33,304 nucleotides of DNA from Oscillospiraceae bacterium Zagget6 (lineage in GTDB: Bacteria; Bacillota; Clostridia; Oscillospirales; Oscillospiraceae), in assembly GCA_001941075.1 (NCBI GenBank), contig MSHH01000079.1, positions 1-33,304 of the forward strand. The letters run 5' to 3'. Shown here piece after piece: positions 1-33,304 of the stretch. The position numbers were made by a program, and so were the translations under genes. How positions within the stretch are numbered: position 1 is the first letter of the stretch; every line of letters starts with the position of its first letter. The notes beneath the pieces were generated by a model. It had not been told where the DNA came from. It made no database searches and worked only from the letters and a program-made list of their open reading frames with translations.

Positions 1-76
1 AATTCGCATTTTGCACAAACTTTAGCCAATTATTTTGTGCAAGTTGACTGTTACCTTAAGTTGATGACATTGCCCT

Positions 77-125
77 GGAAGGGGAGGAGGGCCGCCGCCT
101 TTAGGCGGTGGCGGAGGGGTTTCTA
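77..125 (-). repeat. Intergenic palindromic repeat, copy 1 (short)
   Basis: This is a GC-rich block containing the self-complementary core CCGCCTTTAGGCGG. It is the reverse complement of one end of the copies at 16688-16786, 23141-23240 and 33148-33214, and it lacks their distal segment. About 20 bases beyond it is a short module (TAAAAGGGATA) that also flanks copies 3 and 4. Nothing else could be identified between 1 and 217, which holds no supported gene. Confidence 0.75.
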
Positions 126-217
126 ACGCAGGTTGAGTAAAAGGGATAGCCCATATTTGGCGATATTGAGTATAGCTGTGCGTTTCACAAAAGAGGCCAC
201 GTCTCCGACCTCGCAAA

Positions 218-252
218 ATTGCACATTGCACATTGCTAATTGCTCATTGAAT
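218..252 (-). repeat. Heptad array at the stop of the cytidylate-kinase-like gene
   Basis: Five 7-bp units read ATTGCAC, ATTGCAC, ATTGCTA, ATTGCTC and ATTGAAT on the plus strand. On the gene strand the array starts with ATTCAAT, whose first A is the last base of the TGA stop codon, and continues as NNGCAAT units. The same arrangement occurs at the ends of proS and of the Ser/Thr kinase gene. Confidence 0.8.
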
Positions 253-833
253 CAGTACAGGCTGGAGATCAGCTCCACGCAACGCTCGATGCCCAGCTCG
301 CCGCTGTCCAGCGCGATGTGGTAGTTCCGGGCCACGCCCCACTCGGTGTCGGTGTAATACTGGTAATAGGCCCGGCGGCGCTGGTCCTTGTCCTTCAGCC
401 GCTTCTCCGGGGACTCCTCCCGCTGGCCGTAGACCTGGACAATGCGGGCGGCCCGCTTGCCCATGCTGGCGTGGATGAACACCCGCAGGCAGTCCGCCGA
501 GCCACGCAGGATGTAGTCCGCGCAGCGGCCCACGATGACGCAGGGGCCTTCCTCCGCCAGCTCCAAAATCACGTCCCGCTGGTGGTTCCACAGGTAGTCC
601 TGGGTGGACTTGCCGGTGGTGTCCCGCCCGGCAAAGGCGTTGATGAACCAGCTGCCGTGGGCGGTATACTCGCCCCGGTCCCGGATATACTCCTTGCTAA
701 AGCCGGACTTCTCCTCGATTTTCTCCAGCAGCTCCTGGTCGTAGCAGGGGATGCCCAGCTTTTCGGCGGTCAGCTTGCCCACGGTACGCCCGCCGCTGCC
801 GAACTCCCGGCTGATGGTGATGATTCTGTTCAT
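252..833 (-). CDS. Cytidylate kinase-like family protein
   Basis: The 193-residue protein opens with a nucleotide-kinase P-loop region (SREFGSGGRTVG, residues 8-19) in the style of the 'cytidylate kinase-like' family common in Clostridia. Members resemble CMP kinases and AAA-type nucleotide kinases, but their substrate is mostly untested. An arginine-rich middle section (residues about 105-150) is compatible with a lid and phosphate-binding region. The start is set by AAGGAGG seven bases before the ATG. Transcription probably begins at its own promoter inside the end of the upstream MATE gene. Family membership is well supported; the reaction (phosphorylation of CMP or another nucleotide) is inference. 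It is unlikely to be the housekeeping Cmk, which is longer and differs in sequence. Confidence 0.85.
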   Translation of the reverse strand: MNRIITISREFGSGGRTVGKLTAEKLGIPCYDQELLEKIEEKSGFSKEYIRDRGEYTAHGSWFINAFAGRDTTGKSTQDYLWNHQRDVILELAEEGPCVIVGRCADYILRGSADCLRVFIHASMGKRAARIVQVYGQREESPEKRLKDKDQRRRAYYQYYTDTEWGVARNYHIALDSGELGIERCVELISSLY

Positions 834-872
834 GGTTCTGCCTCCTTTTCAGTTTGGGTTTATTCCTGTTCG

Positions 873-909
873 GTGTATCTATTATACACGAAAATCAGTC
901 GGTACTCAA
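873..909 (-). promoter_or_regulatory. Promoter and possible operator of the cytidylate-kinase-like gene
   Basis: On the minus strand TTGAGT (904-909) and TATAAT (881-886) are separated by exactly 17 bases. The -35 box lies in the last codons of the MATE gene. An inverted repeat GTGTAT-N5-ATACAC (873-889) covers the -10 box and the probable start site, a good position for a repressor. The gene can therefore be transcribed independently of the MATE gene. Confidence 0.65.
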
Positions 910-2289
910 CTCCTTATAGGTGTTCCGAATGACCACCGCCGCGATGAGGAAGGTCAAAATGTCCGCCGCCGGGAAGGAGTACAGCAGGCCGTCCAGCCCG
1001 AAGAACATGGGCAGCAACAGGGCGAAGCCCACGCCGAACACAATTTCACGCACAAGGGAGATAACGGTGGAGGCCAGCGCCTTGCCGATGGATTGCAGAT
1101 AGATGAAGGTGCCCTTGTTCACCGTAGCCAGCACCATCATGCACAGGTAGGTGCGGAAGCACTTGATGGCGAAGGTGGTGTAGTAGGCGCTCTCGTTGGC
1201 TGCGCCGAAAATGCCGATGAGCTGCCGGGGGAACAGCTCCACGATGAGCAGCGCCACAAAGCCCACGATGGCCTCCAGCGCCAGCAGGTGGGTAAAGAAG
1301 CTCTTGGCACGGTCCTTGCGCCCGGCGCCGATGTTGTAGCCCACCACGGGGATACACCCGGCGGAGAGGCCCACAGCGATGGAGATGACGATTTGGAAGA
1401 ACTTCATCACGATGCCCAGCACCGCCAGGGGAATCTGCGCGTACTCCTCCTGCCCAAAGACGGGGTCCAGCGCGCCATATTTGGTACACATATTCTGCAC
1501 CGCCGCCATGGAGATCACCAGCGAGATCTGGGACAGGAAACTGGTGATGCCCAAGGGGAGGAAGCGCTTCATCAGGCCGGGGAACAGGCCAAAGCTGCTC
1601 CGCTCCAGCTTCACCGCCTTCATGTGGCACAGATACCACACGGACAGGATGGCGGTGATGATCTGGCCGGTGATGGTGGCCACAGCCGCGCCCATCATGC
1701 CCCACTTGAGGACATAGATGCAGATGGGGTCAAAGACGATGTTGAACGCCGCGCCCACCAGGGTAGAGGCCATGGCGAAGGTGGGGCTGCCGTCGGACCG
1801 GATGATTGGGTTCATGGCCTGGCCGAACATATAAAACGGCACGCCCAAGGTGATCCAGAAGAAGTATTCCTTGGACAGGGCGAAGGTGTTGTCGTTGACC
1901 CGGCCGCCGAACAGGGTCAGGATCGGCTCCTGGAACACCAGATAGGCCGCAGTCAGTAAGATACTGACCAGGATGCACAGCACCACGGCGTTGCCGATGC
2001 TCTTGTGGGCATTCTGTTTGTTGTTGGAACCCAGGCTGATGCTGACGAAGGCACAGCAGCCGTCGCCGATCATCACGGCCAGGGACAGGGCCACCACCGT
2101 CAGCGGGAACACTACCGTGTTGGCGGCGTTGCCGTAGGAGCCAAGGTAACTGGCGTTGGCGATGAAAATTTGGTCTACGATGTTGTACAGCGCGGCAACC
2201 AGCAGGGAAATAATGCAGGGGACGGAGTATTTCCGAATCAGGGTGCCTACCTTTTCCGTTTCCAGAAAGGCGTTGGATTTTTGCTCCAT
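895..2289 (-). CDS. MATE family multidrug/toxin exporter
   Basis: This 464-residue polytopic membrane protein has the MATE fold signature: two homologous halves of about six helices each, an N-terminal segment with EKVGTLIRKYSVPCIISLLVAALYN-type sequence leading into the first helices, and a GIGAGR-like 'GYNIGAGRKDRA' loop in the second half. Family members export drugs or organic cations in exchange for Na+ or H+. The start chosen is the internal ATG at 2289, because an ideal GAGGAGG lies seven bases upstream; the longer reading frame to 2328 would run through the leader terminator. A long leader with its own promoter precedes it. The substrate is unknown, and the leader suggests a ligand-controlled exporter. 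Confidence 0.92.
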   Translation of the reverse strand: MEQKSNAFLETEKVGTLIRKYSVPCIISLLVAALYNIVDQIFIANASYLGSYGNAANTVVFPLTVVALSLAVMIGDGCCAFVSISLGSNNKQNAHKSIGNAVVLCILVSILLTAAYLVFQEPILTLFGGRVNDNTFALSKEYFFWITLGVPFYMFGQAMNPIIRSDGSPTFAMASTLVGAAFNIVFDPICIYVLKWGMMGAAVATITGQIITAILSVWYLCHMKAVKLERSSFGLFPGLMKRFLPLGITSFLSQISLVISMAAVQNMCTKYGALDPVFGQEEYAQIPLAVLGIVMKFFQIVISIAVGLSAGCIPVVGYNIGAGRKDRAKSFFTHLLALEAIVGFVALLIVELFPRQLIGIFGAANESAYYTTFAIKCFRTYLCMMVLATVNKGTFIYLQSIGKALASTVISLVREIVFGVGFALLLPMFFGLDGLLYSFPAADILTFLIAAVVIRNTYKELSTD

Positions 2290-2535
2290 TTTGGTTTCCT
2301 CCTCAAAAAATAAAATGCGCCTACGCAAAGCCGGACTTACGCTTTACGCAACACGCATGAAGATACCCCGCCCGGACGAAGCAACCGGGCGAAGCAGGTA
2401 TAAAATTGTCCGCCCGGTTTCCTCACGAGGGGAAACGCAGGTCAAAAAAGAACAGCGTGGAATGCACAACCGGATTTACGAGTTGAACACTACACGCTGC
2501 ATGATTATTGTAGCAAGGCGAAGGAAATTTGTCAA
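2290..2535 (-). promoter_or_regulatory. Promoter and structured leader RNA of the MATE gene (riboswitch candidate)
   Basis: The promoter is TTGACA (2530-2535), 17 bases, TACAAT (2507-2512), with a start near 2500. The roughly 210-nt leader contains a hairpin closed by 2453-2459/2493-2499 and followed by a U-run. In the middle, 2383-2391 can pair with either 2411-2419 (9 bp) or 2369-2375 (7 bp), but not both. An intrinsic terminator follows (outer stem 2315-2319/2354-2358, inner 2323-2331/2341-2349, then U4AU6-type tract) directly before the ribosome-binding site. The first and last hairpins both carry the loop motif CCGGAYTTACG (plus strand, 2470-2480 and 2331-2341). The architecture fits a transcriptional riboswitch. 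The guanidine-IV (mepA) class is known upstream of clostridial MATE genes and is the first candidate, but I cannot confirm its consensus. Confidence 0.65.
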
Positions 2536-2594
2536 ACGCATTTTTGCCGATTTTTCTCCCGGAAAAACCGCGTGGTTTTGGTGCTTTTAAGGAC

Positions 2595-3872
2595 TTATCC
2601 CTCGCCATTCACCCACGGGCTGGAGGCGCTGGAAAGATAGCCGTCCCCCAGGGCGGCGACCTGGTATTTTGTGCGGTCTGTCCCCGCCTCATCGGTGTAG
2701 GTGGTGGTCTCCACGTCCAGGGCTGCCAACACTTCACCGCTGCCATCGGTGACTTCGTAGCCGGTGGCTCCGTCCACCGTCGTCCAGGTCAGGGTCTGAC
2801 CGTTTTCCGCCACCTCAACCGTCAAAGTGGGCCGCTCCAGCGTTGGGGCGGTCTCGCTCTGCTGGGTGATGGCGTAAGGGGTCTGCTCCGCATCCGCCAC
2901 GCACTGGCGCAGCAGCGGCAGGTGCAGAGTGGAGAGGGTGGTTTGGGACTTGGACGAAACCGAAGTATCCAGCCGGTCCACCCCGGACAGATCCATGCCG
3001 CAGGCGGAGGCCACGCTCATAGCCGCCAGGTAGCGGCCCAGGTCATAGGAGAGGTGTTTGCCGTCCCGGTCCAGGGTGTCCCCCAGGTAGCTGCTGCGGG
3101 CGTTCTGGATGGCGGTGCCGGTGGCGATGATGAAGTCTGCCGCGCCGGTGTCCTCCACCTCGGTCTGGACGGCGGCGCAGATTTTTTCGTAGAGGTCCAT
3201 TTCCCCGGTGAACCGCTTCACGTAGTACCGCTCGGTACACTCCCGCAGGGACCAGGTCATCTGCCAGCCGATTTTAACCGATTCATTGGAGCAATGTTCT
3301 CTGGCGAAGTCCGCCAGCTGCGCCACGTAGCTGGTCTCCCCGTGGCGATAGGTGGAGGCCACCCCCGCCTGATAGCTCTGCTGCTGGAAGAAGATGATGT
3401 CCCAGTCCTCATCCTCCAGCGCTTCGGACATGGTGGCGCTCTTTTTCGCCAGGGTCTCCCAGCTGCCGTCCCCGTTCTTCCGGTAGGTGTACACCGCTTC
3501 GTCGTTTTTGGCGAAGCCCCAGTGGTCAGCCAGAGGGGTGCTGCTGTGGTTCAGATTTGCCACCAGCACCTGATACCCGGCGTCTGTGGCCACTTCGTAG
3601 AGGAACTCGGAGGAGTCCACGCTGAAGCTGTTGCCCACCACCAGGATTTTCAGCAGAGTGTCCGGGTCGGCGGCGGCAAGGCGGTAGAGGCTCCCCTCGT
3701 CCGGCTCTTCCTCCGGTTCTGCTTCTTCTGTGGAGGCGTCCGCCGCAAAAACCACCGGCTGGGCGGAGTTGTCGCCAGTGCCGTCGGTGGACGCGGAGGA
3801 ATCCGCCTGTCCCCCGGCGCAGCCGGTCAGCAGCAGGGCGAGGAGCAGCAGCAGCGAAAGGGCGCGCTTCAT
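2595..3872 (-). CDS. DUF4886-type SGNH-like lipoprotein with C-terminal fibronectin III domain
   Basis: The 425-residue protein begins with a lipoprotein signal (hydrophobic Leu run, lipobox LTGC at about residues 15-18), then a low-complexity acidic linker to about residue 60. The main domain starts at ILVVGNSFSVDS, where GNSFS corresponds to the SGNH hydrolase block I nucleophile, and includes DGKH about 200 residues later, matching the block V Asp and His. This is the DUF4886 arrangement. The last 80 residues look like one fibronectin type III domain. Predicted role: an extracellular, membrane-anchored esterase or deacetylase acting on a polysaccharide; the substrate is unknown. The ATG overlaps the stop of the upstream small membrane protein (ATGA), with GGAGG just before it, so the two are co-translated. 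Confidence 0.85.
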   Translation of the reverse strand: MKRALSLLLLLALLLTGCAGGQADSSASTDGTGDNSAQPVVFAADASTEEAEPEEEPDEGSLYRLAAADPDTLLKILVVGNSFSVDSSEFLYEVATDAGYQVLVANLNHSSTPLADHWGFAKNDEAVYTYRKNGDGSWETLAKKSATMSEALEDEDWDIIFFQQQSYQAGVASTYRHGETSYVAQLADFAREHCSNESVKIGWQMTWSLRECTERYYVKRFTGEMDLYEKICAAVQTEVEDTGAADFIIATGTAIQNARSSYLGDTLDRDGKHLSYDLGRYLAAMSVASACGMDLSGVDRLDTSVSSKSQTTLSTLHLPLLRQCVADAEQTPYAITQQSETAPTLERPTLTVEVAENGQTLTWTTVDGATGYEVTDGSGEVLAALDVETTTYTDEAGTDRTKYQVAALGDGYLSSASSPWVNGEG

Positions 3873-4156
3873 GGCTGCACCTCCCGCCGGAGGCCGCAGA
3901 GGGCGGCGTTGAGCAAAATCGTCACCAGCAGCAGCACCGCCACCCCGAAGATGGTCACGTCGATGGTGTCCAGCAGTCCCGCGATGTCATTCGCACCCAG
4001 CCGCAGCCGAACCTCGAAGAACTGGGCCAGCACCGCCAACGAGCAGGCGGTCAGGCTGGCCCCTGCCGCGAGGCCCCGTGAGCGGAGCTTGCCCGCGATG
4101 CCCAGCCCGGCGATAACCCAGGCCAGCAGGCCGAAGAATAGAGAAAAGAGCAGCAT
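3869..4156 (-). CDS. Small hypothetical membrane protein
   Basis: The 95-residue protein has three likely transmembrane segments (about residues 2-22, 30-48 and 66-88) separated by short loops, and a short basic C-terminus. I do not recognise the family. AGGAGG lies five bases before the ATG. It overlaps the DUF4886 lipoprotein gene by four bases, suggesting a two-gene unit in which the membrane protein may assist the lipoprotein; that link is inference. No clear promoter is visible in the 118 bases upstream, so read-through from the TraX-like gene is possible. Confidence 0.75.
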   Translation of the reverse strand: MLLFSLFFGLLAWVIAGLGIAGKLRSRGLAAGASLTACSLAVLAQFFEVRLRLGANDIAGLLDTIDVTIFGVAVLLLVTILLNAALCGLRREVQP

Positions 4157-4220
4157 ATGGACCTCCTGACTGTGATTGAAAAATGTAAATAGTTGTCTCT
4201 TTGAATTAGCCGTGTTGTTT

Positions 4221-4251
4221 TAGTGGCTAGTGGCTAGTGATTAGTGGCTAG
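4221..4251 (-). repeat. Heptad array downstream of the TraX-like gene
   Basis: Four perfect-register 7-bp units on the plus strand read TAGTGGC, TAGTGGC, TAGTGAT and TAGTGGC, followed by TAG. The array lies 24 bases past the stop codon of the minus-strand TraX-like gene and belongs to the same family as the arrays at 24308 and 25604. Confidence 0.8.
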
Positions 4252-4274
4252 AAAGAGGGGTTCCACCGCCCCGC

Positions 4275-5063
4275 TCAAAACAGCAACGTGACCCAGGCGT
4301 TCGTAAACAGCAGCTTGTAAAGGATGAATAGAACCCCCAAGTGCAGGGGATAGTAGGCGTAGAAAAACCACTGTCCCCACTTGCCGCCGGGATTCGGCCC
4401 CCGCTGACCGTTGTAGAGCAGGATAGGCACCAGCGCCAAAGCTCCATAGGGTTCAATGCCGCCAAAGCACACCGTCAGCTCCACCAGCACGGCAATACAC
4501 AAATCAACGGGCTTGTTGCGGAAAAAGTAGAACAGCAAAATCAGCAGCACGCCGCCGCCGGAATAATCTGTACAGCAGAAATCCGCCAGCCAGATGCCCG
4601 CCAAGGAAAAGACTGCCATCAGCGCCCAGGCCAGCGCCTTTTGCCCCATCGTCAGGGCGGGCGGTTCCCCCTCCTGCGTCCCCGCCGGGGCCAGCACCCA
4701 GCCCCGGCTGTGGTCCACCAGCCACACCGTCACCAGGCCGATGGCAAGGGTGAGCATGACGTTTTGGCTGTACCAGCTGGGCCAGAAGCCGTCAACGGCC
4801 AGGTCGAAGGGGATGTCTGACACCACCGCCGCAATCAGCAGTCGGAGGGTATACCGCCTGACGCTGTGGGTGTGGAAATAGCCCTCCACCAGCAGAAAGC
4901 AGTAAATGGGGAAGGCGATGCGCCCGATGATGCGCATGGGCCAATAAGGTGGGGCGCCGACCAACAGCACCATAGCGGTGTGGTCGATGGTCATGGTGAT
5001 CAGGGCAATGAGCTTGAGGGTAAAGCCGCTGACGCATTTCCGGCTCTGTAGGGCTGCTTCCAT
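4275..5063 (-). CDS. TraX family membrane protein
   Basis: About 262 residues with roughly seven hydrophobic segments. The start of the domain (LKLIALITMTIDHTAMVL, then RIIGRIAFPIYCFLLVEGY) is typical of TraX. In plasmid F, TraX acetylates the pilin N-terminus. Chromosomal homologues are frequent in Clostridia without any conjugation genes, as here, so a general membrane acyltransferase role is more likely than conjugation. I chose the ATG at 5063 because GGAGAG lies six bases upstream; a GTG at 5081 would add six residues. A promoter is visible just upstream, and the heptad array follows the stop. Confidence 0.85.
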   Translation of the reverse strand: MEAALQSRKCVSGFTLKLIALITMTIDHTAMVLLVGAPPYWPMRIIGRIAFPIYCFLLVEGYFHTHSVRRYTLRLLIAAVVSDIPFDLAVDGFWPSWYSQNVMLTLAIGLVTVWLVDHSRGWVLAPAGTQEGEPPALTMGQKALAWALMAVFSLAGIWLADFCCTDYSGGGVLLILLFYFFRNKPVDLCIAVLVELTVCFGGIEPYGALALVPILLYNGQRGPNPGGKWGQWFFYAYYPLHLGVLFILYKLLFTNAWVTLLF

Positions 5064-5096
5064 CTGTCTCTCTCCATTCACGATTGAACTAGCACT

Positions 5097-5125
5097 ACTA
5101 TAACACCTCTGCCGCCGCCGCGCAA
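5097..5125 (-). promoter_or_regulatory. Probable promoter of the TraX-like gene
   Basis: The minus strand reads TTGCGC (5120-5125), a 17-base spacer and TATAGT (5097-5102). The -10 box matches five of six consensus bases and the -35 box four of six. Confidence 0.5.
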
Positions 5126-5251
5126 GCCTTTTTTCGTCCTGCTTTTTTCAATCTTCCATAGATATTTTCTTTCAAATTGGCTCAACCAATTTATTTGTTC
5201 TATATAATTGAAAAGTTTCCGATTTCTCCGAACATTTTCCTGCAAATCTCT

Positions 5252-5514
5252 TTGATAAATTCTTGACAATCTCAAAAGGATATGCTATATTCACTTTGAC
5301 CGGTACGCGGAAAAGCACCATATCCCCTGTTTTTTTTCAAAAACCGGTCATCCGTTTCCAACATAGTTAGTTTTTGCTAACTCAACTTTCGGAAATGTCG
5401 CTCTCATAACAACGGGGCGGCTAACCACGAATCACAGCAAACCCTGCGCACGAAACCCTGTTTTTCTGTCACATTCAATCTATTTCGTTCCAAACATCAA
5501 AAAGGAGTGTTAAA
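5252..5514 (+). promoter_or_regulatory. pflB promoter, Rex-like box and long structured 5' UTR
   Basis: TTGACA (5263-5268), 17 bases and TATATT (5286-5291) form a strong promoter with a start near 5298. TTGATAAATTCTTGACAA (5252-5269) matches the Rex half-sites TTGTTAA-N4-TTAACAA at six of seven positions on each side and overlaps the -35 box, so NADH-responsive repression is plausible. The 5' UTR is about 215 nt. Its first bases TGACCGGT (5297-5304) can pair with ACCGGTCA (5343-5350), and a second hairpin AGTTAG-N6-CTAACT lies at 5365-5382. AAGGAG precedes the ATG. The stretch 5126-5251 is AT-rich and shows nothing else I can name. Confidence 0.6.
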
Positions 5515-6177
5515 ATGACTGATTTCAAACAGTGGGAAGGCTTTGAAGGCCGTATTTGGAAGGAAGAGGTCAACGTCCGCGACTTCATCCAGAAGAACTA
5601 CGTCCCCTATGACGGCGACGAAGCGTTCCTCGCCGGCCCCACCGAAGCCACCGACAAGCTCTGGGGCGCGCTCCAGAAGCTCCAGAAGGCCGAGCGCGCC
5701 AAGGGCGGCGTACTGGACTGCGAGACCGAGGTGGTCTCCAGCCTGACCGCCTACGGCCCCGGCTATATCGACGAGTCCCTGAAGGACCTGGAGCAGGTGG
5801 TGGGCATCCAGACCGACAAGCCCCTGAAACGGGCCTTCATGCCCTACGGCGGCATCAAAATGGCAGTCCAGGCCGCCGAGACCTACGGCTACACCGTCAA
5901 CCCGGAGCTGAAAAAAATCTTCACCCAGTATATGACCACCCACAATGACGCGGTTTTCTCCGCCTACACCCCGGAAATGCGCGCCGCCCGCAAGACCCAT
6001 GTTGTCACCGGCCTGCCCGACACCTACGGCCGGGGCCGTATCGTGGGCGACTACCGCCGCATCGCCCTGTACGGCATTGACTACCTCATCAAAGAGAAGG
6101 AGCGGGACAAGCTGAACTGTGGCTGCGGCAACATGTACGACGAGGTCATCCGCCTGCGGGAGGAAATTCAGAAGTAA
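5515..6177 (+). CDS. pflB: Pyruvate formate-lyase, N-terminal part (pflB, interrupted)
   Basis: These 220 residues align with the first third of pyruvate formate-lyase, which converts pyruvate and CoA to acetyl-CoA and formate in anaerobic cells. They include the segment GLPDTYGRGRIVGDYRR, which carries the arginine (Arg176 in E. coli) that binds the pyruvate carboxylate. The ORF stops at TAA (6175-6177) where homologues read on through ...REEI-x-x-x-I-x-ALK. The same frame continues without any insertion or deletion into the rest of the enzyme. On its own this fragment lacks the catalytic cysteines and the radical glycine. AAGGAG precedes the ATG at a normal distance. Confidence 0.85.
   Translation: MTDFKQWEGFEGRIWKEEVNVRDFIQKNYVPYDGDEAFLAGPTEATDKLWGALQKLQKAERAKGGVLDCETEVVSSLTAYGPGYIDESLKDLEQVVGIQTDKPLKRAFMPYGGIKMAVQAAETYGYTVNPELKKIFTQYMTTHNDAVFSAYTPEMRAARKTHVVTGLPDTYGRGRIVGDYRRIALYGIDYLIKEKERDKLNCGCGNMYDEVIRLREEIQK
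6175..6177 (+). other. pflB: In-frame TAA inside pflB
   Basis: The codons run CAG AAG TAA ATC AAC GCC. Related enzymes usually have a Gln (or similar) before the Ile, so a single C-to-T change of CAA to TAA explains it. TAA is used as a normal stop elsewhere here (proS, aroA and the end of pflB), so recoding is unlikely. True nonsense mutation, strain polymorphism or a base-call error are the candidates. Confidence 0.8.
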
Positions 6178-6186
6178 ATCAACGCC

Positions 6187-7767
6187 TTGAAGGGCATGAA
6201 GGAAATGGCCAAGCTTTACGGCTTCGACATCTCCCAGCCCGCCGCCAACGCCAAAGAAGCCTGCCAGTGGCTGTACTTCGGCTACCTGGCCGCCGTCAAG
6301 ACCCAGAACGGCGCGGCCATGAGCGTGGGCCGCATCTCCACCTTCCTGGACATCTACTTCGAGCGGGACCTGAAAAACGGCGCGCTCACCGAGCGCGAGG
6401 CCCAGGAGATCATCGACCACATGACCATGAAGTTCCGCATGGTCAAGTTCGCCCGCATCCCCTCCTACAACCAGCTCTTCTCCGGCGACCCCACCTGGGC
6501 CACTCTGGAGGTGGGCGGCATCGGTATGGACGGCCGCAGCATGGTCACCAAGACCGACTTCCGTTTCCTGCACACCCTGGAGAACATGGGCCCCTCCCCG
6601 GAACCCAACCTGACGGTGCTGTACTCCTCCCAGCTGAATGAGAACTTCAAAAAGTATGCCGCTAAAATCTCCGTCAACACCAGCTCCATCCAGTACGAGA
6701 ACGACGACGTGATGAAACCAGTTTGGGGCGACGATTACTCCATCTGCTGCTGCGTCTCCGCCACCCAGACCGGCAAGGAAATTCAGTTCTTTGGCGCCCG
6801 CGCTAACCTGGGGAAAACGCTTCTCTACGCTATCAACGGCGGCTTCGACGAGAAGCACCGCATCCAGGTTGGTCCCAAGACCGCGCCCATCACCAGCGAG
6901 TACCTGGACTATGACGAGGTCATCGAAAAGTACGAGTTCTGGTTGGACTGGCTGGCGGACATCTACGTCAACGTGCTGAACCTCATCCACTATATGCACG
7001 ACAAGTATTATTACGAAGCCAGTCAGATGGCCCTCATCGACACCGACGTGCGCCGCACCTTCGCCACCGGCATCGCCGGGTTCTCCCACGTTATCGACTC
7101 CCTCAGCGCCATCAAGTACGCAAAGGTGAAGGTCATCCGGGATGAGGACGGAATCTCCAAGGACTTCGAGGTCGAGGGCGACTTCCCCAAGTACGGCAAC
7201 GACGACGACCGGGCAGACGAAATCGGCATCTGGGTGCTGAAAACCTTCCTGGAGAAGATCAAGCGCCGCCACACCTACCGGGACAGCGAACCCACCACCT
7301 CCATCCTGACCATCACCTCCAACGTGGTTTATGGCGAGGCCACCGGTGCAATGCCCAACGGACGCGCCGCCTACACCCCCTTCGCTCCCGGCGCTTCGCC
7401 CTCCTACGGCGCGGAGGAGAACGGCCTGCTGGCCTCCCTGAACAGCGTCGCCAAAATCCCCTATCACTGGTCCCTGGACGGCATTTCCAACACCCAGACC
7501 ATCAACCCCGACGCGCTGGGCCACTCCGCCCAGGAGCGCACCGGCAACCTGGTGCAGGTGCTGGACGGCTACTTTGACCAGGGTGCTCACCACCTGAACG
7601 TCAACGTCTTTGGCAAGGAAAAGCTGCTGGACGCTATGGAACACCCGGAGAAGGAGGAGTACGCCAACTTCACCATCCGCGTCTCCGGCTACGCCGTCAA
7701 GTTCATCGACCTGACCCGGAAACAGCAGCTGGACGTCATCGCCCGGACCTGCCACGGTTCGCTGTAA
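6187..7767 (+). CDS. pflB: Pyruvate formate-lyase, catalytic C-terminal part (pflB, interrupted)
   Basis: The same frame as the upstream part continues for about 526 residues (TTG at 6187, ATG at 6196). It contains the adjacent active-site cysteines ([10 protein letters not shown]), [10 protein letters not shown] with the second pyruvate-binding arginine, and RVSGYAVKF near the C-terminus with the glycyl-radical Gly. The joined length, about 750 residues, is normal for PflB (760 in E. coli). There is no good ribosome-binding site near 6187-6205: GGGAGG at about 6159 is too far upstream, so independent translation would be weak. Without the N-terminal third the barrel would be incomplete and lack the Arg176 equivalent. 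pflA follows, consistent with a pfl operon. Confidence 0.85.
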
Positions 7768-7783
7768 GAAAAAACATCCCCAC

Positions 7784-7857
7784 GGGCAGGCGGGTTTTCC
7801 GCCTGTCCCCCAGGGACATCCCACAACCCCCGCAGAGGCGCATTTCGCGCCTCTGCG
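7784..7857 (+). other. Two hairpins between pflB and pflA
   Basis: The 7784-7793/7799-7808 stem (10 bp with one G-U, loop GTTTT) and the 7831-7841/7847-7857 stem (11 perfect bp, loop ATTTC) are strong but lack U-runs. They are more likely mRNA processing or stability elements, setting different PflB and PflA levels, than terminators. Confidence 0.55.
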
Positions 7858-7886
7858 CCTGCATTTATTTGAGAGGAATCACTTCT

Positions 7887-8636
7887 ATGTTGATCGACCC
7901 GCAAACCATCGGTCATGTTCACTCGTTAGAAACCTTCGGCCTGGTAGACGGCCCCGGCGTGCGCTTTGTGGTCTTTTTGCAGGGCTGTCGGATGCGGTGT
8001 CAGTACTGCCATAACCCGGAGACCTGGGCCACCGGCGGCGGCACCGAGTGGACGGCACAGGCGCTGTTCCAGCGGGTGTGGCGCTACCGGAACTACTGGG
8101 GCAAGCAGGGAGGCGTCACCGTCAGCGGCGGGGAACCGCTGTTACAGCTGGACTTTCTCACCGCGTTTTTCACCCTGGCAAAAGAGAAGGGTGTTCACAC
8201 GGTACTGGACACCGCCGGGAACCCTTTCACCAGAGAGGAACCCTTTTTCAGCCGATTTCAACAGCTGATGGAGGTCACAGACCTGGTCATGCTGGACCTG
8301 AAACACACCGACCCCGCCGCCCACAAACGTTTGACCGGCTGGGACAACGGCAACATCCTGGACATGGCCCGGTATCTCTCTGACATCGGCAAGCCCATGT
8401 GGGTGCGCCGGGTGCTGGTGCCCGGTTTCACCGACGACCCGGCGGAGCTGACCCGGCTGAGAGCCTTCCTGGACACCCTGCGCACCGTGGAGCGGGTGGA
8501 AATCCTCCCTTACCACACCCTGGGGACCTTCAAGTGGGACAACCTGGGTATCCCCTACCCCCTGGAGGGCGTTCCCACCCCCACTGGGGAGCAGGTGGCC
8601 CAGGCGGAACATCTGCTTGGCATCGAAAAAGACTGA
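7887..8636 (+). CDS. pflA: Pyruvate formate-lyase-activating enzyme (radical SAM)
   Basis: This 249-residue radical SAM protein has the cluster-binding motif CX3CX2C (Cys34, Cys38, Cys41 in GCRMRCQYCHNP), preceded by SLETFGLVDGPGVR, which is typical of PflA. SGGEPLLQ follows as the SAM-binding GGE motif. It abstracts a hydrogen from the PFL glycine to create the glycyl radical, using SAM and reduced flavodoxin or ferredoxin. Its length matches the family (about 246 in E. coli). I prefer the ATG at 7887, with GAGAGGA about nine bases upstream, over a TTG at 7869. It is co-oriented with pflB, 119 bases downstream, and is followed by a strong terminator. It is intact even though pflB is interrupted. 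Confidence 0.93.
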   Translation: MLIDPQTIGHVHSLETFGLVDGPGVRFVVFLQGCRMRCQYCHNPETWATGGGTEWTAQALFQRVWRYRNYWGKQGGVTVSGGEPLLQLDFLTAFFTLAKEKGVHTVLDTAGNPFTREEPFFSRFQQLMEVTDLVMLDLKHTDPAAHKRLTGWDNGNILDMARYLSDIGKPMWVRRVLVPGFTDDPAELTRLRAFLDTLRTVERVEILPYHTLGTFKWDNLGIPYPLEGVPTPTGEQVAQAEHLLGIEKD

Positions 8637-8663
8637 CGCCGCTAAAACGTCGTTTTAAATCCG

Positions 8664-8702
8664 AAAACACCCCCATCTGTGGTTAGGATGGGGGTGTTTT
8701 TC
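8664..8702 (+). terminator. Terminator of the pfl operon
   Basis: A 14-bp perfect stem (8664-8677/8687-8700, core ACACCCCCATC) with a 9-base loop ends in a T-run. It lies 27 bases after the pflA stop. Confidence 0.9.
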
Positions 8703-8800
8703 AGGTTGATATAATGGGAAAGCCACGTTTTTTGCCATTGGCTTGATGGTTTTCCACGCTCCGAACGGCAGCCGAGGCCGCAACCCCGGACTGCCGCCGG

Positions 8801-9056
8801 AAAAAACAAAAAGCGCCGGGCAGAGAATTACTTCCATACACGGCGCACAGACACATCGGTCAGGAGGTGCGTTTGGGGCAACAACCATCTGTACCTAACC
8901 CACACAAGCACAATTCACCACTTGCGAAAAGGGCGGATTACACCTATAATGAGTAAGGTGCGATGCGGTTTTGTCGTTATGTATGGTGGTCGGTTCACCT
9001 GCATAGGCTGCCGGGCGCGGCAACACCCGGCAGCTATCGCACTATTTTGTTTTTCC
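8801..9056 (-). ncRNA. Free-standing structured RNA of unknown class
   Basis: This roughly 255-nt transcript has its own promoter and ends in a terminator (stem 8813-8818/8841-8846, then U5GU6). It holds no convincing ORF. Helices visible on plus coordinates: 8958-8964/9036-9042 (7 bp, enclosing a branched 5' domain), 9007-9015/9026-9034 (9 bp, GC-rich), 8858-8864/8894-8900 (7 bp with one G-U) and 8903-8908/8921-8926 (6 bp). No minus-strand gene follows before the antisense end of pflA, so it is not a leader. It does not look like 6S, SRP, tmRNA or RNase P RNA. The clostridial raiA motif is of similar size and style and is my first guess, unconfirmed. Confidence 0.6.
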
Positions 9057-9063
9057 AACGTTC

Positions 9064-9092
9064 AGTATAGCAGAATGTGGGAGAATTGACAA
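9064..9092 (-). promoter_or_regulatory. Promoter of the free-standing RNA
   Basis: The minus strand reads TTGTCA (9087-9092), a 17-base spacer and TATACT (9064-9069). A start near 9056 is expected. There is no ribosome-binding site and ATG shortly downstream, which supports an RNA product. Confidence 0.65.
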
Positions 9093-9252
9093 GCCTTTTT
9101 CTGTACTATTTTTGTATCTCTGTTTTTGCACAGAATGAGCCATTTTTGTCCCAAAAGCACGTTATTTTTGCCCCTTTCCTGTGGCTGCTGGTCGGGGCTG
9201 CCGCACCTGTTTGGTCAGCAACCTGCCCGGCATCGTGGCATAACTGACAGCA

Positions 9253-9292
9253 AAGGCGTCCCGTGGACTTTTCCACAGGACGCCTTGTTTTT
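9253..9292. terminator. Hairpin terminator downstream of proS
   Basis: The stem 9253-9261/9278-9286 (9 bp), one mismatch, then 9263-9267/9272-9276 (5 bp), has a CTTT loop. T-rich tracts follow on both strands (TTGTTTTTG on plus, TTT on minus). It probably ends proS transcription on the minus strand. I see nothing else in 9093-9252. Confidence 0.65.
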
Positions 9293-9364
9293 GTGTGTCA
9301 GAAGTGGTTTTTCAGGGGGAAGCTGTGCATTCCGCAGGGGACAGAGCGCCTCCTCCCTCGCAGA

Positions 9365-9399
9365 ATTGCACATTGCTCCTTGCAAATTGCGAATTAGTA
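9365..9399 (-). repeat. Heptad array over the proS stop codon
   Basis: Plus-strand units are ATTGCAC, ATTGCTC, CTTGCAA, ATTGCGA and ATTAGTA. The last unit includes the TAA stop of proS and part of its final Tyr codon. The flank TTCTGCGAGG on the gene strand is shared with the array at 218-252, indicating common origin. Confidence 0.8.
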
Positions 9400-10833
9400 C
9401 GCCACGCCCCAGACGACCATTTTCTTGGCGGGTTTGCCGCAGATGGGGCAGACATCGCCCAAATGCTCCTGCTCGAAGGGCATACAACGGCTGGACACGC
9501 CCGCCAGCTCCTTCATGGCGATCTCACAGGCTTCGTCGCCGCACCACATGGTCTTGGCGAAGCAGGTGTGCTTCTCCATGGCGGCCTTCACATCCTCCAC
9601 CTTGGTGAAGGCAAAGGTGTTCTCCTCCAGCCGCTGTTTGGCGGACTCGTACAGGTTGTCGTGGACCTCCACCAGCAGGGCCTGTACCTTCTCCTCCAGC
9701 TGCTCCAGGGGGACGAAATACTTCTCTCCGGTGTCCCGCCGGGCGATGACGCACTGGTTCTTCTCCATGTCCTTGGGGCCGATTTCCACCCGCAGGGGAA
9801 CGCCCTTCATCTCGTACTCGGCGTACTTCCAGCCGTTGGACTGGTCGGAGTCGTCGGTTTTCACCCGCAGGCCCAGGGCCTTGATGCGCTGCTCCAGCGC
9901 ATACGCCGCGTCCAGCACGCCCTCCTTGTGCTGGGCCACGGGGATGACCACTACCTGGATGGGGGCGATGGCGGGCGGCAGCACCAGACCATTGTCGTCG
10001 CCGTGGGTCATGATAACCGCGCCGATGAGCCGGGTAGAAGCACCCCAGGAGGTCTGATAGGGGTATTGCAGGGTGTTGTCCCGCCCGGCGAAGGTCACGT
10101 CATAGGCGCGGGAGAACTTGTCCCCGAAGTAGTGGCTGGTGCCGGACTGGAGGGCCTTGCCGTCCTTCATCATGGCCTCGATGGTGTAGGTGGCCTCGGC
10201 CCCGGCGAACTTCTCCTTGTCCGTCTTGCGGCCTTTCAGCACCGGCATAGCCAGAGCGTCCCGGCAGAAGTCGGCGTAGCAGTTCAGCTGCTGCTCGGTC
10301 TCGGCCTCGGCTTCGGCGGCAGTCTCGTGGATGGTGTGACCCTCCTGCCACCAGAACTCACGGGAGCGCAGGAAGGGGCGGGTGCTCTTCTCCCAGCGCA
10401 CCACGCTGCACCACTGGTTGTACAGCATGGGCAGCTCCCGCCAGGAGTGGAGGGTATGCGCCCAGTGGTCGCAGAACATGGTCTCAGAGGTGGGGCGGAT
10501 CGCCATCCGCTCCTCCAGCTGGTCGCTGCCGCCCATGGTGACCCAGGCGGCCTCCGGTGCGAAGCCTTCCACCAGCTCGCCCTCTTTTTTCAGCAGGCTT
10601 TCGGGGATCAGCACCGGCATGGCCACGTTCTGGTGGCCGGTCTCCTTGAACTTTCCGTCCAGGATGTTGGTCATGTTCTCCCAGATGGCGTAGCCGTAGG
10701 GCCGCAGGATCATAAAGCCCTTGACGCTGGCGTAGTCCACCAGCTCCGCCTTCAGGCAGATGTCCGTATACCACTGGGCGAAGTCCTCGCTCATGGAGGT
10801 GATCGCCTTCACCTGTTTCTTGTTTTTCGCCAT
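9394..10833 (-). CDS. proS: Prolyl-tRNA synthetase, archaeal/eukaryotic-like short form
   Basis: The 479-residue class II aminoacyl-tRNA synthetase charges tRNA-Pro in the cytosol. It lacks the insertion (editing) domain of the long bacterial type. Class II motif 2 is visible around YNQWCSVVRWEKSTRPFLRSREFWWQEGHT, followed by the anticodon-binding domain and a C-terminal zinc-like region with paired cysteines (CPICGKPAKK). This is the type used by many Clostridia. I place the start at MAKNKKQ (10833), since a reading frame beginning further upstream would run into the leader terminator. A T-box with a proline specifier precedes it. The last codons run into a heptad repeat array. Confidence 0.94.
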   Translation of the reverse strand: MAKNKKQVKAITSMSEDFAQWYTDICLKAELVDYASVKGFMILRPYGYAIWENMTNILDGKFKETGHQNVAMPVLIPESLLKKEGELVEGFAPEAAWVTMGGSDQLEERMAIRPTSETMFCDHWAHTLHSWRELPMLYNQWCSVVRWEKSTRPFLRSREFWWQEGHTIHETAAEAEAETEQQLNCYADFCRDALAMPVLKGRKTDKEKFAGAEATYTIEAMMKDGKALQSGTSHYFGDKFSRAYDVTFAGRDNTLQYPYQTSWGASTRLIGAVIMTHGDDNGLVLPPAIAPIQVVVIPVAQHKEGVLDAAYALEQRIKALGLRVKTDDSDQSNGWKYAEYEMKGVPLRVEIGPKDMEKNQCVIARRDTGEKYFVPLEQLEEKVQALLVEVHDNLYESAKQRLEENTFAFTKVEDVKAAMEKHTCFAKTMWCGDEACEIAMKELAGVSSRCMPFEQEHLGDVCPICGKPAKKMVVWGVAY

Positions 10834-10884
10834 TTCTCGTTCATCCTTTCCTCTGTTTCCCCGCATATGGGGCGTTTGGCAATG

Positions 10885-11305
10885 AAAAAAGGACATCCTC
10901 TGCCGTCCCTCGAAGGACGGGAGCGAATGTCCCGCGGTACCACCTTGCGTTTGCCCCCGCCTCGCGGTGGGAGCCTTAGTGAGTAAAAAAGCCTGTCGGC
11001 TTTTTAGCTTTTAGCCGTTAGCTATTAGCTGTTAGTGCCTGGCTTTTGGCTGACAGCTCATCAAATGGGCTGATATAAAGGAAAACCAATAAAGCTCTTT
11101 ACCCTCGCGCTGTAACGGGCGCACCCGGCGCGGCTTCCGGGCAATCTGCCCCTGTGCCGCGTGGCTCGGAAGTGGGTTCGGTGTCCCGTTGGAGGGCCTC
11201 GCACCGTCCGGCCCCTCTCTTTGCCGCTGGAAAACGCCTACTGTTCTTCGTCACAGCCTGTCGCATATTGATTTGTATTATATACGATGTCCAAAGAACT
11301 GTCAA
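10885..11305 (-). promoter_or_regulatory. T-box leader and promoter of proS
   Basis: The promoter is TTGACA (11300-11305), 17 bases, TATAAT (11277-11282). The leader has the Stem I signature (GAAGAACAGTAGG, AGAGAG bulge region), a specifier segment GAACCCACTTCCGAGCC with CCC (Pro) at 11174-11176, and the conserved T-box AAGGTGGTACCGCGG at 10932-10946. A terminator follows (10891-10932, nested stems, U-run at 10885-10890). Uncharged tRNA-Pro should stabilise the antiterminator and raise proS expression. Between Stem I and the antiterminator sit a heptad array and an extra hairpin AAAAAGCC-N4-GGCTTTTT (10986-11005) that itself resembles a terminator. Confidence 0.93.
11004..11059 (-). repeat. 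Heptad array inside the proS T-box leader
   Basis: Eight imperfect 7-bp units on the plus strand (TTAGCTT, TTAGCCG, TTAGCTA, TTAGCTG, TTAGTGC, CTGGCTT, TTGGCTG, ACAGCTC). It lies between the Stem I/II region and the antiterminator. It is the only array here not at a gene's 3' end. Confidence 0.75.
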
Positions 11306-11331
11306 CCGTTGGTTTGGGGAGAAAAGCCCAC

Positions 11332-11366
11332 AAAAAAGGGGACGCGCCAGGCACGTCCCCTAAAAA
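11332..11366. terminator. Terminator of the CoA-transferase gene
   Basis: The stem 11338-11344/11354-11360 (GGGGACG/CGTCCCC) has A-runs and T-runs on both sides, so it can act in both directions. It lies just past the but stop and just before the proS promoter. Confidence 0.85.
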
Positions 11367-11380
11367 ACGTCGTTTCGATG

Positions 11381-12721
11381 TCAGCGGCGGTTGCTCCGCT
11401 TCCAGATGTGCATTTTCTCCGCGCTGGCGATCAGCTCGTCCCGGAAGTCGGGGTGGGCGATGGAAATCAGCGCCTCGGCCCGCTGCCAGGAGGACAGGCC
11501 CTTCAAATTGACCAGGCCGTATTCCGTGACCACATACATGGTGTTGGCGCGGGTGTCGGTGACGATGGAGCCGTTGTCCAGAGTGGGCTTGATGCGGCTG
11601 TGCAGCACCCCGTCCCGGCTCTTGAAGGTGGAGGACATGCAGATGAAGCTCTTGCCGCCCTTGGAGAGGTACGCGCCCAGCACGAAGTCCAGCTGTCCGC
11701 CTGCGCCGGAGATGGGCTTGATGCCGGCGGATTCGGCATTCACCTGGCCGTAGAGGTCGATGTCCACGGCATTGTTGATGCTGATGAAGTTGTCGATGGC
11801 GGAGATGGTGCGCACGTCGTTGGTGTAATCCACCGGGGCGGACATGCAGGCGGGGTTGTTGTCCAGGTAGTCATAGAGCTTCTTGGTGCCCGCGCCGAAG
11901 GCGTAGACCTGGCGGCCCTTGTCGATGGGCTTCCGGGCGCCGGTGATCTTGCCCGCCTTGGCGATGTCCACAAAGCCGTCTACGTACATCTCGGTGTGAA
12001 CGCCCAGGTCCTTCAAATCGGACTTGGCAATCAGGGACCCCACGGCGTTGGGCATACCGCCGATGCCCAGCTGGAGGCAGGCTCCGTCGGGGATCTCGTT
12101 GACGATGAGCTTTGCCACGGCCTCGTCCACGGGGGTAGCGGCGGCGGAACCCATCTCAGCGATGGGAGGGTTGTCCCCCTCGACCACCATGTTGACCTGG
12201 GAGATGTGGATGCCCTCCTGGAACCCGCCCAGGCACCGGGGCATATTCTGGTTGACCTCCACGATGATGACCTCCGCCCGCTCGCAGACCGCCGCCATGT
12301 GGGAGGCGCTGGGGCCGAAGCTGAAATAGCCGTGTTCATCCATGGGGGAGACCTGGAACATGGCTACCCGGCTGGGGCAGTCGATTTCCCGGTTGTAGCG
12401 GGGCAGCTCGGAGTAGCGGATGGGGGCGTAGAAGGCGAAACCCTTGTTGACCGCCTTGCGCTCGATGCCGCCCATGTGCCAGCTGTTCCAGGTCAGGCGG
12501 CTGGCGGGGTCGTCGATTTTGAAAATTTCCGGCTCCCACATGAGGATGCCGCCCCGGAAGTTGATGTCCTCCAGCTGGTCCATGCGCTTGGCCATGGCCT
12601 TGTCCAGCGCCACGGGGGTGGTGACGGTCCAGCCGTAGTCCACCCAGTCGCCGCTGCGGACGCACTTGACCGCCTCGTCCGCCGTGGTCAGCTTGCTCTG
12701 ATAAAGTGCCTGATAATCCAT
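11381..12721 (-). CDS. but: Butyryl-CoA:acetate CoA-transferase
   Basis: The 446-residue family I CoA-transferase matches the butyryl-CoA:acetate type closely: [64 protein letters not shown] and the C-terminal [17 protein letters not shown]. The catalytic Glu is expected at about residue 244 ([10 protein letters not shown]). It transfers CoA from butyryl-CoA to acetate, the last step of butyrate formation in most gut producers. 4-Hydroxybutyrate CoA-transferases are the nearest alternative, but the sequence fits But better. The start at 12721 is set by AGGAGG. A Rex-like site lies upstream. No other butyrate-pathway gene is in the window, so the gene is monocistronic. Confidence 0.92.
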
Positions 12722-12837
12722 AAGAGAAACCTCCTGCTGATGGAATATGAAATCCTGTCCTGTGTTCGCCGGTGACCGGTGGGGCCAGACCGTCATAGGA
12801 TACTGGGGCGGCCTCCCGGTTCGTTGTTGTCCATTCC

Positions 12838-12892
12838 ATTATAACGCAGTCGTGTTGAAATGGGAAGAGGGACTTTGTTATTTTTTTCACAA
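12838..12892 (-). promoter_or_regulatory. Promoter region of but with Rex-like operator
   Basis: A -10 box TATAAT (12838-12843) has only a weak -35 partner. TTGTTATTTTTTTCACAA (12875-12892) fits TTGTTAA-N4-TTMACAA with about six of seven matches per half, the binding motif of the NADH/NAD+ sensor Rex, known to control butyrate genes in Clostridia. It sits around -44 to -61, upstream of the -35 region, so the effect on this promoter is not certain. Confidence 0.5.
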
Positions 12893-12910
12893 AATTATGC
12901 CGCCGGTTTT

Positions 12911-12950
12911 CGACAAATTTCTTGTTTGTCGCGCCATGTTTTGGTATACT
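12911..12950 (+). promoter_or_regulatory. Promoter and operator of the kinase-like gene
   Basis: The -35 box TTGTTT (12922-12927), 17 bases, and extended -10 TGGTATACT (TATACT at 12945-12950) lie divergent from but. A perfect inverted repeat CGACAAA-N7-TTTGTCG (12911-12931) covers the -35 box, a typical repressor position. The start would be near 12957, giving a UTR of about 110 bases. Confidence 0.55.
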
Positions 12951-13067
12951 AGTTGGAAAGGGAGCGTCAGCCGCCTTTTGGGGCAAGCTAAGGCGGCGTG
13001 GTAGCCTTGTGTGTCCCGTTGGCTCTATGAAAGTGAACTGTAATCAGGGTGGAGAGTGGAGAAAAGT

Positions 13068-14147
13068 ATGGGCGAGTTTACCTTGTCTGGGAACGTCTAT
13101 TTTGACGGTGTTTCCCAGCCGGTGCTGCTGGTGAAAGACAAAAAAATCAAATATTACAATCCGGCGGCCCAGGCCCTTTTTCGCGCCTGCGCCCTCCCTC
13201 TGGCGGAGGGGGAGCGGCCTCCCGTGCCGCTGCCCGACGGAGACGGCGTGTCGGCGGAGCTGACCATGGACGGAGCGCGCTGGACCGTCCGCAGCCGGGG
13301 GGTGGGAGACGACGGCGTTCTCTGCCTGTTTGAGCGGGTCGGGGACGGCACACTCTCCCCTCAGCGGGTGCGGGAGCTGGCTGTACAGCTGCGGCGGCTG
13401 CTGGGGCCGCTGAACGCCTCCATCGAGACGCTGCAAAGCACCCTGGTGGAGACGGAGCAGCACCGCAACGAAAAATGGATCTCCTATCTGAACCACAGCC
13501 AGCACAAGCTGCTCCGGCTGGTGGACAATCTGGATTTTTACAGCCAGAGCGACGACGACCTGGCCATTCTCTACCCCTCCACTCCGCTGGAGCTGACGGG
13601 ATTTTGCCGGGAGATGGAGCACCTGCTGGACTACCTGCTGGGGCAGATCGGCTGCCGCTTCGTTTACCGGGAGGAGACGGCCAACGCAACAGTATGGGTC
13701 AACGAGTACCTGCTGCGCAGGCTGCTCTACAATCTGACCACCAACGCCCTGGGGCAGAAAGGGGAGCTGGTGCTGACCCTGCGCGTCGCGGGAGGTCGGG
13801 CGACGCTGACCCTGGCGGACAGCGCCGGAGGCATCTCACCGGAGAAGCTGGAGCAGGCTTTCACCCCGGAGGCAGACCGGTTGCTGGCCGATGGTTCGCC
13901 GGACGGCTTCGGGCTGGGACTGCCCATCTGCCGCCGGATCGCCCATTTCTTCGGCGGAACGCTGCTGCTGGCTCCCGCCGGAGAGGGAACGGCAGTCACC
14001 CTGTCTCTGCCCCTGTGTTCCGCCTCTCAGCGCGACCTGCTCCGGGACGAGGGCATCTTCGACCCGGCCCAGAATTACAGCCAGGTCCTCACTGAGCTGA
14101 GCGGGGTGCTGCCTGCCCGGTGCTACGGACAGGAGACAGTGTTTTAA
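13068..14147 (+). CDS. Histidine-kinase-like sensor with a degenerate phospho-acceptor site
   Basis: The 359-residue soluble protein has no transmembrane segment. Residues 1-95 resemble a small PAS-like sensor (ends with LCLFERV). Residues about 98-160 form a helical dimerisation region. Residues 215-320 are a HATPase_c domain with N-box NLTTNAL (Asn226), G1 DSAGGIS (Asp251) and G2 GFGLGLPI (280-287). Where HisKA domains have SHELRTPL, this protein has LRRLLGPL (108-115): Pro-Leu are kept but His is replaced by Arg. It may bind ATP but should not autophosphorylate at the usual site. No response regulator is adjacent. Start: ATG at 13068 with GGAG six bases upstream; a GTG at 13056 is possible. 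The C-terminal 45 residues are unassigned. Confidence 0.8.
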   Translation: MGEFTLSGNVYFDGVSQPVLLVKDKKIKYYNPAAQALFRACALPLAEGERPPVPLPDGDGVSAELTMDGARWTVRSRGVGDDGVLCLFERVGDGTLSPQRVRELAVQLRRLLGPLNASIETLQSTLVETEQHRNEKWISYLNHSQHKLLRLVDNLDFYSQSDDDLAILYPSTPLELTGFCREMEHLLDYLLGQIGCRFVYREETANATVWVNEYLLRRLLYNLTTNALGQKGELVLTLRVAGGRATLTLADSAGGISPEKLEQAFTPEADRLLADGSPDGFGLGLPICRRIAHFFGGTLLLAPAGEGTAVTLSLPLCSASQRDLLRDEGIFDPAQNYSQVLTELSGVLPARCYGQETVF

Positions 14148-14191
14148 GCGGTGTGCCGCCGCGTCTTGTAGACAACAATGATTAAAGGAAA

Positions 14192-14225
14192 ACATCCCGT
14201 GGAGGGTTCCACGGGACGTTTTTCT
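14192..14225 (+). terminator. Terminator of the kinase-like gene
   Basis: The 12-bp stem 14192-14203/14208-14219 with one mismatch and a GGGT loop is followed by TTTTT. It lies 44 bases past the stop. The remaining bases up to the topoisomerase stop at 14320 show nothing further. Confidence 0.85.
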
Positions 14226-14319
14226 CTTTTGGGGCGCTTTTTGTGCAGTTTCTAGCGAAATCTGTTATCTGCGCCCACTGTGCTTTTGGGGCCTTACAAC
14301 AGTACGACCTGCCAGACGT

Positions 14320-16563
14320 TTACTTCATCTCCAGCGTCATTTGCTCCTCGCCCTTGTCCTCCGGCTTCAACAGTGCGCCGGTGGCGGGGATGTTCCTGGC
14401 CCGGTAGCGGGCCAGATTGACGATGCCGCTCTCCGCCGCAGACAGGACCTTGCTGAGTTGATACTTGGGTTTGAGGGTCAGCACCGCCACGCCCTGGGTG
14501 GTGCGGGTGGCCTTGGGGGTCAGGGCGACGGTGTTGAACAGCAGCGCCCGGTTTTCCGTGGAGAACACCGCCAGCTCTGTATCCTCCGTCAGCAAAAACG
14601 CCGCTTTCAGGGGGGATTTGTCGGAGTAAGCGCCGGTCAGCCGCCGCCGGTTGGTGACGGTGCGGTACTTCTCCAGTTCCACACGGGCGGCCTTGCCGTT
14701 CTCGAAGAAGAAGAGCAGGGTGCCGGAGTAGTCCCCCGGCAGGCAGGCCCACACCACGTTCTCCCCCTCGTCCATGCCCAGGCGGGAAGGCAGGTACTCG
14801 CCCAGCACACTGGCCTTGCTGTCGGCAAAATCGTTGAGCCGGGCCTTGTAGCACTGCTGCCGGTCGGTGAAGAACATGATCTCCTGGCTGCTGGTGGTCT
14901 CCCAGTACTGGCTGGGACCGTCCCCCTCCTTGTACTTCTGCTCCCCGGACATCCGCAGGGATTGGGGGGTGATTTTCTTGAAATACCCCTGCTGGGACAG
15001 GAACACATGGACAGGGTTGTCCGGCACGTCCTCCGTCTCCTCCGGCACGTCCTCCTGGTAGTCGTAGACGATTTCCGTCCGCCGGGGCACGGCGTACTTC
15101 TTTTTGACCGCTTGCAGCTCGCCGGTGATGATCTTCTTCACCCGCTGGGGGTTGTCCACCACGTCCTGGAGGTCGTCGATCTCCTGTTGGAGCTGGTCCA
15201 CCTCGTTGGTGCGGCGGAGAATATACTCCTGGTTGATGTTCCGCAGTTTGATTTCCGCCACGAACTCCGCCTGCACCTGGTCGATGCCGAAGCCGATCAT
15301 CAGATTTGGAATGACCTCCGCCTCGGTGGGGGTCTCCCGGATGATTTTGATGGCCTTGTCGATGTCCAGCAGAATCTTCCGCAGGCCCAGCAGCAGGTGG
15401 AGCTTCTCCCGCTTTTTCGCCATGTCGTAACTGGCCCGGCGGCGGACGCACTCCATCCGCCAGGCGATCCACTCGTCCAGAATCTCCCCCACGCCCATGA
15501 CGCGGGGATTGCCGTTGATGAGGATGTTGAAGTTACAGGGGTAGGCGTCCTGGAATGGGGTCAGCTTGCACAGCTTCGCCATCAGCTTTTCCGGGTCCAC
15601 GCCCCGTTTCAGGTCGATGGCCAGTTTCAGGCCGGAGAGGTCGGTCTCGTCCCGCATGTCGGTGATTTCCCGAATCTTTCCGGCTTTCACCAGGTCGGCC
15701 ACCTTGTCCATAATGGCCTCAATGGTGGTGGAGTAGGGGACCTCGTAAATCTCAATCAGGTTTTCCGCCTTGACGTAGCGCCAGCGGCCCCGGACCTTCA
15801 AAGAACCCCGCCCGGTGCGGTAGACCTGCTCCAGCGCCTTCTGGTCGTAGAGCAGCTGGCCGCCGGTGGGGAAGTCCGGCGCTTTCAGGGTGGCGAACAG
15901 GTCGGACTTGGGATTTTTCATCCGGGCGATGGCGGCGTCGCAGACCTCCCCCAAGTTGAACCCGCAGATGTTGGAGGCCATGCCCACGGCAATGCCCTGG
16001 TTGGCGGAGACCAGCACGTTGGGGAAGGTGGTGGGCAGCAGCGTCGGCTCTTTCAGCTGGCCGTCGTAGTTATCCACAAAGTCCACGGTGTCCTTGTCGA
16101 TGTCCCGGAAAAACTCCTGACAGATGGGGTCCAGCCGGACCTCAGTGTAACGCGAGGCGGCGTAGGCCATATCCCGTGAGAACACCTTGCCGAAGTTGCC
16201 CTTGGAGTCTACCGGCGGGTGGAGCAGCGCCCCATAGCCCCGGGAAAGGCGCACCATGGTCTCATAAATGGCGGCGTCGCCGTGGGGGTTCAGCTTCATG
16301 GTGGAGCCAACCACGTTGGCGGACTTGGTGCGGTTGCCCCCCAGCAGGTGCATTTGGTACATGGTGTACAACAGCTTTCGGTGGCTGGGCTTGAAGCCGT
16401 CGATTTCCGGAATGGCCCGGCTGATAATGACGCTCATGGCGTAGGGCATATAGTTGATTTCCAGCGTCTCGGTGATGGGCTGCTCCAGCACCTCGGCGTG
16501 GAGGCCCTTGACGTTTTCGTTGTTGGTGGGTTTGGGTGCGGTGTCTTTTTTGCGTCTTGCCAT
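14320..16563 (-). CDS. Type IIA DNA topoisomerase A subunit (ParC/GyrA-like)
   Basis: The 747-residue A subunit cuts and rejoins DNA. Domains: winged helix and tower from residue 30, active-site Tyr139 in ASRYTEVRL, coiled coil about 430-490, and a C-terminal beta-pinwheel from about 510. The GyrA box (QRRGGKG) is absent from the pinwheel, so topoisomerase IV-type decatenation is more likely than gyrase supercoiling. In the quinolone-determining region, HGDAAIYE carries Ala97 and Glu101 where E. coli GyrA has Ser83 and Asp87. No B subunit (parE/gyrB) is next to it; the neighbours are but/kinase-like and rplT. The start at 16563 has GAGG about six bases upstream. Confidence 0.88.
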   Translation of the reverse strand: MARRKKDTAPKPTNNENVKGLHAEVLEQPITETLEINYMPYAMSVIISRAIPEIDGFKPSHRKLLYTMYQMHLLGGNRTKSANVVGSTMKLNPHGDAAIYETMVRLSRGYGALLHPPVDSKGNFGKVFSRDMAYAASRYTEVRLDPICQEFFRDIDKDTVDFVDNYDGQLKEPTLLPTTFPNVLVSANQGIAVGMASNICGFNLGEVCDAAIARMKNPKSDLFATLKAPDFPTGGQLLYDQKALEQVYRTGRGSLKVRGRWRYVKAENLIEIYEVPYSTTIEAIMDKVADLVKAGKIREITDMRDETDLSGLKLAIDLKRGVDPEKLMAKLCKLTPFQDAYPCNFNILINGNPRVMGVGEILDEWIAWRMECVRRRASYDMAKKREKLHLLLGLRKILLDIDKAIKIIRETPTEAEVIPNLMIGFGIDQVQAEFVAEIKLRNINQEYILRRTNEVDQLQQEIDDLQDVVDNPQRVKKIITGELQAVKKKYAVPRRTEIVYDYQEDVPEETEDVPDNPVHVFLSQQGYFKKITPQSLRMSGEQKYKEGDGPSQYWETTSSQEIMFFTDRQQCYKARLNDFADSKASVLGEYLPSRLGMDEGENVVWACLPGDYSGTLLFFFENGKAARVELEKYRTVTNRRRLTGAYSDKSPLKAAFLLTEDTELAVFSTENRALLFNTVALTPKATRTTQGVAVLTLKPKYQLSKVLSAAESGIVNLARYRARNIPATGALLKPEDKGEEQMTLEMK

Positions 16564-16642
16564 AACTTACCTCAGTCTAAAAACAATTCTTCTCTTCTTC
16601 AAATTCATCACAGTATATCACACCCAGGCCGCCCTCGCAAGA

Positions 16643-16686
16643 CAAAAACACAGCGCGGAGATTCCAAAAAACCTCCGCGCTGTGTC
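16643..16686 (-). terminator. Terminator of the infC-rpmI-rplT operon
   Basis: A 13-bp perfect stem 16648-16660/16673-16685 (core CAGCGCGGAG) is followed on the minus strand by TTTTTG. It lies about 230 bases past the rplT stop, with a heptad array and a palindromic repeat in between, and just before the topoisomerase gene. Confidence 0.85.
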
Positions 16687-16687
16687 A

Positions 16688-16786
16688 ACCCCTCCGCCAC
16701 CGCCTAAAGGCGGCGGCCCTCCTCCGCCGTCAAGCGGCACTTCCGGGGCTTTACCCCTCCCTGCCCTTTCAGGGGAGGCAAGGGGG
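16688..16786 (+). repeat. Intergenic palindromic repeat, copy 2 (full length)
   Basis: This is a roughly 100-bp GC-rich unit with three self-complementary parts: CCGCCTAAAGGCGG, GCCGTCAAGCGGC and CCTCCCTGCCCTTTCAGGGGAGG. It is nearly identical, in opposite orientation, to copy 3 at 23141-23240. With the array at 16852 it fills the gap between the topoisomerase gene and rplT; 16787-16850 shows nothing else. Confidence 0.8.
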
Positions 16787-16851
16787 CTAGTTTTTGTCGT
16801 TTGTTGCCGCTTTTGTTCGGCAGATGAGAGATTTTTCTGTAAAAACTCTCT

Positions 16852-16910
16852 CTAGCCACTAGCCATTCGTTCAGCGCCACAAAGCTAAGAGCTAATAGCT
16901 AAAAGCCAAT
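16852..16910 (-). repeat. Heptad arrays downstream of rplT
   Basis: Plus-strand units AGCTAAG, AGCTAAT, AGCTAAA and AGCCAAT (16883-16910) begin eight bases past the rplT stop on the gene strand. A second pair CTAGCCA, CTAGCCA lies at 16852-16865. Confidence 0.75.
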
Positions 16911-16917
16911 GGCTCTG

Positions 16918-17271
16918 TTACAGGCTGGCCTTGGCGACCTGCACCAGCTGAGTGAAGGCGGCCTTGTCGTTGACGGCCATCTCAGAGAGCATTTTGCGGT
17001 CGATGGAAACGTTGGCCAGCTTCAGGCCGTGCATAAAGGTGGAATAGTTGATGCCGTTCTGCTTGCAGGCGGCGCTGATACGGGTGATCCACAGGCGGCG
17101 GAAGTCGCGCTTCTTCAGGCGGCGGCCGGTGTAGGCGTAGGTCAGGGACTTCATGACGGCCTGGTTCGCCATCTTGTAGTGCTTGCTCTTGGCGCCCCAG
17201 TAGCCCTTGGCCATCTTGAGGACCTTATTTCTTCTCTTGCGCGTCATCATTGCGCGTTTGACTCTTGCCAT
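16918..17271 (-). CDS. rplT: 50S ribosomal protein L20
   Basis: The 117-residue basic protein is a full-length L20, with the conserved basic N-terminus ([26 protein letters not shown] begins it) and [12 protein letters not shown] in the middle. L20 binds 23S rRNA early in 50S assembly, and in Firmicutes it also binds the leader of this operon to repress it. AGGAGG lies eight bases before the ATG. It is the last gene of infC-rpmI-rplT, 20 bases downstream of rpmI. Confidence 0.98.
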
Positions 17272-17291
17272 TTCAGTTGCCTCCTATCGAC

Positions 17292-17489
17292 TTATTTGTA
17301 AGGGATCATCTTGCGGATGGTATCGCTGTTGGTCACGTCCGCATAGGCGCCCTTGCGGAGGCCTCTCTTACGCTTGGTGGTTTTCTTGGTCAGGATGTGG
17401 CTGGCGTAGGCGTGGGAACGCTTGACCTTGCCGTTTTTGGTGAGATTGAATCTCTTTTTCGCACCGCTGTGCGTTTTCATCTTAGGCAT
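17292..17489 (-). CDS. rpmI: 50S ribosomal protein L35
   Basis: The 65-residue, very basic protein begins [14 protein letters not shown], the L35 signature. It is a structural protein of the large ribosomal subunit. AAAGGAG lies nine bases before the ATG. It sits between infC (33 bases upstream) and rplT, the conserved bacterial order. Confidence 0.98.
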
Positions 17490-17522
17490 GGTGAAAGACT
17501 CCTTTCGTTGGTGGCAGCTGCG

Positions 17523-18098
17523 TTATTTTTTCTCAGGCGAGCGGCGGTTGTCGCGCCGGGCCGCGCCTTTGGAGGCGGCGTCCTTGGACGCCTTGGGGGA
17601 GAGCAGCATGGTCATATGGCGGCCATCCAGGACGGGCTTGCGGTCCATCACGGCGATCTCCTCGCTCTCCGCGGCGAAGCGGCGCAGCAGCTTCTCGCCG
17701 ATGTCGGTGTGGGCCATTTCACGGCCCCGGAAGCGGACAGTGACCTTGACGCGGTTGCCCTCGTTCAGGAACTTATGGGCGTTGCGGAGTTTGGTGTTGA
17801 AGTCGCCCACATCGATGCTGGGGGACATCCGAATCTCCTTGATTTCAACCACGTGCTGGTTCTTTTTCGCTTCTTTTTCCCGCTTGGACTGCTCGAAGCG
17901 GAACTTGCCGTAGTCCATGATTTTGCACACAGGGGGGACGGCCTTGGGAGAGATCTTGACCAGGTCCAGACCGGCCTTCTGCGCCTCCTGCAACGCGGCG
18001 CGGGAGGACATGATACCCATCTGCTGGCCGGTAGAGGAAATCAGGCGAACCTCTTTGTCGCGGATCTCCTCATTGATCTGATGAGACATACTGCTAAT
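17523..18098 (-). CDS. infC: Translation initiation factor IF-3, AUU start
   Basis: The 191-residue IF-3 has the N-domain (HQINEEIRDKEVRLI, MDYGKFRFEQSKREKEAKK) and C-domain (KEIRMSP, RFRGREMAHTDIG) joined by a basic linker. IF-3 checks initiator tRNA and start-codon pairing on the 30S subunit. The best start is ATT at 18096-18098: GGAGG (18108-18112) is nine bases upstream of it, while the in-frame ATG three codons later would be 18 bases from the same site. AUU starts for infC are known in E. coli and Bacillus and let IF-3 repress its own translation. The C-terminal tail is Lys/Arg-rich and slightly long. Confidence 0.95.
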   Translation of the reverse strand: MSSMSHQINEEIRDKEVRLISSTGQQMGIMSSRAALQEAQKAGLDLVKISPKAVPPVCKIMDYGKFRFEQSKREKEAKKNQHVVEIKEIRMSPSIDVGDFNTKLRNAHKFLNEGNRVKVTVRFRGREMAHTDIGEKLLRRFAAESEEIAVMDRKPVLDGRHMTMLLSPKASKDAASKGAARRDNRRSPEKK

Positions 18099-18286
18099 AC
18101 GAAAACACCTCCAGAATAAAATCAAAACGGATACCGAAACGGTATCCGCGCAAACCACACCCACCCGAAACCAGCCGGGTGAGAAGGACTAGCGTTATTG
18201 ACCACTGCGCCCAGGCGCAGAAGGTGAGGAACCGTTCCTGCTTTGTTTTGCGTAGCTATTATACCAGCGGAAATTTCGCCTGTCAA
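18099..18286 (-). promoter_or_regulatory. Promoter and attenuated leader of the infC operon (L20 leader type)
   Basis: A near-perfect promoter: TTGACA (18281-18286), 17 bases, extended TGGTATAAT (-10 at 18258-18263). The roughly 150-nt leader has a hairpin CTGCGC-CTGG-GCGCAG, a second CACCCG/CGGGTG stem, and an intrinsic terminator (18128-18136/18140-18148, then a U-rich run) just before the ribosome-binding site. This matches L20-controlled premature termination known from Bacillus (Rfam L20 leader). Assignment to that family is by position and layout, not by alignment. Confidence 0.7.
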
Positions 18287-18312
18287 GGGGAATATTCGGT
18301 TTTTTTGCCGCG

Positions 18313-18344
18313 AAAACCCCTCCGCCCACCGGCGGAGGGGCAAA
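18313..18344 (-). terminator. Terminator of the wall-polymer gene cluster
   Basis: The perfect 10-bp stem 18317-18326/18331-18340 (CCCCTCCGCC/GGCGGAGGGG) has a 4-base loop and is followed on the minus strand by TTTT. It lies 20 bases past the ABC permease stop. Confidence 0.85.
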
Positions 18345-18360
18345 AGACAGGATGGCGTGG

Positions 18361-19143
18361 TCAGACGGATTTCACGTACCGCCGCTCGTACTTGTAAATC
18401 AGCCGAACGCCGATGATGGACAGCAGCAGCCCCGCCACTGCCCAAACCAGGAGCCAGTTCAGCAGCGGGGTCTTACCGTAGAGCATGGAGTTGCGCAGCT
18501 GGGTGATGATATAGCAGGTGGGGTTGAGCCGGATCAGGGCGTACTGAGCGATCCCCTCCAGCTGCTTCTCCGGGTTGTAGAAGATACCGGACAGGTAGAA
18601 CATCAGCCGCAGCAGCACCCGGATGATGTTGGACAGATCCTCGATATACACGCCGCCGTGGAGCAGCACGCAGCTCAGCCCGAAAGTCAGCAGGAACAGA
18701 AGCAGCAGGTAGGGCACCACCCACAGCACCTTGGGGGTCCATGGCACCCGGTAAATCAGCATAGTGATAAACACCAGGCCGAAGCCGATGAGCATTTTAA
18801 AGCCCTGCACCATCATGTTGGCCAAAATCAGGATAAACTTGGGCAGATAGACCTTGGACAACACCGGCTGATACCGTTTGACCAATTTAACGCTTTGGTT
18901 GACGCACCGGTCAAAAAACTGCCAGGTGGTGTAGCCGATGAAGATGAAGGCACACAGATAGTCCTGGCTCCTGCCAAAGACGATGGTGTAAACAAAGGTG
19001 TAGACCAGCATGAACAGCAGCGGGTCTAAAATCCACCACAACCAGTTCAGGAAGGAACCGGCCACCTCGTCTTTCAGCTGCGCTCTGGCCGAATAGAGGA
19101 TGTAGCGCCAGTATTTGTGTACGTCTTTTAGAAACCGGATCAT
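18361..19143 (-). CDS. ABC-2 type polysaccharide/teichoic acid export permease
   Basis: The 260-residue membrane protein has about six transmembrane helices and an amphipathic N-terminus (RFLKDVHKYWRYILYSARAQLKDEVAGSFLN begins it), the pattern of TagG/Wzm permeases. These form a channel with an ATPase (TagH/Wzt) to move lipid-linked polymers across the membrane. The segment YLSGIFYNPE and the closing basic YKYERRYVKSV are typical. No ATPase gene is present in the cluster, so the partner must be elsewhere. It is the last gene of the cluster, after two CDP-glycerol-type transferases, supporting a role in teichoic-acid-like polymer export. GGGAG precedes the ATG. Confidence 0.88.
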   Translation of the reverse strand: MIRFLKDVHKYWRYILYSARAQLKDEVAGSFLNWLWWILDPLLFMLVYTFVYTIVFGRSQDYLCAFIFIGYTTWQFFDRCVNQSVKLVKRYQPVLSKVYLPKFILILANMMVQGFKMLIGFGLVFITMLIYRVPWTPKVLWVVPYLLLLFLLTFGLSCVLLHGGVYIEDLSNIIRVLLRLMFYLSGIFYNPEKQLEGIAQYALIRLNPTCYIITQLRNSMLYGKTPLLNWLLVWAVAGLLLSIIGVRLIYKYERRYVKSV

Positions 19144-19215
19144 AGCTTCGCTCCCTTACCGGCGTCTCCGCCGCATGGCTTTCCGCCCACAGTATACCAC
19201 AGGATAGCTCCAGCG

Positions 19216-20532
19216 TCAAACGCCCACCGTTTCCCGCTGCTGGCTGGCCCGGACGTTGGGCTTTTCCCCCAGAATGATCTCCAGCGCCCGCTGGCTGGCG
19301 TGGCCGTCGTCAAAGGGGCTGGACTTCTGGCAGAAGGTCTCGTACTGCTCCGCCCACTGGCTGCTGTCGGCCAACTGCGCGGGAATGGCCCGGAGCAGTT
19401 CGTCCTCCGTCTCCACGATGGGGCCGGGCAGCTCGTCCAGACCGATGTAAAAGCCCCGGATGTCGTCCCGGTAGGCGGCCAGGTCGTACATATAGAACAG
19501 CATGGGTTTGCGGAGGTTGGCATAGTCGAAGAACACCGAGGAGTAGTCGGTGATGAGCAGGTCGGCGGCCAGGTACAGGTGGTTGATGTCGGGGTAGCTG
19601 GAGACATTGTAGACAAAGCCCTCGTAGGCGGCGAAGTCGAACTGGCTGGCCACCAGGTAGTGGGCGCGGAACAGCACCACGATGTCCTCCCCCAGCTCCT
19701 GGCGCAGACGCTGGAAGTCCAGTCCCAGCTTGTAGCTGTAGCCGTTGGCGTCATCGTGCTGGTTGTCCCGCCAGGTGGGGGCATAGAGGACGATTTTTTT
19801 GCCGCTGATCTCCTCCGGTGTAATGTGAAGCCGGGCCTTGATGTCGTCCACATCGGCCTGGGTGTGGTTCAGCAGAAAATCGTTCCGGGGGTAGCCCTGC
19901 TCCAAAATGGTGTTCTCCTTGCCGGTGGCGGTCAGGTTCCAGGCGGAGGCGAACTTCTCCGAGCAGTAGGGAGAGGGGGAGATAATGTATTTGAACTTGG
20001 CGGAGTCCAGGTCGTATTTCCGCTGGATCTCCTTAGAGGTGTTCATCACATTGCCTCCGGCGGTGATGTCGTAGCCCAGCCGTTTCAACGGGGTGCCGTG
20101 CCAGCACTCCACATAGGTCTGGTCCTCCTTGGGCCAGACGTGGTCGCTGACCCGGTAGTTGAAGATCCAGTACCCAGCGGAGGCCATGGCCCGCTCGTAC
20201 TCTTTGGAGGCCCAGCGGACAATGGTGGTGTTGCGGTTGTCCTCCAGCCAGCGGAAATTATCCGGTTCCCGGAAAATCCAGACAAAGCGGTAGTCCGCGT
20301 ACTTCTCCTCCGTGAGCATATATTCATAAATGGCCTTGGGGCTGTCAGAATAGCCCTTGCCGGAGAAGGTGCAGAACACCACCAGCTTTTTGTCCACCGT
20401 CAGCCCCCGGGTGTGGACCCAGTAGTGAAAATGGCGGTAGGCGAACAGACAGCGGCGGTACACCCGCCGCAGGGGAGGGCAGGCTTTGGCCACGTTGTAG
20501 GCGGTGGTTTTGATGGCTTTTTTTATGTTCAT
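19216..20532 (-). CDS. CDP-glycerol glycerophosphotransferase family protein (TagF/TagB-like)
   Basis: The 438-residue peripheral membrane enzyme has family motifs CFTFSGKGYSDSP-like near residue 52, WHGTPLKRLGYD about 145, LYAPTWRDNQ about 250 and ITDYSSVFFDYANLRKP about 335. In TagF, the WHG His and the DYSS region lie in the active site that transfers glycerol-phosphate from CDP-glycerol to a growing teichoic acid. A basic, hydrophobic N-terminus may bind the membrane. It could add glycerol-phosphate or a related polyol-phosphate; primase (TagB) and polymerase (TagF) cannot be told apart here. AGGTGAG precedes the ATG. It is 32 bases downstream of the related gene at 20565. Confidence 0.88.
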   Translation of the reverse strand: MNIKKAIKTTAYNVAKACPPLRRVYRRCLFAYRHFHYWVHTRGLTVDKKLVVFCTFSGKGYSDSPKAIYEYMLTEEKYADYRFVWIFREPDNFRWLEDNRNTTIVRWASKEYERAMASAGYWIFNYRVSDHVWPKEDQTYVECWHGTPLKRLGYDITAGGNVMNTSKEIQRKYDLDSAKFKYIISPSPYCSEKFASAWNLTATGKENTILEQGYPRNDFLLNHTQADVDDIKARLHITPEEISGKKIVLYAPTWRDNQHDDANGYSYKLGLDFQRLRQELGEDIVVLFRAHYLVASQFDFAAYEGFVYNVSSYPDINHLYLAADLLITDYSSVFFDYANLRKPMLFYMYDLAAYRDDIRGFYIGLDELPGPIVETEDELLRAIPAQLADSSQWAEQYETFCQKSSPFDDGHASQRALEIILGEKPNVRASQQRETVGV

Positions 20533-20564
20533 AGTGTCTCACCTGTTTTTTTATGTGTAAACGC

Positions 20565-21704
20565 TCAAACCTGTGCCGATTCCTCCACCTGACGCAGTTC
20601 GGCGGGAATGTGCTCCAGCAGGAACTCGGTGATGGCGGCAGTGTTGTCCTGGTCGGCGGTCTGGATGTACTTGGCCCGGAACCGCTCCAGCGCGTCCAGG
20701 TCGTAGTTTCCGGCGCGAATCTTCTCCATCATCCCGGCGGCGTCCACGGAGACGGCCCCCGGCAGTTCCTTGCTGGGGTCGATGTTCAGCCCCTGGTTGT
20801 ACTTGTACGCCTCGTAGTCAAAGAGGTAGAAATACACCGGCTTGTGGAGCAGGCTGGCCTCCAGGGAAGATGCGGAGTAGTCGGTGATGACGCCGTCGCA
20901 GACCTTCATTAAATCATAAGTAGACCAGCCCTTGCCGGGACGGTTGCCCCGTGGGACGTGGAAATTGGAGAGGGGATGGGGCTTGACCAGCAACGCCAGT
21001 TCATCCATCCCGGCGGCAGCATGGAGCATCTGTTCGGTGCCCTCGTCGATTCCGTCCCGGAAGGTGGGCAGGTAGAGCATCAGCTTTTTGCCCCGCAGGT
21101 CGGGCCGCTGCTGCAAAAACTTTTCCCGCAGACCGGGGGCCGGACGCTGGATGTAGTCCACGCGGGGCATCCCCAACACCAGAATTTTCTCCGGCACGGT
21201 GTGGAACGCCTCCACATAAATGGCTTTGGTGGCCTGGGAGGTGCAGAGGATATAGTCGTAATTTTTGTGCATACACATCTGCTCCGCCATCTGGCTGGTG
21301 CGGCCGTTGGGGGTGTCCAGGCACTGATAGCTGAACCGCTTGACCGCGCCAATGGCATGCCAAATCTGCACCACCGTCAGGCTCTTTTTGTGGGGCAGCA
21401 CACACAGCTGGATGGAGTAGGTGTCCGTCACCGCGACGGAGGCGGTGGCGATGTGGTAGAGGCTTTTCAGCATCATCCAACAATAGGAGGGGATGTTGAC
21501 CTGTTTGGTCATTTTGCGGCAGAAGTAGACCACCTCTGTCTCCGGGGAGCGGCGCTTGATTTCCTCCTCCAGCAGGCGGAAGTCCACCGGCGGGGTGTCG
21601 GATTCCCGGGAGAGCATGACCACCTTGTTCTGGGCTTTCAGGGGCATAAAAAACAGGTAGAGGAAACGCAGGCCCCACCTTGCAATCAGCAGAAAAAATC
21701 CCAT
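20565..21704 (-). CDS. CDP-glycerol:poly(glycerophosphate) transferase-like protein
   Basis: The 379-residue protein is related to its downstream neighbour but distinct: IWHAIGAVKRFSYQ about 125 replaces WHGTPLK, LYLPTFRDG about 225 and VITDYSASSLEASLLHKPVYFYLFDYE about 290 correspond to the catalytic C-terminal half. The N-terminus is hydrophobic, suggesting membrane attachment. Probable role: one of the polyol-phosphate transfer steps in teichoic-acid-type polymer synthesis. Having two different members side by side suggests a primer-adding enzyme and a polymerase. I chose the ATG at 21704; the longer frame to 21782 would start upstream of the transcription start. Confidence 0.85.
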   Translation of the reverse strand: MGFFLLIARWGLRFLYLFFMPLKAQNKVVMLSRESDTPPVDFRLLEEEIKRRSPETEVVYFCRKMTKQVNIPSYCWMMLKSLYHIATASVAVTDTYSIQLCVLPHKKSLTVVQIWHAIGAVKRFSYQCLDTPNGRTSQMAEQMCMHKNYDYILCTSQATKAIYVEAFHTVPEKILVLGMPRVDYIQRPAPGLREKFLQQRPDLRGKKLMLYLPTFRDGIDEGTEQMLHAAAGMDELALLVKPHPLSNFHVPRGNRPGKGWSTYDLMKVCDGVITDYSASSLEASLLHKPVYFYLFDYEAYKYNQGLNIDPSKELPGAVSVDAAGMMEKIRAGNYDLDALERFRAKYIQTADQDNTAAITEFLLEHIPAELRQVEESAQV

Positions 21705-21753
21705 CGGCTCCCATCCTTTCCCCTGTTTGTTTTCAGGCTGTGTCGTTTCTATT

Positions 21754-21782
21754 TTTATACCATACAAACACCGGTTTTTCAA
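21754..21782 (-). promoter_or_regulatory. Promoter of the wall-polymer gene cluster
   Basis: The minus strand reads TTGAAA (21777-21782), a 17-base spacer and TATAAA (21754-21759) with an extended TGG before it. It lies between the prfB terminator and the first gene of the cluster. Confidence 0.65.
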
Positions 21783-21816
21783 TATGATTTCGCTGGAAAA
21801 ACGGCAAACAGGCCGA

Positions 21817-21848
21817 AAAGCGCCGCCCTGTCAAAAAGCAGGGCGGCG
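21817..21848 (-). terminator. Terminator of prfB
   Basis: The 9-bp stem 21822-21830/21839-21847 (GCCGCCCTG/CAGGGCGGC), with an 8-base loop, is followed on the minus strand by GCTTTTC. It lies 20 bases past the prfB stop. Confidence 0.8.
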
Positions 21849-21867
21849 GGAAGCTCTATTTCAGAAG

Positions 21868-22992
21868 TTACTTCGCCCAGTTGCCGGTGGCCTCGGCGGT
21901 CAGGTAAGCGTTGATGAACCCGTCCAGGTCGCCGTCCATGACGGCGTTGATGTTGCTGGTCTCGTAGGCGGTGCGCATGTCCTTGACCATCTGGTAGGGC
22001 ATAAAGACATAGGAGCGAATCTGGCTGCCCCACTCGATTTTCATCTGCACGCCCTTCAGGTCGGAAATTTTCTCCGCGTGGGCCTGCATTTGCAGCTGCA
22101 CCAGCTTATCCCGGAGCATCCGGTAACAGGTGTCCTTGTTCTGGAACTGAGAGCGCTCCTGCTGGCTGGACACCACAATGCCGGTGGGCTTGTGGATGAG
22201 CCGGACGGCGGAGGAGGTCTTGTTGATGTGCTGGCCGCCTGCGCCGGAGCTGCGGAACACCTGCATTTCCACGTCCTCGGGGCGGATGTCCACCTCTACG
22301 TCGTCGGGCAGGTCGGGCATGACCTCCACTGCGGCGAAGGAGGTCTGCCGCCGGGCGTTGGCGTCGAAGGGGGAGATGCGCACCAGACGGTGGACGCCGT
22401 GTTCGCTGCGGAGGTAGCCATAGGCGTTCTCGCCGGAGATCATCAGCGTGGCGGTCTTGATGCCCGCCTCATCGCCGTCCTCGTAGTCCAGCGTCTCACA
22501 CTTGAAGCCCCGGCGGTCCGCCCAGCGCTGGTACATGCGGAACAGCATGGCGGCCCAGTCCTGGGCCTCGGTGCCGCCGGCCCCCGCGTGGATGGAGAGC
22601 ATACAGTCGTTGTGGTCGTACTCCCCCCGGAACAGGGTGGACAGCCGGGCGGACTCGATGTCCGCTTCCAGCGCGGCGTAGGTGGACTCCAATTCGTCCA
22701 GCAGCTCGTCGTCGTCCTCCTCTAGGCCCATTTCGCACAGGACCAGCAGGTCCTCCACAGTGGAGAGGCGCTTGTTCTGGGCCTCGATTTTGTCCTGGAG
22801 GTTCTTAATGCGCTGGGAGACCTTCTGGGCCTTTTCCATGTTGGACCAGAAATCCTCCGCCGCGCTCTGGGCCTGGAGCAGGTCCAGCTCCTGCTCGGCG
22901 GCCTCCAGCCCCAGGGACTTGCCCAGGTCCTCCAGCACCGGGGACAGATTGTGGAGTTTTACGCGATATTCATCAAACTTGATGGATGCCAT
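21868..22992 (-). CDS. prfB: Peptide chain release factor 2
   Basis: The 374-residue class I release factor for UGA and UAA contains the RF2 tripeptide SPF (VRISPFDANARR) for stop recognition and the GGQ motif (SSGAGGQHINKT) that triggers peptide release. Its length is normal. Many bacteria control prfB by a +1 frameshift at a UGA near codon 25, but here the N-terminal helical domain is read in one frame with no internal TGA, so that control is absent. GAGGG precedes the ATG by about six bases. A promoter is not obvious in the gap upstream. It is divergent from trxB. Confidence 0.97.
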   Translation of the reverse strand: MASIKFDEYRVKLHNLSPVLEDLGKSLGLEAAEQELDLLQAQSAAEDFWSNMEKAQKVSQRIKNLQDKIEAQNKRLSTVEDLLVLCEMGLEEDDDELLDELESTYAALEADIESARLSTLFRGEYDHNDCMLSIHAGAGGTEAQDWAAMLFRMYQRWADRRGFKCETLDYEDGDEAGIKTATLMISGENAYGYLRSEHGVHRLVRISPFDANARRQTSFAAVEVMPDLPDDVEVDIRPEDVEMQVFRSSGAGGQHINKTSSAVRLIHKPTGIVVSSQQERSQFQNKDTCYRMLRDKLVQLQMQAHAEKISDLKGVQMKIEWGSQIRSYVFMPYQMVKDMRTAYETSNINAVMDGDLDGFINAYLTAEATGNWAK

Positions 22993-23385
22993 ACTTTTCC
23001 CTCACCTTTTTACTACTTGCCATTTCGCAGGCATTTTAAGATATTGTTTCAACAATCACTTGAATTACCCAATGATGCAGTTCTACTTAATTTTTGTGTG
23101 GCGTTTTTCGCAGTTATGACTTACGTTCCGTAACTGACCGCCCCTCTTGCCTCCCCTGAAAGGGCAGGGAGGGGCAAAGCCCCGGAAGTGCCGCTTGACG
23201 GCGGAGGAGGGCCGCCGCCTTTAGGCAGTGGTGGAGGGGTTTCTGCCACATTGCTGACTCAAAGGGATAACCAGTTTAATTATTTGTTATCTTATCATCT
23301 CTCCCCCTCAAAGTCTATGGCAAAAGAGAACAAATTAAACTTTTTCGGGCGGATTTTCCAAGTGCATGAAAAACAGGAAAGAGTC
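22993..23385. other. Intergenic region between prfB and trxB
   Basis: No gene is supported here. It holds the prfB ribosome-binding site, a 14-bp perfect palindrome ATTGTTTCAACAAT (23043-23056) that might be an operator for prfB, the palindromic repeat copy 3, and then an AT-rich stretch with the repeat-associated module CAAAGGGATAACCA (about 23260-23275). I could not find a convincing prfB promoter. Confidence 0.6.
23141..23240 (-). repeat. Intergenic palindromic repeat, copy 3 (full length)
   Basis: This is the reverse complement of copy 2 with few differences. Beyond the AGGGGAGGCAAG end it shares GAGGGGCGGTCAGTT with copy 4, so the unit extends about 15 bases further than in copy 2. Confidence 0.8.
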
Positions 23386-23414
23386 TTGTTTTCCGGAACG
23401 GGGCAAGGTATAAT
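23386..23414 (+). promoter_or_regulatory. Promoter of the trxB-trxA-kinase operon
   Basis: TTGTTT (23386-23391), a 17-base spacer and TATAAT (23409-23414), with a start near 23421 and a short UTR of about 47 bases. Only weak dyads are visible around it. Confidence 0.65.
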
Positions 23415-23467
23415 AATCCTGTCGAAAAGACCCATACTAACATGAACGAAAGGCAGGGCAGGACGCT

Positions 23468-24310
23468 ATGGTCTACGACTGCATCATCATCGGCGGCGGC
23501 CCGGCGGGTCTCAGCGCCGCCATCACCCTCCGCCGCCGGAACCGCACCGCCCTGGTGATTTCCAATCCCACCGCCCGGAATCCCCTCTCCAAGGCGGAGC
23601 GGGTGGACAACTACCTGGGCCTGCCGGGGCTGACCGGGCTGGAGCTGATGGACAAATTTCTGGACCACACACAGCAGGCGGGGGCGGAGCTGCGGACGGG
23701 CAAAGTCCTCTCCGCCATGCCCTTCGACGGCTGGATGCTCACCGTGGGCAGCGAGGTGTTCCAGGCAAAAACGCTCATCATCGCCACCGGCGTGGCGCGG
23801 GGACAGAAATACCCCGGCGAACAGCGGCTGCTGGGCCGTGGGGTCAGCTACTGCGCCACCTGCGACGGGATGCTCTACCGGAACAAGCCGGTCATCGTGG
23901 TGGGCCGCAGCGCTGACGCACCGCTGGAGGCCAATTATCTGGCGGACATCGGCTGTCAGGTCACTTACGTCAGCCCATCCAAGCCGGAGGGCCTGTCCCC
24001 GTCCATCCCCTTTGTGCGGGCAAACCGGCTGGAGGTGCTGGGGGAGAACACGGTGGAGGGCCTGCTGGCGGACGGGGCAAAGCTGCCCTGCGCCGGGGTG
24101 TTCATCCTCCGGGAGGCGGTGGCCCCCACCGACCTGCTGCCCGACCTGGCCACAGAGGACGGGTACATTTCGGTCAACCGCCGGATGGAGACGAATTTGC
24201 CCGGTGTGTTCGCCGCCGGGGACTGCACCGGCAAGCCCCTCCAGGTGGCGAAGGCAGTAGGTGAAGGCCAGGTCGCGGCGGAATCCGCTGACCGCTGGCT
24301 GGAAGGGTAG
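23468..24310 (+). CDS. Thioredoxin reductase-like FAD/NAD(P) oxidoreductase
   Basis: The 280-residue flavoprotein contains the FAD-binding GGGPAGLSA (residues 9-17), the redox-active pair CATC (Cys129, Cys132), a second nucleotide-binding segment VIVVGRSADAP (about 145-155) and the C-terminal FAD motif AAGDCTGKPLQVAKAVGEGQVAA. It would reduce the adjacent thioredoxin. The second nucleotide site reads GRSADA rather than the usual GGGxSA, and the protein is about 30 residues shorter than typical TrxB, so the electron donor may be unusual (some clostridial relatives use ferredoxin); that is inference. AGGA lies six bases before the ATG. The TAG stop is the first part of a heptad array. Confidence 0.88.
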   Translation: MVYDCIIIGGGPAGLSAAITLRRRNRTALVISNPTARNPLSKAERVDNYLGLPGLTGLELMDKFLDHTQQAGAELRTGKVLSAMPFDGWMLTVGSEVFQAKTLIIATGVARGQKYPGEQRLLGRGVSYCATCDGMLYRNKPVIVVGRSADAPLEANYLADIGCQVTYVSPSKPEGLSPSIPFVRANRLEVLGENTVEGLLADGAKLPCAGVFILREAVAPTDLLPDLATEDGYISVNRRMETNLPGVFAAGDCTGKPLQVAKAVGEGQVAAESADRWLEG

Positions 24311-24342
24311 CGGCCAGTGGTTAGTGATTAGCGGCTAGCAGC
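24308..24342 (+). repeat. Heptad array beginning at the trxB-like stop codon
   Basis: Units TAGCGGC, CAGTGGT, TAGTGAT, TAGCGGC and TAGCAGC. The first TAG is the gene's stop codon. It is the same family as the arrays at 4221 and 25604. Confidence 0.8.
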
Positions 24343-24399
24343 CCGTGTGCAAAAATCAAAACAAATCAACCTCTATACAACAGAAAAGGAGTATTTATC

Positions 24400-24726
24400 A
24401 TGGCAGACATCATTCATTTTTCCGAAGAAGGCTTCAATAACGCTCTGAAACAGCCCGGCGTCATGCTGGTGGACTTTTGGGCGACCTGGTGCGGCCCCTG
24501 CCGAATGATCGCCCCGGCCATTGAAGAGCTGGCAAAAGACTATGACGGCAAGGTGCTGGTGGGAAAGGTGGACGTAGACCAGGAGCCGGGCCTTGCCGCG
24601 GAGTACGGCGTGATGAGCATCCCCAACGTGGTCATCTTCAAGGACGGCGACCAGGTGGACCGCAAGGTGGGGGCCATGCCCAAGGACGCTTACGCCGCCG
24701 CTCTGGACGAAGCTCTGGCCCTGTGA
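24400..24726 (+). CDS. trxA: Thioredoxin
   Basis: The 108-residue classical thioredoxin has the active site WCGPC (Cys31, Cys34) and the cis-Pro segment SIPNVVIFKDG. It reduces protein disulfides in the cytosol and is recycled by the reductase encoded just upstream. AAAGGAG precedes the ATG. The stop overlaps the start of the kinase gene (GTGA), so the two are translationally coupled. Confidence 0.97.
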   Translation: MADIIHFSEEGFNNALKQPGVMLVDFWATWCGPCRMIAPAIEELAKDYDGKVLVGKVDVDQEPGLAAEYGVMSIPNVVIFKDGDQVDRKVGAMPKDAYAAALDEALAL

Positions 24727-25508
24727 CGGAACCGGACGTTCCCCAGCAGGAGCTGGAACAGGTTTTTGCAGGCCGGTATGAAATTACCCGCCAGTTGGGA
24801 CAGGGCGGCCAAAGTCTGGTGTTCTGCGCCCGGCGGCGGTCTGACGGCGCCCTCTGCACCGTCAAGCAGGTGCGCCCGGAGGCCATTGCCGACCTGGAGC
24901 AAAACCTCCGCATTCTCCGGCGGCTGGACCACCCCCAGCTGCCCCGTTTTCATGAGCTGGGGCAGGGGGACGGGGCGCTTTACATCGTGCAGGACTACCT
25001 GCCCGGCGTCAGCCTGAAACAGATTTTGGAGAGCAACCGGCGCATGGGCGTCCCCGCCCGCTGGCCCAAGGTGCTGGGGTGGATGCGCTCCGCCTGTGAG
25101 CCGCTGGCGTATCTCCACGGGAGTCAGCCGCCCATCCTCCACTGCGACATCAAGCCCGCCAACCTGATTTTGCGGAAAGACGGGGCGGTCTGCCTGGCGG
25201 ATTTCGACATCGCCCGGGAGCTGACCGGTCAGGCCGTCCCCATCCGGGCCATGTCCATGGCCTACGCCTCCCCGGAGCAGAAGCAGTTCCTCCCCCTGGA
25301 CCAGCGGACGGACGTGTACTCCCTGGGGGTCACGGCCTTCCAGCTCCTCACCCATGAGCTGCCGGGAGAGAGCCTGTTTCATCGCCCTCTGCCCCGCCGG
25401 GTGGGGCGGCTGCTGAGCCGCTGTCTGGCGGCGAACCCGGAGCGGCGGTTTCGGTCGGTGGAGGAATTGCGGCAGGAGATTCAATTTGCAATGAATAATG
25501 TGCAATGA
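24723..25508 (+). CDS. Small soluble Ser/Thr protein kinase
   Basis: The 261-residue Hanks-type kinase domain has glycine loop GQGGQS (26-31), Lys48 (VKQV), catalytic loop HCDIKPANLIL (Asp142; HCD instead of HRD), DFD (160-162) in place of DFG, and SPEQ for the APE region. There is no transmembrane segment and no PASTA repeats, unlike PrkC. The catalytic Lys, Asp and Asn are kept, so activity is plausible. The GTG start overlaps the trxA stop by four bases. Coupling to thioredoxin suggests a redox-related role, which is inference. The last ten codons lie inside a heptad repeat array, so the C-terminal tail has been shaped by the repeat. Confidence 0.9.
   Translation: MTEPDVPQQELEQVFAGRYEITRQLGQGGQSLVFCARRRSDGALCTVKQVRPEAIADLEQNLRILRRLDHPQLPRFHELGQGDGALYIVQDYLPGVSLKQILESNRRMGVPARWPKVLGWMRSACEPLAYLHGSQPPILHCDIKPANLILRKDGAVCLADFDIARELTGQAVPIRAMSMAYASPEQKQFLPLDQRTDVYSLGVTAFQLLTHELPGESLFHRPLPRRVGRLLSRCLAANPERRFRSVEELRQEIQFAMNNVQ
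25479..25506 (+). repeat. Heptad array forming the 3' end of the Ser/Thr kinase gene
   Basis: Gene-strand units are ATTCAAT, TTGCAAT, GAATAAT and GTGCAAT; the last T is the first base of the TGA stop. ATTCAAT and GTGCAAT are exactly the units at the end of the cytidylate-kinase-like gene. Confidence 0.75.
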
Positions 25509-25533
25509 GGAAAAGCAATGCTTTCCCGTACAG

Positions 25534-25580
25534 AACGCCGCCCGGACGCAGGTTTGACCTGTCTCCGGGCGGCGTTTTGC
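25534..25580 (+). terminator. Terminator of the trxB-trxA-kinase operon
   Basis: The perfect 13-bp stem 25534-25546/25564-25576 (core CGCCGCCCGG), with an inner CAGGT/ACCTG stem, is followed by TTTTG. The convergent pheA transcript ends in the same gap. Confidence 0.9.
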
Positions 25581-25603
25581 TGTCTTTTGGTTTAACGCTG
25601 GTT

Positions 25604-25638
25604 CACTAACCACTAGCCACTAATCACTAACCACTAAA
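25604..25638 (-). repeat. Heptad array downstream of pheA
   Basis: Plus-strand units CACTAAC, CACTAGC, CACTAAT, CACTAAC and CACTAAA. On the gene strand (TTTAGTG, GTTAGTG and so on) the array begins six bases past the pheA stop. Confidence 0.8.
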
Positions 25639-25644
25639 CCCAGC

Positions 25645-26808
25645 TTAATCCGAACTCTTTTCGTAGTTGCCCAAAATGTGGAAACTCAGCGTCTCGTCGA
25701 TGAGCTGATGAATGACCGCGTCCATCCCCTCGTTGTGGAGGTTTCCGGCGAAGTCCGCGAAGAAGTTGTACTCCCAGCTTCTCCCCGGAATGGGGCGGGA
25801 CTCCAGCTTCAGCAGATTCAGGCCGTTGGCGGCGAACACCGACAAAATCCGGTGCAGACTGCCCTCCGTGTGGGGGACGGTGAAGATGACGCTGATTTTG
25901 TCCGCCTTCTTGCTGATGCGGGGCTTTTCTGCCACCACCACAAAGCGGGTGTAGTTGTTGGAGTTGTAGTTGATCTTCTCCGCCAAGATGTCCAGTCCGT
26001 AGAGCTTGGCCGCCCGGCGGCTGGCGATGGCGGCACGAGAGGGGTCGTTCAGCTTGGCCACCATTTTGGCGGAGGCGGCGGTGTTGGCCTCCACGTTCTG
26101 GTTCCACTGGGGGAAGGTGTTCAAAAACTCCCGGCACTGGGAGAAGCCCTGTTCGTGGGAATACACATCGGTGATGCTGCCCAGGCTGGAACCGGGGACC
26201 CCCATCAGGCAGTGTTCCACCCTCACAATGGTCTCGCCCACGATGGAGCAGCCATACTTGCCCAGCAGGTCATACACGTCATTGATGGAGCCGGTGGAGC
26301 TGTTCTCAATGGGCAGCACACCGTAGCCGCCCAGCCCCTCCCGGATAGCCACAAACACGCCCTCGAAGCTCCGGGCCGGGGTGCGGTCACAGTCCTCGCC
26401 AAAGAGCTGGATGGTGGCCTCTTCGCCGTAGGCCCCCGGCTGGCCCTGGTAGATGATGCGGTCCGACTCCGGGAACCAGTTGCCGCTGTTCATGGCCTCC
26501 TGGTACTCGCTGTAAGCCCGCTCCTTGGCGGGGCTCCAGGCGTTGATGAGCTTGGTCTGGATCATGCGGCTCTGGGCCATGATTTGCTCAAACAGGGCGA
26601 TAACATAGGGTTTCATCTCCGGGTCGCTGACCAGGTCGGTCTTGCCCCGCAGCACCTCGGTCTCCCGCCCGGAGTCCAGGATGGGCATTTGGGTGCGCAG
26701 CTTGTACATCCCCACCTGGCGGCAGCAGTCCATCCGCTCCTCGTAAAGGGCCACGATTTGACGGTCAATTTCGTCGATTTTGCCCCGCAGTTCGTCTAAT
26801 TCAGTCAT
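25645..26808 (-). CDS. pheA: Bifunctional chorismate mutase/prephenate dehydratase (P-protein)
   Basis: The 387-residue protein has a chorismate mutase domain (about 1-90, opening LDELRGKIDEIDRQIVALYEERM), a prephenate dehydratase domain (about 115-295, with YQGQPGAYGEEA, PIENSSTGSI and the NYTRFVVV motif) and a C-terminal ACT domain (about 305-380) carrying ESRP, part of the Phe-binding site. It converts chorismate to prephenate and then phenylpyruvate, the committed path to phenylalanine, and is usually inhibited by Phe. It is the last gene of the aro operon, so the operon's output is directed to Phe. The gap to aroC is about 30 bases. Confidence 0.96.
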   Translation of the reverse strand: MTELDELRGKIDEIDRQIVALYEERMDCCRQVGMYKLRTQMPILDSGRETEVLRGKTDLVSDPEMKPYVIALFEQIMAQSRMIQTKLINAWSPAKERAYSEYQEAMNSGNWFPESDRIIYQGQPGAYGEEATIQLFGEDCDRTPARSFEGVFVAIREGLGGYGVLPIENSSTGSINDVYDLLGKYGCSIVGETIVRVEHCLMGVPGSSLGSITDVYSHEQGFSQCREFLNTFPQWNQNVEANTAASAKMVAKLNDPSRAAIASRRAAKLYGLDILAEKINYNSNNYTRFVVVAEKPRISKKADKISVIFTVPHTEGSLHRILSVFAANGLNLLKLESRPIPGRSWEYNFFADFAGNLHNEGMDAVIHQLIDETLSFHILGNYEKSSD

Positions 26809-26840
26809 TTTCTCTTACCGATTCCTTTCCCTGTATGCAA

Positions 26841-27902
26841 TCAGATGCCCAGCAGCTCGCAGGCGGCCAGCGCCGCCGCCGCCTCGATGACCGGCACCGC
26901 CCGGTGGACCACGCAGGGGTCGTGCCGCCCCTCGATGCGGAGCTTGGCGTTTTGCATGGTGTCCAGGTTCACCGTGTCCTGCTCCTTGGCGATGGAGGGG
27001 GTGGGCCGGACGGCCACCGTGAAGGTGACGGGCATTCCGTTGGTGATGCCGCCGTTGACGCCGCCGTTGTAGTTGGTGCGGGTGCGCACGTCGCCGCCCC
27101 GCATATAGAGGGGGTCGTTCATCTGGCTGCCCCGCAGCCCGGCGCAGCCGTAGCCCACGCCGAAGGCCACGCCCTTCACCGCCGGGACTGCGAACAGCTG
27201 CTGGGCGAAGATGCCCTCCACGTTTTCGCCGTAGTCCGGCGCGCCCAGTCCGGCGGGCAGGCCCAGCACGGCGCACTCGATGACGCCGCCCACCGAGTCG
27301 CAGTCGTTCTTGGCGGCGAGAATGGCCTCCTGCATTTTCTGCCCCTGCTCGTCCACCAGAACGGGAAAGTCCTTGTGGGCCACGGTGTAAAACAGGTTGC
27401 CGGAGAGGGGATATGCCTCACTGTCGAAGGCGGCGTCCTCGATGCCCGCCACCTGCTGGATGTGTGCGCCCACCTTGACGCCCTCCTGGGCCAAAATCTG
27501 CTTGGCAATCGCCCCGGCGAACACCAGGGGGGCCGTCAGCCGGGCGGAGAAGTGTCCGCCGCCACGGTAGTCGTTGTAGCCCTGATAGCGCATAAAGCCG
27601 GAGTAGTCGGCGTGACCGGGCCGGGCCAGATCCTTGGTCTTGGCGTAGTCCTTGCTGCGGGTGTCGGTGTTGCGGATGATGGCGCAGAGGGGGGTGCCGG
27701 TGGTCATGCCCTCGAACACGCCGGAAAGAATCTCCGGCACGTCCGCCTCCTTCCGGGCGGAGGAGAGGGGGCTTTTGCCGGGGGCGCGGCGGCTCATCTC
27801 AAAGGCAATTTCGTCCATATCCAGCTCGATGCCCGACGGCACACCGGTCAGGGACACGCCCACGGCGAGGCCGTGGGACTCGCCAAAAATCGTGTGTTTC
27901 AT
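26841..27902 (-). CDS. aroC: Chorismate synthase
   Basis: The 353-residue flavoenzyme eliminates phosphate from EPSP to give chorismate and needs reduced FMN. Signatures: FGESHGLAVGVSLTGVPSG at the N-terminus, MTTGTPLCAIIRNTDTRSKDY, RPGHADYSG and GGHFSARLTAPLVFAGAIAKQ. Its length is normal. AAGGAG overlaps the aroA stop (TTAAGGAG), so the two genes are tightly coupled with a 12-base gap. Confidence 0.97.
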   Translation of the reverse strand: MKHTIFGESHGLAVGVSLTGVPSGIELDMDEIAFEMSRRAPGKSPLSSARKEADVPEILSGVFEGMTTGTPLCAIIRNTDTRSKDYAKTKDLARPGHADYSGFMRYQGYNDYRGGGHFSARLTAPLVFAGAIAKQILAQEGVKVGAHIQQVAGIEDAAFDSEAYPLSGNLFYTVAHKDFPVLVDEQGQKMQEAILAAKNDCDSVGGVIECAVLGLPAGLGAPDYGENVEGIFAQQLFAVPAVKGVAFGVGYGCAGLRGSQMNDPLYMRGGDVRTRTNYNGGVNGGITNGMPVTFTVAVRPTPSIAKEQDTVNLDTMQNAKLRIEGRHDPCVVHRAVPVIEAAAALAACELLGI

Positions 27903-27914
27903 GTCGCTCTCTCC

Positions 27915-29141
27915 TTAATCCCAGATGCTGAACTGTCCGCCCAGCCGGTAGTAATGTTCCCAAAAGCCGGGGTGGGACTTGGCGACGCTGCCCGCGTCCT
28001 GCAAAACCACCCGGTCAGTGGCGGCACTGGCCACCATCGCCAGCATCATGGCAATGCGGTGGTCGTTGTGGCTGTTCACCACGCCGCCGTGGAGCTGTTT
28101 CACCCCGGTGATGATGAGGGAGTCGGGAGTCTGCTCCACTTTGGCCCCCAGCTTGTTCAGCTCGGTGGTGACGGTATCCAGCCGATCACTCTCCTTGATG
28201 CGCAGCCGGGCGGCGTTGACGATCTTTGTCACCTGTCCGTCCCGGAGGGCCGCCCGTCCCGCCAGGGCGGGGACCAAATCGGGGCATTGCCGCACGTCGA
28301 TGACCACCTCGCCGGGCTGGTCCAGCAGCGCCTCCTGCTCCACGATGATTTTGTCCCCCTGACAGGTCATGGGGTTCATGTCGCAGACCTGAATGTCATT
28401 GCCCAGACCGTTGGCGATGATATAAAAGGCGGCGTTGGAGTAATCCGCGTCGATCATCACCGGCCCCTTGGCGGCCCGGTAGTGCTGGTTGCCGGGGATG
28501 TGCCAACCGGTCTCCGTCCGCTCCACCGTGACGCCGAACAGCTGCTGGGCCACGATGGTGGAGTCGATATACCCGGCGGATTCCAGCTCGGTGGTAAGGA
28601 CGATGTCGGAATCGGCCTCCAGCAGGGGCAGGGCGAAGAGCAGCCCCGTGATGAACTGGGAGGACACGTTGCCCGCAATGCGGAAGGTGCCGGGCCGCAG
28701 CTCCCCTTCTACCTCGATTTTGCCGTTGCGCCGCTCAAAGCGGATGCCCCGCTCCTGAAACAGCTCCCGGTAGGGCTTTTGGGGCCGCTCCATCAGCCGC
28801 CCCCGGCCGCTGAACACGCCGCCTCCCGCCACCACCAGGGCGATGGGGATGAGGAAGCGCAGGGTGGAGCCGGACTCGCAACAGTCCAGCTCCGGCAGGG
28901 GCCGCATTTTGCCCCGGCGGGCGTTGGCCCCGGTGATGATACCGCCGTGCTCCGCAGCCTCCGCGCCCAGGGCGCGCATACAGTTCAGGGTGGCGTGGAT
29001 GTCCTGGGAGAGCTGTAGGTTCAAAATCAGGCTCTCCCCCTCGGCCAGCGCCGCGCAGATGATGGCGCGGTGGGCCTGGCTCTTAGAGGGGGGCGGCGTC
29101 ACCGTCCCCTGTAGCTTGTGGGGATAAATCGCTAAATCCAT
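27915..29141 (-). CDS. aroA: 3-phosphoshikimate 1-carboxyvinyltransferase (EPSP synthase)
   Basis: The 408-residue enzyme joins phosphoenolpyruvate to shikimate-3-phosphate. Signatures: PPSKSQAHRAIICAALAEG near the N-terminus (Lys, Ser and Arg for substrate binding), then CCESGSTLRFLIPIAL in place of the usual LGNAGTALR. That second segment is the divergent form typical of class II-like enzymes, which tend to be less glyphosate-sensitive; this is inference. ARLRIKESDRLDTVTTELNKLGA and NSHNDHRIAMMLA are also intact. I place the start at 29141 (MDLAIYPHK) with AGGA about 11 bases upstream; the longer frame adds non-conserved residues. Confidence 0.95.
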   Translation of the reverse strand: MDLAIYPHKLQGTVTPPPSKSQAHRAIICAALAEGESLILNLQLSQDIHATLNCMRALGAEAAEHGGIITGANARRGKMRPLPELDCCESGSTLRFLIPIALVVAGGGVFSGRGRLMERPQKPYRELFQERGIRFERRNGKIEVEGELRPGTFRIAGNVSSQFITGLLFALPLLEADSDIVLTTELESAGYIDSTIVAQQLFGVTVERTETGWHIPGNQHYRAAKGPVMIDADYSNAAFYIIANGLGNDIQVCDMNPMTCQGDKIIVEQEALLDQPGEVVIDVRQCPDLVPALAGRAALRDGQVTKIVNAARLRIKESDRLDTVTTELNKLGAKVEQTPDSLIITGVKQLHGGVVNSHNDHRIAMMLAMVASAATDRVVLQDAGSVAKSHPGFWEHYYRLGGQFSIWD

Positions 29142-29237
29142 TTTTCTATCTGTCCTTTCCGCTCCGCACCCCTTTGTGCGGGTTCGGCAGAGACGCATCC
29201 CTGCGGGAACGCCCGCCGGCGGTCAATCTATACCTAA

Positions 29238-30308
29238 TTACAGTGCTTTAATTTGTTCCATCAATTCCGATTTTTTCAGCCGGACGGCCTCCGCCTTGCC
29301 CAGCTCGGGCAGCAGGATGACGCTGATGTCGCCGCCCTGTCCCTTTTTGTCCAGGCCCACGGCCTCCTCGTAGTCGGCCTGAGTGCAGGGGATGGCATCC
29401 GGCAGACCGAACTTTTTCACGATGGACTGAATTTTGCCGGGGACCTCCGCCGGGGTGACACCCATGTGAACGCCAATTTCCGCCGCCCGACACATCCCGG
29501 CAGCCACGGCCTGACCGTGGGTGTAGGTCTCGTAGTGGTACGCCTTTTCGTAGGCGTGACCCAGGGTGTGGCCGAAGTTCAAAATCATGCGCAGGCCCCG
29601 GTCATGCTCGTCCTGGAGGACCACCTCGGCTTTGATGGCGCAGCAGATGTGAATGACCTGCTCAATGGCCGCCATGACCCGCTCCCGGCTGCCGCACTGG
29701 TCCAGCATGTCGAAAAACTCCGCGTCCCAGATGCAGCCGTACTTGATGACCTCGGCCATGCCGTCGGCAAAGACCGGGTCGGGCAGGGTCTCCAGCACGT
29801 CGGGGTCGATGACCACCATCCGGGGCTGCCAGAAAGCCCCGGCCAGGTTCTTTCCGGCCTGGAGGTCAACCGCCACCTTGCCGCCCACGGAGGAGTCCAC
29901 CTGGGCCAAAAGGGTGGTGGGGATTTGGACGTAATCAATGCCCCGGAGGATGGTGGCGGCGGCAAAGCCCGCCAGGTCGCCTACCACGCCGCCGCCCAGG
30001 GCCACCACCGCGTCGGTGCGGGTCAGTCCGAAGGCCATCAGTTCCTCCCAGAGCCAGGCCAGCATCTCCGGGTTCTTGGAGGACTCTCCCGCCGGGATGG
30101 TGAACACCTTCACCTGGAACCGGGCGGCCTCCAGGCTGTCCACCACCCGCTGGGCGTACAGGGGACCGACGGTGCTGTCCGTCACCAAGGCAATGCGGGT
30201 GGCCCGCATCAGCACCACCCGGCACCGCTTGCCCACCGCGTCCAGCAGGCCCCGTTCAATCAAAATCTCATATTCTCTGCCGGGCAGAGCCACATTCAGT
30301 CGGTTCAT
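29238..30308 (-). CDS. aroB: 3-dehydroquinate synthase
   Basis: The 356-residue NAD- and metal-dependent enzyme converts DAHP to 3-dehydroquinate. Motifs: ALGGGVVGDLAGFAAATILRG (NAD binding), IPTTLLAQVDSSVGGKVAVDL, FADGMAEVIKYG and LNFGHTLGHAYE (metal-binding His). Its length is typical. The start at 30308 (MNRLNVALPG) is preceded by GGAAGGGAAG. It follows aroF in the same orientation with a gap of about 107 bases. A roughly 95-base spacer with short hairpins separates it from aroA. Confidence 0.96.
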   Translation of the reverse strand: MNRLNVALPGREYEILIERGLLDAVGKRCRVVLMRATRIALVTDSTVGPLYAQRVVDSLEAARFQVKVFTIPAGESSKNPEMLAWLWEELMAFGLTRTDAVVALGGGVVGDLAGFAAATILRGIDYVQIPTTLLAQVDSSVGGKVAVDLQAGKNLAGAFWQPRMVVIDPDVLETLPDPVFADGMAEVIKYGCIWDAEFFDMLDQCGSRERVMAAIEQVIHICCAIKAEVVLQDEHDRGLRMILNFGHTLGHAYEKAYHYETYTHGQAVAAGMCRAAEIGVHMGVTPAEVPGKIQSIVKKFGLPDAIPCTQADYEEAVGLDKKGQGGDISVILLPELGKAEAVRLKKSELMEQIKAL

Positions 30309-30415
30309 GACGCTTCCCTTCCGGGGCAGCAATGCACAGGCAAAACCAAACGATTTCCCGCAGCTTTCGCTTTCCCCTGCCATACTTTATCGGTTTAAAG
30401 CAAATTTGTCTGCTC

Positions 30416-31435
30416 TTATATTACTACTGTTTTGCCCATCAGGTCAACAATTTTCTGCACCTTGCCCATGAGCTGGCCGAACTGCATGGGGGTCAGGGAC
30501 TGCTGGCCGTCGCAGAGGGCGTGTTTGGGGTCATTGTGGACCTCGATGATGAGGCCGTCGGCCCCCGCCGCCACCGCCGCCATGGTCAGCGGCTCCACCA
30601 GCCAGCTGTAGCCGCCGGAGTGAGAGGGGTCCACCACCACGGGCAGGTGGCTCATCCGCTTGACAGCGGGGATGGCGGAGACATCCAAGGTGTTGCGAGT
30701 GTACTTCTCGAAGGTGCGGATGCCCCGCTCACAGAGGATGACGTTTTCGTTGCCCTCGCTCATGATGTACTCGGCGGACATGATCCACTCCTCGTAAGAG
30801 CTGGAGAGGCCCCGCTTCAGCAGCACCGGCTTGGACATCTTGCCCACTTCCTTCAGCAGGTCGAAGTTCTGCATATTCCGCGCCCCGATCTGCACCAGAT
30901 CCACCTTTTCCTCGAACAGTTCGCAGTATTTGGGGCTCATAATTTCGGTGACGATGGGCATTCCCGTTTCCGCCTTGGCCTCCAGCAGCAGGTTCAGGCC
31001 GGGGGTGCCCATGCCCTGAAAGGAATAGGGGCTGGTGCGGGGCTTGAAGGCTCCGCCCCGGAGGATGGCGGCCCCCGCCTGCTGGACCTCGTCGGCGATG
31101 GTGATGATTTGGTCCCGCGATTCTACAGAACAAGGTCCCGCCATAACCGCGAACTTGCCGCCGCCGATCTCCACGCCGTTGACGTTGACCACCGTGTCCG
31201 CCGGGTGGAACTTCCGGTTGGCCTTTTTGAAGGGTTCCGACACCCGCATGACCCGCTCTACGTGGTCGTTGAGCAGAATTTTGTCCTCGTCCAACTGGGT
31301 GGTGTCCCCTACCAGGCCCAAAATGGAACAGTCCACGCCGTTGGTAATGCCCACCCGCAGGTTTTGGGCCTCGAACCGGGCCGCCAGCTTGCGGATCTCC
31401 TTCTGACTGGTGCCGGGTTTCATGATGACTACCAT
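30416..31435 (-). CDS. aroF: DAHP synthase, type I-beta with N-terminal regulatory domain
   Basis: The 339-residue first enzyme of the shikimate pathway joins PEP and erythrose-4-phosphate. An N-terminal ferredoxin-like domain (about 1-70, opening MVVIMKPGTSQ) is followed by the catalytic barrel: MAGPCSVES, RGGAFKPRTSPYSFQG, QIGARNMQNFDLL, LLKRGLSS and VVDPSHSGG. In relatives the N-terminal domain mediates feedback inhibition. The start at 31435 has AAAGGAG seven bases upstream. It is the first gene of aroF-aroB-aroA-aroC-pheA and lies behind an attenuator with an aromatic-rich leader peptide. Confidence 0.96.
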   Translation of the reverse strand: MVVIMKPGTSQKEIRKLAARFEAQNLRVGITNGVDCSILGLVGDTTQLDEDKILLNDHVERVMRVSEPFKKANRKFHPADTVVNVNGVEIGGGKFAVMAGPCSVESRDQIITIADEVQQAGAAILRGGAFKPRTSPYSFQGMGTPGLNLLLEAKAETGMPIVTEIMSPKYCELFEEKVDLVQIGARNMQNFDLLKEVGKMSKPVLLKRGLSSSYEEWIMSAEYIMSEGNENVILCERGIRTFEKYTRNTLDVSAIPAVKRMSHLPVVVDPSHSGGYSWLVEPLTMAAVAAGADGLIIEVHNDPKHALCDGQQSLTPMQFGQLMGKVQKIVDLMGKTVVI

Positions 31436-31463
31436 AAAAATACTCCTTTCAATTTTAGCGCGC

Positions 31464-31495
31464 AAAAAGGCCCATTGCCTTGCGACAATGAGCCT
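31464..31495 (-). terminator. Attenuator terminator before aroF
   Basis: The 10-bp stem 31468-31477/31486-31495 (gene strand AGGCTCATTG/CAATGGGCCT, one G-U) with an 8-base loop is followed by UUUUU. It sits between the leader peptide ORF and the aroF ribosome-binding site. Confidence 0.8.
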
Positions 31496-31562
31496 AAGAT
31501 CACAGTTGATAGAATCCTGCCCTCTGACAAAGGCGGCTTTAGACGCTCACAGTCCCGCTATC

Positions 31563-31643
31563 TCATTTTACCCATGCAAAGTAGCCGAAACCGAAAAATC
31601 GATTCCAGCTGCTGGTAAAAGAGAAAGTGGAAGAATACAGCAT
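31563..31643 (-). CDS. Aromatic-rich leader peptide of the aroF operon
   Basis: The 26-codon ORF starts ATG at 31643 and stops TGA at 31563-31565. Ten codons are aromatic: Tyr at 3 and 21, Trp at 13 and 24, Phe at 7, 9, 16, 17, 19 and 22. The densest run is RFFGFGYFAW (15-24). A GAGG lies about 11 bases before the ATG, weak but usable. The composition and placement, between promoter and terminator of a Phe/Tyr/Trp operon, fit a leader peptide on which ribosomes stall when charged aromatic tRNAs are scarce. The peptide is probably not functional as a protein. Confidence 0.8.
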   Translation of the reverse strand: MLYSSTFSFTSSWNRFFGFGYFAWVK

Positions 31644-31768
31644 CGTTCAATACGCCTCAATCATCAGGTGGAGCTTGCGTCTCATCGAAAAAATCAATAA
31701 GACAGTATGGTTATTATATCATCTTTCCGGGAAAACGCAAGGGGGAATTTTACGGGAAGGGTAAAAAT

Positions 31769-32398
31769 TCAGAAAAGCTCTGTCAATTCCGCAAAACTCT
31801 CCACCTTCGCCACATATCCCTCCGCCTGGCCCAGCCCGTAGGCGGCAAACACGAAGTCGATGCCCGCCTTTGCGCAGGCGTTGGCGTCGCCCTGGGTGTC
31901 CCCCACGTAGACAGGATTTTGCAGGTCATACCGCTCCATCAGGGTGCGAATGGTCTCGTCCTTCTCCGTCAGGGTGTCCCCCCAGGAGAGCCACCCCTCA
32001 AAGCAGTCTCGCAGACCGTAGCTGTCCAGCAGAATCTCGATATACCCCCGCTGGCAGTTGGAGACGATGAACAGCCGATGGCGTTTTGCCAGTTCTCCCA
32101 ACATCTCCGCCACGCCGGGGTAGAGGACGCCGGGGTCCTTCGCCAGCCCGATGTTCTCCTGAGCGTAGCACCGCTCCCCCAGCTCATGGCGCTGGGCGGA
32201 GGACAGCTCCGGCACCAGGTCCAGCATGATGTCGTCCATGGTCTTGCCGAACTCTTTTTCCAGCGTTTTGCCGTCCCAGTGGTAGGGTTTGCCGGTGAAC
32301 TTCTGCGCCTCAGCAGACCAGATATGAGCCACCTTATCGCAGGAATACCAGAGGGTGCCGTCCACGTCGAAGATAATGCCGTCATATTGGTACATCAT
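31769..32398 (-). CDS. HAD family hydrolase (copy B)
   Basis: The 209-residue HAD phosphatase has motif I DVDGTLW (DxD nucleophile), motif II VSN (FIVSNC), and motifs III/IV VYVGDTQGDANACAKAG. The alpha-helical cap after motif I places it with the phosphoglycolate-phosphatase-like subfamily. The substrate is unknown. It is clearly related to the gene immediately upstream (shared SNCxxGYIE, NPVYVGDxQxDAxACAKAG and AAYGxG segments), indicating tandem duplication. It overlaps the upstream gene by 17 bases. GGAG lies five bases before the ATG; the second Met at 32395 is an alternative. Confidence 0.9.
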   Translation of the reverse strand: MMYQYDGIIFDVDGTLWYSCDKVAHIWSAEAQKFTGKPYHWDGKTLEKEFGKTMDDIMLDLVPELSSAQRHELGERCYAQENIGLAKDPGVLYPGVAEMLGELAKRHRLFIVSNCQRGYIEILLDSYGLRDCFEGWLSWGDTLTEKDETIRTLMERYDLQNPVYVGDTQGDANACAKAGIDFVFAAYGLGQAEGYVAKVESFAELTELF

Positions 32399-33035
32399 AC
32401 CATCTCCATAACAGATCCAGGGTCAGCAGGTCGGGGAACCGGTGGATGGTTGCGGTGGGGCGCTGAATCGTCCCGAAGCCGTAGGCGGCATAGATGATGT
32501 CCACCCCCGCTTTGGCGCAGGCGTCCGCGTCCGCCTGGATGTCTCCCACATAGACGGGGTTTTTCAGCCTGCACTGTTTCATCAGCGCCCGCAGGGTCAC
32601 ATCCTTGGGGGCGTTGGTATCCGCGTAGCACAGCCAGTCGCAAAAGTAGGGTCTCAGGCCGGTGCCCTGGAGCATGGCCTCGATGTACCCCTTGCCGCAG
32701 TTGGAGACGATGAACAGCGGGTATCGCGCCATCAGTTTCTCCAGCGTCTCCTCCACGCCGGGGTAGAGGGTGCCGGGGCGCTCCAGCAGCATTTCGTTTT
32801 CCCGGCGCAGGCAGTAATCCCCCAGCACCGCCTTCCGCTCCGGCGGTACGCCGGGGAAGGCGAAGTCGATTAAATCGTCCAAGGGCTTGCCAAAAAGCTG
32901 CCCGAAGGTCTCGCTCTCCAGCGTGCCGGGAACGCCGGTCAGCTCCTCAATAGCCACGTTCCACCCGGCGGTGATACTCTCTCTGGCGTCCCAGAGGGTG
33001 CCGTCGATGTCAAACACGATTGCGTCGTAGCTCAT
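32382..33035 (-). CDS. HAD family hydrolase (copy A)
   Basis: The 217-residue paralogue of the next gene has motif I DIDGTLWDA, FIVSNCGKGYIE (motif II) and NPVYVGDIQADADACAKAG (motifs III and IV). Both copies retain all catalytic residues, so both may be active with different substrates. I place the start at MSYDAIVF (33035), with GGGAG five bases upstream, rather than 33092, which would run through a strong hairpin. No substrate is suggested by the neighbours. Confidence 0.9.
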   Translation of the reverse strand: MSYDAIVFDIDGTLWDARESITAGWNVAIEELTGVPGTLESETFGQLFGKPLDDLIDFAFPGVPPERKAVLGDYCLRRENEMLLERPGTLYPGVEETLEKLMARYPLFIVSNCGKGYIEAMLQGTGLRPYFCDWLCYADTNAPKDVTLRALMKQCRLKNPVYVGDIQADADACAKAGVDIIYAAYGFGTIQRPTATIHRFPDLLTLDLLWRWYDVPI

Positions 33036-33049
33036 ACGTTCTCCCAAAA

Positions 33050-33073
33050 GGGCCGCCGCGCTTGCGGCGGCCC
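33050..33073 (-). terminator. Strong hairpin just before the HAD gene pair
   Basis: The perfect 10-bp stem 33050-33059/33064-33073 (GGGCCGCCGC/GCGGCGGCCC) with a 4-base loop is followed on the minus strand by TTTT and then the ribosome-binding site. It could end an upstream transcript or act as an attenuator. No clear promoter is visible between it and 33304. Confidence 0.6.
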
Positions 33074-33147
33074 TGAGTTGTTGTTTTTGCAATCAAATGA
33101 CTTTGTTATCCCCTTTATTCAGCCTTATTTGTAATTGCAGCCGAGAA

Positions 33148-33214
33148 AACCCTCCGCCACCGCCTAAAGGCGGCGGCCCTCCTCCCCTTTCAGGGGAGGC
33201 AAGAGGGGCGGTCA
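33148..33214 (+). repeat. Intergenic palindromic repeat, copy 4 (internal deletion)
   Basis: It starts CCCTCCGCCACCGCC like copy 2 but joins CCTCC directly to CCCTTTCAGGGGAGG, missing about 40 internal bases. Its far end AGAGGGGCGGTCAGTT equals that of copy 3. The module AAAGGGGATAACAAAG (about 33105-33120, minus strand) flanks it. Nothing further is supported from 33215 to 33304. Confidence 0.8.
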
Positions 33215-33304
33215 GTTGTCGAAAGGTCGTTCTCTGTGGAAAACCTGTACTATGCTGGATAAAAGCGCTAAGCAAAGGGGATGGTCAAATCACTTAAAAT
33301 ACGC

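Follow-up and report, generated by a model that had tools for sequence, protein, structure and literature searches.

Leader-peptide attenuation predicted for the aroF operon of an Oscillospiraceae bacterium, with comparable leaders in other Clostridia

The aroF operon and the elements of its leader

The window (the whole stretch of DNA analysed, 33,304 nucleotides from Oscillospiraceae bacterium Zagget6) carries on its minus strand a short leader followed by five genes in the order aroF-aroB-aroA-aroC-pheA. All were assigned with Pfam: aroF, encoding a DAHP synthase (DAHP_synth_1 with a ferredoxin-like domain; 30416..31435); aroB, 3-dehydroquinate synthase (29238..30311); aroA, EPSP synthase (27915..29141, assigned on 27915-29138, with the likely ATG at 29141); aroC, chorismate synthase (26841..27902); and pheA, chorismate mutase-prephenate dehydratase (25645..26808). 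Just upstream of the leader lie two adjacent genes for HAD-family hydrolases, also on the minus strand (31769-32398 and 32382-33038), which overlap by 17 bases and look like a tandem duplication.

All the leader elements are on the minus strand. The putative promoter (31713..31740), read by eye in the window sequence, combines a perfect extended -10 (TGATATAAT, 31721-31713) with a weak -35 (TTGCGT, 31740-31735), and transcription is expected to start at about 31706. The original prediction spoke here of a consensus promoter, a description that suits the -10 and fails for the poor -35; none was listed in a consensus scan. This mechanical promoter and terminator pattern scan of the window listed neither the leader promoter nor the leader terminator (the latter, we guess, perhaps because the scan extends the stem into the U-run), and the case was consequently rested on the anatomy of the leader and on its relatives. 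A ribosome-binding site (GAGG, 31655..31658) precedes by 11 nt the ATG of the leader peptide ORF (MLYSSTFSFTSSWNRFFGFGYFAWVK, stop codon TGA; 31563..31643), which has 26 codons, ten of them aromatic (6 Phe, 2 Tyr, 2 Trp), exactly as predicted. It appears to be a translatable short ORF placed between the promoter and the first gene.

The pairing elements are distributed along and behind this ORF. Region 1 (31613..31645), the 5′ strand of the 1:2 stem or anti-antiterminator, extends from the leader start into the ORF; an internal hairpin, of 12 bp in the window, occupies the codons W-x-R-F-x-G-x-G (31583..31610); and region 2 (31541..31573), the 3′ strand of the 1:2 stem, includes the antiterminator strand CGGGACTGTGAGCG (31544..31557), which lies 3′ of the stop codon, at a distance of 6 to 19 nt, and has its pairing partners among the bases of GGCTCATTGTCGCA within the terminator. 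The intrinsic terminator (31464..31495) consists of a 12-bp stem-loop (31495-31468) and a U-run reaching 31464, and the aroF ribosome-binding site, AAAGGAG as read from the sequence, follows at 31443..31449. Thus the predicted terminator with its U-run is present, with a stem of 12 bp and not 10. The antiterminator had been placed at the leader stop: AAUGAG (31567-31562, presumably the bases meant) can pair with CUCAUU of the terminator arm, but the stronger partner, conserved in relatives, is the strand at 31557-31544, downstream of the stop. The 265-nt leader RNA of the window folds with a z-score of -5.4 compared to its shuffles.

Conservation of the leader and of its pairings

The relatives comprised 107 loci (80 named loci from an AroF scan and 27 places from 32 genomes of the same genus), 103 of which contain the aroF start. 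A leader profile matched 80 of these 103 aroF upstreams (12 of the 80 being seeds of the profile), one of them at E 0.14 and the others below 0.001; the reverse-strand translations of the same upstreams gave zero matches. Two of the 23 upstreams without a match (L055, L023) have little upstream DNA. There were 70 distinct leaders, and 53 after removal of those at least 88% alike; the sequences are related, so that the counts and set tests given here overstate independence. Of the 53, 51 have a -10-like hexamer at a distance of 20-140 nt before the leader start (loose pattern, without a null), and most rows of alignment A1, which holds 46 leaders, have a GAGG-like site before the leader start. 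The ORF is enriched in codons for the end products of the operon: Phe codons are present in 53/53 leaders, Tyr in 46/53, Trp in 42/53 and all three in 35/53, the aromatic fraction being 0.26 in the leader frame vs 0.13 in the other two frames. The contrary pattern raised in the original prediction, relatives keeping the terminator but losing the ORF or its aromatic codons, was not seen among the relatives found by the profile.

Across the family the profile matched 34 of 200 genomes, with one match per matched genome, 31 clear (E 2e-6 or better) and 3 weak (E 0.006 to 0.01). All 31 clear matches fell among the 47 genomes with a close aroF (best aroF at least 71% identical), compared to none in the 153 others, and the leader lay at most 420 nt before aroF in each of 30 fetched loci. 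The remaining 16 genomes have a close aroF and no clear match; ten were fetched, nine were readable, and five of the nine upstreams (L216, L217, L219, L223, L225) carry a terminator with CTCATTGA. The translations of these five (e.g. FFGCGRFIGGG, FGFCGRFNDGGFFAWEN) resemble diverged versions of the leader. In a set of 19 upstreams from the same family, belonging to a second aroF isozyme (see below) or profile-negative, only three reach 8 aromatic codons in 15, compared to one of the reverse strands, and 8/19 were significant against their own shuffles.

A permissive script (run without a null) detected a terminator-like hairpin in 69 of the 70 distinct leaders, and in the seventieth, L025, one is seen by eye; a putative intrinsic terminator stands before the first gene. 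In A1, 89.6% of the cells of the terminator and the internal hairpin are paired vs 80.6% when shuffled (0/500), versions slid along the alignment reach at most 50%, and 14 of the 25 pairs changed on both sides, a test that relatedness inflates. The internal hairpin was compared to synonymous recodings of the same peptides: the mean energy is -14.0 vs -9.9 kcal/mol, with 0/300 recoded sets as low; in the window the values are -16.2 and -8.2 kcal/mol, and 20 of the 53 leaders singly beat recoding at the 5% level.

Two longer-range pairings compete in the predicted switch. In the 1:2 stem, the upstream half of the ORF pairs with the ORF end and the bases that follow it, with a mean of -26.9 vs -20.3 kcal/mol over the 53 leaders (0/200 null sets as low) and with -28.5 vs -17.0 kcal/mol for shuffled sequences in the window; six of the 53 (L018, L020, L021, L026, L034, L050) pair no better than shuffled. 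For the set of 53, folding supports a 1:2 pairing that would permit the terminator when no ribosome stalls. In the 2:3 antiterminator, the bases just 3′ of the ORF pair with the terminator 5′ arm and loop, with a mean of -16.1 vs -12.3 kcal/mol (standard deviation of the set mean 0.30; 0/200 null sets), and the pairing midpoint falls in the same stretch in 91% vs 48%. The loop was admitted to this test after its complementarity had been seen in the alignment. Most leaders are not significant singly (19/53 at p 0.05 with arm and loop), a duplex test with the arm only was weak (9/69 leaders at p 0.05), and the window gives -16.1 vs -12.3 kcal/mol, p 0.09 alone. The 2:3 pairing would exclude the other pairings, a reading to which the leaders point as a set and only weakly one by one.

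The RNAalifold consensus fold of the whole alignment returned the hairpin and the terminator only, and neither 1:2 nor 2:3, perhaps because the strands of these two pairings drift in the alignment. A crude ribosome-position model moved in the expected direction, as a trend and not as a clean switch. With the ribosome stalled up to 12 codons on either side of W, region 2 bound a fraction of 0.54 to 0.72 of the terminator arm (the lowest value falling just before W), compared to 0.40 for a ribosome at the stop codon and 0.49 for a leader free of ribosomes. The corresponding values for the window were 0.47 to 0.84 stalled, 0.55 at the stop and 0.59 without a ribosome.

Leader codons in two aroF operons and in other families

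Many genomes of the family encode another DAHP synthase that is about 60% alike; in 25 of the 26 loci fetched a tyrA-like gene comes next, and Pfam found prephenate dehydrogenase in all six tyrA-like genes scanned. Where 4.9 kb of downstream sequence was available (52 loci), the first type of aroF is followed by aroB-aroA-aroC-pheA in 47. The leader of the aroF-tyrA operon is mostly rich in Tyr (GYGYYRYY), with Tyr exceeding Phe in 20/26 loci (3 ties, 3 reverse); five of the 26 had been picked after the leader was already seen, and one batch of 20 among the loci gives 14, with 3 ties and 3 reverse. In genomes with both isozymes, the Phe:Tyr codon count is 103:28 in 22 pheA-type leaders vs 36:102 in 19 tyrA-type leaders (Fisher 2e-18, computed on 19 of the 26 tyrA-type leaders, selected by pattern, and treating related genomes as independent). 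The codons of the leader thus follow the end product of the operon, as expected if tRNA charging is sensed, and their match with the end product is suggested for the one family where two operons were comparable. Leaders have 2.4 Tyr codons in genomes with one aroF vs 1.3 in genomes with two (p 0.005, n=8 and 22), a weak comparison, as only four genera supply the eight (one of them four, another two) and some of the genomes are incomplete.

These results bear on the predicted sensing of all three aromatic aminoacyl-tRNAs through one peptide. They show it at the level of codon content only, with all three residues encoded in the 35 leaders mentioned; genomes with two isozymes have a separate Tyr-rich leader before aroF-tyrA.

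Two features of the aroF-tyrA leaders (L227, L229, L230-L232, L243, L244, L246-L248, L251, L252, L258) were observed in passing. A YYRYY-like motif is common in the Tyr-rich ones, and 13 of the 26 leaders end in Cys-Pro-stop (TGC with either CCA or CCG); for this terminal proline next to the stop codon we have no explanation.

The AroF protein was found in 203 of 291 genomes of the class. A non-random class-level sample of 68 upstreams combined the 28 closest matches with 40 chosen by hand, lower in the same list, so as to cover more families; L153 had too little upstream DNA and was set aside, and the resulting 67 still include near-identical ones. An aromatic uORF, defined by 8 or more aromatic codons within 15 consecutive codons of an ORF, is present in 43/67 of these other-family upstreams vs 1/67 of their reverse strands, and in 41/67 the aromatic score is matched by no more than 1 of 100 shuffles. 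The 43 uORFs span 20 families, and their peptides vary widely between families (e.g. FFYYYFSLAFYFWCF, KSFFFYYAYYFKRPY, AVEYYFFFYFGYYFY). The original prediction knew of no described example of its exact design; the design is at any rate not peculiar to this operon. After exclusion of L161 and L168, where a hairpin was found before the uORF end, 41 of the 43 leaders entered the 2:3 test, and their pairing averaged -13.8 kcal/mol vs -8.7 for shuffled sequences (0/200 sets) and vs -8.5 when partners were swapped between leaders, the leader's own partner beating the mean swap in 38/41. The latter result indicates that the antiterminator and the terminator arm co-change across many lineages, some being closely related. 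Similar attenuators probably precede aroF in many other families of Clostridia.

Proposed mechanism, rival explanations and known systems

We consider it highly probable, from the sequence comparisons, that the aroF operon is controlled by ribosome-mediated transcription attenuation, the central claim of the original prediction, which is well supported by the profile, the 1:2 and 2:3 pairings and the covariation. RNA polymerase would start at about 31706, and a ribosome would translate the 26-codon leader. When charged Phe-tRNA is scarce (probably also Tyr- or Trp-tRNA), the ribosome would stall on the aromatic codons, in region 1 or the hairpin, and keep region 1 from region 2; region 2 (31557-31544) would then pair with the terminator 5′ arm and loop, and transcription would proceed into aroF-aroB-aroA-aroC-pheA. 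When charged tRNAs are plentiful, the ribosome would reach the stop codon and cover part of region 2, and the terminator would form. Comparison supports the ORF, its aromatic codons, the codon specificity, the terminator, the hairpin and the alternative pairings, and from these we infer the stalling, the termination and the identity of the sensed aminoacyl-tRNAs.

The rival that survives best, itself improbable, is a nascent-peptide arrest of the TnaC type, in which the peptide in the exit tunnel would bind a free aromatic amino acid and halt the ribosome, the sensor being the peptide sequence and not tRNA charging. Such an arrest would fit the conservation of the Oscillospiraceae leader beyond its aromatic residues (W-x-R-F-x-G-x-G-[YF]-F...K, with one Gly in 70/70 and the Arg in 63/69), and likewise the Cys-Pro-stop ending of half the Tyr-type leaders; however, codons are fixed besides residues, the Arg codon being CGA in 62 of 63 leaders, while the aroF genes use CGA for 23 of their 800 arginines. 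Fixed codons such as this one would be accounted for by the internal hairpin, a covarying structure that the conserved segment forms and that beats synonymous recoding as a set. The peptides of other families, in addition, are quite different and nevertheless often aromatic-rich, and the free amino acid would need to lower expression, which is the reverse of TnaC.

That a T-box or another tRNA- or metabolite-binding RNA controls the operon, the ORF being incidental, is very unlikely. T-boxes do occur in the same genome (nine matches, four above the cut-off), one of them before a trpE-like gene, and some other aroF genes have one: Rfam found a T-box in one of 40 class-level stretches scanned (L199), and another precedes aroF in L070. 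At the aroF leader of the window, however, a T-box was rejected, there being no match to RF00230; none of the 4227 Rfam models reached its gathering score in the window, and at E up to 1 the segment 31380-31780 gave SNORA24 alone, below the cut-off and taken as chance. That the ORF is conserved, in frame and in aromatic codons alike, also stands against its being incidental. Leaders L001, L013, L030, L048, L067, L073, L080 and L081 had no Rfam match, RF00230 included, NCBIfam gave zero matches for the leaders scanned, and two matches at chance level were all that Pfam returned for 33 leaders (other-family and aroF-tyrA leaders were outside the Pfam and NCBIfam scans, and L139-L166 and L207-L226 outside the Rfam scan); as the scanned leaders match neither Rfam nor NCBIfam, they go unannotated.

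Two T-box matches of the genome deserve mention in themselves. One, in the window (10910-11263, minus strand), scores 85.1 bits, short of the gathering score of 93 in Rfam, and so did not appear in the Rfam scan of the window; it immediately precedes gene 10896-9394, a putative prolyl-tRNA synthetase by its translation read by eye. The other, of 85 bits and likewise under the gathering score, lies on contig C22 of the genome (20591-20826, minus strand; L238), directly upstream of the trpE-like gene (Anth_synt_I_N). One and the same cell thus seems to use a T-box at a trpE-like gene and a leader peptide for aroF.

The notion that the ORF encodes a small protein with a function of its own, that the terminator after it is an ordinary one and that aroF is reached by unregulated readthrough would suit a peptide conserved within the family and is equally remote, given the single match per genome in 34 genomes, just before aroF in the 30 fetched loci, the conserved and co-changing alternative partner of the terminator arm, and a peptide sequence that turns over between families while its aromatic richness stays.

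With ribosome-mediated attenuation as the preferred reading, we give about even credence to a broader proposal: an old, class-wide leader-peptide attenuation of DAHP synthase in Clostridia, with a codon mix tuned to isozyme content. Where there is a single aroF, one peptide would combine the charging signals of Phe, Tyr and Trp; two isozymes would carry a Phe-rich leader on aroF-aroBAC-pheA and a Tyr-rich one on aroF-tyrA, leaving Trp to the trpE T-box (seen only in the genome of the window). If true, classic leader-peptide attenuation would control entry into the shikimate pathway in many anaerobes of gut and soil. The matched Phe- and Tyr-rich leaders on the two isozyme operons are a codon swap made by nature, with which the tRNA-charging model can be tested directly.

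Leader-peptide attenuation is a known kind of control, of which the Clostridia aroF leaders are a variant without an account in the literature searched: the search, with most subscription journals outside its reach, returned no recognised description of an aroF leader peptide in Clostridia. In the pheL and trpL attenuators of Escherichia coli, leader codons act with alternative 1:2, 2:3 and 3:4 pairings; the mechanism is alike, whereas the phylum, the peptide and the RNA differ, and each of those leaders serves one amino acid. The T-box (RF00230) binds tRNA directly, without a leader ORF, and likewise senses tRNA charging before amino-acid genes, but none was found at the aroF of the window. 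Aromatic regulation in low-GC Gram-positives was reportedly treated by Panina in 2003, and the source study of the aroR-aroF attenuator of Corynebacterium glutamicum is said to be that of Neshat in 2014.

A 2010 survey, in its accessible part, presents leader-peptide attenuation as hardly known outside Proteobacteria and Actinobacteria (PMC2965389). His-leader attenuators replace T-boxes in some Firmicutes, according to the accessible parts of two papers (PMC2965389, PMC9413887); these are likewise ordinary leader-peptide attenuators, but they precede histidine operons or hisS and hisZ, and occur in few lineages (17 genomes in PMC9413887). The uORFC-13-1 motif before Acholeplasma aroF combines a uORF containing one or more Phe codons with a terminator and is predicted to act by attenuation (PMC8632094). 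It differs from the present leaders, as compared by description, in having 24 representatives from Acholeplasma and environmental sequences only and at least one Phe codon, and the accessible text describes no isozyme pattern (PMC8632094). The E. coli pheA (pheL) and trp (trpL) attenuators are named in the accessible part of PMC11802643, together with aroR-aroF of C. glutamicum, where stalling of the ribosome on a Phe-Tyr-Phe leader peptide is said to raise transcription. The latter is like the leader described here in placing aromatic codons before an operon with a DAHP synthase gene; it differs, by that description, in belonging to an actinobacterium, in answering to limitation of Phe and not of Tyr, and in that no Trp codons are named.
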